From positions 62,001-126,000 of the forward strand of contig VGXF01000002.1 of the NCBI GenBank assembly GCA_016873435.1: a stretch of DNA of 64,000 nt. The letters are read 5' to 3'. A program made the translations under genes and the position numbers. Each line of letters opens with the position of its first letter. The stretch's first letter is position 1. The DNA is from Nitrospira sp. GTDB taxonomy: Bacteria; Nitrospirota; Nitrospiria; Nitrospirales; Nitrospiraceae. Below the pieces are notes generated by a model that was not told where the DNA came from, made no database searches, and was given only the letters and a program-made list of their open reading frames with translations. Shown piece after piece: positions 1 through 64,000 of this stretch.

Positions 1-56
1 CCTGGGCTGCCATTCTGGCCGACACCGCCTTGCATTTTATATTGCATCGCTGATAG

Positions 57-1175
57 CTAGATCAGTTCTACGGCTACTGAATCCGCGTAGTGGCGTCCCG
101 CCTCGGTGAGTTTAATTCGTCCGCTCCGTTCTTCCAGCAGACCCTGACGAATCAGCCGTTCGCGTGATTGGGTGTGCTCGGTGCCCTGTGGCAAGAGGGC
201 CAGATCGAGGCCCTCAACCAGACGAAGACCGAAAACCAACCGCTCGCGCTGGCGCTGCTCCGGGCTGAGCGTTTCGAAGCCGGTACTGGGCAGACGGTCG
301 GTCTCGATGGCCTCGCAGTAGGATGGCAGATCGTCTACATTGCCAAACCGTTGACCGTCGAGATAGGACTGCGCGCTGGGGCCGAGTCCCAGATAGTCCT
401 GCCCCTGCCAGTAGAGCAGATTGTGCCGGCAGGCGAAACCCGGCCTGGTGTAGTTGGAAATTTCGTAGCGCGTGAAGCCGGCCGCTGTGAGCTGTCGGGC
501 AGCTGCATCCTCCATCTCGTTTTGCAGGGCCGCGTCCGGTTCAATCGCGTCGCCACGGCGCACGGCAATGTGGAATTGTGTTTTCTCCTCAATCGTGAGC
601 GCATAGCAGGACACATGAGCTACGTCCAACGCGAGAACGGCCTCGAGCGTCACGAGCCAGCCGTCCAGCGTCTGCCCCTGCAGGCCGTAGATCAAATCCA
701 GATTGATGTTGGCGAATCCGGCGCGGCGGGCCATCGCGATGGCTTCCTGCGTCCGATTGCCGGACGTGCGGCGACCGATCTGTACCAGTTCCTCGTCGTT
801 CATCGACTGGGCGCCAAAACTGATTCGGGTGACACCGGCATCTGCCAGCTTCCGCAGGCCATCTTCTGACACCGTGTCCGGATGGGCCTCGACGGTGATC
901 TCTGGATCAGTCCTGGTGCCGAAGGCGTCGCGAACGTCCCCGAGAATCGCGACGAGCTGCTCAGCGGTCAGTGTGGTCGGTGTGCCACCGCCGAAATAGA
1001 TGGTGTCGAGCTGGCGACCGCCCAATGCCCGCTGCTCCGCGTGGAGGCGGATTTCTCGCGACACGGCATCGAGATAACGCGCCGCCCAGTCGTCCCGGTG
1101 AATTTGCAAGGAAAAGGCGCAGAAGTGGCAACGCGTGCGGCAGAAGGGGACATGAACATAGATCCCGACGGTCAT
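57..1175 (-). CDS. hemW: Radical SAM heme chaperone HemW
   Basis: A 372-residue protein of the HemW / 'oxygen-independent coproporphyrinogen oxidase-like' family, which holds heme and is thought to hand it to apo-cytochromes. Near the N-terminus (about residues 12-22) the sequence CRTRCHFCAF supplies the CxxxCxxC ligands of the radical-SAM [4Fe-4S] cluster; the FGGGTPT motif around residue 61 is the SAM-binding glycine motif, and HNLLYW (about residue 252) is typical of the HemN_C half. True HemN usually carries a longer N-terminal region and a CxxxCxxCxC motif; here the fourth cysteine is replaced (CAF), which favours HemW. The gene lies 7 bp downstream of a small unknown gene on the same strand and is probably co-transcribed with it. 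The start ATG at 1175 is followed by the typical IYVHVPFC opening. Confidence 0.88.
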   Translation of the reverse strand: MTVGIYVHVPFCRTRCHFCAFSLQIHRDDWAARYLDAVSREIRLHAEQRALGGRQLDTIYFGGGTPTTLTAEQLVAILGDVRDAFGTRTDPEITVEAHPDTVSEDGLRKLADAGVTRISFGAQSMNDEELVQIGRRTSGNRTQEAIAMARRAGFANINLDLIYGLQGQTLDGWLVTLEAVLALDVAHVSCYALTIEEKTQFHIAVRRGDAIEPDAALQNEMEDAAARQLTAAGFTRYEISNYTRPGFACRHNLLYWQGQDYLGLGPSAQSYLDGQRFGNVDDLPSYCEAIETDRLPSTGFETLSPEQRQRERLVFGLRLVEGLDLALLPQGTEHTQSRERLIRQGLLEERSGRIKLTEAGRHYADSVAVELI

Positions 1176-1182
1176 GGCATTA

Positions 1183-1443
1183 TCATGCCAGGGAGCGATT
1201 GGAGAAATCCTTGATCATGGCGATTTCGATCTCATCTTGCGGCGAGATGCCGCGGTTGCGGACGTGGACAGTCCAGGCCGAGTGCTGCCGGAGAAAGTCG
1301 AAGATCAACTTGGTCAACTCCGGCTTCATCCGCTTTTCCCAATCCTGCGCCCAGCCATGGTTGTCCTCGTCGCCGTCGTAATCCTCAGGGAAGTTAGCTT
1401 CCATGTGGAATTTGAAGATAAAGGTCTTGTCTTCCTGATACAT
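1183..1443 (-). CDS. Small acidic protein of unknown function
   Basis: An 86-residue acidic protein (FPEDYDGDEDNHGW near residues 18-31) that I do not recognise. There is no signal peptide or membrane segment. The C-terminal half (FDFLRQHSAWTVHVRNRG...) looks like a mixed alpha/beta fold. It sits 7 bp upstream of hemW in the same direction, and diverges from the zinc-ribbon gene at 1512, so the 68 bp between holds promoters for both sides. Its being real is supported by compact packing and natural codon use; function is unknown. Confidence 0.65.
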   Translation of the reverse strand: MYQEDKTFIFKFHMEANFPEDYDGDEDNHGWAQDWEKRMKPELTKLIFDFLRQHSAWTVHVRNRGISPQDEIEIAMIKDFSNRSLA

Positions 1444-1458
1444 GAGAACCCTCGCTCG

Positions 1459-1487
1459 TTGCGAACGGCTGGCGTGCTGTCTATAAT
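1459..1487 (+). promoter_or_regulatory. Sigma-70-type promoter of the FmdB-like gene
   Basis: TTGCGA (1459-1464) and a perfect TATAAT (1482-1487) are separated by 17 bp, 25 bp before the ATG at 1512. This lies in the divergent gap between the unknown minus-strand gene and the zinc-ribbon gene. Seen directly; activity is inferred. Confidence 0.6.
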
Positions 1488-1511
1488 GGAGATGCCTTAC
1501 GGAAGGACCCT

Positions 1512-1736
1512 ATGCCTATTTTCGAATATCTCTGCCAGAAATGCAATCACCGGTTCGAGGTGCTCGTGCAGGGGGTGGCCGCACCGGCCTGTCCCTCGTG
1601 CAAGGGGACGAAGCTTGCTAAGCAGTTTTCGCCGTTTGGCGTTGGTGCCACCGGTGATTGGACGTCGTCAGGGGGATCGGGTCCGTGCGGAAGCTGTGGC
1701 GATCCCCGCGGGGCCGGCTCCTGTTCCATGAACTAA
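1512..1736 (+). CDS. FmdB-family zinc ribbon protein
   Basis: A 74-residue protein beginning MPIFEYLCQKCNHRFEVL, the hallmark of the FmdB / CxxC_CxxC_SSSS regulatory zinc-ribbon family. CQKC (about residues 8-11) and CPSC (about 27-30) form the zinc knuckle pair; the Gly/Ser/Cys-rich tail (GSGPCGSCGDPRG) holds further cysteines. FmdB was named as a putative regulator in a formamide/urea porin operon of Methylophilus, but the family is widespread and mostly uncharacterised, so no specific role is claimed. An A/G-rich stretch (ACGGAAGGACCCT) before the start supports the ATG at 1512. Confidence 0.85.
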   Translation: MPIFEYLCQKCNHRFEVLVQGVAAPACPSCKGTKLAKQFSPFGVGATGDWTSSGGSGPCGSCGDPRGAGSCSMN

Positions 1737-1823
1737 CCAATGCGCTGCGCAACGAGGTTTCAGTTCTCCGTTCTCAGCCGGCAGTTTCGAAACCGCTAAC
1801 GGAATACTGGCCACTGTGAACTT
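1737..1823 (+). repeat. Heptad inverted-repeat module 1
   Basis: This 87-bp gap runs exactly from the stop of the FmdB-like gene to the ATG at 1824. Its left part has 7-nt units such as AGTTCTC/CGTTCTC; the right part, read on the other strand, gives AGTTCAC/AGTGGCC/AGTATTC. The two arms are partly complementary and could form a hairpin. No Shine-Dalgarno sequence is visible before the next ATG. Confidence 0.5.
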
Positions 1824-2171
1824 ATGAAAATTGAGTGCAGCGAGCAGGGTCTACAGCGAGCCATCAGCACCATTTCACAATCCGATCCGCTTATTAAACT
1901 CTTGCAGGAAGTCCGGCTGGGCCGCATGAAGGTGGCCGATCCGGGCCTGCGTGTCATCACCGAATCCTGGCTGGGCACCTACTGTCAGGCGTTGGAGATC
2001 CCCGGCCTCACGCGTGCCGCGCTGCTCCGGCTTGATCCGGCTCCGCGCGTGGATGTGCTGGTGGCCGCCGGAGTGTTATCGGCCGACCATGCAGCTATTG
2101 CCTCGCTCAAAGCGACCTTTCAAAAGGTTCTGCTCGCTGCGCCGTCGGCGAACGGCGGCCAGGTGCTGTGA
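1824..2171 (+). CDS. Small helical protein of unknown function
   Basis: A 115-residue protein, predicted mostly helical, without signal peptide or membrane segment. I recognise no family. The middle (ITESWLGTYCQALEIPGLTRAALLRLDP) resembles a small helical bundle. It follows a heptad repeat module with the ATG at the edge of the module and no evident Shine-Dalgarno sequence. It is probably co-transcribed with the FmdB-like gene upstream. Confidence 0.55.
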   Translation: MKIECSEQGLQRAISTISQSDPLIKLLQEVRLGRMKVADPGLRVITESWLGTYCQALEIPGLTRAALLRLDPAPRVDVLVAAGVLSADHAAIASLKATFQKVLLAAPSANGGQVL

Positions 2172-2276
2172 TGCTTGCGGGCCATGCTCTGACGAAGCTG
2201 CGCACAGACGGCGGAGGTGGAAATGGCCCTGCGGGATTCGGGCGTTCCTTTTGGGGCCATCGGTAGGATTTGGGCC

Positions 2277-2561
2277 ATGCAGCCGGTGACGATTCAAACA
2301 CCCGAAGAGATCCTGGCGCTCCTTGCCGATGTCGCGCTCCGCGGCAAGGGTTTTACGAGCGAATGTCTGCTCGATTACGTGCTCGACGAAGGTTTCACGG
2401 AGCCCATCTACTGCAACGCCAGCGGCGAGGACCCCGATGCCTTTTACCGGGGCCAGCCGAATGCCTGGGCAATCTACCAGGTCCGTGAGTGGAAACGCGT
2501 GCTGACGGTTTCGGGCGGCCCCGGAAAAGAGCGTCGTGTCCAAATCACCGAAACGCCGTAG
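2277..2561 (+). CDS. Small protein of unknown function
   Basis: A 94-residue protein starting at the ATG at 2277 (MQPVTIQTPEEILALLADVA). The frame stays open upstream to 2217, but those 20 codons look like spacer. The sequence contains LLDYVLDEGFTEPIYC and a conserved-looking FYRGQPNAWAIYQVREWKR stretch. No signal peptide, membrane segment or recognisable motif. It lies between the helical unknown gene and the DUF1499-like gene, all on the plus strand. Confidence 0.55.
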   Translation: MQPVTIQTPEEILALLADVALRGKGFTSECLLDYVLDEGFTEPIYCNASGEDPDAFYRGQPNAWAIYQVREWKRVLTVSGGPGKERRVQITETP

Positions 2562-2600
2562 CGCGCAGATAGCGCGAAGTTCAGAGGGCAAGCTCGAAAA

Positions 2601-3044
2601 ATGCAATCGTCAAAAACCATGTGGCTGGTGATTGCAGGAGTCCTGGTGTTGTTGGGTGGCAGTGCGCTCCTACGCGCCTGGCCGGTCATCAACATTGTCG
2701 AGACGGGCCGGACGCCAGAATATCCGGACATCCAGCCACGTCGCTACGCGGAACGGAAGGCGCGCGTACACGAAGCCGCGCACCGGGCGATAGAATCCCT
2801 GCCGCGCTGGACGCTGGTTTCGCAGGATGCGGCGCAGGGCGTGATTCGCGCAGTGGTCACGAGCCGGCTGTTCCGGTTCGTGGACGACGTGCAGATTCGG
2901 ATTGAGGAAAAGGATGGCGGCGCGATCATCAATGTCCGGTCCGCGTCCCGCGTAGGGAAAAGCGATTTCGGTCAGAACGCCCGGCACATCCGGTCGCTGT
3001 TTGAGGCCATCGACAGGCAGTTGGAAACGAAAGCGGTGTCCTGA
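2601..3044 (+). CDS. DUF1499-like membrane-anchored protein
   Basis: A 147-residue protein with an N-terminal membrane anchor (about residues 7-25, MWLVIAGVLVLLGGSALL), followed by a soluble domain that fits the DUF1499 pattern: a stretch on turning 'YPDIQP' into repeated residues near RVHEAAHRAIESLPRW, then RLFRFVDDVQIRIEE and a closing SRVGKSDFGQNARHIRSLFEAI. In DUF1499 proteins the SRxGxSDxGxNxxRI motif is the signature, and it is clearly present here (SRVGKSDFGQNARHI). Function of the family is unknown. It ends 3 bp from the end of the next gene, which is on the other strand. Confidence 0.75.
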   Translation: MQSSKTMWLVIAGVLVLLGGSALLRAWPVINIVETGRTPEYPDIQPRRYAERKARVHEAAHRAIESLPRWTLVSQDAAQGVIRAVVTSRLFRFVDDVQIRIEEKDGGAIINVRSASRVGKSDFGQNARHIRSLFEAIDRQLETKAVS

Positions 3045-3047
3045 AAC

Positions 3048-3494
3048 TTATCGGCCCTGCGGGGAGGGCAGTGAGGCGGCAGGTGGCGTGTCCTTGGCCT
3101 GTGGGCGTGTCCGGCTGCCCTGGTACCAGCCACCGATGAGTTCGTCCTCCTCGAAGTACAGATAGTGATGTTTCACTTGCGAGGAGCTGGGCCAATCTTC
3201 AAAAATCCATTCTTCGCGCCGGATACCGTCCTTGGTATAGCTGACATTAATTGTATAGGGCGAGCCCCAGGCTTCCAGCACTTGCTGTTTGGTCATGCCG
3301 ACCATGACTTCGCCGCGGGCGATGTGCTTTTCAAAGGTCGGGTCCAGTAGGCGCGGCAGAAACCGGAAGGCCAGCATGGCGAGTAGAAACAGCGCGAAGC
3401 CGATATAAATGGTGATCCGCACCGGCTTCCGGCACAAAAATGGTGTGCCGGGGGCGTCGGGCGATTGCACGAGCGTTGAATCGGATACGGACAT
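3048..3494 (-). CDS. Membrane-anchored BamE/SmpA-fold-like protein
   Basis: A 148-residue protein. One transmembrane helix lies at about residues 26-46 (ITIYIGFALFLLAMLAF). It is followed by a domain with the BamE/SmpA pattern: GEVMVGMTKQQVLEAWGSP (glycine-Met-Thr-x-x-x-Val then G-x-P), then aromatic strands REEWIFEDW and HHYLYFEEDELIGGW. In BamE-like proteins this fold binds other envelope proteins; the role here is inferred only. The next gene upstream on the same strand (3537-4319) carries a related motif, so the two may form an envelope pair. Confidence 0.6.
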   Translation of the reverse strand: MSVSDSTLVQSPDAPGTPFLCRKPVRITIYIGFALFLLAMLAFRFLPRLLDPTFEKHIARGEVMVGMTKQQVLEAWGSPYTINVSYTKDGIRREEWIFEDWPSSSQVKHHYLYFEEDELIGGWYQGSRTRPQAKDTPPAASLPSPQGR

Positions 3495-3536
3495 GGCGAC
3501 AGTCTAGCAACCGCTTCAAGAAACAATCAAGCCGCA

Positions 3537-4319
3537 CTAATCGGCATATCGGGGCACGGGAATTTTCTTCGCTGGCTTCGCGGGCGGCGGGAGCCGGGCA
3601 AACTCCTTTGAGAAGGGATTCATGATCGGCTGGTGCGTGTGGCGTTGGCGGTCGCGCACTAGTTGCACGCTCTGCACGCTGATTTCCATCCGGTCGACCG
3701 GCGCCTGTGGCGTGAGATATTCAGGCAGTCCTTGCAATGCGTACATCTGAAAGGCCAGCGACCAGTCCTGCTTTTCACGGCCGGGTTCCCGTACGATCGC
3801 GCGGGCCTGCGCCGAGGGTGTACCGGCGAATAGCAGTACCATAACATTGGAGCGGAAGGTTGGTGCGGTCGGCTCGACCGGCGGCTTGAACTCCGGGACC
3901 AGCAGGGCAATCTTCGATAGCGGCACCGGCGGACTGAACTCGACATCCACGAGGTTGACGGTCATTGTCGGCGTTTCAGCGAGATCGTCCGGATCAGTCA
4001 CATAGGCAAACGAATAGCGCACGTCGGTCCCATCGCGCTTGTAAGTGTAGACATCCTCGCCGTTCTGCGGCCCCACCTGCTTCTTGTAGGAATTTTCCCA
4101 GTCGGTAAACGCATAGTAGCGGTAAAACCGAAGCGCGGATTTCTTGTCGCGCACCGCCTGCGGGGGGCCTAATTTTGCGCGCACCTCGGTCTGCGTCAGC
4201 CCCAGAAACCCGTCTTGAAAATAGGGTGCGGCGGATGCCGGAGGAAGAGGCACTGTGGCAAGCAGAATTCCTGCGGCCAGGAGCGCATACACTACGCACT
4301 GAGGGATGAAGGTGCGCAT
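3537..4319 (-). CDS. Secreted protein with BamE-like motif
   Basis: A 260-residue exported protein. Signal peptide at residues 1-31 (MRTFIPQCVVYALLAAGILLATV...ASA). Just after it, LGLTQTEVRAKLGPPQAVRDK and RFYRYYAF match the first half of the BamE/SmpA fold. The remainder is unknown, ending in a proline/lysine-rich tail (LPPPAKPAKKIPVPRY). I chose the ATG at 4319; an in-frame GTG at 4331 would add four residues. It precedes the BamE-like gene at 3048-3494 and diverges from metH. Confidence 0.6.
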   Translation of the reverse strand: MRTFIPQCVVYALLAAGILLATVPLPPASAAPYFQDGFLGLTQTEVRAKLGPPQAVRDKKSALRFYRYYAFTDWENSYKKQVGPQNGEDVYTYKRDGTDVRYSFAYVTDPDDLAETPTMTVNLVDVEFSPPVPLSKIALLVPEFKPPVEPTAPTFRSNVMVLLFAGTPSAQARAIVREPGREKQDWSLAFQMYALQGLPEYLTPQAPVDRMEISVQSVQLVRDRQRHTHQPIMNPFSKEFARLPPPAKPAKKIPVPRYAD

Positions 4320-4461
4320 CGAGTGTTCCACGTCGATTGCATCCTAAGGTCCATCAAAAATCTTGTCAATTGCCATGCCTTGCGTGATGGCGGTCCATCC
4401 CGTATGATGAACGATCCATTTTCAATAATTGCAAACAGATCAGAGGGTTAGGACGCGCGCT

Positions 4462-7400
4462 ATGAAGTCAGTCGGTGTCAGATCGAGTGTGGCGGAGCTT
4501 GAAGCACTCGTCCGCAAACGTATCGTCATTCTGGACGGGGCGATGGGGACGATGATCCAGAAGCACAGGCTGGATGAGGCTGCCTTCCGCGGGAAGCTGT
4601 TCGCCCGGCACTCGCACGACCTGAAGGGGTGCAACGACCTGCTCTGCCTCACGCAGCCGGACATTATCGAGGGGATACATCGGCAGTATCTGGATGCCGG
4701 CGCGGATCTCATCGAAACGAACACGTTCAACGCGACATCCATTTCCCTGGCTGACTACAAGCTCGAATCAGTGGCCTATGATCTAAATCTCGCGGGGGCG
4801 CGCGTCGCGCGCAAGGCAGCGGATGCAGCGATGGCGAAGGACTCGTCGCGCCCGCGCTTCGTGGTCGGCGCCATGGGGCCCACGAACCGGACGGCGTCGC
4901 TGTCGCCGGACGTGAACAATCCCGCCTACCGGGCAGTGACCTACGATCAGCTCGTGGCGGCCTACACGAGTCAGATTCGTGGGCTCGTGGACGGGGGGGT
5001 AGACGTCCTGTTGTGCGAGACGGTGTTCGACACGCTTAATTTAAAGGCCGCGCTGTTCGCCATCGAGGACTATTTTGAAGCAAGCAGTACGCGCCTACCG
5101 GTGATGGTGTCTGTCACCGTGACGGACAAGAGCGGCCGGACGCTGTCCGGGCAGACGATCGAAGCCTTCTGGAATTCCATTTCGCACGTACCGCTGTTTA
5201 GCGTGGGGATCAACTGCGCGTTGGGCGCAAAGGAAATGCGCCCGTACCTGGAGGAGCTGGCGCAGATTGCGCCGGCCTATATCAGTTGCTACCCGAATGC
5301 CGGCCTGCCGAACGCCTTTGGTGGCTTCGACGAGACACCGGCAGTCATGTCTGGTGACTTGCAAGAGTTTGCCGCCAACGGGTGGGTAAACATCGTCGGC
5401 GGCTGCTGTGGGACGACGCCGGAGCATATCCAGGCGATCGCGGCCGTCGTGCGTGACCGCGCGCCGCACGTACCGGCGAAGCCGGAGCCCTGCACGCGGT
5501 TGAGCGGGCTGGAGGCAATGACAATTCGGCGCGAGGCGAACTTCGTGAATGTCGGGGAGCGGACAAATATCACCGGCTCGCCGCAGTTCGCCAAGCTGGT
5601 CCTTGCCGGCACCTACGAAGCGGCGCTGGGCGTGGCCCGGCAACAGGTTGAGGGCGGGGCGCAGATCGTTGACGTAAACATGGACGAGGGCCTGCTCGAC
5701 TCCGAGAAGGCCATGACGACGTTCCTGAATCTGATCGCCTCAGAGCCAGACATTGCCCGCGTGCCGATCATGATCGATAGTTCCAAGTGGTCGGTACTTG
5801 AGGCGGGGCTCAAGTGCGTCCAGGGCAAGTGCATCGTCAACTCGATCAGCTTGAAGGAGGGTGAGGCGGCCTTCATCGGACAGGCCAGGCTGATTCGCCG
5901 CCACGGCGCTGCCATGATCGTCATGGCTTTTGACGAGCAGGGACAGGCGGATACGCTCGAACGAAAGATTGAGATTTGCCGGCGCGCCTACGACATTCTG
6001 AAGAATCAGGTCGGAGTTCCTCCTGAGGACATCATCTTCGATCCGAATATTTTAACGGTGGCCACGGGGATCGAGGAGCACAACAACTATGCCGTGAACT
6101 TCATCGCGGCCACGCGCTGGATCAAGGCCAATCTGTCGGGCTGCAAGGTCAGCGGCGGGGTGAGTAATATTTCGTTCTCGTTCCGCGGGAACAATGTGGT
6201 GCGCGAGGCCATGCACGCGGCCTTTCTCTATCACGCGGTCAGAGCCGGTCTCGACCTGGGCATCGTCAATGCAGGGCAGCTCGCGGTCTATGAGGAAATC
6301 CCAAAAGATTTGCTCACGCTGGTCGAGGACGTACTGCTGAACCGGCGGCCGGATGCCACGGAGCGGCTTGTCGCTTTTGCCGAGACGGTGAAGCAGCAGG
6401 GCAAGACCGTCGTGAAGGACGAGGCCTGGCGAAAGGGCACGGTTGAGGAGCGCCTGTCGCATGCGCTGGTGCAGGGCATTACCGATTACATTGAGGCTGA
6501 CGTTGAGGAGGCACGTACGCAGTACGCCAAACCACTTCACGTCATCGAAGGCCCGCTGATGACCGGGATGAACGTTGTGGGCGATTTGTTCGGTGCGGGC
6601 AAAATGTTTCTGCCTCAGGTCGTCAAAAGTGCCCGCGTGATGAAAAAAGCGGTGGCCCAGCTCCTGCCGTTCATGGAAGCGGAGATGAAGGCATCCGGCG
6701 GCAGCCGGTCGCACGGCACCATCGTGCTTGCGACAGTCAAGGGCGACGTGCACGACATCGGTAAAAACATCGTCGGCGTCGTGCTCGGGTGCAACAATTA
6801 CGAGGTCATTGATCTCGGAGTGATGGTGCCGTGCGAGAAAATTCTGAAGACGGCAAAGGAAAAGGGCGCGACGCTGATCGGTCTGAGCGGACTCATCACG
6901 CCTTCGCTCGATGAGATGGTTCACGTCGCGAAAGAAATGTCACGGGAGGGCTTCGCCGTGCCGCTGCTGATCGGTGGCGCCACGACGAGCAAGGCCCATA
7001 CGGCGGTGAAGATCGCACCGGCCTACGAGCAGCCGGTCGTGCATGTGCTGGATGCGTCGCGCGCAGTCGGCGTGGTCGGGCAACTGATCAGTAAGGACCA
7101 GCGCACACCGTTTGTTGAGAAAGTCCGCCAGGAACAAGCCGACATTCGGACGACGCACGACGCTCGGCAGGCGAAGACGACGCTGCGCACACTGGAGCAG
7201 GCGCGAGCGAACCGGACAGTCATCGACTGGAAGCCAGCGGACGTGCTAAAGCCTGCGTCCACGGGTCTGCGGACGCTCGACGAGTTTCCGCTCGCCCAGC
7301 TCGTCCCGTTCATCGACTGGTCGCCGTTCTTCCATACGTGGGAATTGCGAGGACGGTATCCCCAGATTCTGGATGATCGCACGGTCGGGGGAAAGGCCGC

Positions 7401-8166
7401 TGAACTGTTCCGTGACGCGCAGACATTGCTGACGGAGATCGTTGGGGGCAAGCTCCTGACGGCCAGGGGGGTGTACGGGTTCTTTCCGGCCAACAGTGTC
7501 GGTGACGACATCGAAGTTTATACCGACGAGTCGCGCAACACAGTGCTGACGACCTTCCGCACGCTCCGCCAGCAGGCGGAGAAGCCGGCCGGGCAGCCGA
7601 ACCAAGCGCTGGCGGATTTCATCGCGCCTAAATCCTCTGGGGTGGCCGATCATCTGGGTGCCTTTGCCGTCACGACCGGTATCGGGAGCGAGATCCTCTG
7701 TGCGCGATATGAGAAAGATCATGACGATTACAATTCGATCATGGTCAAGGCGCTGGCGGACCGTCTGGCCGAGGCCTTTGCCGAATGTTTGCACAAGCAG
7801 GTACGCGACGAGTGGGGCTACGGTAAAGACGAACGGCTGTCCAACGAGGATCTGATCCGTGAAAAGTATCGCGGCATCCGTCCGGCTGCCGGCTATCCGG
7901 CCTGTCCGGATCATACTGAGAAGCGCCCGCTCTTTGATCTGCTGCAGGCCGAGAAGCAAACGGGCATCGCGCTCACAGAAAGCTACGCTATGTTCCCGGC
8001 CAGCTCCGTGAGCGGGCTCTACTTTGCGCATCCACAGGCGAAGTACTTTGCGGTCGGCCGCATTGGGCGTGATCAGGCGGAGGACTATGCCTGCCGCAAG
8101 GGCGTATCCATCCATGACATCGAACGGTGGCTCAGCTCCACTTTGGGCTATGAACCAAGGGCCTGA
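4462..8166 (+). CDS. metH: Cobalamin-dependent methionine synthase MetH
   Basis: A 1,234-residue methionine synthase, close to the 1,227 of E. coli. It moves a methyl group from methyltetrahydrofolate to homocysteine through methylcobalamin. Domains in order: homocysteine methyltransferase (about 1-340, opening [11 protein letters not shown], zinc-site cysteines GGCCGTTP); pterin-binding domain (about 355-620, [11 protein letters not shown]); cobalamin cap and binding module (about 640-880, with the lower-ligand motif DVHDIGKN); and an AdoMet-binding reactivation domain (about 900-1234, with [15 protein letters not shown]). The ATG at 4462 is preferred; the frame is open to a TTG at 4429. No cobalamin riboswitch is visible in the short upstream gap. 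The reactivation domain implies a flavodoxin-type reductant in the cell. Confidence 0.97.
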
Positions 8167-8271
8167 GGGCTCGAGTCCCTCCTGTTATGTGGGCGTTCCC
8201 CCAGTAACTGGTTCTTTTGTGCCTGCCAAGTCTCTGGCGGTACGCAGGGTGCAGTGATGCTCTGCGCGAAC

Positions 8272-8289
8272 GCGGTCGGACACGACCGC
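8272..8289 (+). terminator. Hairpin downstream of metH
   Basis: GCGGTCG (8272-8278) and CGACCGC (8283-8289) form a perfect 7-bp stem with a 4-nt loop, about 105 bp after the metH stop. There is no T-tract, so it is at best a Rho-assisted terminator or an mRNA 3' protector. Confidence 0.3.
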
Positions 8290-8678
8290 TTGATCCCACA
8301 GCAATGCGTATCGGCCGGAACTATTTTCCCTCGCCACCTCTAGGGGCTGGGGCGGGCGGTACTCCTGAATTTAGCAGGCAGAGAGCAGAAGAGTCGCCGC
8401 CTCGCTAGGGCGTGACGCATAAATTTTCCGTGGCAGACTATTGACGCTCCTAGATCGATCAACTGCTGCTCGGATTGATCAAAATTGTGCAGGCAGTGGC
8501 GCGTTCCCTCGCAGCGACTAATGCATGGCAGCAGCGCGCCGGACCGGCCGCCTGCACCATCGATATGGTGCTGAGTAGCGAGGAGCATCGCCGCGCCGAG
8601 ACATAACGGGCAGTTGAAACTCCTACTTTATATTTTCCAGTCAGCCCGCTTTTTCTTCCGTTCCCTTGGAGTTTCCTT

Positions 8679-8684
8679 TATAAT
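8679..8684 (+). promoter_or_regulatory. Likely -10 element of rph
   Basis: A perfect TATAAT lies 23 bp before the rph ATG. The position 17 bp upstream reads TTCCGT, so the -35 is weak. The AAAAGGAAAG just before the ATG at 8708 serves as the ribosome binding site. Confidence 0.45.
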
Positions 8685-8707
8685 CAGGCCTGTATGAAAA
8701 GGAAAGC

Positions 8708-9451
8708 ATGACCCCCGGGGCGCCCCTGCAGCGGTTCGACGGCCGGAAGAAGGACGAAGTCCGTCCGGTCAAAATCACCCGCCATTTTATCAAGCACGCG
8801 GAGGGCTCGGTGCTGATCGAGATGGGCGGGACGAAAGTGATCTGCACCGCCTCGGTTGAGGAAAAAGTCCCGCCCTTTCTCAAGGGCAAAGGCTCCGGCT
8901 GGGTCACGGCCGAGTACGCAATGCTCCCGCGCGCCACGCACGAGCGCACGCCGCGCGAAGCGGTGAAAGGCAAGCAGGGTGGGCGGACGCTGGAAATCCA
9001 GCGGCTCGTGGGGCGGGCCTTGCGCTCTGTGACCGATATGACGCAGATGGGTGAGCGGAGCATCTGGATCGACTGCGACGTGATCCAGGCGGACGGTGGC
9101 ACGCGCACGGCATCCATCACCGGCGCCTTTATCGCGCTGGCGGATGCGCTGGCCGTGCTAAAAAAAAAGGAACTGATCAAGAAGCGGCCGCTGACGGATT
9201 ATCTGGCGGCAATCAGCGTCGGACGCGTGGGCGGCGAGGTGCTAGTGGATCTGGCCTACGAGGAGGATTCGAAGGCTGAAGTGGATATGAATCTGGTGAT
9301 GACCGGCCGCGGGCGCTATGTGGAAGTGCAGGGCACGGCGGAGCGAGTCCCCTTCGACAAGCAGGATTTCGACGATTTTTTGGCGCTTGGTTGGAAGGCG
9401 ATCAAGGGGCTGGTCGAACTCCAAAAAGATTTGATTGGCGAGCTGGAGTAG
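8708..9451 (+). CDS. rph: Ribonuclease PH
   Basis: A 247-residue phosphate-dependent 3'-5' exoribonuclease that trims tRNA 3' ends; family members are about 240 residues. Typical motifs: [20 protein letters not shown] near the start, the arginine-rich [27 protein letters not shown], and [18 protein letters not shown] with the conserved DCDVxxADGGTRxA active-site segment. AAGGAAAG precedes the ATG. A run of nine A residues at 9160-9168 encodes part of [10 protein letters not shown]. rdgB follows after a heptad module, the same rph-rdgB order seen in many bacteria. Confidence 0.97.
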
Positions 9452-9543
9452 GCGGAGAAGGACGTCATTCGTAATTCGTCATTCGGGGAAAGACGCTGGA
9501 TAATTTTTCTCGCGAATAACGGTTAATGAATAACGACTAACGA
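9452..9543 (+). repeat. Heptad inverted-repeat module 2 (rph-rdgB)
   Basis: A 92-bp gap from the rph stop to the rdgB TTG. Left arm (9464-9487) repeats CGTCATT/CGTAATT. Right arm (9513-9546), read on the minus strand, repeats CGTTATT. Over 23 aligned positions about 17 are complementary, so a long imperfect hairpin is possible. This is the clearest copy of the family. There is no Shine-Dalgarno sequence before the TTG start. Confidence 0.65.
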
Positions 9544-10140
9544 TTGCTCAAGGAACTCGTGCTCGCCACGCAGAATAGAGACAAGGGGCGTGAGCTGGCG
9601 GCGCTGCTGGGCGATCTGGGCATCACGATCCGAACGCTGAAGGAATTTCCGGATGCGCCGGAGGTGCAGGAAGATGGCGCAACCTGCGAGGCAAATGCGA
9701 TCAAGAAGGCCCGGGCCATCGCGGACTATACGAAGCTGCCGGCAGTGGCTGACGATACGGGCCTGATGGTGGACGCACTGGGCGGGAGGCCCGGCGTGCA
9801 TGCCGCCCGGTACGCAGGGCAAAAAGCGACCTACGACGACAATTGTCGTAAGTTGCTCCAGGAACTCAATGGGGTGCCCCGTGCCAAGCGCAGCGCGCGG
9901 TTTGTGACAGTGGCGGCGCTGGCCCGTCCGGGCGAGAAACGCGTGACGGTACTCGATGGCGCGCTAGAGGGCGAAATCGCGGACGCGCCGGCTGGAACGC
10001 AGGGATTCGGGTACGATCCAGTGTTCTTCGTGCCCGATCTCGGCAGGACGTTAGCCCAGTTGACGCCGGATGAGAAGAATCGCATCAGCCATCGGGGGCG
10101 GGCGTTTGGGAAACTGAAAGAGTTTCTGAAGTCGCTATGA
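9544..10140 (+). CDS. rdgB: XTP/dITP pyrophosphatase RdgB
   Basis: A 198-residue Ham1/RdgB protein that hydrolyses dITP, XTP and other non-canonical purine nucleotides to monophosphates, keeping them out of DNA. Motifs: LATQNRDKGRELAALL at the start (substrate lysine region), VADDTGLMVDALGGRPGVHAARYAG in the middle, and GFGYDPVFFVPD with ISHRGRA near the end. The start is a TTG at 9544, giving the expected LKELVLATQN opening; no ATG upstream fits. The start codon lies inside the right arm of a heptad module and lacks a Shine-Dalgarno sequence. Confidence 0.95.
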   Translation: MLKELVLATQNRDKGRELAALLGDLGITIRTLKEFPDAPEVQEDGATCEANAIKKARAIADYTKLPAVADDTGLMVDALGGRPGVHAARYAGQKATYDDNCRKLLQELNGVPRAKRSARFVTVAALARPGEKRVTVLDGALEGEIADAPAGTQGFGYDPVFFVPDLGRTLAQLTPDEKNRISHRGRAFGKLKEFLKSL

Positions 10141-10246
10141 AATACGAACGAGCAGCAATCGTATTTGGCGTAGGATTGTAGCGTTTGCGGGATGGGGTAG
10201 CGAGAGCCTGTCGGCTAATGCCACTGCCGATGCTCGAGCTATGGAT

Positions 10247-10323
<77 letters not shown>

Positions 10324-10355
10324 CTCCTCACGTCGCGTGTGGGTATTGTGAGGAG
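10324..10355 (+). terminator. Hairpin after tRNA-Pro
   Basis: CTCCTCAC (10324-10331) and GTGAGGAG (10348-10355) are perfectly complementary (8 bp, 16-nt loop), directly abutting the tRNA 3' end. There is no T-tract. The word CTCCTCA also appears in the heptad module at 11402-11499. It may be a processing hairpin or a reduced repeat module. Confidence 0.35.
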
Positions 10356-10531
10356 AGTGTAGGTTTCGTTCAGCGCAGCTACCGGTATCGTTGGCACTTG
10401 CACGTCCCGCGCAGTCGTCGTTTGGCGCGACTGAAACATCCTGGCATATTCCCTCAGGCAGTGCCGCGCCAGGTCCACCGACAGGCCGTGGCGTTTGAGC
10501 ACGAACTAAGGTGTCGCGGTTCGACAGGGTT

Positions 10532-10608
10532 GCGCCCGTAGCTCAGTTGGATAGAGCACGAGCCTTCTAAGCTCGGGGTCGCTGGTTCGATTCCAGCCGG
10601 GCGCACCA
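10532..10608 (+). tRNA. tRNA-Arg (UCU)
   Basis: A 77-nt cloverleaf: acceptor GCGCCCG/CGGGCGC, D-arm with AGCTCAGTTGGATAGAGC, anticodon stem CGAGC/GCTCG with loop CTTCTAA (anticodon TCT at 10566-10568), T-arm GCTGGTTCGATTCCAGC, encoded CCA (10606-10608). The 208 bp separating it from tRNA-Pro shows no gene. Confidence 0.97.
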
Positions 10609-10694
10609 CCGGCTCCCCCTTCAGTGAACGCAGGCCGCGTTCGTCGCCAGCGGTTGATTCGCGTGCGAGGCGGGGAGTATGGTGACGGCCTGAG

Positions 10695-11411
10695 ATGGCA
10701 CGGAAAACCGCGGTACGGACACGGACTTCGTCGCGCCGGCCGGTGCTCCCAGTGACGGCTGCTGACAAGCGGCGGTTCCAGCGTCGGCTGCTGAGGTGGT
10801 ACGCGCAACACGGCCGCGATTTGCCATGGCGGCGCACATCTGATCCCTACAAAATTCTCGTCTCTGAGGTGATGCTGCAGCAGACGCAAGTGGATCGTGT
10901 CATTCCCAAGTACCACGAGTTTCTTGACCGCTATCCCTCCTTTGAATCGCTGGCCGGGGCGAAGCCGGACGAGGTCAAAAAGACCTGGTATCCGCTCGGC
11001 TACAACATCCGCCCGCTCCGCCTGCACAGCATCGCGTGTGAGACGGTTGCACGGTACGGCGGCCAGCTGCCGCGCGATCCTGACGACTTGTTGTCGTTTA
11101 AGGGGATCGGCCGGTACACGGCGGGAGCCATCCGCTCCTTCGCATTCAACGAAGATGCGCCGATTCTGGATACCAATGTCATGCGAGTGCTTCACCGTGT
11201 GTTCATGAGGACCGGCAATCCCAAGAACCGGAAAAATATTTTGTGGGCCCTGTCGGAGGCGTTGATTCCAAAGGGACAGGGGTACGATTTCAATCAGGCC
11301 TTGATGGATTTCGGTGCCATGATCTGCACGGCCCGCGACCCCTACTGTCTCCTGTGCCCCATGAAGGATTTTTGCAAGACCTATCCGTACGATGGGAGCG
11401 GGAAGGGGTAA
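10695..11411 (+). CDS. mutY: MutY-like DNA glycosylase, catalytic domain only
   Basis: A 238-residue HhH-GPD DNA glycosylase. Catalytic glutamate sits in SEVMLQQTQV (about residue 56), the helix-hairpin-helix in GIGRYTAGAI, and the catalytic aspartate in PILDTNVMRVLHR. The [4Fe-4S] loop is C-x6-C-x2-C-x5-C (CTARDPYCLLCPMKDFC), which ends the protein. E. coli MutY (350 residues) carries a further Nudix-like C-terminal domain that recognises 8-oxoG; here it is missing, and a separate Nudix gene follows. The residue after GIGR is Tyr, as in Geobacillus MutY and in archaeal MIG-type T/G-mismatch glycosylases, so a mismatch thymine glycosylase is an alternative. Start ATG at 10695. Confidence 0.82.
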   Translation: MARKTAVRTRTSSRRPVLPVTAADKRRFQRRLLRWYAQHGRDLPWRRTSDPYKILVSEVMLQQTQVDRVIPKYHEFLDRYPSFESLAGAKPDEVKKTWYPLGYNIRPLRLHSIACETVARYGGQLPRDPDDLLSFKGIGRYTAGAIRSFAFNEDAPILDTNVMRVLHRVFMRTGNPKNRKNILWALSEALIPKGQGYDFNQALMDFGAMICTARDPYCLLCPMKDFCKTYPYDGSGKG

Positions 11412-11499
11412 GGGGTCAGGAGTGAGGCGTAAGAACGATCGCAAGCGGGCCGTACTCAATTCCTCGCCCCGTCCGCCGCACTCCTCACCCGTTATTCAG
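11402..11499 (+). repeat. Heptad inverted-repeat module 3 (mutY-Nudix)
   Basis: The left arm repeats GGGGTCA/GGAGTGA/GGCGTAA across the mutY stop; the right arm (about 11460-11498), read on the minus strand, gives CGGGTGA/GGAGTGC. The arms are complementary around GGAGTGAGGCG. The Nudix frame is open through the module, so its start is uncertain (GTG 11422 or GTG 11500). Confidence 0.6.
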
Positions 11500-11871
11500 G
11501 TGGCGGCCGGTCTGATCTGTCGGCAGGGGCGCTATTTGATCGCTCGGCGCAAGGCGGACACGCATCTCGGCGGCCTGTGGGAGTTCCCCGGCGGTAAGCG
11601 CGAAGCGGACGAATCCCTGGAGGCCTGTCTGTTTCGCGAGCTGCGCGAAGAGTTGGGTGTGGACGTCATGGCGCCGACTCTCTTGCGCACGATCCGGCAC
11701 GACTATCCGGGCAGGACGGTCGAGCTGCATTTCTTCCGCTGCGCGATCAGGCGGGGCAAGGCGCAGCCGTTGGACTGCGATGAGATTCGCTGGGTCACGC
11801 CGAAGGAAATGTCGGCCTACGAATTTCTGTCGGCGGACCGTGCTTTGATCGAGGCGCTTCAACATCCGTAA
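11422..11871 (+). CDS. MutT-like Nudix hydrolase
   Basis: A protein of up to 149 residues with an intact Nudix box, GGKREADESLEACLF then RELREELGV (consensus Gx5Ex7REUxEExGU), preceded by LARRKADTHLGGLWEFPGG as in MutT. It should hydrolyse a nucleoside diphosphate-X substrate, plausibly 8-oxo-dGTP given that mutY lies immediately upstream; substrate is inferred. The listed start (GTG 11422) includes about 26 residues encoded by a repeat module (RPPHSS...); the GTG at 11500 gives 123 residues beginning at VAAGLICRQGRY, which is closer to MutT length and is probably the real start. Confidence 0.85.
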   Translation: MRRKNDRKRAVLNSSPRPPHSSPVIQVAAGLICRQGRYLIARRKADTHLGGLWEFPGGKREADESLEACLFRELREELGVDVMAPTLLRTIRHDYPGRTVELHFFRCAIRRGKAQPLDCDEIRWVTPKEMSAYEFLSADRALIEALQHP

Positions 11872-11961
11872 GGAGCGAGGAATGCAGCGTACGGTGTGCG
11901 GAGAGAAGTCGCAGGGGCTATTGCTCCTCGCCCCGTACCCCGAATACCTGATGAGTCATCC
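11868..11961 (+). repeat. Heptad inverted-repeat module 4 (Nudix-exonuclease)
   Basis: Ninety bp from the Nudix stop to the ATG at 11962. Left units such as GTAAGGA/GCGAGGA and GTACGGT/GTGCGGA; right units CTCCTCG/CCCCGTA. The left GTACGGTGTGCGGAGAG is partly complementary to the right GCTCCTCGCCCCGTAC. No Shine-Dalgarno sequence before the next ATG. Confidence 0.55.
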
Positions 11962-12669
11962 ATGAAAGTTGTACTCGATATCGAGACAGTCCAGGCGCCG
12001 CGTGAAGAGTGGGCGACACTTGTGGGGGTGCCGGTGGGCACGCCTGATGCGTCCGGTAGGGATGATCTCTTCGAGCACGCGGAGGCAGCTCAGCGGCAGC
12101 GGGCGGAAGACGAGCAGTATGAAAAGTCGTCCTTCGATGGGACCTACAGCCGGATCGTCTGCATTGGCTTGATCGTGCTGACCGATGCCATGGAGGCGCA
12201 TGGCGCCGTGTCCTGGTATGGTGCGAACGAAAAGGAACTGCTCCGGCAGTTCTGGGGGAAGCTGGGGCAGATCAGGCCTGCCCTCTATATTACGCACAAC
12301 GGACTCGGATTCGACCTGCCGTTTCTGAAAAAGCGCTCGATCATCCATCAGGTCAAGCCGACGAGCGACATTTCACTGGTGAAATTCAGGACCGAACCCG
12401 TCTACGACACAATGGCGATCTGGTCCAACTGGGACACGCGCGGGTGGGTCAAGCTGGACGTGCTGGCGCGGGCGCTCAACGTTGAGACAAAATCGGGTAG
12501 CGGCAAGCAGGTGGCCGAGATGTGGGCGAAGGGACAAGGGAGGGCGATCGCCGACTACTGCCTGCAAGATACCTACGTGACCTATGCCTGCTACTGCAGA
12601 ATGAATTTCCGTGAACCCCTGTCGCGGCAGGTCGTATTGCTGAACAAGGAATTGATTGATGTCGGGTGA
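11962..12669 (+). CDS. DEDD-family 3'-5' exonuclease
   Basis: A 235-residue protein of the RNase H-like DEDD exonuclease superfamily, closest to PolB-like stand-alone 3'-5' exonucleases. Motif I is VLDIET (residues 3-8), motif II is THNGLGFDLPFL, and motif III is YCLQDTYVTY (YxxxD type). These supply the four acidic metal ligands. The nucleic-acid substrate (RNA or DNA) cannot be told from sequence. The frame extends upstream to 11896, but those codons lie in a repeat module; ATG 11962 gives the natural MKVVLDIET opening. It ends 2 bp from the convergent lipoprotein gene. Confidence 0.8.
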   Translation: MKVVLDIETVQAPREEWATLVGVPVGTPDASGRDDLFEHAEAAQRQRAEDEQYEKSSFDGTYSRIVCIGLIVLTDAMEAHGAVSWYGANEKELLRQFWGKLGQIRPALYITHNGLGFDLPFLKKRSIIHQVKPTSDISLVKFRTEPVYDTMAIWSNWDTRGWVKLDVLARALNVETKSGSGKQVAEMWAKGQGRAIADYCLQDTYVTYACYCRMNFREPLSRQVVLLNKELIDVG

Positions 12670-12671
12670 CG

Positions 12672-13559
12672 TCAGGGGGTGGAGTTATTCTTCGACTTGG
12701 GACTGCCTGTCTTTGATTGCTGCTCGTTCAGCTGCTGCTTGATCTCCTGCAATTCCTTCTTGAGCGCTTCGACATCTGCAGCTCGGGCAGCCGGCGGATC
12801 GGCTGGTGTGGCTGGGCTTGTGATGGCCGGTACCGGCGTCGGAGCGACCGGCTGTTCCGGCAGTCTGGCCAGCAGGTCGTAATCGAGGACCAGCGTGGGA
12901 AACTCGGCCTCTCCCAAGCGGAAGGCTTCCGGCCGTTCTGCCTCCCTAGGGACGAACTCGAGTTTGCGGCCGGTCAAGCCGGTGCGGTCGACATACTGGC
13001 GGTTGGGCCCATCAATCCGAGACCGGGGTTGAATCCCAGATCGAAACTGCGTCAGGTGGATGTGCAGCGAGCGGCCATGGACGAAGAGGGCCCCCGAGGT
13101 GATTTCTTCGGGCGCTGTGGTTGTCGGACCCGGAGGGGCCTTGGCGGCGCTCTCCTGCCGTAGATCGGGCAGCGGGTCCGCCTGGTTGAGTCGGAATGCG
13201 ACTTGCTGCCCGGGGGAGGCCTTGGCCAGCGCGATGGAGATCCAGGGGGCGAAAAAATCCGCTTCCTCGTCAGAAAAGGCGCGCACCGGCTCGGGACGGG
13301 AGCCGAACAGGAACTGCAACGTGCTCCTGTCGTCTCGCACTTGGATCCCGCGCAATGCCTTTGCGATGACGCCCGCCTCGATCGTGACGGGATGCGTGGC
13401 TTGAAGGGGCTTGGTCCGGATCGGTTCCAAGAAGATGGCGCCGCGAGGGCTGTCGTGAATCGCCGGTCCGGCGGGGGGCGCTGACGCGCATCCGGTCGCG
13501 ATGAAGCAGGCGAGCAGGATGGAAGCAGACCGGACCGGTATTGCGTGAACGGGTCGCAT
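12672..13559 (-). CDS. Hypothetical lipoprotein with C-terminal coiled coil
   Basis: A 295-residue protein with a lipoprotein signal peptide: LLACFIATGCAS, giving a lipidated Cys at about residue 24. The middle shows beta-like stretches without a recognisable family (FLFGSRPEPVRAFSDEEADFFAPW; GALFVHGRSLHIHLTQF). A Pro/Ala linker (about 235-260) leads to a short coiled coil, DVEALKKELQEIKQQLNEQQ, and a Lys/Ser tail. It diverges from the porin gene. Function unknown. Confidence 0.65.
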   Translation of the reverse strand: MRPVHAIPVRSASILLACFIATGCASAPPAGPAIHDSPRGAIFLEPIRTKPLQATHPVTIEAGVIAKALRGIQVRDDRSTLQFLFGSRPEPVRAFSDEEADFFAPWISIALAKASPGQQVAFRLNQADPLPDLRQESAAKAPPGPTTTAPEEITSGALFVHGRSLHIHLTQFRSGIQPRSRIDGPNRQYVDRTGLTGRKLEFVPREAERPEAFRLGEAEFPTLVLDYDLLARLPEQPVAPTPVPAITSPATPADPPAARAADVEALKKELQEIKQQLNEQQSKTGSPKSKNNSTP

Positions 13560-13622
13560 GGCGGCCGTAGTCTAGCACAAGACGGTGGCAGGGAGAGCCC
13601 AAACTCGGCCTGCAATCAGTTA

Positions 13623-13651
13623 TTGACAGTATGTTCGCGAATTGGTACAAG
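13623..13651 (+). promoter_or_regulatory. Putative promoter of the porin-urea cluster
   Basis: A perfect TTGACA (13623-13628), 17-bp spacer, then TACAAG (13646-13651, 4 of 6 matches to TATAAT). A transcript starting near 13658 would carry a leader of about 210 nt that includes the terminator/antiterminator at 13711-13764. Confidence 0.55.
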
Positions 13652-13710
13652 TACCCCCGTTTGGTATTACGACTGGGGAGGGACAACGGCGTCCGCGTTC
13701 CCCGGCCTTG

Positions 13711-13764
13711 AAGGGACATTGACGTCCTTTTGGTCCATGAAGGACCAGGAGGGCGTTTTTTTTT
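13711..13764 (+). promoter_or_regulatory. Leader attenuator: terminator and competing antiterminator
   Basis: CGTCCTTTTGGTCC (13723-13736) pairs with 13742-13755 over 14 bp (some G-T pairs) around the loop ATGAA and is followed by nine T residues (13756-13764): a strong intrinsic terminator. Just upstream AAGGGAC (13711-13717) can pair instead with GTCCTTT (13724-13730), breaking the 5' arm of the terminator. The structures exclude each other. The next plus-strand gene upstream ends 1 kb away, so this looks like leader control of the porin/urt/ure genes. Confidence 0.55.
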
Positions 13765-13870
13765 GCCTGTCACCCCAGCAAAGCAGGATCGAGCGGGTGA
13801 TTCTGCTTGGGCGGGCGTGACGACGAACGAAGCAACAAACTGAGCGAACGAGCAATGGGAGGGTGCGGAC

Positions 13871-15196
13871 ATGGAAGTATGGCAGACAGGTAAGGGAAGG
13901 GCCGCGCGGCGTGCGGTGGCTGCCTGGGCGATCATGGCACTGTTGATGGGGATGGCGGCCGCGCCGTCCAGCGCCCATGCGGACGGCAAGATCAAAAGCG
14001 ACGATCCGGATAAGTGGATCAGCCTGGGACTGGGAATCAAGTCATCGTTCGCCGCCCAAGAAAATGGGGCGGCGAATGGCAGGGGCTACAGCAACCGATT
14101 CGGCATTGACTTCCAGCGTTTTTATCTAAACGGGTCCCTCAACAAATATCTCAAGTTCGAGGTCAACACCGAATGTTTCAACTGCCCCGGCTCCATCAAC
14201 GGATTGGGTTCGGGGGGTAATACCGCCTCGCGGACTGGCACCACGGCCAATTTCTACGGCGGGAATTCCACGCTCGGCTTGCTCGATGCAATCGGCAAGT
14301 TCGAGTACAGCCCGCAGATCAATCTCTGGGTCGGACGCCTACTGGTGACAGGCGAGCGCGGCGAACTCAACGGTCCGTTCTATATGGCGCTCTACGACGG
14401 ATTCAAGACGCCGTTCAACTCCGCGGATTTCAGCGGGAACTTCGGCAAGGGCGGAGCCGGACTCTACGGCCGCGACAACGGCGCGGTGTTTTGGGGGGAA
14501 GTCAACCCAGGGGGCAAGCAGTTGCAATACAGCCTGGGGGTGTACACGGGACTACAATCAGCGAGCGGAGTAGGCCCCAACCAACAGGGCAGCCTGATGT
14601 ATGCGGGACGGTTGACCTACAACTTCCTGAACCCGGAGAAGAATCCTGGCTACTACACCAGCGGGACTTACTATGGGAAGGCTGGCGATATTCTCGCGCT
14701 GGGGGTCGGGGCGAACCATCAGAAGGACGGCGCCGGCACGTTTACCGCCAAGTCCGATTTCACCGCGTTCATCGCGGACCTCCTGTTCGAGAAGGTGCTT
14801 CCGAACGACGGCGTGCTCACGATCAACGCGGAGTACAAGGAGTATTTCGCCAATTACAACAAACAACGTGCGTATAGCGGCGGCTCCGCGGCAGACGGCT
14901 GCTTCTGTATGTTCGATGGTCACTCCTTTACTGCGTATGCGTTATATCTGTTACCGGACACGGTGGGGGTTGGGAAATTCCAGCCCTATGGACGGTATAC
15001 CTGGGTTCAGCCGAGCGAGAGCAGTACACGGAAGGAAACGGAACTCGGCGTGAACTACATCATCGACGGCCACAACGCGCGCGTGTCAGCCTTCTGGCAG
15101 TATGGCGATCTCGCCACCAAGGCCCTGAACTACGCGCCCACGGCGACAGGGGAGCAGGTGCATAGCCTCAAGCTGGCCTTGCAGCTCCAGTACTGA
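13871..15196 (+). CDS. Outer-membrane porin (probable urea/short-chain amide porin)
   Basis: A 441-residue protein with a signal peptide (residues 1-38, ...AIMALLMGMAAAPSSAHA). The mature part has alternating polar/aromatic strands, a disulfide-prone NTECFNCPGSI region near residue 100, and ends in LKLALQLQY, a C-terminal aromatic typical of outer-membrane beta barrels. Its place directly before urtA suggests an FmdC-like porin for urea and short amides; I infer this from context, since barrel sequences show little on substrate. GGGAGG lies 8-13 bp before the ATG. Confidence 0.75.
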   Translation: MEVWQTGKGRAARRAVAAWAIMALLMGMAAAPSSAHADGKIKSDDPDKWISLGLGIKSSFAAQENGAANGRGYSNRFGIDFQRFYLNGSLNKYLKFEVNTECFNCPGSINGLGSGGNTASRTGTTANFYGGNSTLGLLDAIGKFEYSPQINLWVGRLLVTGERGELNGPFYMALYDGFKTPFNSADFSGNFGKGGAGLYGRDNGAVFWGEVNPGGKQLQYSLGVYTGLQSASGVGPNQQGSLMYAGRLTYNFLNPEKNPGYYTSGTYYGKAGDILALGVGANHQKDGAGTFTAKSDFTAFIADLLFEKVLPNDGVLTINAEYKEYFANYNKQRAYSGGSAADGCFCMFDGHSFTAYALYLLPDTVGVGKFQPYGRYTWVQPSESSTRKETELGVNYIIDGHNARVSAFWQYGDLATKALNYAPTATGEQVHSLKLALQLQY

Positions 15197-15259
15197 GCTT
15201 GCCGGGGACGACATTATGAACTAAAGCCGCACACCTGTTGCGTGTGCAAGGAGTCTGAG

Positions 15260-16642
15260 ATGAAATCAAGTCCTGAGTCGACAAAATCTGATCTCGTGAA
15301 AAACGCAGTCGAGACAACAATGACCACAGCGGCCGGCTCGTCGCGCCGCGAGTTTCTGGCGCAAAGCGGGCGGGTCGTGGCGGCGGCTGGGGTCGCTTCG
15401 CTGCTCGGCAACCTGGGCGGATGGGCGTTGTCTTATGCCGCGGACAAGGAGCCGATCAAGATCGGCATCCTGCATTCGCTCTCCGGGACGATGGCGATCA
15501 GCGAAGTCTCGCTGAAGGACGTTGTGCTGATGGCGGTGGAGGAGATCAACGCCAAAGGCGGCGTGATGGGCCGGAAAATCAAGCCTGTTGTCGTCGACCC
15601 AGCGTCCAACTGGGATCTCTTTGCTGAGAAGGCCAAGCAGTTGCTCGTAGTGGACAAGGTGGCTGTGGTGTTCGGCTGCTGGACCTCAGTCAGTCGGAAG
15701 TCCGTGCTACCGGTCTTCGAGAAGAACAATGGACTGCTCTTCTATCCGGTGCAGTACGAGGGCGAGGAGTGCTCCCACAACGTGTTTTACACTGGGGCAG
15801 CGGTGAACCAGCAGGCGATCCCGGCAGTGGAATATCTGATGAGCAAGGAAGGCGGTGGGTACAAGAAGTTCTACTTGCTCGGCACGGACTACGTCTATCC
15901 GCGGACGACGAACAAAATCCTCCGCGCGATGCTGTTGGCCAAGAAGGTGCCGGCTGCCGACATCATGGAGGAGTACACGCCATTCCATCACCAGGATTAC
16001 CAGACGATCGTCGGGAAGGTGAAGAAGTTTGCGGCCGGCGGCAAGGCGGCGGTGATCAGCACGATCAACGGCGACAGCAACGTGCCGTTTTATAAGGAGT
16101 TCGCGAATCAGGGCCTACGCGCGGAAGACGCCCCGATTATGGCGTTCAGCGTAGCGGAGGACGAGTTGCGTGGTATGGACACCACCGCGCTGGTCGGACA
16201 TCTGGCCGCGTGGAACTACTATCAGAGCGTGGACACGCCGCAGAACAAAAAGTTCGTGGCCGACTTCAAGGCTTACTGCAAGAAGAACAATCTGCCAGAT
16301 GGCGAGAAACGCGTCACTGACGATCCAATGGAGGCGGCCTACTTCGGTGTCCATATCTGGAAGCAGGCGGTCGAGAAGGCTGGCTCAACCGAGGTGGACA
16401 AGGTCCGCAAGGCAGTCTATGGAAGCAAGTTCCTCGCGCCGGGCGGCGAAATCAAGATGGACGAAGCCAACCATCACACGAACAAACCGGTGCTGATCGG
16501 TGAAATCCTGAAGGATGGGCAATTCAAGATCGTGTCTCGTTCGAAGGGTCTCGTGAAGCCGGAGCCCTGGAGCGAGTACACCAGCCCTGATAAAGGATGC
16601 GACTGGATCGGTCACCAGGGAACCTATCAGAAGAAGGCATGA
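15260..16642 (+). CDS. urtA: Urea ABC transporter substrate-binding protein UrtA
   Basis: A 460-residue periplasmic binding protein of the UrtA/FmdD type. It has a Tat signal peptide: SSRREFLAQSG (about residues 28-38), then a hydrophobic stretch and ALSYAADKEPIKIGILHSLSGTMA, where the mature receptor begins. UrtA captures urea in the periplasm and delivers it to UrtB-UrtC. AAGGAG at 15248-15253 correctly precedes the ATG at 15260; the GTG at 15242 would be too long. urtB follows with no gap. Confidence 0.95.
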   Translation: MKSSPESTKSDLVKNAVETTMTTAAGSSRREFLAQSGRVVAAAGVASLLGNLGGWALSYAADKEPIKIGILHSLSGTMAISEVSLKDVVLMAVEEINAKGGVMGRKIKPVVVDPASNWDLFAEKAKQLLVVDKVAVVFGCWTSVSRKSVLPVFEKNNGLLFYPVQYEGEECSHNVFYTGAAVNQQAIPAVEYLMSKEGGGYKKFYLLGTDYVYPRTTNKILRAMLLAKKVPAADIMEEYTPFHHQDYQTIVGKVKKFAAGGKAAVISTINGDSNVPFYKEFANQGLRAEDAPIMAFSVAEDELRGMDTTALVGHLAAWNYYQSVDTPQNKKFVADFKAYCKKNNLPDGEKRVTDDPMEAAYFGVHIWKQAVEKAGSTEVDKVRKAVYGSKFLAPGGEIKMDEANHHTNKPVLIGEILKDGQFKIVSRSKGLVKPEPWSEYTSPDKGCDWIGHQGTYQKKA

Positions 16643-18217
16643 ATGGGTGAATCACGACTTTCGGAGGGAATGCTCCTCCGGAGTCTGATCGGTCTAGTTC
16701 TCGTCTGCTTCTGCTGGGGGACGGAGATTGCAGCAGCGGAGGGGCCACGGGTCAAACCGGCGGCCCCTCCGGTGTCTTTAATCGACCAGGCGCTGGCCGA
16801 CCTGTCAAGCGAGGACCAGTCCACACAAGAAGCCGCCGTGCTGTTCCTGAGCGAGCGCGGCGACCCGTCTCTGCTTCTGAAGCTCGAAGCAATCCGCGAC
16901 AGCGCCGACCGGTCCGTCCGACTGGCCCTCAAGCCACTCATGGACCAGCTCAAAAATCGCATTAATCTGTCCAGTCCCGATGTGGATCAGCGCCGCTCGG
17001 CCGCGGCCGACCTTGGGAGCGCAGGCAAGCCGGGTGCAATTCCTTGGCTTGAGGCCGCCCTTGAAAACGAGCCGCATCGCTGGGTGCGGTATGCGATCGA
17101 AGAATCCATCGCGCTGCTCCAGCTGGCCTCTACGAATCCAGATGACCAAATCACCGCCGCGACCAAGCTCGGCGAGCTGCGCAGCCAGAACGCTGTGCCG
17201 GCCCTGAAGGAACTACTCCAGCAGGGGAGTGACGGCAGCGCGACCGCACAGCACCAGGCGGTCGCGAGCGCGGCGCGCGCCGCCATCGAGCAGATCGATA
17301 TCTGGGCTTCCTGGGCCGGCGCCTTTGAGACGATCTTCCGCGGCATCAGTCTCAGTTCCATTTTGTTAATCATGTCGCTCGGGCTGGCCATCGTGTTCGG
17401 CCTCATGGGCGTCATCAACATGGCGCATGGGGAGCTGATGATGGTCGGCGCCTACGCGACCTTCGTTACGCAGGAATGTTTTAAGGCCTATCTGCCGCCG
17501 GGCGCCTTCGATTATTATTTTCTCGTCTCCATGCCGGTGTCGTTTCTGGTAGCGGCCGTGTTTGGTTTGATTCTCGAGGCCACGGTCATCAGCTTTCTCT
17601 ACGGGCGACCGCTGGAAACGATGTTGGCAACCTGGGGCGTGAGTCTCGTGCTGATTCAGGCCGCGCGCGTCTATTTCGGCGATTTGACTTCCGTGGTGGC
17701 GCCAAGCTGGCTGAGCGGCGGCGTGCAGGCCATGGTCGGCGTCTATCTGCCATATAATCGGATTTTTATCATCCTACTCTCGATTCTCTGTGTCTGTGGG
17801 ATTTATTTTCTGCTCTTCCGGACCGGCATCGGCCTGCGCGTCCGCGCGGTGACGCAGAATCGCGACATGAGCTCCTGTCTCGGCATCCCGACGAGAAAAG
17901 TGGACGCGTACACCTTCGCCTTTGGGTCCGGCCTTGCGGGGGTCGCTGGCTGTGCGCTGACGCTGATCGGCAACGTCGAGCCGGGTCTGGGGCAGAACTA
18001 CATCGTGGACTCGTTCATGGTCGTGGTGACTGGGGGAGTCGGCAAGTTGATGGGAACGATCGTGGCGTCGCTTGGCATCGGCGGCTTAAACAAGCTGCTC
18101 GAGCCGAGCTTTGGCGCGGTCTATAGTAAGGTGCTGATCCTTGTGCTTGTCGTTGTCTTCTTGCAGCGTCGCCCGTCCGGATTATTTACTATTAAGGGCC
18201 GTCATGCTGATACCTAA
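16643..18217 (+). CDS. urtB: Urea ABC transporter permease UrtB
   Basis: A 524-residue permease of the LivH/UrtB family. It has a signal-like N-terminus, a soluble HEAT-like repeat region (about residues 40-220, with DVDQRRSAAADLGSAGKPGAIPWLEAAL), then about eight transmembrane helices from about residue 230 (SILLIMSLGLAIVFGLMGVI). MAHGELMMVGAY is the conserved permease motif. Long UrtB proteins with this periplasmic extension are the usual form in urea transporters. The ATG immediately follows the urtA stop. Confidence 0.94.
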   Translation: MGESRLSEGMLLRSLIGLVLVCFCWGTEIAAAEGPRVKPAAPPVSLIDQALADLSSEDQSTQEAAVLFLSERGDPSLLLKLEAIRDSADRSVRLALKPLMDQLKNRINLSSPDVDQRRSAAADLGSAGKPGAIPWLEAALENEPHRWVRYAIEESIALLQLASTNPDDQITAATKLGELRSQNAVPALKELLQQGSDGSATAQHQAVASAARAAIEQIDIWASWAGAFETIFRGISLSSILLIMSLGLAIVFGLMGVINMAHGELMMVGAYATFVTQECFKAYLPPGAFDYYFLVSMPVSFLVAAVFGLILEATVISFLYGRPLETMLATWGVSLVLIQAARVYFGDLTSVVAPSWLSGGVQAMVGVYLPYNRIFIILLSILCVCGIYFLLFRTGIGLRVRAVTQNRDMSSCLGIPTRKVDAYTFAFGSGLAGVAGCALTLIGNVEPGLGQNYIVDSFMVVVTGGVGKLMGTIVASLGIGGLNKLLEPSFGAVYSKVLILVLVVVFLQRRPSGLFTIKGRHADT

Positions 18218-18304
18218 CCTGACGTATCGCGCTGCTTGTGCGGCGTCGCTTGCCTGCGCCGGGTGGCGCCTCACGCCTTTCGCCTCACGTCTGGCGAGGT
18301 AGGT
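18218..18304 (+). repeat. Partial heptad module (urtB-urtC)
   Basis: An 87-bp gap of the usual module size. The right part (18268-18300) has 7-nt units CCTCACG/CCTTTCG/CCTCACG/TCTGGCG. I cannot see a convincing complementary left arm, so this is a half or decayed copy. Confidence 0.4.
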
Positions 18305-19465
18305 ATGCTGACGCTTGGTCCAGGAGAGCACGAGCGGGAGCGGGAGGGGCTTTTTTTCTGGCTCGCTGGATTCGTGCTGTTGGTCGGGCTGCCGTTGCTC
18401 AACGTCCTGCCCGAGACAGATTCATGGCTGCACGTGTCGGACTTCGCGTTGAACCGATTTGGGAAATTTCTTTGCTTTGCAATTCTCGCCATTGGCCTGG
18501 ATCTAATCTGGGGCTACACGGGTATCCTGAGTCTGGGGCACGGTGTGTTCTTCGGTCTGGGCGCCTACGCGATCGGCATGCATTTAATGCTGACCATTGG
18601 ATCCGAAAGCGTCTACGGCAGCGCGCTGCCGGATTTCATGGTGTGGAATCAGGTCAAAGAGCTGCCACTGTTCTGGAAGCCGTTTTATAGTTTTCCCGTA
18701 GCGGTCATCGCGGCGGTGCTGGTGCCGACCGTGGTTGCGTTCGTATTTGGGTTGTTGGCATTTCGCAGCCGGATTAAGGGGGTGTATTTCGCAATCATCA
18801 CGCAGGCGTTGGCGCTTTGTGCCTGGCTGGTGTTCAACCGGAACGAAACGAATCTCGGCGGGACCAACGGCCTGACCGACTTCAAGCAGTTGCTAGGATT
18901 TCGGCTGAGCGAGCCGGGCACGCAGCGGGCGCTCTACATCCTCACCGTGCTCTGCCTCGGCACCGCCTACCTGCTGTGCCGCTGGATCGTGCAGTCCAGA
19001 ACGGGCCGGGTGCTGATTGCGGTCCGCGATAGCGAGCAGCGCGTGCTCTTCTCCGGCTATTCGCCAGCCAACTATAAACTCTTTGTCTTTGTCGTCTCAG
19101 CCGCGCTGGCCGGTCTGGCCGGCGCACTCTACGCGCCGCAGGTCGGCATCATTACGCCGGCGCAGCTTGGTGTCCTGCCGTCGCTTGAAATGGTGATCTG
19201 GGTGGCGGTCGGCGGGCGCGGCACACTGATTGGCGCGGTGGTGGGCGCCGTCGGCGTCAACTGGGGGCGGAGTGTACTGACGAATTACTTTCCGGAACTG
19301 TGGCCCTTTGTGTTGGGTGGACTCTTTGTGGCTGTCGTGTTGCTGGTTCCCGATGGAATTGTCGGGTTGTTCTCACGGATCAAAGCGCAATGGGTCGCGA
19401 GCGGGCTGGGGATTCGAAAAGCGCCCGCAGCATCCGAATCGAAGAATTCGGGTGGGCAATGTTGA
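18305..19465 (+). CDS. urtC: Urea ABC transporter permease UrtC
   Basis: A 386-residue LivM-type permease, pairing with UrtB. About ten hydrophobic segments begin at residue 16 (LFFWLAGFVLLVGLPLL). LDLIWGYTGILSLGHGVFFGLGAYAIG is the classic LivM signature (shown here as GLDLIWGYTGILSLG), and GRGTLIGAVVGA is a C-terminal family motif. I take the ATG at 18305; the frame is open back to 18236, but those codons are heptad repeats. AGGTAGGT precedes the start. Confidence 0.94.
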   Translation: MLTLGPGEHEREREGLFFWLAGFVLLVGLPLLNVLPETDSWLHVSDFALNRFGKFLCFAILAIGLDLIWGYTGILSLGHGVFFGLGAYAIGMHLMLTIGSESVYGSALPDFMVWNQVKELPLFWKPFYSFPVAVIAAVLVPTVVAFVFGLLAFRSRIKGVYFAIITQALALCAWLVFNRNETNLGGTNGLTDFKQLLGFRLSEPGTQRALYILTVLCLGTAYLLCRWIVQSRTGRVLIAVRDSEQRVLFSGYSPANYKLFVFVVSAALAGLAGALYAPQVGIITPAQLGVLPSLEMVIWVAVGGRGTLIGAVVGAVGVNWGRSVLTNYFPELWPFVLGGLFVAVVLLVPDGIVGLFSRIKAQWVASGLGIRKAPAASESKNSGGQC

Positions 19466-19540
19466 GCGAGCAATGATGAATTCCAGATCCGACATTCACA
19501 ATGCATCCTTCGCCCGTCGACATCATACGGCGGGGGCGTT
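19452..19540 (+). repeat. Heptad inverted-repeat module 5 (urtC-urtD)
   Basis: Left units GGGCAAT, GAGCAAT, GATGAAT overlap the last codons of urtC; on the minus strand the right part reads GGGCGAA/GGATGCA/TTGTGAA. GCAATGATGAAT and its partial complement allow a hairpin. The module ends at the urtD GTG. Confidence 0.5.
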
Positions 19541-20323
19541 GTGACGGAACGCGGCTCCATCATTTATCTTGAGGGGGTGACGGTCGACTATGACGGGTTC
19601 AAGGCGCTCAATTGCCTGAACTTCATCGTCAACTATAACGAGCTGCGGGTAGTGATCGGGCCGAATGGCGCCGGCAAGACGACGCTGCTGGACGTGATTT
19701 GCGGCAAGACGAAGCCGGTCTCAGGGCGCGTGATTTTTAGCAAGGACGTGGATCTCCTGCCACTGCGCGAGCATGAAATTGTCGGGCTCGGCATCGGCCG
19801 GAAATTTCAGGCGCCTTCGATCTACGGCAATCTCACCGTGTGGGAGAATCTTGATCTCTCGCTCAAACGGCCGAGCAAGGGCGTCATTGCCACGCTGGTG
19901 GGGACGTCCACGCGGGCTGAGCGCGAACGGATTGAGCAAACGCTCGAAACCATCGGTCTCACGGGGCAGGCACCGAGCCGTGCAGGGTCGCTCTCGCACG
20001 GCCAGAAGCAGTGGCTCGAAATCGGTATGGTCATTTTGCAGGACCCGCAACTGATCATGGTGGATGAGCCGGTAGCCGGCATGACGGACAAGGAGACGGA
20101 GCAGACGGGTGTGCTGCTCCAGTCTCTCTCGGACACGCATGCGATCATTGTGATCGAACACGATATGGAATTTGTCCGGCAGATCGCACGGACCGTCACG
20201 GTCCTGCACGAGGGAGCGGTCATCTGTGAGGGGCCGGTGGACAAGGTGCAGTCCGACCCGAAGGTGCAGGAAATTTATCTCGGGCACCACAAGCCGCAGG
20301 GGAACCATGCTACGGCTCGATAA
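19541..20323 (+). CDS. urtD: Urea ABC transporter ATPase UrtD
   Basis: A 260-residue LivG-type ATPase energising urea uptake. Walker A GPNGAGKTTLLD (about residues 45-56), signature LSHGQKQWLEIGM, Walker B LIMVDEPVAGM and a switch histidine in IVIEHDME. UrtD usually carries 'GQKQWLEI' in the signature, as here. Start is GTG at 19541, abutting a repeat module. Its end overlaps urtE by 17 bp. Confidence 0.95.
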   Translation: MTERGSIIYLEGVTVDYDGFKALNCLNFIVNYNELRVVIGPNGAGKTTLLDVICGKTKPVSGRVIFSKDVDLLPLREHEIVGLGIGRKFQAPSIYGNLTVWENLDLSLKRPSKGVIATLVGTSTRAERERIEQTLETIGLTGQAPSRAGSLSHGQKQWLEIGMVILQDPQLIMVDEPVAGMTDKETEQTGVLLQSLSDTHAIIVIEHDMEFVRQIARTVTVLHEGAVICEGPVDKVQSDPKVQEIYLGHHKPQGNHATAR

Positions 20324-21017
20324 CATCAACGCCTATTACGGCGAAAGCCACATTCTGCGCAACGTCTCACTGGAAGCTGAGGCGGGGCAGGTGCTGTGCC
20401 TCATGGGCCGGAACGGCGTGGGCAAGACAACGACGCTCAAAGCCATCACGGGCCTGCTCGCACCCCGCTCGGGCCGCGTGATGCTGGAGGGGCAGGATGT
20501 AACAAGCCTGACGCCGGACCAGCGGGTCAAGTGCGGGCTGGCCTATGTCCCGCAGGGCCGTGAGATTCTGCCGCATTTGACGGTACGGGAAAATCTTCGG
20601 TTGGGATTCTGGGCGCGGGCGCCCAGATCGAACGGCAGCACGGAATCGCTGGCCTTCGAGGAAGTCTTTGCACTGTTTCCAAAGCTCACGCAAATCATCG
20701 AGCGGGCAGGGGGCGTGCTGAGCGGCGGTGAGCAGCAGCAAGTGGCCATCGCCCGCGCGCTGCTGTCCAAGCCAAAAGTTTTGCTACTCGATGAGCCGAC
20801 CGAGGGCATCCAGCCTAACATCGTGGATCTCATTGAGGAGGTCATTCTCGGCTTCAAGACCCAGCGCCTCTTCACGATCGTGCTGGTCGAGCAGGGCCTG
20901 CAGATGGCCGCGCGGCTTGCTGACGCCTACGTGATTATGGCAAAAGGGGCGGTGGTGGCTTCCGGAAAGACGTCCGAACTGAGCGAAGCGCAAGTCAAGC
21001 AACATCTGGTCATCTAG
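20307..21017 (+). CDS. urtE: Urea ABC transporter ATPase UrtE
   Basis: A 236-residue LivF-type ATPase, partner of UrtD. Walker A GRNGVGKTTTLKAI, signature LSGGEQQQVAIARAL, Walker B VLLLDEPTEGI, switch region IVLVEQGL (Gln in place of the usual His-Asp pair, common in the LivF/UrtE group). I chose the ATG at 20307, giving MLRLDNINAYYGESHILR; the longer frame back to 20172 lies over urtD. The 17-bp overlap with urtD suggests coupled translation. Confidence 0.95.
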   Translation: MLRLDNINAYYGESHILRNVSLEAEAGQVLCLMGRNGVGKTTTLKAITGLLAPRSGRVMLEGQDVTSLTPDQRVKCGLAYVPQGREILPHLTVRENLRLGFWARAPRSNGSTESLAFEEVFALFPKLTQIIERAGGVLSGGEQQQVAIARALLSKPKVLLLDEPTEGIQPNIVDLIEEVILGFKTQRLFTIVLVEQGLQMAARLADAYVIMAKGAVVASGKTSELSEAQVKQHLVI

Positions 21018-21026
21018 GAGCCCGCT

Positions 21027-21329
21027 ATGCATCTCACGCCGCGCGAGCAGGAAAAGCTTCTCATTTACGTGGCCGCTCAACTGGCCAAAGATCGCAAGGC
21101 CCGCGGGCTCAAATTGAACTATCCAGAAGCCGTGGCCTACCTAACGGCCGAAATTCTCGAAGGTATCCGAGACGGCCGTTCCGTGGCCGATCTCATGAGC
21201 TACGGCGCGACACTTCTATCCAGACAAGACGTCCAATCCGGCGTGCCGGAAATGCTAGCCGAATTGCAAGTCGAAGGAACTTTTCCAGACGGCACGAAAC
21301 TCGTCACGGTCCATCTTCCAATTAGATAA
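21027..21329 (+). CDS. ureA: Urease gamma subunit UreA
   Basis: A 100-residue urease gamma subunit, full family length. [20 protein letters not shown] at the start, [14 protein letters not shown], then a C-terminal [18 protein letters not shown] are all family hallmarks. It joins UreB and UreC in the (UreABC)3 holoenzyme. AGGAG precedes the ATG, 9 bp after urtE, so transporter and urease are probably one transcript. Confidence 0.97.
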
Positions 21330-21380
21330 ACATTTACTTTCAGTTCATCCGTTAAAACTATGTTTTATTGAGGTGGATAA

Positions 21381-21848
21381 ATGGCGAAGAAGGCAGTCCA
21401 GAGTCGTGGCAAGGCTTCAAGGAAAGTTCCGGTAGCAAGCCGACCGACAGGCTCTCTCCAGCCGGCTAATGTGATTCCAGGTGAGGTGATTCTTGGCACG
21501 GACGATGTCGTAGCGCTGGAGGGGCGACCGACGGTCGAGGTGACCGTGGCCAACACCGGCGACCGGCCCATTCAGGTTGGTTCGCACTGCCACTTCTTCG
21601 AAGTCAACCGCGCGCTACGGTTCAAGCGCGAGCAAGCCTTCGGGTTCCGACTCCAAGTCCCGGCCGGCACGGCGGTGCGGTTTGAGCCCGGGGAGGAAAA
21701 GCGTGTGACGCTCGTGGCTTTTGGCGGCAATCGTATCGCGTATGGCATCAATGGACTGACCGGCGGCAAGCTGGACGATCCGCACGTGCGCGCGAAGGCG
21801 TTGGCGCAGGCGGCCGCACGCGGATTTATGGGAACGGGTAAGGCGTAG
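21381..21848 (+). CDS. ureB: Urease beta subunit UreB with basic N-terminal tail
   Basis: A 155-residue urease beta subunit. The core begins at about residue 30 ([38 protein letters not shown]...) and ends after the [12 protein letters not shown] motif. Bacterial UreB is commonly 101-136 residues, so the basic, Ser/Lys-rich tail of about 28 residues ([20 protein letters not shown]...) is extra. GAGGTG precedes the ATG at 21381, so the long start is likely real. A 51-bp AT-rich gap separates it from ureA. Confidence 0.96.
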
Positions 21849-21920
21849 GATGAGGCTAAGGGGGGAGTTTGGGGCGTTGCTGAACTGTGACTTCAACCCC
21901 AGTCGTCTGCAGGAGGTTGT

Positions 21921-23645
21921 ATGAAAATCCCACGACGCCAATATGCGGATTTGTACGGCCCGACAGTCGGCGACCGTATCCGGCTGGCTGATACGCAGCT
22001 GCTCATCGAGATTGAGCGTGACCTGACCGTTCCTGGTGAGGAGGCCAAGTTCGGCGGCGGTAAAGTCATCCGCGACGGGATGGGGCAGTCGCCGACCGTG
22101 ACGAGGAAGAGTGGCGGGCTGGATACCGTCATCACCAACGCGATCATCCTGGATTATTGGGGCATTGTGAAGGCAGACATCGGCATTCGCGACGGCCGTA
22201 TCGTTGGCATCGGCAAGGCGGGTAATCCCGATCTGATGCCGGGCGTGACGAAGGGGATGGAGATCAGCGTCGGGACGGAAGTCATTTCAGCTGAAGGGAA
22301 GATCGTCACCGCGGGTGGTATCGACACGCACATCCATTTCATCTGTCCGCAAATCATTCACGAGGGACTGGCCAGCGGGCTGACGACGCTGATCGGCGGC
22401 GGCACAGGGCCTGCGACCGGCACCAACGCCACGACCTGCACGCCGGGTCCTTGGAACATCTACCGCATGCTGGAGGCAGCGGACGGATTCCCGGTCAATC
22501 TCGGTTTTTTCGGCAAGGGCAATTCGTCGCTGCCTGAGGGATTGAACGAGCAGATCGAGGCGGGGGCGATCGGGTTGAAGCTGCACGAGGATTGGGGGAC
22601 GACGCCGGCGGCGATCTCGACCTGCCTCGATGTGGCTGAACACTACGACGTGCAGGTAGCAATCCACACGGACACGATCAACGAGGCCGGCTTCGTCGAG
22701 GATACGATTAAAGCCATGGCCGGGCGCACAATCCATTCCTTCCACACGGAAGGCGCGGGCGGCGGCCATGCGCCGGACATCATTAAAGTCTGCGGCGAGC
22801 CAAACGTTCTGCCGTCCTCGACCAATCCGACGATGCCGTTTACGGTCAATACAATGGATGAGCATCTCGACATGCTCATGGTCTGCCACCATCTGAATCC
22901 GCGTGTGCCGGAGGATATCGCCTTCGCCGAGTCGCGTATCCGGCGCGAGACGATCGCCGCTGAGGACATCCTGCACGACATGGGGGCGATCAGCATCATG
23001 TCGTCGGATTCACAAGCGATGGGGCGCGTGGGCGAGGTGATCCTTCGTACCTGGCAGACGGCGCACAAGATGAAGGTGCAGCGCGGGGCACTCGCGCAAG
23101 ACGGCAAGAACGGCGGCAAACACCACGATAACTTCCGCGCCAAGCGCTACGTGGCTAAGTACACGATCAATCCGGCGATCGCGCACGGTATCGCGCATGA
23201 AGTCGGCTCGGTAGAGACTGGCAAACTAGCTGACCTTGTGATTTGGCGCGCAGCCTTCTTCGGCGTGAAGCCCGAGATGGTCATCAAGGGCGGCTTCCCC
23301 ATGTCGGCTGCGATGGGCGATCCGAACGCGTCCATTCCAACGCCGCAGCCCGTCATCACGAGACCTATGTTTGGCAGCTTCGGCCGCGCCCTCTACAGTA
23401 CTAGTGTCACGTTCGTTTCGAGCGTGGCACTCGACCGCGAGGTACCCAAGACGCTGGGATTGCAGAAGCGTCTCTCGGCCGTGAAGAAGTGCCGTGGCAT
23501 CGGCAAGCGCGATCTCAAGTTGAATGACGCGCTGCCGCGCATCGACGTGGACCCGGAAACCTATGTCGTAAAGGCAGACGGGCACATCTTACAGTGCGAG
23601 CCGCTCGCTGTATTGCCCATGGCACAACGGTATTTCCTCTTTTAG
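21921..23645 (+). CDS. ureC: Urease alpha subunit UreC (catalytic)
   Basis: The 574-residue catalytic subunit, which hydrolyses urea to ammonia and carbamate. Nickel ligands and catalytic residues are all visible: THIHFICPQ (first His pair), GLKLHEDWG (the lysine that is carbamylated to bridge the two nickel ions), [10 protein letters not shown] and [15 protein letters not shown] (second site), MVCHHLNP (catalytic His of the flap), and [12 protein letters not shown] (aspartate ligand). AGGAGG precedes the ATG. The 72-bp gap from ureB is purine-rich and may be a decayed repeat module. Confidence 0.98.
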
Positions 23646-23665
23646 CGTAAGGCAGAAGCAGCCCG

Positions 23666-24352
23666 ATGGACACCGCATCTCTGGTGCAGGGACTTCGGTT
23701 TGTCGACAGCTTCTTTCCGTCCGGCGGATTTGCTTTTTCGTCCGGGCTGGAAGCGGCGGTGCAGGGTGGAGCTGTGCGCAATGCAGACGATCTGTTCCGC
23801 TACGTGGAGGATCTACTGCGCAACGGGATAGGCCGTCGTGACGCGGTTGCGGTGGCAAAGGCCGGTGACGCACTGCGGGCGAACAAGCTGACCGCGATTC
23901 TTGAAATAGACCGCGAGCTGAGTGCCATGAAAATCGGTCGGGAGTCCCGTCTGGCCAGCCGGCAGGTAGGTAAGCAAATTATTCGCATTGCCGCGGAGCA
24001 GATTGAGGGACATCCGGTTCTGTCCCATTATCTGGCTGCGGTGGAGACGGACCGAACGCCAGGCCATGCGGCAGTCGCGCTCGGGCTGACGCTGTCTGCG
24101 GTCGGGTGGAAGAAGGACGATGCCGTAGGGGCCTTTCTCTACCAGGCGGCAACGGGATTCATAGCCGCGGCGGTGAAGCTGTTGCCGATCGGCCAGCGCG
24201 AAGGGCAGCGACTGTTGCATGAATGGACGCCGCTGATTGTGGAAATTAGCGCAGCGGCTTGCCGGGAAGCATCCATGGCGTCCTGGTCTCCCGTTCAGGA
24301 CATCTATGCCATGAAGCACCGCTGGCTGGAATCGCGGCTATTCAGGAGTTAA
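23666..24352 (+). CDS. ureF: Urease accessory protein UreF
   Basis: A 228-residue UreF, which forms the UreDFG chaperone complex that loads nickel into apo-urease and acts as GTPase partner of UreG. The opening [23 protein letters not shown] is the family signature (shown here in part as [16 protein letters not shown]). All-helical profile as expected. It follows ureC by 20 bp. Confidence 0.94.
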
Positions 24353-24354
24353 TC

Positions 24355-25029
24355 ATGCATCGCGGCGACGAGCATTTTATGGGCAGCGGGAAAACAATGC
24401 GGGCACGGGAAAAGCATATTCCGGTCATTGGCGTGGGTGGGCCGGTCGGCTCCGGAAAAACAGCCTTGGTGGAGGCGCTCTGCCGGAAGCTGCGTGACAA
24501 GTACAGCCTTGCCGTTGTGACGAACGATATCTTTACGAAAGAAGATGCGGAATTTCTGACGCGCCGGGGCGCGTTGCCCCAAGACCGGATCCTTGGTGTT
24601 GAAACCGGCGGCTGCCCTCATACGGCAATACGCGAAGACGCGTCGCACAATCAGGAGGCGCTCGACGAGCTGCTTAAGCGCCATCCGGACGTCGAGCTGA
24701 TGTTCGTCGAAAGCGGCGGGGACAATCTAGCCGCGACCTTTAGCCCCGAACTGGCTGACAAGGTTATCTATGTGATTGACGTGGCGGCGGGCGACAAGAT
24801 TCCCCGCAAGGGGGGGCCCGGCATCACGCGTTCCGACCTGTTGGTGATCAACAAGATCGATCTGGCTCTGCATGTGGGCGCTGATTTGTCCGTGATGGAC
24901 CGCGACAGCAAAAAGATGCGCGGGGCGCTCCCGTTCATTTTCACGAACTTGCACAGTAGTGAAGGGTTGGACAGCGTGGTGGAATGGGTTGAGCAACTCG
25001 TGAGGAGCTACGCGCACCACCATGCTTGA
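24355..25029 (+). CDS. ureG: Urease accessory GTPase UreG
   Basis: A 224-residue SIMIBI-class GTPase that supplies GTP hydrolysis for nickel delivery to urease. P-loop [14 protein letters not shown], the nickel-binding CPH motif in [14 protein letters not shown], and the NKIDLA base-recognition motif are all present. I chose the ATG at 24355, preceded by AGGAG; the frame remains open upstream over ureF. The short N-terminus ([12 protein letters not shown]) has only two His, unlike His-rich forms. Stop overlaps ureD by 8 bp. Confidence 0.96.
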
Positions 25030-25876
25030 GGCGGTTGCCGATACGTCGGAAGTCGGTCGTGTTGGCGCGCTCACGCTGGACTATGCCCGGCAGGGCAATC
25101 GCACGGTTCTGACGCGGTCCCGGTGCTCCACGCCGTGGCATTTTTCTCCGCCCATCGAACTCGACGACAGCGCCTGCATCTACACGCCGCTGCTCAATCC
25201 CTCTGGGGGAGTGGTCGGAGGAGATCGGCTCTCCGTGATGGTCTCCCTTGGTCCGCGGGCCCACGTGTTGATTTCAACACCATCGGCCACGCGGGTCTAC
25301 CGTTCGCTTGCGGCGACATCCGTCCAATCAGTCGAGCTCTCCGTTGGCCCCGATGCCATTCTTGAGTGGATGCCCGAGGTGACGATTCCCTATGCTGGCG
25401 CACGCTTCAAACAGACTATTCATGCAAAGGTTGCGCGGGGCGGAACGCTGTTGCTCTGGGATGCCATGGCGTCCGGGCGTATGGCACGGGGGGAGCGGTG
25501 GGCCTTCACGAGTTTCGAGAATGAAATCCGGATTGACCAAGTATCTGGAAAATCGGTGCTGGAACGGTATCACTTGAATTCCGCCGCCGCCGGCAGTGGC
25601 TTGCTGAACGAATGGGACTATGTCGGGTCGCTGTTCCTGTTCGGTGATGGAATAGATACCGAGCGTCTGAAGCGGCTTGAAGAGCAACTGGTGGTCGTTC
25701 TGGATAAGCGATCGTGCGCGGTGCTGGGCGGGGTGTCTGAGCCGGATGCGCCCGGTATCGCCGTCAAGCTTATGGCGAAGTCAGCACCGGATTTGAGTGA
25801 AACGCTGGACGAGCTTTGGCTGGCGATCCGCGCGACTCTCTGGAATCTTCCCAGGCCGGCGCTGCGTCGGTATTAG
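25022..25876 (+). CDS. ureD: Urease accessory protein UreD (UreH)
   Basis: A 284-residue UreD/UreH, the scaffold through which nickel reaches the active site. Family markers: [43 protein letters not shown] and the [11 protein letters not shown] segment. It overlaps ureG and closes the urease cluster, and meets miaB tail to tail with a 4-bp overlap. No ureE is present in the window. Confidence 0.94.
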
Positions 25877-27225
25877 ACGGGGAGTTCGTTCCCAAACAAC
25901 GTCGTCACTGACGCGCGGGAGACGGCGAGGGGAATGAGGTCGCCGGGTTTTGCGCGCGAGCCCTTCTTGTCCCACACGACCGTCACGCTGTTGTCGGCTT
26001 TTCCCATCCATTGGTCCCTTGACCGCTTGGCGTCGCCTTCCACCAGGGCCACGACCGTTGTGCCGACCAGTTCTTGATTTTTCTTGAGCGCGATACCGGT
26101 CTGCATCTTTACCAGCCGTGTCACGCGGTCCGATTTAATCTCCTCCGGCACGTCGTCCGGATATTTTCTGGCCGCGATCGTATGTTTGCGTTCGGAATAT
26201 TTGAAGACGAAGGCGGCATGGAAGCCGACCTCTTGCATTGTGCGGCAGGTGTCCTGAAATTCGTCCTCGGTCTCGCCGCAGAATCCGCAGATGATGTCGG
26301 TCGTCAGGGCAATCTCGGCATGCCTTTTCCGGATGTCATGCACCAGTGCCAGATAGTCTTTCCGCGTGTAAGCGCGGCCCATGAGATCGAGAATTCGGTC
26401 GTTGCCCGATTGCAGCGGCAAGTGAATGTGCTTGCAGATTTTCGGATGGCCGGCCACGGCGTCCAGCAGAGCTGGCGGAAAATCCTTGGGATGTGGCGAC
26501 GTAAAGCGGACGCGTTCGATACCCGGTACGTCTGCTACCGCCAGCATGAGTTTGGCAAAGTCCCAGTTGTCGAGCCGGTAGGAATTGACGTTTTGTCCGA
26601 GCAGCGTGACCTGCTTATACCCGTGCGCCACCAGATGCTCGACCTCGCGGACAATGCCCTGCGGCTCGCGTGACCGCTCGCGCCCACGCGTGTAGGGGAC
26701 GACGCAGAAGCTGCAGAAGTTGTCGCAGCCCCGCATAACGGCCAGCCAGGCGTTCACGCCATCGGTACGCTCGGGCAGAATGTCGTCATAGGTTTCGTAC
26801 TCTGACAGGTCCACGGCTAGGCGGCGCTGTTTGAGGCCCTGCTCCTGGGTCTCGATCGCCTGCAAGAGCAGATCGGGTAGGCGGCGATAGGAATCGGGGC
26901 CGGCCAGTACGTCCACGAGCGGTTCCGTAGCCGTCAGTTCGTCTTTGAGATTCTGCGCCATGCAGCCCAGTACGCCGACCACGAGATGGCGCTGCCGCTT
27001 GAGCGCCCGCAGGCCGGCCAGATGAGTGTAGACCTTCGAGTGCGCGTTCTCGCGGATCGCGCAAGTGTTCATGAGGATGATGTCGGCCCGTTCGCGGTCA
27101 TCCGTAAAGATGAAGCCTTTCGCTTTCAGCAGCGAGCGGACGAGTTCGGTGTCGTACTCATTCATCTGGCAGCCGTAGGTTTCAATGTGGACGCGCCAGG
27201 CGCGGTCAATCTGGACGAGCGGCAT
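25873..27225 (-). CDS. miaB: tRNA-2-methylthio-N6-dimethylallyladenosine synthase MiaB
   Basis: A 450-residue methylthiotransferase that adds ms2 to i6A37 of tRNAs reading UNN codons. N-terminal UPF0004 domain cysteines occur in YGCQMNEYD, MNTCAIRENA and LGCMAQ (one auxiliary [4Fe-4S] cluster); the radical-SAM motif is RGCDNFCSFCVVPYTRG; a TRAM RNA-binding domain occupies the last 70 residues. Standard length. It follows a small lipoprotein gene by 2 bp and mtaB, its paralogue, in one probable operon. Confidence 0.96.
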   Translation of the reverse strand: MPLVQIDRAWRVHIETYGCQMNEYDTELVRSLLKAKGFIFTDDRERADIILMNTCAIRENAHSKVYTHLAGLRALKRQRHLVVGVLGCMAQNLKDELTATEPLVDVLAGPDSYRRLPDLLLQAIETQEQGLKQRRLAVDLSEYETYDDILPERTDGVNAWLAVMRGCDNFCSFCVVPYTRGRERSREPQGIVREVEHLVAHGYKQVTLLGQNVNSYRLDNWDFAKLMLAVADVPGIERVRFTSPHPKDFPPALLDAVAGHPKICKHIHLPLQSGNDRILDLMGRAYTRKDYLALVHDIRKRHAEIALTTDIICGFCGETEDEFQDTCRTMQEVGFHAAFVFKYSERKHTIAARKYPDDVPEEIKSDRVTRLVKMQTGIALKKNQELVGTTVVALVEGDAKRSRDQWMGKADNSVTVVWDKKGSRAKPGDLIPLAVSRASVTTLFGNELPV

Positions 27226-27227
27226 GA

Positions 27228-27584
27228 CTATCGTCTCTCCAAGACCCAGCGGGACGTGCCGGCTAAGCAGTCAATTGTGCCATCGGCCTTCAGTTCGCCG
27301 GTGAATTCACGCCAGGTGCCGTCCGCTAGCCGTTGCCTACCGCTAAAGCGCATGGTTTCATCCAATGCGAGCATCTCAAAGACGACATCCCCCTTGTGAA
27401 TCTCTGCACGGCTCGAGCGGATGGCTTTGCCATGCCGGCCATCGATGATGAACTCGTATCCAAGATGTGGACTGGTCCAGATCCCGTCGAGCGGTCCATC
27501 GATTGGCGGCGGCGGTCCGCCAGTTTGACAGGCGGCGGTCATAAGAAAGGCGGCAAGCAAACTGAGGCGAAGTGGTGCACTCAT
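27228..27584 (-). CDS. Small lipoprotein of unknown function
   Basis: A 118-residue protein with a lipoprotein signal (LLAAFLMTAACQTGG, lipid-bearing Cys near residue 19) and a mature part with beta-strand character (GIWTSPHLGYEFIIDGRHGKAIRSSRAEIHK; MRFSGRQRLADGTWREFTGEL), resembling a small lipocalin-like or DUF domain. It overlaps mtaB by 4 bp and sits 2 bp before miaB. The coupling to two tRNA-modifying enzymes is probably positional rather than functional. Confidence 0.65.
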   Translation of the reverse strand: MSAPLRLSLLAAFLMTAACQTGGPPPPIDGPLDGIWTSPHLGYEFIIDGRHGKAIRSSRAEIHKGDVVFEMLALDETMRFSGRQRLADGTWREFTGELKADGTIDCLAGTSRWVLERR

Positions 27585-28888
27585 GTCAATCTCCCGACGG
27601 CCAGGCCGTCCATGGCGCCCTCAATGGTTACCGGGCGCAGCGCATTCGTGAGATCATCGTTGGATGTCACGCCGACGCGCACATAATTGTTTGTGAAGCC
27701 GGTCCATCGGCCCTGGTCATCCTGCGATTCAAAGAGGACGCCGACCGTCTGCCCGACATGACGCTGATAGAAGGCGAGACGTTTAGCGCGGGACAGCTCG
27801 GCCAGCGTTTTATTGCGTCGGCGCCTGGTGGCCGACGGCACTCGATCGGCCATGCGCGCGGCGGCGGTGCCTGGCCGTTCCGAATAGGCGAAGACGTGCA
27901 GATACGAAAAGGGCAGATCAGTCACGGTGGTGAGCGTATTGGCGAAATGTGCATCGTTCTCGCCGGGGAAGCCCACCAGTATGTCGGTGCCGAGACAGAG
28001 ATCGGGCATCAGATGAAAGGCCTTCGTTACGAAGGCGGCATAGTCCTGCACCGTGTAGCGGCGGTTCATGTTCAGTAAGACTTCGTCGCTGCCGCTCTGC
28101 AGCGGTAGATGGAGGTGACGACAGAGCTTGCTTGATACGGCCATGTGCTCCAGCAGGTCGTCCGAGACCGTCGTCGGTTCGATGGACGAGATGCGGATAC
28201 GGTCCAGTCCCTCGAGGGATTCCATCTGCTTGATGAGATCGAGCAGCGATCGGCCTGCCGGTTTGTATTGCCCGATGTTAACGCCGGTCAGCACAAGCTC
28301 GCGGTGGCCGCGCGAGACCAGTGCCTCCGCTTCGCGAATTGTGTTGTCCCACACGCGGCTGCGTTCATGCCCGCGGGCGAAGGGGATAAGGCAGAAAGAG
28401 CACATGAAGTTGCAGCCGTCCTGAATTTTCAGATTGGCGCGCGTGGCAGCGGAGCCCCCGACGCCATCAATTGAAAAATCCTCGCAGTCCAGCCTTTTGG
28501 TGTGGAGCAGAGTCGGCGCGGGCTGCTTGGCCAACGCCGACGGAGCGGGTAGGTAGGCCGGGAGTGACATCTTATATTGGTTGCCGAGAATGAGATCCAC
28601 GCCGGACAAGTGCCGAAGCGATTCGACGCCGGTCTGTGCGTAGCAGCCAGTCACGGCGACGAAGGCCTGGGGCGAATGGCGTAGGGTCTTGCGGATTTCA
28701 TAACGGCACATCCGTTCCGCTTCGTCGGTCACCGTGCAGGTGTTAAGTACCAGCAAATCGGTCGGCTGGCCATAGTCCACAATCTCATAGCCGTTTGTTT
28801 GCAGGCGGTCGGCGAGCAGCGCCGTTTCCGACTGGTTGAGCCGGCAGCCGAGTGTGTGTAGCGAGGCCCGGGGACGTCCGTTCTGCAT
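27581..28888 (-). CDS. mtaB: tRNA t6A37 methylthiotransferase MtaB
   Basis: A 435-residue methylthiotransferase that converts t6A37 to ms2t6A37 in tRNAs reading ANN codons. LGCRLNQSE, LNTCTVTDEAE and TGCYAQTG carry the N-terminal cluster cysteines; DGCNFMCSFCLIPFARG is the radical-SAM motif; the C-terminal TRAM domain follows. NQSE and NTCTVT distinguish MtaB from MiaB (NEYD, NTCAIR). It leads the mtaB-lipoprotein-miaB operon. Confidence 0.93.
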   Translation of the reverse strand: MQNGRPRASLHTLGCRLNQSETALLADRLQTNGYEIVDYGQPTDLLVLNTCTVTDEAERMCRYEIRKTLRHSPQAFVAVTGCYAQTGVESLRHLSGVDLILGNQYKMSLPAYLPAPSALAKQPAPTLLHTKRLDCEDFSIDGVGGSAATRANLKIQDGCNFMCSFCLIPFARGHERSRVWDNTIREAEALVSRGHRELVLTGVNIGQYKPAGRSLLDLIKQMESLEGLDRIRISSIEPTTVSDDLLEHMAVSSKLCRHLHLPLQSGSDEVLLNMNRRYTVQDYAAFVTKAFHLMPDLCLGTDILVGFPGENDAHFANTLTTVTDLPFSYLHVFAYSERPGTAAARMADRVPSATRRRRNKTLAELSRAKRLAFYQRHVGQTVGVLFESQDDQGRWTGFTNNYVRVGVTSNDDLTNALRPVTIEGAMDGLAVGRLT

Positions 28889-28993
28889 CGTGGTCGATTA
28901 TACGGAGTCGGGCGCGTGGACGGCAAGGAGGGGCTGTGTTAGGATAGCCCCGCGTGTTGCCTGTCTTGCCGGTTCCATGCTGAAGGGAACGGT

Positions 28994-29401
28994 ATGGTGA
29001 GCGTCAGAATCGGGGTTGTTGGCGCCTGCCTGCTGCTCTCGTTATCCACTTTTCCCGCTCTTGCCTCGAAAGACAGTCTGCCCGTTGAGCCGGATCCAGG
29101 CCTGCGCATAGACGAAATCTACGATCATGAAGCGCGCCTGTTCATCATGCTCTATTCGCTGAAGGGGGACGGCACGGTGGACTACATCACCGGCCGTTCC
29201 GTCATGGAACATGCGCGGAGCGCCTACGGCAATCCGGTCTACTACACTGAGCCGCACCCGCTCTTCTATTGGTGGAACCACACGATGTGGAATGATCCGC
29301 AGATGGACGGAGTCAACGGTAACGAGCGGGTCTATCAGGAAAACATCGACTTCGATCTCTCCCGCTACAAGCCCTGCTCCTTCAACGGACAGGCCTGCTA
29401 G
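28994..29401 (+). CDS. Secreted protein of unknown function
   Basis: A 135-residue protein with a clear signal peptide (residues 1-25, ...LLLSLSTFPALA, cut before SKDSLP). The mature part is acidic and aromatic: EARLFIMLYSLKGDGTVDYITGR, HPLFYWWNHTMWNDP, and a C-terminal CSFNGQAC that could form a disulfide. I recognise no family. AAGGGAAC precedes the ATG. It is followed after 3 bp by the AmpG-like permease. Confidence 0.65.
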   Translation: MVSVRIGVVGACLLLSLSTFPALASKDSLPVEPDPGLRIDEIYDHEARLFIMLYSLKGDGTVDYITGRSVMEHARSAYGNPVYYTEPHPLFYWWNHTMWNDPQMDGVNGNERVYQENIDFDLSRYKPCSFNGQAC

Positions 29402-29404
29402 CGC

Positions 29405-30628
29405 GTGAACGCTCCAAACGCGCTCGCGAGTCTCGCCAACCGCCGTCTCGGCGTCATGCTGCCACTGGGGTTTGCCTCCGGCCTGCCACTGGCATTGACG
29501 GCCGGGACGCTGCAAGCCTGGCTTTCGGATGCCAAGGTAGATCTCTCCACGATCGGCTGGTTTGGATTCGTCGGGCTGCCCTACGCGCTGAAATTTCTCT
29601 GGGCGCCGCTGATGGACCGGTTCACGCTGCCGTGGCTGGGACGGCGGCGAGGCTGGATGCTAGCGACACAGACGGCGCTCATTATCGGCGTGGCGGCGAT
29701 GGCGCTGACGGATCCGCACGACCTGCTGCCGCTGTTGGGTGTTCTTGCCCTGCTCGTAGCTTTTCTTTCTGCATCGCAGGATATCGTGTTCGACGCCTAT
29801 CGGGCAGATCTGCTGCATTTGGAGGAACGGGGGCTCGGGGCGGCGATCTGGGTAGCTGGTTATCGCATTGGGCTGTTAGCGGCGGGATCAGCCGCGCTCT
29901 TCATCGCGCATGCGTATGGGTGGCCGGGGGCCTATCTCGCGATGGCCGGTTTGATGATCGTCGGCCTCACAGCCATTCTCGTTTCTCAGGAGCCGGAGGC
30001 GCCGCCTTTGCTGCCGGCCACGATGGGCGAGGCCGTGTGGGGACCGCTGAAAGAATTCTTTGCCCGGCCGACCGCAGTCGCACTCATCGGGCTGATCCTG
30101 CTCTACAAGCTCGGCGACGCGTTTGCTGCCTCGTTAACCACACCGTTTCTGATGCAAGGCTTGGGTTTTGAGAAGACCGACGTGGGAGCGGCGCGTGGAA
30201 TCGGTCTGGGCGCGACTATTCTGGGTGCCGTGATCGGCGGAGCAATGATGACACGGTGGAGTTTACCGACGTCGCTGTTGATCTTCGGCGTCGGACAGGC
30301 CCTGTCCAATCTGGCATTTGTGGTGCTAGCGCTGGCCGGACCGCGCTACGATCTGCTGATGGTTTCGGTCGTGATCGAGAGCCTGACCGGAGGGATGGGC
30401 ACGGCCGCCTTCGTAGCGCTGGTGATGTCGCTGTGCGACCACCGGTTCACCGCAACGCAATTCGCGCTGCTTACGTCGCTGGAGTCGCTCAACCGTATCT
30501 GGCTGGGCGTGCCAGCTGCGAAACTGGTGGCCGTGCTAGATTGGGGCGCCTTTTTCTTCCTGACAGTCCTGGCTTCGTTGCCGGGTCTCTGGATCGTCTG
30601 GCGGCTTCGTCGTCAGTTAGCAGCCTGA
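29405..30628 (+). CDS. AmpG-like MFS permease
   Basis: A 407-residue major-facilitator protein with about 12 hydrophobic segments. The opening LPLGFASGLPLALTAGTLQAWL, followed by IGWFGFVGLPYALKFLWAPLMDRF and GRRRGWML, matches AmpG, the inner-membrane importer of muropeptides during cell-wall recycling. Start is GTG at 29405, 3 bp after the secreted-protein stop. Substrate is inferred by family; no ampD or nagZ gene lies nearby. Confidence 0.82.
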   Translation: MNAPNALASLANRRLGVMLPLGFASGLPLALTAGTLQAWLSDAKVDLSTIGWFGFVGLPYALKFLWAPLMDRFTLPWLGRRRGWMLATQTALIIGVAAMALTDPHDLLPLLGVLALLVAFLSASQDIVFDAYRADLLHLEERGLGAAIWVAGYRIGLLAAGSAALFIAHAYGWPGAYLAMAGLMIVGLTAILVSQEPEAPPLLPATMGEAVWGPLKEFFARPTAVALIGLILLYKLGDAFAASLTTPFLMQGLGFEKTDVGAARGIGLGATILGAVIGGAMMTRWSLPTSLLIFGVGQALSNLAFVVLALAGPRYDLLMVSVVIESLTGGMGTAAFVALVMSLCDHRFTATQFALLTSLESLNRIWLGVPAAKLVAVLDWGAFFFLTVLASLPGLWIVWRLRRQLAA

Positions 30629-30637
30629 GTGTCTTCG

Positions 30638-30931
30638 TCAGGCCTTCCGCTGCATGAACAGAATATAGGCTGCCAGTGTTGGCAGGGGCGCGAAGAGGAA
30701 CGGCATCAGCCAGACCCAGACGGCAGCCTGCTGCCCGCGCACGTTGGCCTGGGCGAGCATCCAGATAAACACCCAGACCACTAGCCCGACGTAGTTCAGG
30801 GTGATCCAGAAGGTCGTATGGCTTCCTAGATGGCTAGCCGCTGTGCCTGGTTCTTCGAGCGAGAAGACCGCGATCATGACAGCGAACGCGGCTAGCAGAC
30901 CGAGCGCGATCTTTTTATTCCAGACTAACAT
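30638..30931 (-). CDS. Small membrane protein
   Basis: A 97-residue protein with three predicted transmembrane helices (about residues 7-24, 40-60 and 70-90), starting MLVWNKKIALGLLAAFAVM and ending LFMQRKA. I chose the ATG at 30931, preceded by AAAAGGGGG; the open frame upstream to 31063 is not needed. It converges on the AmpG-like gene. Unknown function. Confidence 0.6.
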   Translation of the reverse strand: MLVWNKKIALGLLAAFAVMIAVFSLEEPGTAASHLGSHTTFWITLNYVGLVVWVFIWMLAQANVRGQQAAVWVWLMPFLFAPLPTLAAYILFMQRKA

Positions 30932-31113
30932 GACGGCCCCCTTTTGACGTGGTGTGTGGACGATGCGTTGCACGATAGGCAAGCGATGCGCGATTGTCAA
31001 CGCATCTTGCCCCTGAGCGGATGCGCGCATGCTTAAGCTCGGACAATTTGTTCCTGCCCTCAAATATTAGCGTTTATGTCCCCAGCGCGCAGACTCTCAC
31101 AGGCCCATTTGGC

Positions 31114-31196
31114 TGTGAATAAGTCAGGCAAATGCACACATTTGTCAGCACCAGAGCGGGAATACGGTTATTCACAGGAATTTCTATCTATTCACA
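31114..31196. promoter_or_regulatory. DnaA-box cluster upstream of nrdJ
   Basis: TGTGAATAA (31114-31122, minus-strand TTATTCACA), TTATTCACA (31168-31176) and CTATTCACA (31188-31196). The first two are exact DnaA boxes, the third differs at one position. The last two are 20 bp apart, on the same helical face. AAATGCACA at 31130-31138 is a poorer match (7 of 9). Confidence 0.55.
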
Positions 31197-31201
31197 CATA
31201 A

Positions 31202-31217
31202 CCACAATATGTAGTGT
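31202..31217 (+). promoter_or_regulatory. NrdR box
   Basis: CCACAATATGTAGTGT matches the NrdR consensus ACACWATATATWGTGT at 14 of 16 positions and lies 9 bp before the -35 hexamer. NrdR boxes are usually paired; a second site at the normal 31-32 bp spacing is not clear here. Confidence 0.65.
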
Positions 31218-31226
31218 AATTTTGTC

Positions 31227-31255
31227 TTGACAGGCCCCACATTTATGACTATAGT
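31227..31255 (+). promoter_or_regulatory. nrdJ promoter
   Basis: A perfect TTGACA (31227-31232), 17-bp spacer, and TATAGT (31250-31255). With NrdR and DnaA sites directly upstream, this is the natural control point for nrdJ. Confidence 0.7.
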
Positions 31256-31512
31256 CCGCGGCAGTTCATACCTTCCGGCTGGACGAGTCTCTTATTTATG
31301 GAGCAGGCAACCGCAAAAGGTTTTGGGGGTCGCGGGAAGCTCCACAGGGAAAATTCAGCCAGACAGTATTCCTCAGCATTTTCAATCGTATAAGCGGGTT
31401 TCAGAATATGGTATCCGTTCTTTTTATCTTTGCTCTCCCCTATGCAGATAAGCGATGCCTTTGGCAAAATACATTGGCCGATTCCCGTAGTCGCGGGTGA
31501 AGGAGGCATACG

Positions 31513-34500
31513 GTGAGGATTGAACGTCGGTTTACACGCAAAGGACAGGGGCCCTACGACGGGATCAAGTTCGCCAAGCGGTCCTCAGAAATCAGGAACC
31601 CCGACGGCTCTGTTGTCTTCAAGCTCGACAATATCGAAGTGCCGGAGTCGTGGACCCAGCTGGCCATCGACATCCTGGCGCAGAAGTATTTCCGCAAGGC
31701 CGGTATTCCCCAGCAGGGGCCTGACGGCAAGCCGCTGACCAAGGATGGCAAGCCGGTGACGGGCGGGGAGCGCGATGCGCTGCAGGTGTTCCACCGCCTG
31801 GCGGGCTGCTGGACGCACTGGGGCAAGACGCATGGGTACTTCAATACGAAGGAAGATGCGACGGCCTACTACGACGAGATGTGCCACATGCTGGCCCGTC
31901 AGATGGGAGCACCGAATTCCCCCCAGTGGTTCAACACGGGTCTACACTTCGCCTACGACCTTTCGGGGCCGGCGCAGGGCCACTATTATGTGGATCCGAA
32001 ATCCAAGCACATGACCAAGGCGTCCAACACCTACGAGCACCCGCAGCCCCACGCCTGTTTTATTCAGTCCGTCGAGGACGATCTGGTCAACGACGGCGGG
32101 ATCATGGATCTCTGGACCCGAGAGGCGCGGCTGTTTAAGTACGGATCAGGCACGGGGACGAATTTTTCCAGACTGCGCGGGGACAACGAGCCGCTGTCGG
32201 GTGGCGGGCGGTCCTCCGGCCTCATGTCGTTTTTGCGGATTGGCGACCGCGCGGCCGGTGCGATCAAGTCAGGCGGGACCACCAGACGTGCGGCCAAGAT
32301 GGTCTGCCTCGATCTGGACCACCCTGATATCGAGGAATTCATCGACTGGAAGGTGATCGAGGAGCAGAAGGTCGCCGCTATGGTGGCCGGCTCCAAGATC
32401 TGCGCGCAGCGCCTGAATGCAGTGCTGAAGGCCTGCCATGTGCCGGACGGCGCCGGCGGCACGAAGGTAGAAACGGATTTGCAGAAAAATCCCGTGCTCA
32501 AGGACGCCATGCGCGAGGCGCGGAAGGCCCATGTGCCGGAAGCCTACGTCCAGCGGATGTTCAGCTACGCGCAAGAAGGCTTTACGCACTTTGCCTTTCA
32601 TGAATACGACGTCAACTGGGACGGCAAGGCCTACCAGACGGTGTCCGGGCAGAATTCGAACAACAGCATCCGCATTCCCAACGGGTTTTTTGAGGCCTTG
32701 GAAAAAGATGGTGACTGGGAGCTCAAGCGGCGCACGGACGGAAAGGTCGTCAAAAAACTCAAGGCGCGCGAATTGTGGGACAAAATCTCCTGGGCGGCCT
32801 GGACCTGTGCGGATCCCGGCACGCAGTATGATACGACGATCAACGAGTGGCACACCTGTCCGGAGGACGGCCGTATCAATGCGTCTAATCCGTGCAGCGA
32901 GTACATGTTTCTAGACGACACGGCCTGCAACCTGGCGTCCCTGAATCTGGTGCAGTTCTACTCGGCAGACGGCAGGTTTAATCTCGAGGATTACCGCCAC
33001 GCCGTGCGGCTCTGGACGATCACGCTAGAGATCAGCGTGCTCATGGCCTCCTTTCCAAGCAAGCCGATCGCGCAGAAGAGTTTCATTTTCCGAACGCTAG
33101 GGCTGGGCTACGCCAACCTCGGCACCGTGCTCATGCGGCAGGGCATTCCCTACGACTCGCCTAAGGCGCTGGCCATCTGCGGCGCGCTCACGGCGATTCT
33201 CACCGGCGAGTCCTATGCGACGTCGGCCGAGATGGCGGCCGAATTGGGCGCCTTTGACGGCTACGCGAGGAATCGCGATCACATGCTGCGGGTCATCCGC
33301 AATCATCGCCGCGCGGCTTATAATGCGGCCCCTGAGGAATACGAGGGCCTGACGGTCAGGCCGATGGGGATCCATCCCGAGCACTGCCCCCCGGAGCTGC
33401 TGCTCGGCGCGCGACGGTCCTGGGACCGGGCGCTCGAACTGGGCACGGCCTACGGCTACCGCAACGCGCAGACGACCTGCATCGCGCCGACCGGCACGAT
33501 CGGACTGGTGATGGACTGCGACACCACTGGTATCGAACCGGATTTCGCGCTGGTCAAGTTCAAGAAGCTGGCGGGCGGGGGCTACTTCAAGATTGTCAAC
33601 CAGAGCCTGCCGCCGGCGCTGCAGACGCTCGGCTTCGGCGAGTCGCAGATTCAGGAGATCGTGACTTATTGCACCGGCCGCCGGACGCTCAAGGGCGCGC
33701 CGTTTATCAACCACGAAACACTGCAGGCCAAGGGATTCAACGGGGCGGCGCTGGACTGCTTGGAAACGGGGCTCTGGCAGGCGTTTGAAATCCAGTTCGC
33801 GTTCAACAAGTACACGCTCGGGGAGGAGTTCTGCAAGGAGAAGCTCGGTTTTGCCAACGAGCAGTTAAACGATCCGTCTTTCAACATGCTCAAGGCACTC
33901 GGCTTTACGCAGGAGCAGATCATGGCGGCCAATGATTACTGCTGCGGCACCATGACGGTGGAGGGCGCGCCGCATTTGAAGTCCGAGCATCTGCCGGTGT
34001 TCGATTGCGCCAACCGGTGCGGCCGGACCGGCCAGCGGTATATTGCCGTGGACGCCCACATCCGGATGATGGCTGCCGCGCAGCCCTTCATCAGCGGCGC
34101 AATCAGCAAGACAATCAACATGCCGGCCGACGCCACGGTGCAGGAAGTCAAGGACTCGTACTTGCTCGCGTGGCGCCTCATGAACAAGGCCGTAGCGCTC
34201 TACCGCGACGGCTCTAAACTCAGCCAGCCGCTCAACGCCATGTCGGAACGGGGCGAGGCCGTCGAGAGCGGCGACGTCGTCAAGGTCGCTGAAAAGATCG
34301 CCGAGCGGGTCATGATCCGCTACATCGGGCGGCGGCGCCGGATGCCGGAGCGGCGGAGCGGGTACACGCAGAAGGCCATTGTTGGCGGGCATAAGATCTA
34401 CCTCCGTACCGGCGAGTACGGCGACGGCACACTTGGGGAAATCTTTCTCGATATGCACAAGGAGGGGGCGGCGTTCCGCAGCCTCATGAACTGCTTTGCC

Positions 34501-35058
34501 ATCGCGATCTCGCTGGGCCTGCAGCATGGCGTGCCGCTCGAGGAGTATGTCGAGGCCTTCGTGTTCACACGGTTCGAGCCGAACGGGCCAGTGAAACTCA
34601 ACGACCGGATCAAGATGTCCACCTCGATCATCGACTACATCTTCCGCGAATTGGCGATCACCTATCTGGACCGCGGGGACCTCGCACAGGTGAAGGAAGA
34701 GGACCTGCGTATGGATTCGATGAAGAAGGACGAGCAGGACCCTGAATGCACGGACGCGGAGGAGGCCGATCCCGAGTCGCTGGCGGCGCTGGCTATCAGC
34801 ACAGACCGGATTCCCTCGCGCGGCGACAAGGGGAACGGCAACGGAGGAACAGCGGCCGGAGTCGCCCGTATGGAGATGACGCATACGATGCGCGAGACCG
34901 TCACACTGACGGCCACGGCGGTGCAGTCTCAGCGGCAGACGGCCCGGCTCAAGGGCTACGAGGGCGATCCGTGCACGGAATGCAAACAGTTTACGATGGT
35001 GCGCAATGGCACGTGCCTCAAGTGCGAGACGTGCGGCGCCACCAGCGGGTGCTCGTAA
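31513..35058 (+). CDS. nrdJ: Adenosylcobalamin-dependent ribonucleotide reductase NrdJ
   Basis: A 1,181-residue class II ribonucleotide reductase, making deoxyribonucleotides from ribonucleotides with or without oxygen using adenosylcobalamin. The thiol pair and radical site are seen in [12 protein letters not shown] and [28 protein letters not shown] (given in part: [15 protein letters not shown]) is typical of long class II enzymes. The C-terminus has a TSCPD-like region (about 930-1060) and a cysteine-rich tail ([20 protein letters not shown]) that probably relays reducing power or binds zinc. Start is GTG at 31513, preceded by GGAGG at the right distance. It shares a B12 need with MetH upstream. 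Confidence 0.96.
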
Positions 35059-35113
35059 CCAGCACGGGCGGGGCGGGTGAGCATGATCCTGGCGCAGCAT
35101 CGGCACGGATTCC

Positions 35114-35488
35114 GTGCATGGCCAGGGCGTGAATCTGGTGGCGCAGCGTGGGGCTCAGTTTAGGCAGTGCCCGATCACGATCAATTCGGACGCGGCGCGG
35201 GCCCGATGGACCCAGTGGGATCGGAGCTGTCCGGACATCGTCGATGGGACCGTCACGGGTGGCAAAAACAAGGTCGAAGGGATGGCGGAGGTGGAACCAG
35301 ATGAATCACTCTCGGAAGCAAGGACGGGCGGGCAGGGGTAGGACGACGCAAGTCTGGGCGTGCCGCTCGTCATTTTCGTGCCCAAGGGCCAGCGGACGGC
35401 GGCGCAGCAAATGGCACTCCGGTCGAAGATGACCCTTGCCGCCGTCTACGACTATGCTTTTTTAAACGGAGCCTTCCAGTTGTCGTGA
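35114..35488 (+). pseudogene. Interrupted ORF (in-frame TAG) of unknown family
   Basis: A single frame from GTG 35114 reads 75 codons, meets TAG at 35339-35341, then continues for 48 more codons to TGA at 35486-35488. Both halves look coding (QCPITINSDAARARWTQWDR before; VPLVIFVPKGQRTAAQQMAL and VYDYAFLNGAFQ after). I do not recognise the family. This could be a decayed gene, a sequencing error, or two unrelated short ORFs. A terminator follows at 35526. Confidence 0.35.
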
Positions 35489-35525
35489 GACCGGGCGCCT
35501 GCGGCGCGTGATGGGGGAACACGAG

Positions 35526-35558
35526 CGGGGGTGCGGTTCATGGCCGCATCCCCGTTTT
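35526..35558 (+). terminator. Intrinsic terminator
   Basis: CGGGGGTGCGG (35526-35536) pairs with CCGCATCCCCG (35544-35554), 11 bp with one G-T pair and a 7-nt loop, followed by TTTT (35555-35558). It would end the nrdJ transcript. Confidence 0.75.
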
Positions 35559-35592
35559 GTTAGGAGCGGGCCAATCAGAGTATAATCGGGCA

Positions 35593-35853
35593 GTGAAGGT
35601 CGAGCATGCGCAGCCTGGGTGCGACTGGCAAGCCCATGGGGTCAGTTGCGGACTCTGGGTGGATTTGTCAGGGCAGGCGTGGAAAGGCTATGTGCATGAC
35701 ACGGCTGAGTTGCTGATGGTGCTGGACGAGCAGTTGGAGCTGGAGATGCAGGTGCGGCCCTTCCGGCCTCAGATCGGCGAGGAAGTGCTTATCCCTGCGC
35801 GTGCAACCTCTTCCGTGCGAAGCGGTGGGAGCGCAACCGCGCGGGGGTTGTAG
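35593..35853 (+). CDS. Small cupin-domain protein, possibly frameshifted at the end
   Basis: An 86-residue cupin-like protein: GLWVDLSGQAWKGYVHDTAELLMVLDEQLELEMQ is cupin motif 1-like, and GEEVLIPARATSSVR is the second strand set. Relatives typically end HSVRNxGxxTARWLYGY; here the histidine is replaced (ATSSVR) and the frame stops at TAG right where reading one base further would give a GGG-TAC (Gly-Tyr) ending, suggesting a 1-nt deletion near 35851. Start is GTG at 35593; a TATAAT at 35581-35586 leaves only 6 bp before the GTG, so the mRNA may be leaderless. Metal-binding residues look incomplete. Confidence 0.5.
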   Translation: MKVEHAQPGCDWQAHGVSCGLWVDLSGQAWKGYVHDTAELLMVLDEQLELEMQVRPFRPQIGEEVLIPARATSSVRSGGSATARGL

Positions 35854-35962
35854 GGTACAAACATTCAGACGATAGACAATCAGCAAGGGGGAAATCCGTC
35901 TTCCGTTGGGGCTCATTGCCCGCAGCTCATCACCGATAGCCTCATTTTCGGAGGAAATGGTT

Positions 35963-36385
35963 ATGCCGATCGCAACGCAGTTCATCTTGAGTCTAGAGAG
36001 CAAGCCCGGAGTCTTGTCCCGCATCGCCAAGGCCTTTGGCTCCAAGGGGGTCAACATCAAGGCCTTTTGCGCCTGGGAGCAGGCGGGGCAGGCCAACGGG
36101 AAGGACAACATGCGTGTCGTTGTTTCTGATCCAGAGAAGGGCCGCGCCGCGCTCAAGGTCGAAAAGATTGATTACTACGAGGAGCAGGCACTCGTATTGA
36201 GCCTCGAGAACAAGCCGGGCGCATTGGGGACCGTCGCGCAGCATTTGCGGGACGCCCATATTAATATTACGTGCGGTTACTGTACGCCGTCACGCGAGGG
36301 GAAACGGGCGATCGTTGTACTGTCCGTCTCCGACGTAAAAAAAGCCCAGGAAGTCCTTCGAGAAGAATCTCTGGACGAAATATAG
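35963..36385 (+). CDS. Tandem ACT-domain protein
   Basis: A 140-residue protein made of two ACT domains: about residues 3-65 (FILSLESKPGVLSRIAKAFGSKGVNIKAF) and about 68-138 (LVLSLENKPGALGTVAQHLRDAHINITC). ACT domains bind small ligands such as amino acids; stand-alone pairs are usually regulatory. ATG 35963 is preceded by GGAGG at 8 bp; an ATG at 35957 is possible but too close. No enzymatic domain is attached. Confidence 0.8.
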   Translation: MPIATQFILSLESKPGVLSRIAKAFGSKGVNIKAFCAWEQAGQANGKDNMRVVVSDPEKGRAALKVEKIDYYEEQALVLSLENKPGALGTVAQHLRDAHINITCGYCTPSREGKRAIVVLSVSDVKKAQEVLREESLDEI

Positions 36386-36398
36386 CCGGGCTGTCCAC

Positions 36399-36645
36399 GG
36401 CGCCTTGGTATTCGCAGCCCGCCTCCCGCGGTGTTCTTCGCCAGCTGGGGCACTCCATCAAGTATCCATCTTGTGGCCTCTGCCGGCTATCCCGTGGGGT
36501 TCAGTGAGCGTAGAACAGCCTCCTGGTTCGGTTCGGGCTTGCGTGGTAAGAAACCAGCCAGCAGGAAACCCTTCGGCACCCATCAGTTGACCGCTTGCCG
36601 GACCCTTTCGCTCGGGCCAAGGGCTCTTACCGTGTCCAAGTAGCC
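36399..36645 (+). ncRNA. Candidate structured RNA (possibly 6S-like)
   Basis: A GC-rich non-coding stretch starting 14 nt after the ACT gene. The ends close as GGC..CTTGG (36399-36408) with CCAAG..GCC (36636-36645). Inside are GCGGT/ACCGT, AGCTGG/CCGGCT, CTGGTT/AACCAG and a small hairpin GGGCC-AAG-GGCTC (around 36615-36627). The last hairpin resembles the 3' bubble hairpin of 6S RNA (GAACC-AAG-GGTTC in E. coli), and GGTGTTC near the 5' part also resembles 6S. The identity is only a guess; a decayed gene is possible. Confidence 0.3.
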
Positions 36646-36834
36646 TCCTTTGCAGAACAGGTCACTGCCGAGGCTCGCGCCAGCTGACTACGGGATGACT
36701 CCCAGGACGTCAGGGGCGAGACGGTATCGAGCAGGGGGGCAGTATCAGATCCATGTCCTCCAGTTTGAAACCAAGCAGCCAGTAGATTCGGTCTCTTGAG
36801 TGATCGAGTCAAAATTCCAAGCCAATCCGATCAT

Positions 36835-37020
36835 GTTCAAAACCACACAAAGTATTTCATAAGCCATTGATTTTAAATTGTTTTATTAAATTTTATTCCG
36901 TAGTGGAGAGACAAGAATATAAGAGCAAAAATATTTATAAGTTATTGATATAAAAGGACTTTTAATTCTTTAATTTTTATTTAAGGGTGTGCATTTGTGA
37001 TACAGTTATCGGGCAATCAA
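36835..37020. other. Extremely AT-rich segment upstream of the CNNM gene
   Basis: By my count only 46 of 180 bases at 36841-37020 are G or C (about 26%), against roughly 60% around it. It contains runs such as TTTTATTAAATTTTATT and TTAATTTTTATTTAA. It may be a bent-DNA promoter/UP element or a foreign fragment. The rest of the gap (36646-36834) shows nothing recognisable. Confidence 0.7.
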
Positions 37021-37027
37021 AACTAGT

Positions 37028-41090
<4,063 letters not shown>

Positions 41091-41106
41091 TATATGTGGC
41101 GACGGT

Positions 41107-42603
41107 ATGACACGGTTTTCGTACTCCTTAAGCTTTGAGCAGTTTCATGCCCTGTCTAGACAGGGCAACCTGATCCCTCTGTATAAAGAGATCCTCGCCG
41201 ACTTCGAAACCCCCGTTTCAGCCTTCACCAAAATCGATCATGGTCCCTCCGCCTATTTGCTCGAAAGCATCGAGGGTGGGGACAACTGGGCCCGCTATTC
41301 CTTCCTCGGCAGCGGCTCGCCGATCGTGATCCGTGAAGACAAAGGCGAGGTAATTCTCACGGAGGGTGCAAAAACTAAACGTCTGCCCATGCAGGGCAAT
41401 CCACTAGACTATCTGAAAAACGTGCTGGCAGCTTACCGGCCGGTGACGGTGCCGGGACTGCCGCGCTTTGTGGGGGGTGCCGTCGGCTATCTGGGCTACG
41501 ATGTAGTCCGATCGTTCGAGGACATTCCGGCCCGCCGCAAAGACGCGCTCGGCCTGCCAGAGTTCGCTTTTCTGATCACGGATACGCTGCTGATTTTTGA
41601 TAACGTAGCGCAGACGATCAAGGTTGTCGCCAACGCCCACGTCACATCTCAGACCGAAAGTGACGTGCGGCGGGCCTACGCTGACGCGGTCAAGCGGATT
41701 GAGGGGATGATCACCCGTCTGCGCCGGCCACTCTGTCGGACGAAGCCCAAGCGCCGCCGCAAGCCGCTGGCATTTACGTCGAATATGAGCAAGGCGGACT
41801 TCGAAAAAATGGTGGTGCGGAGCAAGGAGTACATCAAGGCTGGCGACATTTTCCAGGTGGTGCTCTCCCAGCGGTGGGAGGCGAACATTCAGACGACGCC
41901 GCTCCAGATTTACCGCGCGTTGCGGCTAGTCAACCCGTCGCCCTACATGTATTACCTGCGCCTCGGCGGGGTGGAACTGGTAGGCTCTTCGCCAGAGATT
42001 CTCGTGCGGTGCGAAGACGGGCTGGTGTCCGTCCGCCCGATCGCGGGCACGCGCAAGCGCGGAGAGACGCACGAACAGGACCTGGCGCTGGAGAAAGAGC
42101 TGCTTGCAGACGCCAAGGAACGAGCCGAGCACGTCATGCTGGTGGATTTGGGCCGCAACGACGTGGGCCGCGTGGCGCGTAAGGGTATGGTACGGGCGGA
42201 GACGCTCATGCGCGTAGAGCGCTACTCGCATGTCATGCACCTCGTCTCCGACGTTGTCGGTGATCTGGATCCCTCCCAGACCGTGCATGATGTTATGCAG
42301 GCCTGTTTTCCAGCCGGGACCGTCTCAGGCGCACCGAAAATTAGAGCCATGCAGATCATCGAGGAAATGGAGCCGACGCGGCGAGGCCCTTATGCTGGCG
42401 CGGTGGGCTATTTCAGTTTCTCCGGCAACATGGACACCTGTATCAACATCCGGACGATCGTCATCAAGGGCCGCCACGCCTATATCCAAGCCGGCGCAGG
42501 GATCGTTGCCGATTCGGTGCCGGAGAAGGAATACGAGGAAACCTGCAACAAGGCCAAGGCTATGATGAAGGCCATCGAACTGGCAGAGCAAGGGTTGGAG
42601 TAG
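41107..42603 (+). CDS. trpE: Anthranilate synthase component I TrpE
   Basis: A 498-residue chorismate-binding subunit. It makes anthranilate from chorismate with ammonia from TrpG. The N-terminal YLLESIEGG includes the LLES motif of the tryptophan feedback site, so inhibition by Trp is likely. The catalytic C-terminal half has SPEILVR, RPIAGTRKRG, EHVMLVDLGRNDVG and FPAGTVSGAPKIRAM. ATG 41107 is chosen; the longer frame runs over the LysM gene. First gene of a complete trp operon. Confidence 0.97.
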   Translation: MTRFSYSLSFEQFHALSRQGNLIPLYKEILADFETPVSAFTKIDHGPSAYLLESIEGGDNWARYSFLGSGSPIVIREDKGEVILTEGAKTKRLPMQGNPLDYLKNVLAAYRPVTVPGLPRFVGGAVGYLGYDVVRSFEDIPARRKDALGLPEFAFLITDTLLIFDNVAQTIKVVANAHVTSQTESDVRRAYADAVKRIEGMITRLRRPLCRTKPKRRRKPLAFTSNMSKADFEKMVVRSKEYIKAGDIFQVVLSQRWEANIQTTPLQIYRALRLVNPSPYMYYLRLGGVELVGSSPEILVRCEDGLVSVRPIAGTRKRGETHEQDLALEKELLADAKERAEHVMLVDLGRNDVGRVARKGMVRAETLMRVERYSHVMHLVSDVVGDLDPSQTVHDVMQACFPAGTVSGAPKIRAMQIIEEMEPTRRGPYAGAVGYFSFSGNMDTCINIRTIVIKGRHAYIQAGAGIVADSVPEKEYEETCNKAKAMMKAIELAEQGLE

Positions 42604-42699
42604 GGGTATGGTTAATGGTCGAGGGGGGATGGAGGATGACCGGGCCGGCTTGATCCAACGTGACCATACAACATTGCCCATTGACCAGTCTGGAGCGCC
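42604..42699 (+). repeat. Heptad inverted-repeat module 6 (trpE-trpG)
   Basis: This 96-bp gap has left units GGGGTAT/GGTTAAT/GGTCGAG/GGGGGAT/GGAGGAT and right units TTGCCCA/TTGACCA; the right arm read backwards gives TGGTCAA/TGGGCAA. About 16 of 24 aligned positions are complementary. A weak GGAG precedes the trpG ATG. Confidence 0.6.
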
Positions 42700-43266
42700 A
42701 TGCTGTTGATGATCGACAACTACGACTCATTCACCTACAACCTCGTCCAGTATCTGGGCGAGCTGGGGGAAGACGTCCGGGTGTATCGCAACGACAAGAT
42801 CACGATCGAAGAGATTGAGCGGTTGCGCCCGAAACGCATTGTGATTTCACCCGGACCCTGCACGCCGAAGGAGGCGGGTGTCTCGATCGACGTCATCAGG
42901 CATTTTAGTGGGCGGATTCCTGTGCTGGGTGTCTGCCTCGGGCATCAGTCTTTGGCCGCGGCGTTCGGCGGTGATGTGGTGCGGGCAGACCGACTCATGC
43001 ACGGCAAGACGTCCATGATTCATCACGACGGAAAAACCATCTTTGCAAACCTTCCAAACCCCTTCGAGGCGACCCGCTACCATTCGCTAATTGTCAAGCG
43101 GGAGACGCTGCCGGGCTGTTTTGAAATCTCAGCGGAGACGGCCGAGGGAGAGATCATGGGCCTGCGTCACAAGAAACTGGGGATCGAAGGGGTGCAGTTT
43201 CATCCGGAATCCATCCTGACAGCCGCCGGAAAGGACCTGCTCAGGAATTTTCTGCAGCTGAAGTGA
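42700..43266 (+). CDS. trpG: Anthranilate synthase glutaminase component TrpG
   Basis: A 188-residue class I glutamine amidotransferase. [15 protein letters not shown] opens it; catalytic Cys in [16 protein letters not shown] and the His-Glu pair in GVQFHPESI complete the triad. It may also serve PabB for folate synthesis if no second amidotransferase exists. It is flanked on both sides by heptad modules, unlike the rest of the operon. Confidence 0.94.
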
Positions 43267-43357
43267 AGAGCTGCTAGCTGGCAGCTAGAAGAAGCCTCAA
43301 TTATGATAAGGAGTATGTAATTGTGTCTTGTCCGCTGTTCGCTAGTAGCTGGTCAGT
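43267..43357 (+). repeat. Heptad inverted-repeat module 7 (trpG-trpD)
   Basis: A 91-bp gap from trpG stop to trpD ATG. Left arm units AGCTGCT/AGCTGGC/AGCTAGA; right arm units GTCCGCT/GTTCGCT/AGTAGCT. About 13 of 20 aligned positions are complementary (AGCTxCTAGCxxxCAGC). No Shine-Dalgarno sequence precedes trpD. Confidence 0.55.
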
Positions 43358-44371
43358 ATGATTAAAGACGCCATCGCCAAACTGGCTGAGAAGACGAACC
43401 TCTCGGAAAAGGAAGCCGAGGAGGCTATGCTCGCCATCATGGACGGGCAGGCCACACCAGCGCAGATTGCGGCCTATTTGATGGGCCTGCGGATGAAGGG
43501 CGAGACGGTCGAAGAGATTGCCGGGTCGGCCCGGGCCATGCGCGTGAAGGCCACCCGCATCCGCGTGGCCAATCCTATGGTGGTGGACACCTGCGGCACC
43601 GGCGGGGACCGGTCCCACACCTTCAACATTTCCACCACGGTAGCCTTCGTGGCAGCTGGCGGCGGGCTAACGGTGGCCAAACATGGCAACCGGTCGGTTT
43701 CCTCAAAGTCCGGCAGCGCCGACGTGCTGGTCGAGCTGGGCGTGAAGATCGATCTGCCGACGCAGCGGATCGAGGACTGCGTCAACGATATTGGGATTGG
43801 CTTTCTTTTCGCGCCGCTCTTCCACGGGGCTATGAAACACTGCGCGGTGCCCCGACAGGAGCTGGGCATCCGGACGCTGCTCAATATTCTGGGCCCACTA
43901 ACCAATCCAGCTGGTGCGGCAATGCAGGTCCTGGGCGTGTATGACGGCAACCTGACCGAGATCATGGCCAAAGTGCTCAGTCATCTAGGCACGCAGCATT
44001 GCTTCGTGGTGCACGGCATGGACGGGCTGGATGAAATCACGCTGACAGATTCGACACGCGTGTCTGAAGGGAAGGCAGGCGTCGTGTCGAGCTATTTCAT
44101 CAAGCCGGAGGAGTTCGGCCTACAGCGGGTGAAGATCACGGAGCTCGTTGGCGGTACGCCCGAGCAGAACGCGCAGATCACAAAGGACATCCTCAAAGGG
44201 CGAAAAGGTCCAAAGCGCGACATCGTCTGCCTAAATGCGGCACCGGCTTTCGTGGCGGCGGGGAAGACCAAAACATTGCAGGAAGGCTTTTCTCTAGCGG
44301 GTAAGGCAATCGATAGCGGCGCGGCGATGCAGAAACTGGAGCAGTTGATCGCGTTCACGAACAAGCCATGA
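43358..44371 (+). CDS. trpD: Anthranilate phosphoribosyltransferase TrpD
   Basis: A 337-residue enzyme joining anthranilate to PRPP. VDTCGTGGDRSHTFNIST carries the GTGGD PRPP loop; KHGNRSVSSKSGSADVLEALG-type segment (KHGNRSVSSKSGSADV) and HGMDGLDE are family motifs. The ATG at 43358 lies at the edge of a heptad module without Shine-Dalgarno. Its stop overlaps trpC by 4 bp (ATGA). Confidence 0.97.
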   Translation: MIKDAIAKLAEKTNLSEKEAEEAMLAIMDGQATPAQIAAYLMGLRMKGETVEEIAGSARAMRVKATRIRVANPMVVDTCGTGGDRSHTFNISTTVAFVAAGGGLTVAKHGNRSVSSKSGSADVLVELGVKIDLPTQRIEDCVNDIGIGFLFAPLFHGAMKHCAVPRQELGIRTLLNILGPLTNPAGAAMQVLGVYDGNLTEIMAKVLSHLGTQHCFVVHGMDGLDEITLTDSTRVSEGKAGVVSSYFIKPEEFGLQRVKITELVGGTPEQNAQITKDILKGRKGPKRDIVCLNAAPAFVAAGKTKTLQEGFSLAGKAIDSGAAMQKLEQLIAFTNKP

Positions 44372-45198
44372 TTCTCGATCGGATTCTCGAGCACAAGAAA
44401 GCGGAAATCCGGCACAAACAGAGCCGCGGTTACCTGGCTGAGCTCAAGGAAAAGATCCGGGATCAGTCGCCGGCCCTGCCCTTTGCCATCACGCTCGAGG
44501 CCACCCGCAAGCCGGAGAGTCCCGCGCTGATCGCTGAAGTCAAGAAGGCTTCACCGAGCCTGGGCCTGCTGCGAGCAGAGTTCCAGGACCAGTTCGAGCC
44601 GGTCAAGATTGCCGAACAGTACAAAGAATACGGCGCCTCAGCCGTCTCCGTTTTGACCGACAAGAATTTTTTTCAGGGCAGCCTCGACGATCTCAAGGCC
44701 GTCAAGGATAAGACGGGTCTGCCGGGGCTTCGCAAGGACTTCATGGTCCACGATATCCAGTTTTACGAGGCGCGGGCCTATGGAGCTGATTGCGTTCTGT
44801 TGATCGTGGCAGCCTTGGAGAGGCGGCAACTGGAAGACTTCTTCACGTTGGCAAAAGAACTAAACATGGATGCCCTCATTGAAACGCATCATGAGAGGGA
44901 GCTTGATGTTGTGCTCGAGCGGATCCCTGAGGCGCGCCTGATCGGTATCAACAACCGGGATCTGAAAACCTTTTCGACCGATCTGGGAGTGACGTTGCGT
45001 CTAGCCAAGCGCATTCCATCTGATAAGATTATAGTCAGCGAGAGCGGCATCCATAAGCGAGATGACGTGCAACGCTTGGTCGACGCCGGCATCCACGCCA
45101 TGCTGGTGGGGGAGTCGCTGATCAAGTCGGAACGCATCGGCGATAAAATCGCCGAGCTATCGGGTCGAGGGCGGGTGTCGAACGCAGGCCAAACATGA
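44368..45198 (+). CDS. trpC: Indole-3-glycerol phosphate synthase TrpC
   Basis: A 276-residue TIM barrel closing the indole ring with loss of CO2. ALIAEVKKASPSLGLLR, VLTDKNFFQGSLDDL, LRKDFMVHDIQ, IGINNRDLKTF and VSESGI are the usual catalytic and phosphate-binding segments. Starts in the ATGA overlap with trpD and ends in one with trpF, implying tight translational coupling. Confidence 0.97.
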   Translation: MILDRILEHKKAEIRHKQSRGYLAELKEKIRDQSPALPFAITLEATRKPESPALIAEVKKASPSLGLLRAEFQDQFEPVKIAEQYKEYGASAVSVLTDKNFFQGSLDDLKAVKDKTGLPGLRKDFMVHDIQFYEARAYGADCVLLIVAALERRQLEDFFTLAKELNMDALIETHHERELDVVLERIPEARLIGINNRDLKTFSTDLGVTLRLAKRIPSDKIIVSESGIHKRDDVQRLVDAGIHAMLVGESLIKSERIGDKIAELSGRGRVSNAGQT

Positions 45199-45851
45199 AG
45201 GTCAAAATTTGTGGAGTTACGAATGTCGACGACGCACTGGCGGCGGTGGAGGCTGGGGCAGACGCGCTGGGCTTCAATTTCTATCGCGAGAGCCCGCGGT
45301 TTGTGAAGTCTGACGTGGTGAAAAAGATTGTGGCGAAACTGCCACCGTTCGTTCTGCCGGTCGGCGTGTTCGTCAACGAGGATGTTAAGATTGTCCGCGA
45401 CTGGATGGACGACTGCGGGCTGGCCATTGCCCAATTGCATGGCGACGAGGCGGCAGCCTATTGCGATCTGCTGGGGCGGCCGGTGATGAAAGCGCTTCGA
45501 CTCAAGGACCGGGGCTCATTACTGGCGCTTGCTGAGTACAAAGGCAGGGCCCGCGTGCGCGGGGTTGTTGTCGATGCTTTTTCGGTCGCGACCTATGGCG
45601 GAACGGGCACAGTGGTTGATTGGAGCTTGGCGGCAGAAGTGGCGAGAGCGGTACCCGTATTATTGGCCGGTGGGCTTACGCCCGAGAATGTGGCTGAGGC
45701 CATCCGGGCGGTCAGGCCTTATGGCGTGGATGTGAGCACTGGTGTGGAATCGAGTCCCGGCAAAAAAGATCGTGCAAAAGTGCGGGCCTTCATCATGGCA
45801 GCGAAGCTTGAGTCACAGGAGGGCGAGGGCTATACTCCCTCCTGCGTATGA
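45195..45851 (+). CDS. trpF: Phosphoribosylanthranilate isomerase TrpF
   Basis: A 218-residue TIM barrel (Amadori rearrangement of PRA to CdRP). [26 protein letters not shown] opens it, with the catalytic Cys in KICG; the catalytic Asp lies in [16 protein letters not shown] and [15 protein letters not shown] close the phosphate site. Overlaps both neighbours by 4 bp. The short C-terminal tail after KVRAF is extra but modest. Confidence 0.96.
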
Positions 45852-47050
45852 AACGCATGGAACAGATCCCTGACAAGCGCGGGCGGTTCGGGCCGTATGG
45901 CGGGCGCTATGTGCCTGAAACGCTCATGCCGGCGCTGCTTGAATTGGAACGCGAATATGGCAGGGCCTGCCGCGACCGGCGATTCCAAACTGAATTTAAA
46001 CATTGTCTCAAGGATTATGCCGGACGCCCCACGCCGCTCTATTTCGCGCGCCAGCTAACGAAGAAACTGGGAGGGGCGAAAATCTATCTTAAGCGCGAAG
46101 ACCTCTGTCACACCGGCGCGCACAAGATCAATAATGCCATCGGCCAGGCGCTGCTTGCAAAGCGGATGGGCAAGCCGCGCATCATCGCGGAGACCGGGGC
46201 TGGCCAGCACGGCGTGGCCACCGCGGCCGTGGCCGCGATGTTCGGGCTTCAGTGCGAGATTTACATGGGCACGGAGGACATGCAGCGCCAGGCGTTGAAT
46301 GTGTTCCGCATGCGTCTAATGGGCTCGACCGTGACCGGTGTGGATGCTGGCAGCCGGACGCTCAAGGACGCGATCAGCCAGGCCATGCGCGACTGGACGA
46401 CGAACGTCCGCACCACTCATTACATTCTCGGTTCAGTTCTCGGGGCGCATCCCTATCCGATGATGATCCGTGATTTTCAGTCAGTGATCGGTCGTGAGAC
46501 GCGCAAGCAAATCCTGGTGGCCGAGAAGCGACTGCCGGATCATCTGGTCGCTTGCGTTGGTGGGGGCAGCAACTCCATCGGTCTCTTCCATGCCTTTGTC
46601 AAAGACCGCACAGTCGCCATGACTGGTGTCGAAGCGGCCGGCCTTGGTATAGCGAGCGGGAAGCACGCGGCGCGTTTTGATGGAGGCCGGCCGGGTGTAC
46701 TGCACGGCACGATGACCTATCTGTTGCAAGATGACGATGGGCAGGTGAATCTCACCCATTCCGTCTCGGCCGGACTCGACTATGCGGGGGTCGGTCCCGA
46801 GCACAGCTACTACCACGACCTCAAACGCATTCGGTACACCTCGGCGACGGACGACGAGGCAATGGTGGCCTTTGATCTGCTGGCGCGCGAGGAGGGCATC
46901 GTGCCGGCGCTTGAGAGCGCCCACGCGATTGCCGAAGTCATCAAGTTGGCGCGGAAGATGAAAAAGTCGCAGATTGTGATTGTCAATCTGTCAGGTCGTG
47001 GCGACAAGGATGTGAATCAGGTCGCACGGATCAAGGGGGTCACCCTGTGA
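45848..47050 (+). CDS. trpB: Tryptophan synthase beta chain TrpB
   Basis: A 400-residue PLP enzyme (TrpB1 type) that joins indole and serine. [19 protein letters not shown] opens it; the PLP lysine is in [13 protein letters not shown]; phosphate binding in [25 protein letters not shown] near the end. It pairs with TrpA, encoded next with a 4-bp GTGA overlap. Confidence 0.98.
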
Positions 47051-47856
47051 ACCGGCTCGACACGACGTTCCGCAAATTAAAAGCGAAGGGTGAGAAGGCC
47101 CTGATCGCCTACATCATGGCGGGCGATCCGACGTTGTACGAGACGGAACGATTGGTATTGGAACTAGAGCGGGCTGGCGCCGACGTCATCGAGCTGGGCG
47201 TGCCCTTTTCTGATCCCATCGCTGATGGGCCGGTGATCCAGCAGGCAGCCGAGCGGGCCTTGCGGAGCGGCACGACGCTCAAAAAAATTCTGGCGACCGT
47301 CACCACGCTCCGCGCACAAACGCACATCCCGCTGGTGCTGATGTCCTATTCCAATTCGATCCATGCCTTTGGCGAGGCGGTCTTTTTCAGCGCGGCGGCG
47401 AAAGCCGGCGTTGACGGTCTGATCGTGCCGGACATGCCGCCGGAGGAAGCCGGCACCTTGGCTGCTCATGCTGCAAAGGCTGGGCTGAAGATCATCTATC
47501 TGCTCGCACCGACCAGCACGCCGGACCGAATGACCATGGTGGCGCGGAAGTCGACGGGATTTCTCTATTATGTGTCGTTGACCGGCATTACCGGTTCGAA
47601 GCTGGCTGATTTTACCGAAGTGGGCAGGAACGTAGACCGGATCCGCACCAAGTCTCTAGTGCCGGTGGCTGTCGGCTTTGGGGTGGCGACGCCAGCGGAC
47701 GCCGCGAAGATCGGACGGGTGGCGGACGGCGTGATCGTCGGCAGCGCCATCGTCCGGCAAATTGGCGAGCATCACCAGGACGGTCGTATGGTCGAACGGG
47801 TCGGGCAGTTTGTGCAGACATTAAAGGCGGCGCTTGCGCCCGGCCACATGGCATAG
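47047..47856 (+). CDS. trpA: Tryptophan synthase alpha chain TrpA
   Basis: A 269-residue TIM barrel releasing indole to TrpB. The catalytic Glu is in [18 protein letters not shown], the catalytic Asp in [12 protein letters not shown], and [15 protein letters not shown] is the conserved segment next to the active site. Start GTG at 47047. It ends the operon; 204 bp without a clear gene or terminator separate it from the convergent lolD. Confidence 0.97.
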
Positions 47857-48060
47857 CAGTTCTACGCATGGCACCATCCCCCGGACACAGAGACCAGACA
47901 ATCATAAAGAAATCAGCATTTATGCGGCCTACAGCCTAGCTGAACAGCAGCGTGCAAAACGGTTGGTCGCCATGAGCGGGGTACGGCACTTTTGGGTACA
48001 GGTTCGTGCGAGCACCGCAGTAGCTGTTACCGAACTATCCGATAATGTAGAAATGGAGCG

Positions 48061-48732
48061 CTACCCGATGCAGCCGTCTTTCATGCTGATGATCCGGTCG
48101 GCTTGAGCAGACAGTTTGTTGTTGTGGGTGACGATCACGAAAGTCGTACCACGAACCTTGTTCAGTTTCCGCAGCAACGTAAACAGCGCGTCGCCGGTGT
48201 GGGTGTCCAGGTTGCCCGTCGGCTCGTCAGCGAGCACGAGGTCGGGCCGCTGCATCAGCGCCCGTGCTACCGCTACCCGCTGCTGCTCGCCACCAGACAG
48301 TTCGCCCGGTTTGTGATGCAACCGGTCTCCCAGTCCCACTTCTTGTAACAATTGAGTGGCCTCCGCGCGTGCCTCATCGTCCGGCCGATGTTGAATTAGG
48401 GCAGGGAGAAACGTGTTTTCCAGTGCGGTGAACTCCGGCAGCAGGTGGTGAAATTGGAACACGAAGCCGATCCGCTTGTTGCGGAATTCGGCCTGGGCTC
48501 CCTCAGATAAGCTGAACAGATCCTGCCCATCGAATCGCACAGAGCCGCTGGTCGGACGGTCTAGCATACCAAGGATGTGCAGAAACGTGCTCTTTCCAGC
48601 TCCCGACGCGCCCACGACGGCGATGAGTTCACCCTTGGCGATGGTCAGCGTGATGCCATTCAGCACGTGCAGCGTGTGGCCGTTCATCTGAAACGATTTT
48701 CGAAGATCGGTGATCGTGATCATGCCCGTCAC
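48061..48732 (-). CDS. lolD: Lipoprotein-releasing ABC ATPase LolD
   Basis: A 223-residue ABC ATPase of the LolD/MacB group. Walker A GASGAGKSTFLHIL, Q-loop FQFHHLLPEFTALEN (the LLPEFTALEN stretch is typical of LolD), signature LSGGEQQRVAVARAL, Walker B LVLADEPTGNLD. It powers release of outer-membrane lipoproteins from the inner membrane. The GTG start at 48732 overlaps the permease stop by 4 bp; an ATG at 48723 is possible. Confidence 0.92.
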   Translation of the reverse strand: MTGMITITDLRKSFQMNGHTLHVLNGITLTIAKGELIAVVGASGAGKSTFLHILGMLDRPTSGSVRFDGQDLFSLSEGAQAEFRNKRIGFVFQFHHLLPEFTALENTFLPALIQHRPDDEARAEATQLLQEVGLGDRLHHKPGELSGGEQQRVAVARALMQRPDLVLADEPTGNLDTHTGDALFTLLRKLNKVRGTTFVIVTHNNKLSAQADRIISMKDGCIG

Positions 48733-50027
48733 TCGTACCTGAGTGCAGCCGCCGGGTCGAGCTTGGCCGCTTGCAGCGACGGATAGACCGTGGCAGCGAA
48801 ACTGATGAGGATTGCCGATACCGACACGAGCAGTACGTCGACAGCCTGAATGTGAACCGGAATGTGCGCAATGTAGTAAACCGTGTAGTCGAAGGTCCAG
48901 TACTTTTCAATCAAATACAAAAACGCATAGCCAAGCGGAATGCCAATGGTTGTGCCCACCACGCCAATGATCAGCCCGTTGAGCATGAAGATGCGCATGA
49001 TGGCCTTCCGGGTAGCGCCCATGGCTTTGAGAATAGCAATCTCCCGCTGCTTTTCGGTGACGATCATCGTGAGCGTACTGACGATGTTGAAGGAGGCGAC
49101 GGTGATGATCAGGATCAGCAGCAGGAACATCATCGTTTTTTCCAGCTTCAGCGCCGCGAAGAGGTTGCGGTTGAGCTGCATCCAGTCGCGTGCCCAGTAG
49201 GACACCCCGAGCGAGTGCTCGATGTCCTGAGCAATCTCCACTGCCTGGAAGATGTCGTCCACCTTCACCTCGATGCCGGTGGCGGCGCCGGGCAGGTTGA
49301 AAAACTTCTGAGCTTCTGCCAGCGACAGATAGGCGAGCGACGAGTCATACTCGTACATGCCAGACTGGAAGATGGCGGCAACCTTGAAGGTGCGGATCTT
49401 GGGCGTCATCAGCATGGTGTTGAGCGAGGCGTCCGAGCCAACCGGCGAGACTACGTTGACGCTGTCACCGACAGTCACGCCCAAGCGCAGGGCCAGTTCC
49501 TTGCCCAGTGCCATGCCTGGAGGCGTGAGTGATCTGGGGAGGGCGCCAGCGGCCGGTTGCGGCGGGATAGGGGCGGTGGGCATGTCTCCAGCCGATTCGA
49601 GATCGTCCAGCTTGCCAACGACGATGTTCTTCCCCAGGTCGGTCACGCGAATTTCACGCTTCGGATCGATGCCGCGCACGACGATGCCCTGTACGGCCGA
49701 CCGCGACGTCAGCATGACCTGACGGTAGATAAAGGGGGTGGCAGCCACGACATGTGGGATGCGCTCGACCTGGGACGCGATGGCTTCGTAGTTCGTCATG
49801 CCCTCGCGGGCCCGCTCCTGCACAACGATGTGCGAGGTCGTACCAAGAATCTTGGCCTGCAGGTCCTCCTTGAAGCCCGTCATGATGCCCAGCGTGCCAA
49901 TGAGGGCGGCTACGCCAAGTGTGATGCCAGCGACGGAGACAAAAGTGTTGAGCGAGATGGTGCGGTTGCGTCGTTTGGCGCGCAGGTAGCGCAGGCCGAT
50001 GAAGATCTCGTAGGAGCCCGGGTTCAT
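48729..50027 (-). CDS. LolC/LolE-family lipoprotein-releasing permease
   Basis: A 432-residue permease with four transmembrane helices (one at about 25-45, three in the last 140 residues) around a large periplasmic domain. IGLRYLRAKRRNRTISLNTFVSVAGITLGVAALI is the LolC/E opening (in part: RTISLNTFVSVAGI), and FNIVSTLTMIVTEKQREIAILKAMGATRKAIM is the FtsX-type coupling segment (in part: EKQREIAILKAMGAT). Only one permease gene is present, so it may act as a homodimer or single LolF-like unit. It overlaps lysS and lolD by 4 bp each. Confidence 0.9.
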   Translation of the reverse strand: MNPGSYEIFIGLRYLRAKRRNRTISLNTFVSVAGITLGVAALIGTLGIMTGFKEDLQAKILGTTSHIVVQERAREGMTNYEAIASQVERIPHVVAATPFIYRQVMLTSRSAVQGIVVRGIDPKREIRVTDLGKNIVVGKLDDLESAGDMPTAPIPPQPAAGALPRSLTPPGMALGKELALRLGVTVGDSVNVVSPVGSDASLNTMLMTPKIRTFKVAAIFQSGMYEYDSSLAYLSLAEAQKFFNLPGAATGIEVKVDDIFQAVEIAQDIEHSLGVSYWARDWMQLNRNLFAALKLEKTMMFLLLILIITVASFNIVSTLTMIVTEKQREIAILKAMGATRKAIMRIFMLNGLIIGVVGTTIGIPLGYAFLYLIEKYWTFDYTVYYIAHIPVHIQAVDVLLVSVSAILISFAATVYPSLQAAKLDPAAALRYE

Positions 50028-51508
50028 TTCTCGGGCCGCAGTTGGGGGAACAGAATCACGTCACGAATGGATGCCTGGTTGGTGAAAAGCATCACGAGCC
50101 GGTCGACGCCGATGCCCTCACCCCCCGTGGGCGGCATGCCGTACTCCAGCGCGCGCAGAAAGTCCTCGTCGAGATAATGAGCCTCCTCGTCGCCCGCCGC
50201 GCGTTTGGCCACCTGTGCCTCAAACCGCTGGCGCTGATCGAGCGGATCGTTCAACTCAGAAAAGGCGTTGGCGATTTCTCGGCCCGCGATGAAAAGCTCA
50301 AACCGGTCGGTCAGCGACGGGTCGACGTCCTTCCGGCGTGCGAGGGGAGAAATCTCAATCGGGTAATCGGTAATGAAGGTCGGCTGGATGAGCTGCGGCT
50401 CAACCGTTTCCTCAAAAATTTCGTTCAGGATGTCCATGTGGCTAGCATCTTTGGCGATCTCGATCCGACCGTCGAGTTTTTTGGCGGCGGCATAGGCGGC
50501 CGCGCGATCCTGAAAAATGGACTCGTCGAGCGTGTTGACCTCCAGCAGGGCCTGACGCCAGGACCAGCGCCGCCAGGGCCCGGCCAGATTGATCTGCGCC
50601 CCCTGATACTCCAGTGTCGTCGAGTCTAGTACGTCTTTGGCCAGCCGTCCGAACAGTTCCTCGGTCAGCGCGATGAGGTCGTGGTAATCAGCGTAGGCCA
50701 TGTAGAATTCGAGCATCGTGAACTCGGGGTTGTGGATCGTCGAGATGCCCTCGTTGCGGAAGTTACGGTTGATTTCGAAGACGCGCGGGAAGCCGCCGAC
50801 GATTAAACGCTTGAGATAGAGCTCTGGTGCGACACGCAGATAGAGGTCGGTATTCAGCGCATTGTGATGTGTGACGAAGGGGCGGGCGGTCGCGCCGCCA
50901 GGGATTGGCTGCATCATCGGCGTTTCGACTTCCAGGAACCCCTTGTCGATCAAGAACGTGCGGATCGTCGCGATGATGCGGCTGCGCGTGGCAAAGATTT
51001 GATGTACGGACGGGTTGGCGATCAGGTCCACGTACCGCTGGCGGTAGCGGGTTTCAACGTCCGTGAGCCCGTGCCACTTTTCGGGTAGGGGGCGGAGTGC
51101 TTTGCTGAGGAATGTGAGCTGGCGCACCTCCACGGTCAATTCGTTTGTCTTAGTACGGAAGAGGACCCCGCTCACACCGATCCAGTCGCCAAGATCTAAT
51201 TCCTCGCAAATTCTGTAGGCCTGTTCGCTGAGGTGGTCCTTCTTGAGATAGGTCTGGATGCGGTCTGCGCCGTCCTGTAGTACGGCAAAGGCGGCCTTGC
51301 CAAACCGCCGCAAGCCGACAATGCGTCCGGCGATGGTGCAGGCAATCCGCTCCTGCTCCAGCGTCTCCTTGGATTTGACGCCGTGCGCGCGCGTGAGGGC
51401 GCCTGCGCGGTCCTTGATTTCGAAGCGCGCCCCATAGGGGGGCACGCCCATGTCCTTGAGAGTCTCGAGCTTCTTCAGCCGCTGCTGACGTTGATCGTTG
51501 TCTTCCAT
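50024..51508 (-). CDS. lysS: Lysyl-tRNA synthetase (class II) LysS
   Basis: A 494-residue class II LysRS. An OB-fold anticodon-binding domain (about 55-150, TIAGRIVGLRRFGKAAFAVLQD) leads to the catalytic core with motif 2 FRNEGISTIHNPEFT and motif 3 GEGIGVDRLVML. It charges tRNA-Lys. It lies 10 bp downstream of prfB and overlaps the lol permease by 4 bp, the same prfB-lysS order as in E. coli. Confidence 0.97.
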   Translation of the reverse strand: MEDNDQRQQRLKKLETLKDMGVPPYGARFEIKDRAGALTRAHGVKSKETLEQERIACTIAGRIVGLRRFGKAAFAVLQDGADRIQTYLKKDHLSEQAYRICEELDLGDWIGVSGVLFRTKTNELTVEVRQLTFLSKALRPLPEKWHGLTDVETRYRQRYVDLIANPSVHQIFATRSRIIATIRTFLIDKGFLEVETPMMQPIPGGATARPFVTHHNALNTDLYLRVAPELYLKRLIVGGFPRVFEINRNFRNEGISTIHNPEFTMLEFYMAYADYHDLIALTEELFGRLAKDVLDSTTLEYQGAQINLAGPWRRWSWRQALLEVNTLDESIFQDRAAAYAAAKKLDGRIEIAKDASHMDILNEIFEETVEPQLIQPTFITDYPIEISPLARRKDVDPSLTDRFELFIAGREIANAFSELNDPLDQRQRFEAQVAKRAAGDEEAHYLDEDFLRALEYGMPPTGGEGIGVDRLVMLFTNQASIRDVILFPQLRPEK

Positions 51509-51518
51509 GGCCCGTGCG

Positions 51519-52650
51519 TTACTCCAGATCCTTTACCGGCTGAACGGCACCCTTTGTGAGTTTCAGCTTCAAGTAGGCCTCGATGAACCGGTCGATGTCG
51601 CCGTCCATGACGGCGTCCACTTGGCCCACCTCGACGCCGGTTCTCAGATCCTTCACCAATTGATAGGGTTGGAACACGTAGGACCGGATCTGGCTGCCCC
51701 AGCTGATGTCCTTCTTTTCTCCGACGATCGCGTTGAACTTTTCCTGCTTCTTCTGCTGCTCCAGCTCGAACAACTTGGCCTTCAGGATTTTCATGGCGCC
51801 CATTCGATTTTGCAACTGGGATCGTTCGTTCTGGCACTGGGCGACGGTGTTCGTCGGAATATGCGTGATGCGGATGGCGGTTTCGACCTTGTTTACGTTC
51901 TGCCCGCCGGCGCCGCCGGAGCGGAACGTGTCGATGCGCAAGTCCTTTTCGTCGATCTCAACGTCCGCGTCATCCGCCAGCTCCGGATACACAAACACCG
52001 AGGCGAAGGATGTGTGCCGGCGCTTGTTGGCGTCGAAAGGGGAAATGCGCACTAACCGGTGCACACCGGCCTCGGCCTTGATGTAGCCATAGGCGTGCGG
52101 GCCGGTGATGGAGAGTGTCGCACTTTTGATGCCCGCCACATCACCGCCCTGGAGGTCCAGCGCGGAGACCTTAAAGCCCTTGCGCTCAGCCCAGCGGACG
52201 TACATCCGCATCAGCATCTGCGCCCAGTCCTGCGATTCCGTACCACCCGCGCCGGGATGAATGGCCACAATGGCGTTGCTGTTGTCATGCTCGCCGGAGA
52301 GCAGCAGCTCGATGCGTAACTGTTCGATGGCCTGTTCGAACTTGAGTAGGGAGCTGTCGAGTTCACGCGCAAGATCGGTGTCCTCACTTTCCTCAGCCAG
52401 CTGCAGGAGGGCGGTGAGATCGCCTTCCTGTCGTTCAATGGCTGTCCAGCGGTTGATGTCCCGCTCGAGTGAGGCCTTTTTGCGGTTGATTCGTGCGGCC
52501 TGTTGCGGGTGGTTCCAAAAATCTGGCTGCGTGGTCTGCTGTTCCACCGCGTGGAGTTCCGCTGTTAGATGGGCAAAGTCAAAGATGCCCCCGAAGTTCA
52601 CGCACCTGATCACGGACGGCTTTGACGCGCGCGCGCACTTCATCGAGCAT
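51519..52650 (-). CDS. prfB: Peptide chain release factor 2 with programmed +1 frameshift
   Basis: RF2, about 376 residues, ending translation at UGA and UAA. The true start is ATG at 52650 (after GGAGGA), giving MLDEVRARVKAVRDQVREL; after 23 codons an in-frame TGA at 52581-52579 must be passed by +1 frameshift at CTT-TGA-C, after which the frame continues DFAHLTAELHAVEQQ. The codon-reading SPF motif is in RISPFDANKR and the catalytic GGQ in SGGAGGQNVNKVE. Simple ORF calling would give a wrong N-terminus running to 52703. The start overlaps lnt by 11 bp. Confidence 0.95.
52579..52593 (-). promoter_or_regulatory. prfB recoding site
   Basis: On the minus strand GGGGGCATCTTTGAC: an internal Shine-Dalgarno-like G run, the slippery CTT codon (52584-52582), UGA (52581-52579) and C. 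This is the classic RF2 autoregulatory frameshift: when RF2 is scarce, ribosomes slip +1 and make more RF2. Confidence 0.95.
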
Positions 52651-54214
52651 AAGATCTCCTCCGGAAGGCTACGATTCCAAATAGCGCGACGATTATAACA
52701 CAAGCGTAGGCGAATACATCACCGTAGCGGGAATAGACAGTCAGACCGGTCCGCAGCGGAACCCGCCCGCGTACGGCCTGCTCCGTGACTAGGGGCGTTG
52801 CGTTCAACACGCGCCCGGACGGATCGATGAAGCCGGAGATGCCGGTGTTGGCCGCGCGGGCGAAGGCCACGCGGTTTTCGACGGCCCGGAAAATCACCAT
52901 GGCAAAGTGCTGGTGGGGGGCGGACGAGTTACCGAACCAGGCGTCGTTGGTGATGGTGGTCATCAGTGTGGCGCCCTGCTCGACAAACTCGCGGACCAGG
53001 CCAGGAAAAATCACCTCGTAGCAGATGACGACGCTCACTTTTGGTTGTGGCGCGTCCGGCCGCACGGGAGGTGAGAAAACCGTGGCCGTGGTGCCGGCTT
53101 CAAAATCACCGATCCCCTCCACCAGCTTGTCGAGGAAGAACAACAGGGACGAGTGGAAGGGAATATATTCGCCGAAGGGGACGAGGTGGCGCTTGTCGTA
53201 GCGGCCGACAATCTGCCCGTCCGGCGACAGTAGATAAGCGCTGTTCAGCAGATAAGGACGGCCGTTCGCATAGCGCCGGAGTGCGGGACTGCCGAACAGG
53301 AGCGGGACGCCTTGCTTCTGCGCGAGCAAGGCCAATTCGGTACGGTAGACCGGTTCGTCCTCAAAAAGAAAGGGCGTAGCCGCTTCCGGCCAGACGACGA
53401 GGTCCACGTCCTTCGCGGCCTGCGCCGTCAGCGCGGCGTAGCGGTCGAGTGTAGCTCTCCGATAGGCCTGATCCCACTTGTGTGCCTGGTCAATATTCGG
53501 CTGGACCAGACCAATCGCAACAGACTGCTTGCTGTCTGGCGGCGGGATGTTACGTAAGGCTGCTTCCCCATAGCCCAGCGAGGCCGTCAGAGTCAGGATG
53601 GCTAATGCTGGCGCGTGCCACGGCAGCGTGGGCCGGTGGCGTCGATAAAATCGGCTCCAGCTCCAGCGAAGCAGATCGGTCAGCACGACGTTGACGAGCA
53701 CGATTACCCACGACACGCCGTACACGCTGGTGATGTCCGAGATCTGGATGATCGGCAGCCACTGGTGCTGCGAATAGCCAAGGAGCATCCAGGGCAGGCC
53801 CGAGAGAACATGCGCGCGAGTTAATTCCAATGAGACCCAGATACAAGGCGCGGCCAACGAGGCATAGGCGATCTGACGCTTCACCAGCCAGGCCAAGGTC
53901 ATTGTGTAGAGCCCGATGTAGAGGCCTAGGTAGGCGGCTAGCAGCCACATGACCGGATAGGCCGCCACGAGCGGCATCCTGCCGTACTGGTGCATGGCCG
54001 TTACAGTCCAGGACATGATGCCGGTGAAAGCCAGAAATCCAGCCGCCCAGCCGAGCCACAGGGCGCGGCGCGGTGAGGCCTCGTCAAGGGCGAGGTGGAG
54101 CGGAACTAGCACGGCCCACGCCAGCCAGCCAAAGGAAAAATCAGGAAAGCAGAGGGGGTAGAGGAGCGCGGTCAGGGCGGACAGCCCCCATGGACGCGCG
54201 GACGAGACGGTCAT
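52640..54214 (-). CDS. lnt: Apolipoprotein N-acyltransferase Lnt
   Basis: A 524-residue inner-membrane enzyme that adds the third acyl chain to lipoproteins. About six to seven transmembrane helices (residues 10-215), then a periplasmic nitrilase-like domain. Catalytic Glu in VVWPEAATPFLF, Lys in GRYDKRHLVPFGEYIP, Cys in VSVVICYEVIFPG; NDAWFGNSSAPHQH follows. A last transmembrane helix ends the protein. ATG 54214 is chosen; upstream codons look non-coding. First gene of lnt-prfB-lysS-lol permease-lolD. Confidence 0.93.
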   Translation of the reverse strand: MTVSSARPWGLSALTALLYPLCFPDFSFGWLAWAVLVPLHLALDEASPRRALWLGWAAGFLAFTGIMSWTVTAMHQYGRMPLVAAYPVMWLLAAYLGLYIGLYTMTLAWLVKRQIAYASLAAPCIWVSLELTRAHVLSGLPWMLLGYSQHQWLPIIQISDITSVYGVSWVIVLVNVVLTDLLRWSWSRFYRRHRPTLPWHAPALAILTLTASLGYGEAALRNIPPPDSKQSVAIGLVQPNIDQAHKWDQAYRRATLDRYAALTAQAAKDVDLVVWPEAATPFLFEDEPVYRTELALLAQKQGVPLLFGSPALRRYANGRPYLLNSAYLLSPDGQIVGRYDKRHLVPFGEYIPFHSSLLFFLDKLVEGIGDFEAGTTATVFSPPVRPDAPQPKVSVVICYEVIFPGLVREFVEQGATLMTTITNDAWFGNSSAPHQHFAMVIFRAVENRVAFARAANTGISGFIDPSGRVLNATPLVTEQAVRGRVPLRTGLTVYSRYGDVFAYACVIIVALFGIVAFRRRSYAR

Positions 54215-54276
54215 CGCGCGTACATTATCGAAAGCGTCTTCCCGTTGCAAGGTGACGGAATGAATTCTGTTAGGGT

Positions 54277-54690
54277 ATGATCTGGTGCATGATTTTCCTG
54301 CGCGTGGTGCTTCTTCTTGTATTTGCTTTCCCACCGGTAATAGCTCTGGCGGACGAACCGTCGGTGCCCCAGCAGATCGGCACCAAGTTCGTGCGCGGGG
54401 TGATCAATCTAGTCACCGGTTTTGGTGAATTTCCCAAGCAGATCTACCTTGTCTGGAAGGACGAGGGGTGGGTGCAGGGTATGTTCCGCGGCCCGTTCGA
54501 GGGGATAGGTATGTCCATCGCCCGCACGGTCGGTGGCGCCTACGAGGTGGTGACTTTCCCGATCCCCGTGCCGGCTCATTACCAGCCGATGATGCTCCCC
54601 GAATATACTTGGGAGTCCGAGCCGGCTTCTCAGTTGACGGTGCCGTCAGGCGAGCCGGCCGCTCCGATGCTGAAACCGGACAATCGCTAG
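54277..54690 (+). CDS. Exosortase-system-associated protein (TIGR04073-like)
   Basis: A protein of 133-137 residues with a signal peptide (IFLRVVLLLVFAFPPVIALA) and the pattern KFVRGVINLVTGFGEFPKQIY...GPFEGIGMSIARTVGGAYEVVTFPIPVP, which matches the TIGR04073 family linked by co-occurrence with exosortase/PEP-CTERM systems. Biochemical role unknown. Two in-frame ATGs exist: 54277 and 54289. A TATGAT at 54276-54281 lies 7 bp before the second one, so a leaderless start there is possible. Confidence 0.75.
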   Translation: MIWCMIFLRVVLLLVFAFPPVIALADEPSVPQQIGTKFVRGVINLVTGFGEFPKQIYLVWKDEGWVQGMFRGPFEGIGMSIARTVGGAYEVVTFPIPVPAHYQPMMLPEYTWESEPASQLTVPSGEPAAPMLKPDNR

Positions 54691-54756
54691 GCGCGTCGGT
54701 TGTATCTCGTTGCGCGTCTCTTGCCTACGAGATCGGGCTGTTCGGCGAGATAGGCT

Positions 54757-55263
54757 TCACGCGCCACGGCGTACGTGTGCTCTCCTGAACACATCCGTTT
54801 CCATCGAGCGGACACGGTCGAGAAACAAGATCCCGGCCAAGTGGTCTAGTTCGTGTTGGAAGGCGAGGGCTTCTAAGCCTGAGGCCTCAATTGTGGTCTG
54901 CGTGCCGCTCGGAATGAGCCCTTCCACGATCGTTTTTCCGTAGCGCAATACATTGCCGGTGAAATCCGGGACGCTGAGGCAGCCTTCCCGCACGATCCGT
55001 TCCTCGTCCTGATGCGTGATGCGCGGATTGAGCAGCACGATCCGGCCATGTCCGGTCTCCCCCTGCTTGCGCGACACATCCACGACGATGATCTGCACCG
55101 CGTGGCCAATCTGCGGCGCGGCCAGCGCCACGCCGAGCGAAGCCTGCAATGTGTCCAGCATGTCCTGAATGATCGATGCGACCGTGGGGTCGCCCGGCAC
55201 GGCGGGTGCCGAGGGAGTCTTCAGGATAGCATCGGGATACAGCAGGATCGGGCGAACGGCCAC
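54757..55263 (-). CDS. def: Peptide deformylase
   Basis: A 168-residue metal-dependent deformylase that removes the formyl group from new proteins. Motif 1 is GVALAAPQIG (Ala in place of the usual second Gly of GxGLAAxQ), motif 2 EGCLSVP (metal Cys), motif 3 QHELDHLAGIL (HExxH). Start is GTG at 55263, overlapping the upstream ACT gene by 1 bp. The motif 1 change is tolerated in some family members. Confidence 0.94.
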   Translation of the reverse strand: MAVRPILLYPDAILKTPSAPAVPGDPTVASIIQDMLDTLQASLGVALAAPQIGHAVQIIVVDVSRKQGETGHGRIVLLNPRITHQDEERIVREGCLSVPDFTGNVLRYGKTIVEGLIPSGTQTTIEASGLEALAFQHELDHLAGILFLDRVRSMETDVFRRAHVRRGA

Positions 55264-55811
55264 TAGAGATTTACGCTCTCGAGTTTGCGGAAGGTGAGAT
55301 CCACGCCGAGGGATGGTTTAAGCTTGTCCAACGCCTGCGAGAGGGCATCGGGCGATGAGTTGTCAGGCAGTTTCATTTCCAGCACCATGACATAGACCGG
55401 TTTGTCCGAGGCCCCGACGACCTGCGTGTTCATGACGGTGATGTTGCCCTTGTGGTCTGCCACGGTACGGGCCACTTTGGCCACGATGCCGGGCTTGTCC
55501 GCGCCATAGACCGACAGCATATGGGTCGGCGTGGTGGTATTCGATTTACGCAAGGCCGCCTGCGCGGGCACGTCGCGGCACATGATGGTGAGGTCGAGCG
55601 ACGACAGATGGGACGGCAGGTGCCCAGCCAATTGATCGGCCGCCATGCCGTTTGGTAGGCGCACGAGCAGCATCATTGTGAATTCTCCACGCAACTGCAC
55701 CGATGATGTGTCTTCGATGTTACAGTTGAGCTTGAAGAGGCCTTCGGCTAGCCCCGCCACGATGCCGGGCTGATCCTGTCCGAACGCGGTCACGATGGCA
55801 AAATGGGTCAT
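55263..55811 (-). CDS. GcvR-like double ACT-domain protein
   Basis: A 182-residue protein with two ACT domains: about 4-85 (FAIVTAFGQDQPGIVAGLAEGLFKLNCNIEDT) and about 93-178 (HMLSVYGADKPGIVAKVARTVADHKGNITVMNT). It resembles GcvR, a regulator of glycine cleavage in E. coli, though stand-alone ACT pairs are often of unknown role. ATG 55811 gives the natural MTHFAIVTAFG start; the open frame upstream is unsupported. Co-transcribed with def. Confidence 0.8.
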   Translation of the reverse strand: MTHFAIVTAFGQDQPGIVAGLAEGLFKLNCNIEDTSSVQLRGEFTMMLLVRLPNGMAADQLAGHLPSHLSSLDLTIMCRDVPAQAALRKSNTTTPTHMLSVYGADKPGIVAKVARTVADHKGNITVMNTQVVGASDKPVYVMVLEMKLPDNSSPDALSQALDKLKPSLGVDLTFRKLESVNL

Positions 55812-56049
55812 GACGGCTTCTCGTACTGGTAGCAGCTTGCCTGAATGGGTAGTGCGGATCAAGCGCGGAGTATGCGAAAGCAACCAACCCCTGGCCCTTC
55901 GTCCTTCCCTTCCCAAACCAATTTTGTGTACCGGCGGGCCGATCAGCCCCTCCAGGATCGCTATGGGGCACAGTCCCATCCAGAGTTCGGGAACGTATTA
56001 CGCACTTCCCTCGCAGTCGTGAGGAATACCGCCCGCTGTTACTCTGACC

Positions 56050-56079
56050 TTGCGGGCTCTGTTCAGGCGGTGCTAAGAT
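56050..56079 (+). promoter_or_regulatory. Possible promoter of the thioredoxin-fold gene
   Basis: TTGCGG (56050-56055), 18-bp spacer, TAAGAT (56074-56079). Both hexamers are moderate matches. It would transcribe the thioredoxin-fold gene, the zinc ribbon and perhaps addBA. Confidence 0.35.
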
Positions 56080-56090
56080 GGGTTGCAACC

Positions 56091-56178
56091 AGGTTGAGGC
56101 TGGGGTCAAGGCTGAGCGAATTCGGAGCAGGCCTTTCCCGTCCTCGGCCGCAACCTTAACCTCGACCTAGTCCCCAAG
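56091..56178 (+). repeat. Hexamer inverted-repeat module 8
   Basis: Eighty-eight bp ending at the next ATG. Left units (6 nt) AGGTTG/AGGCTG/GGGTCA/AGGCTG; the right arm read backwards gives AGGTCG/AGGTTA/AGGTTG. It has the same inverted layout as the heptad copies but a 6-nt period. No Shine-Dalgarno sequence before the start. Confidence 0.5.
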
Positions 56179-56448
56179 ATGCCAAACATTGTGCTTCTGT
56201 ATTCGCCGTCTTGTGGCGCCTGTCCTTCGGCCAAGAGTTTGTGGAAAGAGCTGCGGGTCAAGTACAGCTTCAGCTATCGTGAGGTGGATATCACGACGCC
56301 GAACGGGCAGGAACTGGCTGACCGCCACTCGGTCCGGGCTGTGCCAGCGACGCTTATCGACGGCAAACTGACCTTTATCGGTGTGCCCAGCCGCCAGAGT
56401 GCCGAAAAAGCCCTGCAACTGAAGATCCAGCGACAGCAACCGGGGTAG
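56179..56448 (+). CDS. Small thioredoxin-fold (glutaredoxin-like) protein
   Basis: An 89-residue protein with a redox CxxC: YSPSCGACPSAKSLW (CGAC at about residues 12-15), VDITTPNGQELADRHSVRAVPATLIDG containing the cis-proline (AVPAT). The fold and size fit glutaredoxin/NrdH-like thiol proteins. It is likely a small disulfide reductase. Partner unknown. A zinc-ribbon gene follows after 9 bp. Confidence 0.8.
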   Translation: MPNIVLLYSPSCGACPSAKSLWKELRVKYSFSYREVDITTPNGQELADRHSVRAVPATLIDGKLTFIGVPSRQSAEKALQLKIQRQQPG

Positions 56449-56457
56449 GGAGGGTGC

Positions 56458-56622
56458 GTGACTCCCGACGACGAGCTCGACATCGAATTACCGGACCTGC
56501 CGCTGGTCGCGTCTGGTCCTCCTCCGGAGTGTCCCATGTGTGGTGACCCCATGTCGTTCATTGACGGAGACTGGGCATGCGTGCCGTGCAATGGAGAGCT
56601 GCTCGGGCCTGAAACGGGGTAG
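56458..56622 (+). CDS. 54-residue zinc-ribbon protein
   Basis: A short ORF missed by length cut-offs: GTG 56458, after GGGAGG, through TAG 56620-56622. The protein is acidic at the start (TPDDELDIELPDLPL), then ECPMCGDPMSF and WACVPCNGELLG provide a CxxC pair and a second CxxC (CVPC), a zinc-ribbon pattern. Nine bp after the thioredoxin-fold gene, same strand. Unknown role. Confidence 0.7.
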   Translation: MTPDDELDIELPDLPLVASGPPPECPMCGDPMSFIDGDWACVPCNGELLGPETG

Positions 56623-56708
56623 AGTGAGGGGGAGTCTAAAGGTGAAAAAGAAGCGGTATCTGATTACGTTTCGCGCTATGCCTCAACCTTAACCTTAACC
56701 TTCCGGCA
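56623..56708 (+). repeat. Hexamer repeat module 9 before addB
   Basis: An 86-bp gap. The right part contains the 6-nt array CCTCAA-CCTTAA-CCTTAA-CCTT; the left part is purine-rich (GAGTGA/GGGGGA/AGGTGA). The arms are only weakly complementary. The addB ATG lies 6 bp beyond the array with no Shine-Dalgarno sequence. Confidence 0.45.
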
Positions 56709-59700
56709 ATGCTGAAGGTCGTCACCGGATCCTACCATCCCGAACTCGAAGCCGCGCTTGTCAAAGAAATCTGCTCCCTCAAGTTCGCCGATTCCTGTGC
56801 GCCCATCGCGCTAATCGTTCCGTCCGATCCGCTGAAGCGGCGGCTCAAGCAATTGTTGTGTGTTGAGCATATGCTGACGCTGCTGGACGTGCGCGTGCTG
56901 ACTTTTCATCAATTGGCGGTGCAACTGGCGGGCGAGCGGCAGGCGGTTAAGGGCGAGGCGTCTCCTGAGGTTGTGCCGGATTTGTTTTTCGGCGCGCTGC
57001 TCCGGCACGTGGCGCAGCGGCGCCTGCCCGGCACAGAAGCGCTGGATGTGTCAGTACTGGCGCCCGGCGGGTGGCATACGTTCTGGGCTACGATTCGTGA
57101 TCTGAAGGATGCACTGGTTGAGCCAAGCGATGCCTTGCGCGGCATCCGCGATGGCGTCTTCGCAACCGAAGATGCCGACTGGCTGCGAGCGCTCTTCACG
57201 CTTTACGCAGCGGTGCGCGAGGCGGGGCGGGTGTTGGAGGTCGGGTCGGCGGATGACCTAGCGGCGTCGGTGCAGGCCTGGGTGCCGGAGTCGCCGTTTG
57301 TAAAACGGCTGGCGCGCGTCTGTTACTACGGGTTCTACGACCTGACCCAGGTGCAGTTGTCCTTCTTTGAGGCCATTGCCCGTGCGGCCGAGACGACGCT
57401 CTATTTCCCTTCCGGTGACGGACCAGCCTTCGCCTTCGCGAAAAAATTCTTCGAGCGGTCGCTGGCGCCGCTAGCGGCATCGCCCGATCAGGTTGTCCGC
57501 GCCAGCCGTGGGAGCCGGGACCGCTGCCATAACCCTACCGTTCGCGTAATGCACGCGGCCGGTCCTGAGGACGAATTGACGCTGGTCTGCGTGGAGATCC
57601 TCACGCTGCTGGAAACTAACGGGTACCGACTCGACGAGATCGGCGTCGTGGCTCGCACGCTGGAGCCTTATCGCGCGTCGCTGCGGCGGACCTTCGACGG
57701 GCATCGGATTCCATTCGTGACCACTGCGCTACGGCCATTGCTGGAGGAGCCGGCTGCCAAAGCGGTACTGCAACTGGCCCGGCTGCCGCTGACCGACTAT
57801 TACCGCGTCCCAATGCTGGAGGTGCTCACGTCGCCGTACGCGGCCAGACCGGAACCGCGCGGGGAGGGTCCCGACTTCCGGCCCGATCTATGGTCGCTCA
57901 TCGCGCAGACACTGGGTATCACGCGCGGGCGTGACGAATGGCAGCGACTGATGGCGGCTGGCGAACTCGAAGTCTGGACCGGCGGATCTGAGGCTACGAC
58001 GGATGGCGCCCTTGACGCAGGTGGCGGCATCCGTATTGACGCCGTGCATGTACGCCATCTGGCCGGGGCGGTTGCGCGCCTGCTGGAGGACTGCTGCGCT
58101 TTGCCCGCGCAGGGCTCGATTGGCGAACTGACCGAGGCATTTATTCGCTTGATCCCGCGCCATTTGGCCGTGCCCGGCTTGCAGGGTAGTGACAACGACG
58201 AGGCACGTGACGTTTCGCAGCTGGTCGGACTGACGCTCACCGACGCGTTGCGCGCGCTGCGTCAGTTGGACCGATTAGGCGAGGTAGTGACATGGCAGGA
58301 ATGGACGGAATTGTTAACGCAGGCGATGGAAGGGGCCGCGATTCCACTGGAGCCCTTCGCGCATGCAGGCGTGCAGGTGCTTGATGCGATGGCAGCGCGC
58401 GGCCTGCCGTTCCGCGCGCTGTTCGTACTGGGCATGAACGAGCAGATTTTTCCGCGCGCCATTCGCGAAGACGCCTTTCTCAGGGACCGACACCGGCGTG
58501 TGTTGAGCGAAACCTTGGGCTACAAGATCGATGAAAAACTTGGCGGCCATGATGAGGAACGGTTGCTGGCTGCGCTGCTGGAGGCATCGGCACACGACCG
58601 GCTGACGCTGTGCTATCAACGCGCGGATGTGGATGGGCGTCCGCTGGCGCCCTCGTCGTACCTGGACGAACTGCGTGGGGAGGTTGATCGGGAGTCGGAG
58701 GTAGTGATGCCGCGCCGGCTGTCCGAGCGACTGGACCTGCCTCTGGGCGCCGCGCCGTTGCTCACGCGCGACGAGCTTGCCGTAGGCTGGATCGTGCATG
58801 GGCGCGATCCGATGCCGGTGCTCGACGCACTGGATCGGGCTCCAGCAGTCTTTCGCCACGGCATGGTGGCGCTGCACGAACTAGAAAGTGCCGTGCCCGG
58901 CCTCGGCCTTTACGACGGCCTGACCGGGAGGGTGGCACGTCATTGGGACGCGCTCATGACGCGTGGATTAGCGCCAACGCCCCTGGAACACTATGCGCGG
59001 TGCCCGTTTCAGTATTTTGCCGGGCAAGTCTTGCGGTTGGAACCAGTGCGCAGCCGCCCGTCGTACGAGCTGCCAGCACAGGCTTGGGGATTGCTTTGTC
59101 ATGACGTGGTGCACCGGTGTTATAAGCGCCTGTGTGAGGCTGGTTGGCCCTCCATCGCCATGGCGGACTCTACAAAACAGACACACATTGAAAGGGCGAC
59201 CGCTGAAAGCTTTGCCGATTATAGCGTGACGCACGGCTGCGGTTATCCGCTGCTTTGGGCAATGGCGCAAGAGGCAATCCGTTCGCTCGTAGCAGCGGTG
59301 GTGCAATCCGATGAAGCCTCATGGCGCGAGACTGGATTCCGCCCGGTAGCGTTCGAAGTCGAGGCGTCCGGCAATCTCGCATCGCTTGGTGAGTCGGTGC
59401 TGGCGTCGCTGCGCGTGCGTGGACGCCTAGACCGGATGGACCGGGGGGAGGCCCCCCCGCGCCTTCGAATCGTGGATTACAAATATCGTCACGGCGGACG
59501 CATGAAGGACGACGATCGCAATCTGGCCCAGTCAGCTGTCCGCGGATATCGGCTGCAGCCGCCGCTATACGCGCGCCTACAGCCGGAAGGACAGCCAGAT
59601 CCGCCGCATGCCGTCGAGTTTATTTTTCTGGGGCCGCGCTGGCAGACGCCGGTCGAACGGACGTCGTTTGAGTGGCCGGCGCCCGACAGTGCGGATGGCC

Positions 59701-59915
59701 ATGCCATCCTCCGCACACTCCAGAGGCTGACGGACGGCATTCGGGAGGGTCGGTACTTCGTGTTGCCCAACGGCTATTGCGACTATTGCGCGTTTACCGT
59801 GGCCTGCCGCCGCTATCATGGGCCGACCTGGTGGCGCACGCACATGTCAGCTGCGGCAAAGGAATTGCGGCAGGTGCGGCGGGAAACATTGGAACAGCGC
59901 ACGGACAACGAGTGA
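56709..59915 (+). CDS. addB: AddB-type helicase-nuclease subunit
   Basis: A 1,068-residue protein of the AddB/RexB kind (inactivated helicase fold plus nuclease), partner of AddA in resecting DNA double-strand ends. The UvrD-like N-terminal half lacks a proper Walker A, as in many AddB relatives. RALFVLGMNEQIFPRAIREDAFL (in part: VLGMNEQIFP) is a family segment. The C-terminal PD-(D/E)xK nuclease shows GRLDRMD and LRIVDYKYR, flanked by iron-sulfur cysteines in YARCPFQYF and YCDYCAFTVACRR. The stop overlaps addA by GTGA. Confidence 0.87.
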   Translation: MLKVVTGSYHPELEAALVKEICSLKFADSCAPIALIVPSDPLKRRLKQLLCVEHMLTLLDVRVLTFHQLAVQLAGERQAVKGEASPEVVPDLFFGALLRHVAQRRLPGTEALDVSVLAPGGWHTFWATIRDLKDALVEPSDALRGIRDGVFATEDADWLRALFTLYAAVREAGRVLEVGSADDLAASVQAWVPESPFVKRLARVCYYGFYDLTQVQLSFFEAIARAAETTLYFPSGDGPAFAFAKKFFERSLAPLAASPDQVVRASRGSRDRCHNPTVRVMHAAGPEDELTLVCVEILTLLETNGYRLDEIGVVARTLEPYRASLRRTFDGHRIPFVTTALRPLLEEPAAKAVLQLARLPLTDYYRVPMLEVLTSPYAARPEPRGEGPDFRPDLWSLIAQTLGITRGRDEWQRLMAAGELEVWTGGSEATTDGALDAGGGIRIDAVHVRHLAGAVARLLEDCCALPAQGSIGELTEAFIRLIPRHLAVPGLQGSDNDEARDVSQLVGLTLTDALRALRQLDRLGEVVTWQEWTELLTQAMEGAAIPLEPFAHAGVQVLDAMAARGLPFRALFVLGMNEQIFPRAIREDAFLRDRHRRVLSETLGYKIDEKLGGHDEERLLAALLEASAHDRLTLCYQRADVDGRPLAPSSYLDELRGEVDRESEVVMPRRLSERLDLPLGAAPLLTRDELAVGWIVHGRDPMPVLDALDRAPAVFRHGMVALHELESAVPGLGLYDGLTGRVARHWDALMTRGLAPTPLEHYARCPFQYFAGQVLRLEPVRSRPSYELPAQAWGLLCHDVVHRCYKRLCEAGWPSIAMADSTKQTHIERATAESFADYSVTHGCGYPLLWAMAQEAIRSLVAAVVQSDEASWRETGFRPVAFEVEASGNLASLGESVLASLRVRGRLDRMDRGEAPPRLRIVDYKYRHGGRMKDDDRNLAQSAVRGYRLQPPLYARLQPEGQPDPPHAVEFIFLGPRWQTPVERTSFEWPAPDSADGHAILRTLQRLTDGIREGRYFVLPNGYCDYCAFTVACRRYHGPTWWRTHMSAAAKELRQVRRETLEQRTDNE

Positions 59916-62900
59916 CGCCAGAGAAAGTCGACATTCCAGATCAGCCCGTCCGCCGCTTGGCGGAGACGACCTTCGATCGGAACGTGGTCGTGGTGGCGGG
60001 CGCCGGCACGGGCAAGACGACATTGCTGGTCAACCGGCTGATCCATCTCCTGATGCGGGAGCCCCATGCAGTCGGGATCACGCGACTGGTCGCGCTGACC
60101 TTCACGAACAAGGCGGCGACGGAGATGAAGATCCGCCTGCGCGAACGGCTGCGCGGGTTGCTGGAGGTCGAGTCACCCTCGCACGAGCCCGGCACGGTGA
60201 CGGTGGCTGACCTGCGCGAGCGTTACGGCGTGTCACGCGAAGTCATCGAAACCCGGGTCAAAGCGGCGCTGCGTGATCTGGACAAGGCACAGATCGGGAC
60301 TCTGCACAGCTTTGCGGCGCATGTGCTGCGTCTTTATCCGCTGGAAAGCGGCGTGGATCCGAATTTTCAGACGGACGACGGCGAATCGCAGTGGGACGAG
60401 CATTTCGCCACGCAGTGGGACTGCTGGCTGGATCGCGAACTGGTCCTCAGGGGACCGAACACGGCGCGCTGGCGGCGGGTGCTGGCGCAGCAGGGGGTGG
60501 ACGGATTACGCGAGATGGCGCAGGCGCTGCGAAGCGAGCTGATTCCGCTTGGCGAGCTAGGCCGGGAGACTGGCAAGGGACTGTTGCCGCCGGCCCTGCG
60601 TAACTGGTTGATGGCGAAATGCGATCGAGCCACGGCGTTGCTGGCTGGACGGCCGCAGGGCAAGCCGCAAAAGGCCGATACGATGTTGCGCGCAGCGCAG
60701 ACCGTCTGTACCGCGCTGGTGGATCATGGTCTGGCTGGTGTGGAGACGCTCGACGCATCCTGCCGCGCTGAGTTGGCTCGCGAGCTGGGATCCAAAACCG
60801 CCAAATGGAGCGAGGCAGATTTTGCGGAGGCGGCGCAGGTGATTCGCGCTGCGCAGCAGGCGCTGGCGATCGACCACGCGCTGATGCAGGACCTGCTGGC
60901 GTTGCTGTGCCCCTTCATCGAACAGTGTCGCGCGTCATTTGTAGCGCAGGGCTGGGTGTCCTTCGACGGTCTGCTCGCGCGAGCGTGCGCGCTGCTGCAC
61001 GCGCATCCAGGCATTCGCGAGCGGCTTAAGCACGACTATCAGGTCGTGCTGGTGGACGAGTTTCAGGACACGGACCCCGTGCAGTATGAGATCATCCTCT
61101 ACCTGGCTGAGCAAGCGGGTCAAACGGCGACTGACTGGCGGGCGGTGGAACTCGAACCGGGTAAGCTCTTCATTGTCGGCGATCCCAAGCAGTCGATCTA
61201 CGCTTTCCGCCGGGCTGATATCGAAGCCTTCGAGCAGGTGGTGCGAAAGATTACCGCGACGGGCGGCCTCGTCTACGAACTGACAACCAATTTTCGAAGT
61301 GACAAACACGTGCTGGACGTGGTCAATCCGCTCTTCGACCGGTTATTGGTCCGCCAGGAGAACATTCAGCCGCAGAATGTGCCGCTGGTCGTGCGGCCAC
61401 AACGGGCACACCGCATGGCCGAGCCGGGCGTGCACGTGCGCATTGTGAAAACTGGAACGGACGGCGAGGCTGTGGAATCGGCGACGGCGACGCGCTTCGA
61501 AGCCGAACAACTGGCGACATGGCTGAAGGAAAAACTAATCGGACACGAAATATTGACCGATGCATCGGGGCGACGCGAGCCGCTCAAGCCGGGCCATGTC
61601 GCGTTGCTGTTTCGTAAGCTGACCCAGGCACAGGACTATCTGGAGGCGTTGCGCCGCCACGACATCGCGTACATTACAGATGGGGAAAAGCATTTCTACA
61701 AGCGGCAGGAAGTCATTGATCTGATCAACGTCCTGCGTGTGGTCGAGAATCCGCATGACGCCATCGCCATGACCGGTCTGCTGCGCTCGTCTCTCGGAGG
61801 GCTGCCGGATCGCGAAGTGGACGCGCTGTACCAACTGGAGGCCTTCGATTATCGTCAGGCCGAACGGCTGGCTCGATGGGACAGTCCGCACGCCGGGGCT
61901 ATGCGGGATTTGTATGCAAGATTGTTGTCGCTCCATCAGGCGGCGCCGCGGGTTCCGCTGCCGGATGCGATGGAGCTGGTCTTTTCCTCGCTGCCAGTGC
62001 TGGAGCTGGCGGCGGCCTCACTCCACGGCGAGCAGGCGGTGGCGAATCTACTGAAAGTCCGGCAGATGGCCGCCGAGGTGGCTGCGCGGCCGCAGGTCAC
62101 GCTCTCGGCTTTTGTGGAGTTGATGATTGCGCGGTTGGACGAGCAGCCGGATGAAGCCGAGAGTGCGCTGGCAGAAGATTCGTTGGACGCGGTGCGTGTG
62201 CTGACAATTCACAAGGCGAAGGGGTTGGAATTTCCCGTGGTCGTGCTGCCGGGATTCCATCATGGTGCCGGGCGAGGGCGCGAACTTCCGCTGGTGGCCT
62301 ATGACTGGGCGACGGGGGTCTATGGCCTCAACTGGGAGGGGCGCTGCAACGCGGGTGCGGTGCTGGTGAACGAAAAAGTCCGGCTACGGGAAGAGGCCGA
62401 GCGGCGCCGGCTCTTCTACGTCGGCATGACCCGCGCGCGGGAACGGCTCGTGTTGTCCGGTGGCTGGCCTAGTCAGCAGGCGAAGGGGACGTTCTTCAGT
62501 CTGCTGCGTGAGGCGGCCACGGGTGAGCTCGGCGCAGACGATCTAGACGCAGTACAGATCGGTCCGGTACCACTGGCGCAGACGGTGGTCATGGCGGGGG
62601 ACCGTGCGCCGAAGCGCCGGCGGGCGGTGCCGACCCGGCTGCGGGCTTCGCCTGAGTGGCCGGCGCTAGCCAAGCGGTGGGCGCAGCGTGATGCCGCGTG
62701 GGAGGCAATCCGGACCACGCCGGTACATCTGACGCCCACCTCGCTGCGCGTCGAGAAAAACCAGCCGGTTGGGGTTCGCTCAGCCGGGACTGGGGAGCGG
62801 AGCCGTCTCGTTGGCACTCTGGCGCATTGCGTGCTGCAATGCTGGCAGTTCGATCAGCCGGCAGATCAGTTGGCCGCTCATCTCCAAGCGGTCTGTACGC

Positions 62901-63367
62901 AGCTTGAGGACAAGTGGCGGGGATGCCAGGAGGAATTGATGGGCGAACTGCGCGAGATGTTCGAGACATTTCTAGGGTCCGACGTCTACGGCGATCTGCA
63001 GCGGGCTGAGATCATCGGCCGCGAAGTACCGTTCCTCATGCCGTGGGAAGGCAATGGGCCGGGGGGTATGGACCACGGGGCAGATCATGCTCAGGCTAAT
63101 TTCCCCCTATCGTCTATCGCCTATCACCCATCGCCTGTCCCCTCCGTCATGGAAGGCGTCATCGACGTGCTCTATCGGCTTGACGGCCGCGTGCGAGTTG
63201 CCGATTACAAGACGGATCAGGTAGAAGATAGCGAGCTGGTAGCCCGCGTTGCCACTTACGCGCCGCAGGTGCAGGTTTATCGGGCTGCCGTATCGAAGTG
63301 CCTGGGGCTTGCTGATGTCGGGGCGGATATTATCTTTTTGCGACACGGAACATCGGTGTCATTGTAA
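59912..63367 (+). CDS. addA: AddA-type UvrD helicase-nuclease, with repeat module in frame
   Basis: A 1,151-residue UvrD-like 3'-5' helicase with C-terminal nuclease. Walker A VVAGAGTGKTTLLVNR, motif II VDEFQDTDPVQ, motif III GDPKQSIYAFRRAD, motif IV region TTNFRSD, motif V TIHKAKGLEFPVV, motif VI VGMTRARERL. The nuclease site has GVIDVLYRLDGRV and VADYKTDQ. Between REVPFLMPW and VMEGVIDV about 33 extra residues are encoded by a heptad repeat module (63050-63148). GTG 59912 overlaps the addB stop. With AddB it should load RecA after resecting ends. Confidence 0.9.
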   Translation: MTPEKVDIPDQPVRRLAETTFDRNVVVVAGAGTGKTTLLVNRLIHLLMREPHAVGITRLVALTFTNKAATEMKIRLRERLRGLLEVESPSHEPGTVTVADLRERYGVSREVIETRVKAALRDLDKAQIGTLHSFAAHVLRLYPLESGVDPNFQTDDGESQWDEHFATQWDCWLDRELVLRGPNTARWRRVLAQQGVDGLREMAQALRSELIPLGELGRETGKGLLPPALRNWLMAKCDRATALLAGRPQGKPQKADTMLRAAQTVCTALVDHGLAGVETLDASCRAELARELGSKTAKWSEADFAEAAQVIRAAQQALAIDHALMQDLLALLCPFIEQCRASFVAQGWVSFDGLLARACALLHAHPGIRERLKHDYQVVLVDEFQDTDPVQYEIILYLAEQAGQTATDWRAVELEPGKLFIVGDPKQSIYAFRRADIEAFEQVVRKITATGGLVYELTTNFRSDKHVLDVVNPLFDRLLVRQENIQPQNVPLVVRPQRAHRMAEPGVHVRIVKTGTDGEAVESATATRFEAEQLATWLKEKLIGHEILTDASGRREPLKPGHVALLFRKLTQAQDYLEALRRHDIAYITDGEKHFYKRQEVIDLINVLRVVENPHDAIAMTGLLRSSLGGLPDREVDALYQLEAFDYRQAERLARWDSPHAGAMRDLYARLLSLHQAAPRVPLPDAMELVFSSLPVLELAAASLHGEQAVANLLKVRQMAAEVAARPQVTLSAFVELMIARLDEQPDEAESALAEDSLDAVRVLTIHKAKGLEFPVVVLPGFHHGAGRGRELPLVAYDWATGVYGLNWEGRCNAGAVLVNEKVRLREEAERRRLFYVGMTRARERLVLSGGWPSQQAKGTFFSLLREAATGELGADDLDAVQIGPVPLAQTVVMAGDRAPKRRRAVPTRLRASPEWPALAKRWAQRDAAWEAIRTTPVHLTPTSLRVEKNQPVGVRSAGTGERSRLVGTLAHCVLQCWQFDQPADQLAAHLQAVCTQLEDKWRGCQEELMGELREMFETFLGSDVYGDLQRAEIIGREVPFLMPWEGNGPGGMDHGADHAQANFPLSSIAYHPSPVPSVMEGVIDVLYRLDGRVRVADYKTDQVEDSELVARVATYAPQVQVYRAAVSKCLGLADVGADIIFLRHGTSVSL
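63050..63148 (+). repeat. Heptad inverted-repeat module 10 inside addA
   Basis: Left units GGCAATG/GGCCGGG/GGGTATG and right units CTATCGT/CTATCGC/CTATCAC; the right arm read backwards gives GGCGATG/GGTGATA. The arms share about 13 of 22 complementary positions. The insert is about 99 bp, a multiple of three, and keeps the addA frame open. Confidence 0.6.
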
Positions 63368-63385
63368 GTGGAGGAGCGATGCGCA

Positions 63386-63811
63386 ATGATTAGAACGCTT
63401 GTCGTGCTGGTGCTGCTCGGTGTGTTTGTGAGCGGGTGCGCTAGCGGTGAAGGCGGGCGTCGGACCCTGGAGCAGGCGCTGCATGCGCCCAAGGGCAGCG
63501 TGCCGGCCGCGGATGCCGCCAACGAGGCCGGCATCAAGCTCTTCTATAACCGCCAGTGGGACGAAGCCCGGACACAGTTCGAAGTAGCCATCAAGGCCCA
63601 GCCGATGCTGGCGCAGGCGCATTACAATCTTGGACTAGTCTTCGACGCGCAGCGCAAGGACAAGGAGGCGCGTAAGCATTTCATCGAAGCCGCCAACCTG
63701 GCCCCTGGCGATAAGGATATCTGGAACTCGCCGGCGTTGCGCAGCCACGGCAGCTTCTATATCCCAGAAAAAGCCGGGTCGATTTTCTCTGACCCGAAAC
63801 AGCATCACTGA
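63386..63811 (+). CDS. TPR-repeat lipoprotein
   Basis: A 141-residue lipoprotein. Lipobox VFVSGCAS gives a lipidated Cys at about residue 17. One to two TPR repeats follow (about 55-115, AGIKLFYNRQWDEARTQFEVAIKAQP; HYNLGLVFDAQRKDKEARKHFIEAA), which bind partner proteins. GGAGGAG precedes the ATG at 63386. It is 18 bp after addA. Confidence 0.75.
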   Translation: MIRTLVVLVLLGVFVSGCASGEGGRRTLEQALHAPKGSVPAADAANEAGIKLFYNRQWDEARTQFEVAIKAQPMLAQAHYNLGLVFDAQRKDKEARKHFIEAANLAPGDKDIWNSPALRSHGSFYIPEKAGSIFSDPKQHH

Positions 63812-63812
63812 G

Positions 63813-64000
63813 CATGCCCGGTCGCAAGCAGGCCCGCTCCTCTGCGATCCCGCCCAGGGAATTCGAGCGGCTGGTCAAGCGGGCGGTTGCGTCCCTGCCT
63901 TCTGCCTATCGCCAATATCTGGACAATATCGCCGTGGTCGTTGAGGCGGAACCCTCCCGTAAGGTGCTGGACGACATGGAGCTAGCGTCTGAGGACGATC
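63813..64000 (+). CDS. Minimal metalloprotease (zincin family), truncated by window edge
   Basis: ATG 63813 begins a frame running off the window (62 codons visible). The segment FERLVKRAVASLPSAYRQYLDNIAVVVEAEPS matches the start of the small 'metallopeptidase family' (PF06262-like) proteins, which normally carry an HExxH motif later. That motif lies beyond the window, so this is a family guess from the N-terminus. It starts 1 bp after the TPR lipoprotein stop. Confidence 0.65.

What the first reader, a model, noticed from the sequence alone, without database searches (positions are those of the whole stretch)
13623..13764. Possible riboswitch-like attenuator ahead of the urea uptake and urease cluster
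A promoter-like TTGACA at 13623 is followed by a leader with a 14-bp terminator stem (13723-13755) and nine T residues, and by an exclusive antiterminator (13711-13717 with 13724-13730). An upstream stem around GGGGA...TCCCC (about 13675-13703) could be an aptamer. I do not recognise a guanidine, glycine or other known riboswitch. If real, this single switch could control porin, UrtABCDE and urease, 12 genes over 12 kb.
Basis: partly seen in the sequence, partly recalled or inferred. Interest (0 to 1): 0.72.

Follow-up and report, generated by a model that had tools for sequence, protein, structure and literature searches.

The report
Protein-controlled RNA switch for urea genes
The urea-uptake and urease genes of this Nitrospira-type bacterium sit behind a built-in transcription stop that a nitrogen-sensing RNA-binding (ANTAR) protein probably lifts; the switch type is known, but its use across Nitrospira, and its loss or shrinkage in Nitrospira that burn ammonia for energy, appears to be unreported.

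Summary
The "aptamer" stem and the antiterminator are two hairpins, each topped by a six-base loop with A at position 1 and G at position 4, and the second shares its 3' arm with the terminator. That is the target RNA of ANTAR antitermination proteins (NasR, AmiR, EutV). The genome encodes exactly one ANTAR protein (GAF-GAF-ANTAR). A covariance model finds exactly three such leaders in the genome: porin-urtABCDE-ureABCFGD (the window), nadE-amt-glnB-glnD-glnA (directly behind the ANTAR gene) and cynS. Relatives keep the leader ahead of urt, with strong covariation and near-perfect sigma-70 promoters. Leader and ANTAR protein occur together in 102 of 175 family genomes and are both absent in 62. 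Genomes of the main group carrying ammonia monooxygenase have lost both while keeping urtA. Filed as a new member of a known kind. Likely input: nitrogen status, possibly glutamine through GAF domains resembling those of EI-Ntr (inferred, untested). No RNA or protein experiment was done.

The parts
13623..13628 (+). -35 promoter hexamer TTGACA
   Evidence: read; same hexamer at the same distance in nearly all relatives
13646..13651 (+). -10 hexamer TACAAG (17-nt spacer); start of transcription expected near 13658 (inferred)
   Evidence: 10 of 12 matches here; 52 of 70 leaders reach 10 or more of 12 against 13 of 989 control stretches
13673..13705 (+). P1 hairpin, the first ANTAR-type hairpin; hexaloop AACGGC at 13685-13690 (A1, G4), closing pairs AC/GU, bulge 13695-13697
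   Evidence: covariation
13711..13730 (+). P2 hairpin, the antiterminator; hexaloop AUUGAC at 13718-13723 (A1, G4); its 3' arm is part of the terminator's 5' arm
   Evidence: near-invariant core GGAC[RNNGNC]GUCCU in relatives
13721..13764 (+). intrinsic terminator: 16-pair stem 13721-13736/13742-13757, then nine T (13756-13764)
   Evidence: 9 of 15 modelled pairs show double changes
13871..15196 (+). first controlled gene: putative outer-membrane porin (weak match to ExtI-type porin, below its cut-off)
   Evidence: a gene of this size directly follows the leader in most relatives
15260..16642 (+). urtA, urea ABC transporter binding protein
   Evidence: TIGR03407, 589 bits, over its cut-off
16643..21017 (+). 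urtB (N-terminal HEAT repeats), urtC, urtD, urtE
   Evidence: urtC-E named from order and sequence
21027..25876 (+). ureA, ureB, ureC, ureF, ureG, ureD (urease and accessory genes)
   Evidence: ORFs; named from gene order and sequence, not scanned individually

Best explanation
The leader is an ANTAR-target transcription attenuator. RNA polymerase starts at a strong sigma-70-type promoter (about 13658) and first makes hairpins P1 and P2. By default the P2 3' arm is captured by the longer terminator stem and transcription stops at the nine U. When the cell's single GAF-GAF-ANTAR protein (encoded elsewhere in the genome, directly upstream of a second leader and nadE-amt-glnB-glnD-glnA) is active, its dimer binds the two hexaloops, holds P2 and so blocks the terminator, and the polymerase reads on into porin-urtABCDE-ureABCFGD. 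The same protein would switch the ammonium and cyanate operons together, making one nitrogen-assimilation regulon. Shown here by sequence: anatomy, covariation, genome-wide regulon, co-occurrence with ANTAR. Inferred: binding, antitermination, and the signal (low nitrogen, perhaps low glutamine sensed by the GAF domains).
For: Two hexaloop hairpins with A1/G4, P2 overlapping the terminator, as defined by Ramesh 2012 (PMC3369931). Covariation: 129 double-change cells against 38.5 in shuffles, 0 of 500. One ANTAR protein in the genome, GAF-GAF-ANTAR, keeping EutV RNA-contact residues R142, K143, K149, E160, M172, R175 and an aromatic at 164 (alignment; residue roles). Exactly three leaders in the genome; next hit E = 4.8. 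31 of 52 ANTAR genes have a leader under 500 nt downstream, 46 within 4 kb. ANTAR and leader over 175 family genomes: 102 both, 62 neither, 9 leader only, 2 ANTAR only. In the relatives set urtA is preceded by a leader in most ANTAR genomes and in none of the complete ANTAR-less ones. Targets elsewhere are nitrogen genes. N. moscoviensis fed only nitrite as N source transcribes urea, cyanase and amt genes without urea or cyanate (PMC6606698).
Against: No expression, binding or probing data for this organism. Two of the three own-genome leaders have G instead of A at loop position 1 in one hairpin; EutV makes no specific contact to A1, so this is tolerable but unproven. Many relatives have 20-40 nt between P1 and P2, beyond what EutV tolerates unless the spacer folds; the window's own linker is about 5 nt. 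Four of eleven EutV RNA-contact residues differ (K147Q, R168Q, N173D, R177S). The model R1 was built partly from these same leaders, so its E-values for them are inflated. Co-occurrence counts related genomes, so p-values overstate the number of independent events.
Confidence: 0.93

Rival explanations
1. A metabolite-binding riboswitch (urea, ammonium, glutamine, guanidine, nickel) with the upstream stem as aptamer.
For: Terminator and exclusive antiterminator are present; an upstream structured element exists.
Against: No Rfam match even at relaxed threshold. The upstream element is a simple hairpin whose sequence is free outside the hexaloop and closing pairs. The same element precedes amt, cynS, nitrate/nitrite-type transporters and NifA-like genes, and disappears with the ANTAR gene although urtA stays.
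Confidence: 0.02
2. A constitutive terminator or simple promoter-proximal attenuator without a dedicated regulator (or controlled by another protein, or by leader translation).
For: The terminator alone would lower expression; the control is not demonstrated experimentally.
Against: Both hexaloop hairpins are kept by selection, not only the terminator: P1 covaries independently. I saw no open reading frame starting in 13658-13720 by eye, so translation-coupled attenuation is unlikely. Co-occurrence with ANTAR.
Confidence: 0.04
3. Nitrogen control acts mainly at the promoter (NtrC/sigma-54 or another DNA-binding regulator) and the leader is a minor trim.
For: NifA-like sigma-54 activators occur in relatives, some themselves behind a leader.
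Against: The promoters are near-consensus sigma-70 sites, as expected if control lies after initiation; I saw no sigma-54 site by eye in the upstream sequence (not scanned by tool).
Confidence: 0.06

Closest known systems
EutV ANTAR system of Enterococcus faecalis (eut leaders; PMC3369931, PMC8934654)
   Same: Two short hairpins with hexaloops A1/G4, P2 overlapping an intrinsic terminator, linker of a few nt, several leaders per genome, ANTAR protein with matching RNA-contact residues.
   Different: The sensor here is GAF-GAF, not a phosphorylated receiver domain; loops tolerate G1; many relatives have long spacers; targets are urea, ammonium and cyanate genes.
NasR-nasF of Klebsiella and NasT-nas/nap of proteobacteria
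   Same: ANTAR antitermination serving nitrogen metabolism.
   Different: NasR senses nitrate through its own sensor domain and NasT is freed by NasS on nitrate/nitrite (PMC3795266, abstract); here the protein is GAF-GAF-ANTAR with unknown ligand and controls a multi-operon regulon.
AmiR-amiE of Pseudomonas aeruginosa
   Same: ANTAR antitermination ahead of genes that release ammonia.
   Different: AmiR is held by AmiC, an amide-binding relative of UrtA-type proteins (from my own knowledge); no such partner gene was seen next to the ANTAR gene here.
ANTAR-RNA regulons predicted by covariance search in other bacteria (Desulfotomaculum, Pelobacter; PMC3369931)
   Same: Leaders predicted before urea transporters, ammonium transporters, PII, nitrate/nitrite transporters and nitrogenase genes.
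   Different: The main text does not mention Nitrospira, Nitrospirae or Leptospirillum; its supplementary tables could not be read.

Membership tests
ANTAR-target antiterminator RNA | two tandem hairpins with six-base loops, A at position 1 and G at position 4, at least 3 bp each | tested here: met
   P1 AACGGC, P2 AUUGAC; 4 inner (12 total) and 7-8 bp
ANTAR-target antiterminator RNA | P2 overlaps and excludes an intrinsic terminator | tested here: met
   13724-13730 is shared by P2 and the terminator stem
ANTAR-target antiterminator RNA | short linker between P1 and P2 (5-12 nt in E. faecalis eut) | tested here: met
   4-5 nt for the window leader, at the edge of the range; many relatives have longer spacers
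ANTAR-target antiterminator RNA | cognate ANTAR protein in the same genome, co-occurring across genomes | tested here: met
   one protein in own genome; 102 both / 2 ANTAR only / 9 leader only / 62 neither over 175 genomes
ANTAR-target antiterminator RNA | structure kept by compensatory change | tested here: met
   P1: 5 of 7 pairs; terminator: 9 of 15 pairs
ANTAR-target antiterminator RNA | binding by the ANTAR dimer and protein-dependent read-through | not testable with these tools
   needs gel shift and transcription assays
ANTAR protein (GAF-GAF-ANTAR, G000:C5) | ANTAR domain with RNA-contact residues | tested here: met
   PF03861 over cut-off; 6 of 11 EutV contacts identical, Tyr164 to Phe as in Rv1626, 4 others changed
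Known Rfam riboswitch classes | match to a covariance model at gathering score | tested here: not met

The most novel reading that the evidence does not exclude
A GAF-GAF-ANTAR attenuation regulon was the ancestral nitrogen-assimilation control of Nitrospira-type bacteria and was dismantled when lineages became complete ammonia oxidisers: once urea and ammonia are fuel, their uptake genes escape nitrogen-sufficiency shut-off. In genus group g6, 48 of 49 genomes with ammonia monooxygenase lack the ANTAR protein and 47 of 49 lack any leader; in group g9, ammonia oxidisers keep the ANTAR protein but average 1.0 leaders against 3.4 in non-oxidisers (genomes at least 90% complete), and the two I looked at keep only the amt leader.
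Probability: 0.45. Interest if true: 0.72.

Novelty: new member of a known kind. Interest (0 to 1): 0.52.

Why it matters
It gives a concrete, testable mechanism for nitrogen control in Nitrospira, where a 2025 comparative-genomics study of the order does not mention ANTAR at all, and supplies a predicted target list (urea, ammonium, cyanate, nitrate/nitrite-type transport genes). It would be one of the first functional assignments for ANTAR proteins with GAF sensors; in 2012 none had been characterised. The loss in ammonia-oxidising members suggests that rewiring of nitrogen control went with the switch from nitrogen as nutrient to nitrogen as fuel.

Tried and rejected
Rfam search at gathering and relaxed thresholds: nothing relevant. 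'Urea riboswitch' in the paper library: no hits. Leader-peptide attenuation and sigma-54 promoter: nothing seen by eye in the sequence (not scanned systematically). Terminator serving an upstream gene: excluded by gene orientation. Papers joining Nitrospira or comammox with ANTAR or antitermination: none relevant. Searches failed on argument limits or coordinates; 14, 31 and 68 were repeated correctly, 84 (comparison of two ANTAR proteins) was dropped as unnecessary. The simple pattern GGACNNNGNCGTCCT alone is not specific (6 hits against 6 for its reversed control); the covariance model is needed. For G209, G216, G228 and some other g6 genomes lacking ANTAR but also lacking an amoA-type hit I could not tell whether they are ammonia oxidisers with a missing contig.

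Full report
OBSERVATION. The TTGACA at 13623 has a -10 hexamer TACAAG 17 nt downstream; relatives carry TATAAG or TATAAA at the same place, and 52 of 70 leaders score 10 or more of 12 to the sigma-70 consensus against 13 of 989 random stretches. The terminator spans 13721-13757 with 16 pairs and nine T, the longest stem of 26 terminator-like sites in 20 kb. The 121-nt leader folds better than shuffles (z -3.1).

ANATOMY. Folding the transcript up to 13731, before the 3' arm of the terminator exists, gives two main hairpins: P1 (13673-13705) and P2 (13710-13731), separated by 4-5 nt. Each carries a six-base loop: AACGGC and AUUGAC. Both have A at position 1 and G at position 4, and both are closed by A-U and C-G pairs. 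P2 shares 13724-13730 with the terminator, so the two exclude each other. Two tandem hairpins with A1/G4 hexaloops, the second overlapping a terminator, is the definition of an ANTAR-protein target (Ramesh 2012, PMC3369931). By shuffling, an AC[A..G..]GU hairpin in the upstream 80 nt arises in 0.4% of cases, and the dual motif is found once in the window against 0.05 per shuffled window.

RELATIVES. A DNA search found the P2-terminator part in 27 of 61 relatives, several with two copies. Forty-four leaders were extracted and 42 aligned. P1 shows double changes in 5 of 7 pairs and the terminator in 9 of 15; overall 129 double-change cells against 38.5 in shuffles, 0 of 500, and every slid version is far lower. 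Two inner P1 pairs never vary, but my extraction required them, so they say nothing. The loop is RNNGNN: A1 in most, G1 in the P2 of many amt leaders and in the P1 of some urea leaders. EutV does not contact A1 specifically (PMC8934654), so G1 is plausible.

THE REGULATOR. PF03861 finds one ANTAR protein in this genome, at C5:94826-96163, minus strand. It is GAF-GAF-ANTAR. Its ANTAR domain aligns to Rv1626, EutV and NasR. Using the EutV contacts, R142, K143, K149, E160, M172 and R175 are kept, Y164 is F as in Rv1626, and K147, R168, N173, R177 differ.

THE REGULON. With a covariance model of P1 plus terminator the genome has exactly three strong hits and then nothing better than E = 4.8: the window leader; one between the ANTAR gene and nadE-amt-glnB-glnD-glnA; and one ahead of cynS. 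The model contains these leaders, so the E-values are inflated, but the gap to the next hit is not explained by that. In relatives the leaders precede porin-urtA-urtB, nadE-amt, BBP2 porin-amt, amt-glnB, cynS, NMT1-type substrate-binding proteins (nitrate/nitrite/cyanate-type transport), a nitrite transporter with cynS and ferredoxin-nitrite reductase, and NifA-like activators. All but a few unclassified cases are nitrogen genes.

CO-OCCURRENCE. Of 52 ANTAR genes in the relatives, 31 have a leader less than 500 nt downstream on the same strand and 46 within 4 kb. Among relatives at least 90% complete, 41 of 45 have the ANTAR protein and the same 41 have leaders. Over 175 genomes of the family: 102 both, 62 neither, 9 leader only, 2 ANTAR only. 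Most leader-only genomes are incomplete; G207 and G305 are not, and may hold relics. The genomes are related, so this is fewer independent events than the p-value suggests. urtA remains in genomes without ANTAR and leader (G024, G034, G039, G042, G045), so the leader does not simply travel with the operon. Named loci confirm that the group is Nitrospira and relatives; 27 of 80 fetched urtA loci carry the leader upstream.

AMMONIA OXIDISERS. Ammonia monooxygenase (PF02461) occurs in 61 of 175 family genomes, in two genus groups. In g6, 48 of 49 such genomes lack ANTAR and 47 of 49 lack leaders; the one with ANTAR, G264, is 54% complete. In g9 all 12 keep ANTAR but the nine that are at least 90% complete average 1.0 leaders against 3.4 in 11 without the enzyme; in two examined (G181, G326) the remaining leader precedes amt. 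A different group (g25) lost both without the enzyme, and some g6 genomes lack all three, so the link is suggestive, with perhaps two supporting events.

SIGNAL (INFERENCE). The first GAF domain is, among solved structures, closest to a conserved domain protein (3e0y) and to the GAF domains of EI-Ntr/PtsP-type phosphotransferases (3ci6, 3trc). The EI-Ntr GAF domain binds glutamine in other bacteria (PMC4848567). A glutamine-low or nitrogen-low signal is therefore my preferred guess, at about even odds. It agrees with N. moscoviensis transcribing urea, cyanase and amt genes without urea or cyanate when nitrite is the only nitrogen source (PMC6606698); that paper does not discuss attenuation and I did not check that strain's leader.

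VERDICT. A real, conserved attenuator of the ANTAR class, predicted to depend on a protein; not a riboswitch. New member of a known kind, with an apparently undescribed lineage-wide regulon. No experiment was performed.

Noticed in passing
G008:C11:85910-86113, G011:C1:1731423-1731626, G013:C8:79146-79352, G015:C15:11820-12029, G029:C1:1309516-1309723 and others: Two complete ANTAR leaders in tandem; in those whose downstream gene was checked (G008, G011, G015) they precede NMT1-type substrate-binding protein genes. A double terminator may sharpen control.
   Followed up: partly
G022:C2:127947-175012: Seven ANTAR leaders within 47 kb next to the ANTAR gene at 176162: a compact nitrogen island.
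   Followed up: no
L031-L041 (leaders behind ANTAR genes); G000:C5:94669-94774: The P2 loop of many amt-type leaders starts with G (GAUGAC), which could pair with C6 and shrink the loop to four bases; could tune affinity.
   Followed up: no
window 22068-22366, minus strand: Rfam 5_ureB_sRNA (RF02514) scores 98.8 bits antisense inside ureC; probably reflects coding conservation of urease rather than a real antisense RNA.
   Followed up: no
window 16643-18217: UrtB carries N-terminal HEAT repeats before the permease domain.
   Followed up: no
G207:C17:157076-157173 and G305: Leader retained in nearly complete g6 genomes without an ANTAR protein: possible relics.
   Followed up: partly
phylum sample, G199, G201, G214, G221: Weak leader hits (E 4e-5 to 7e-4) in other families of the class that also have ANTAR proteins, suggesting the regulon may be older than the order.
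   Followed up: no
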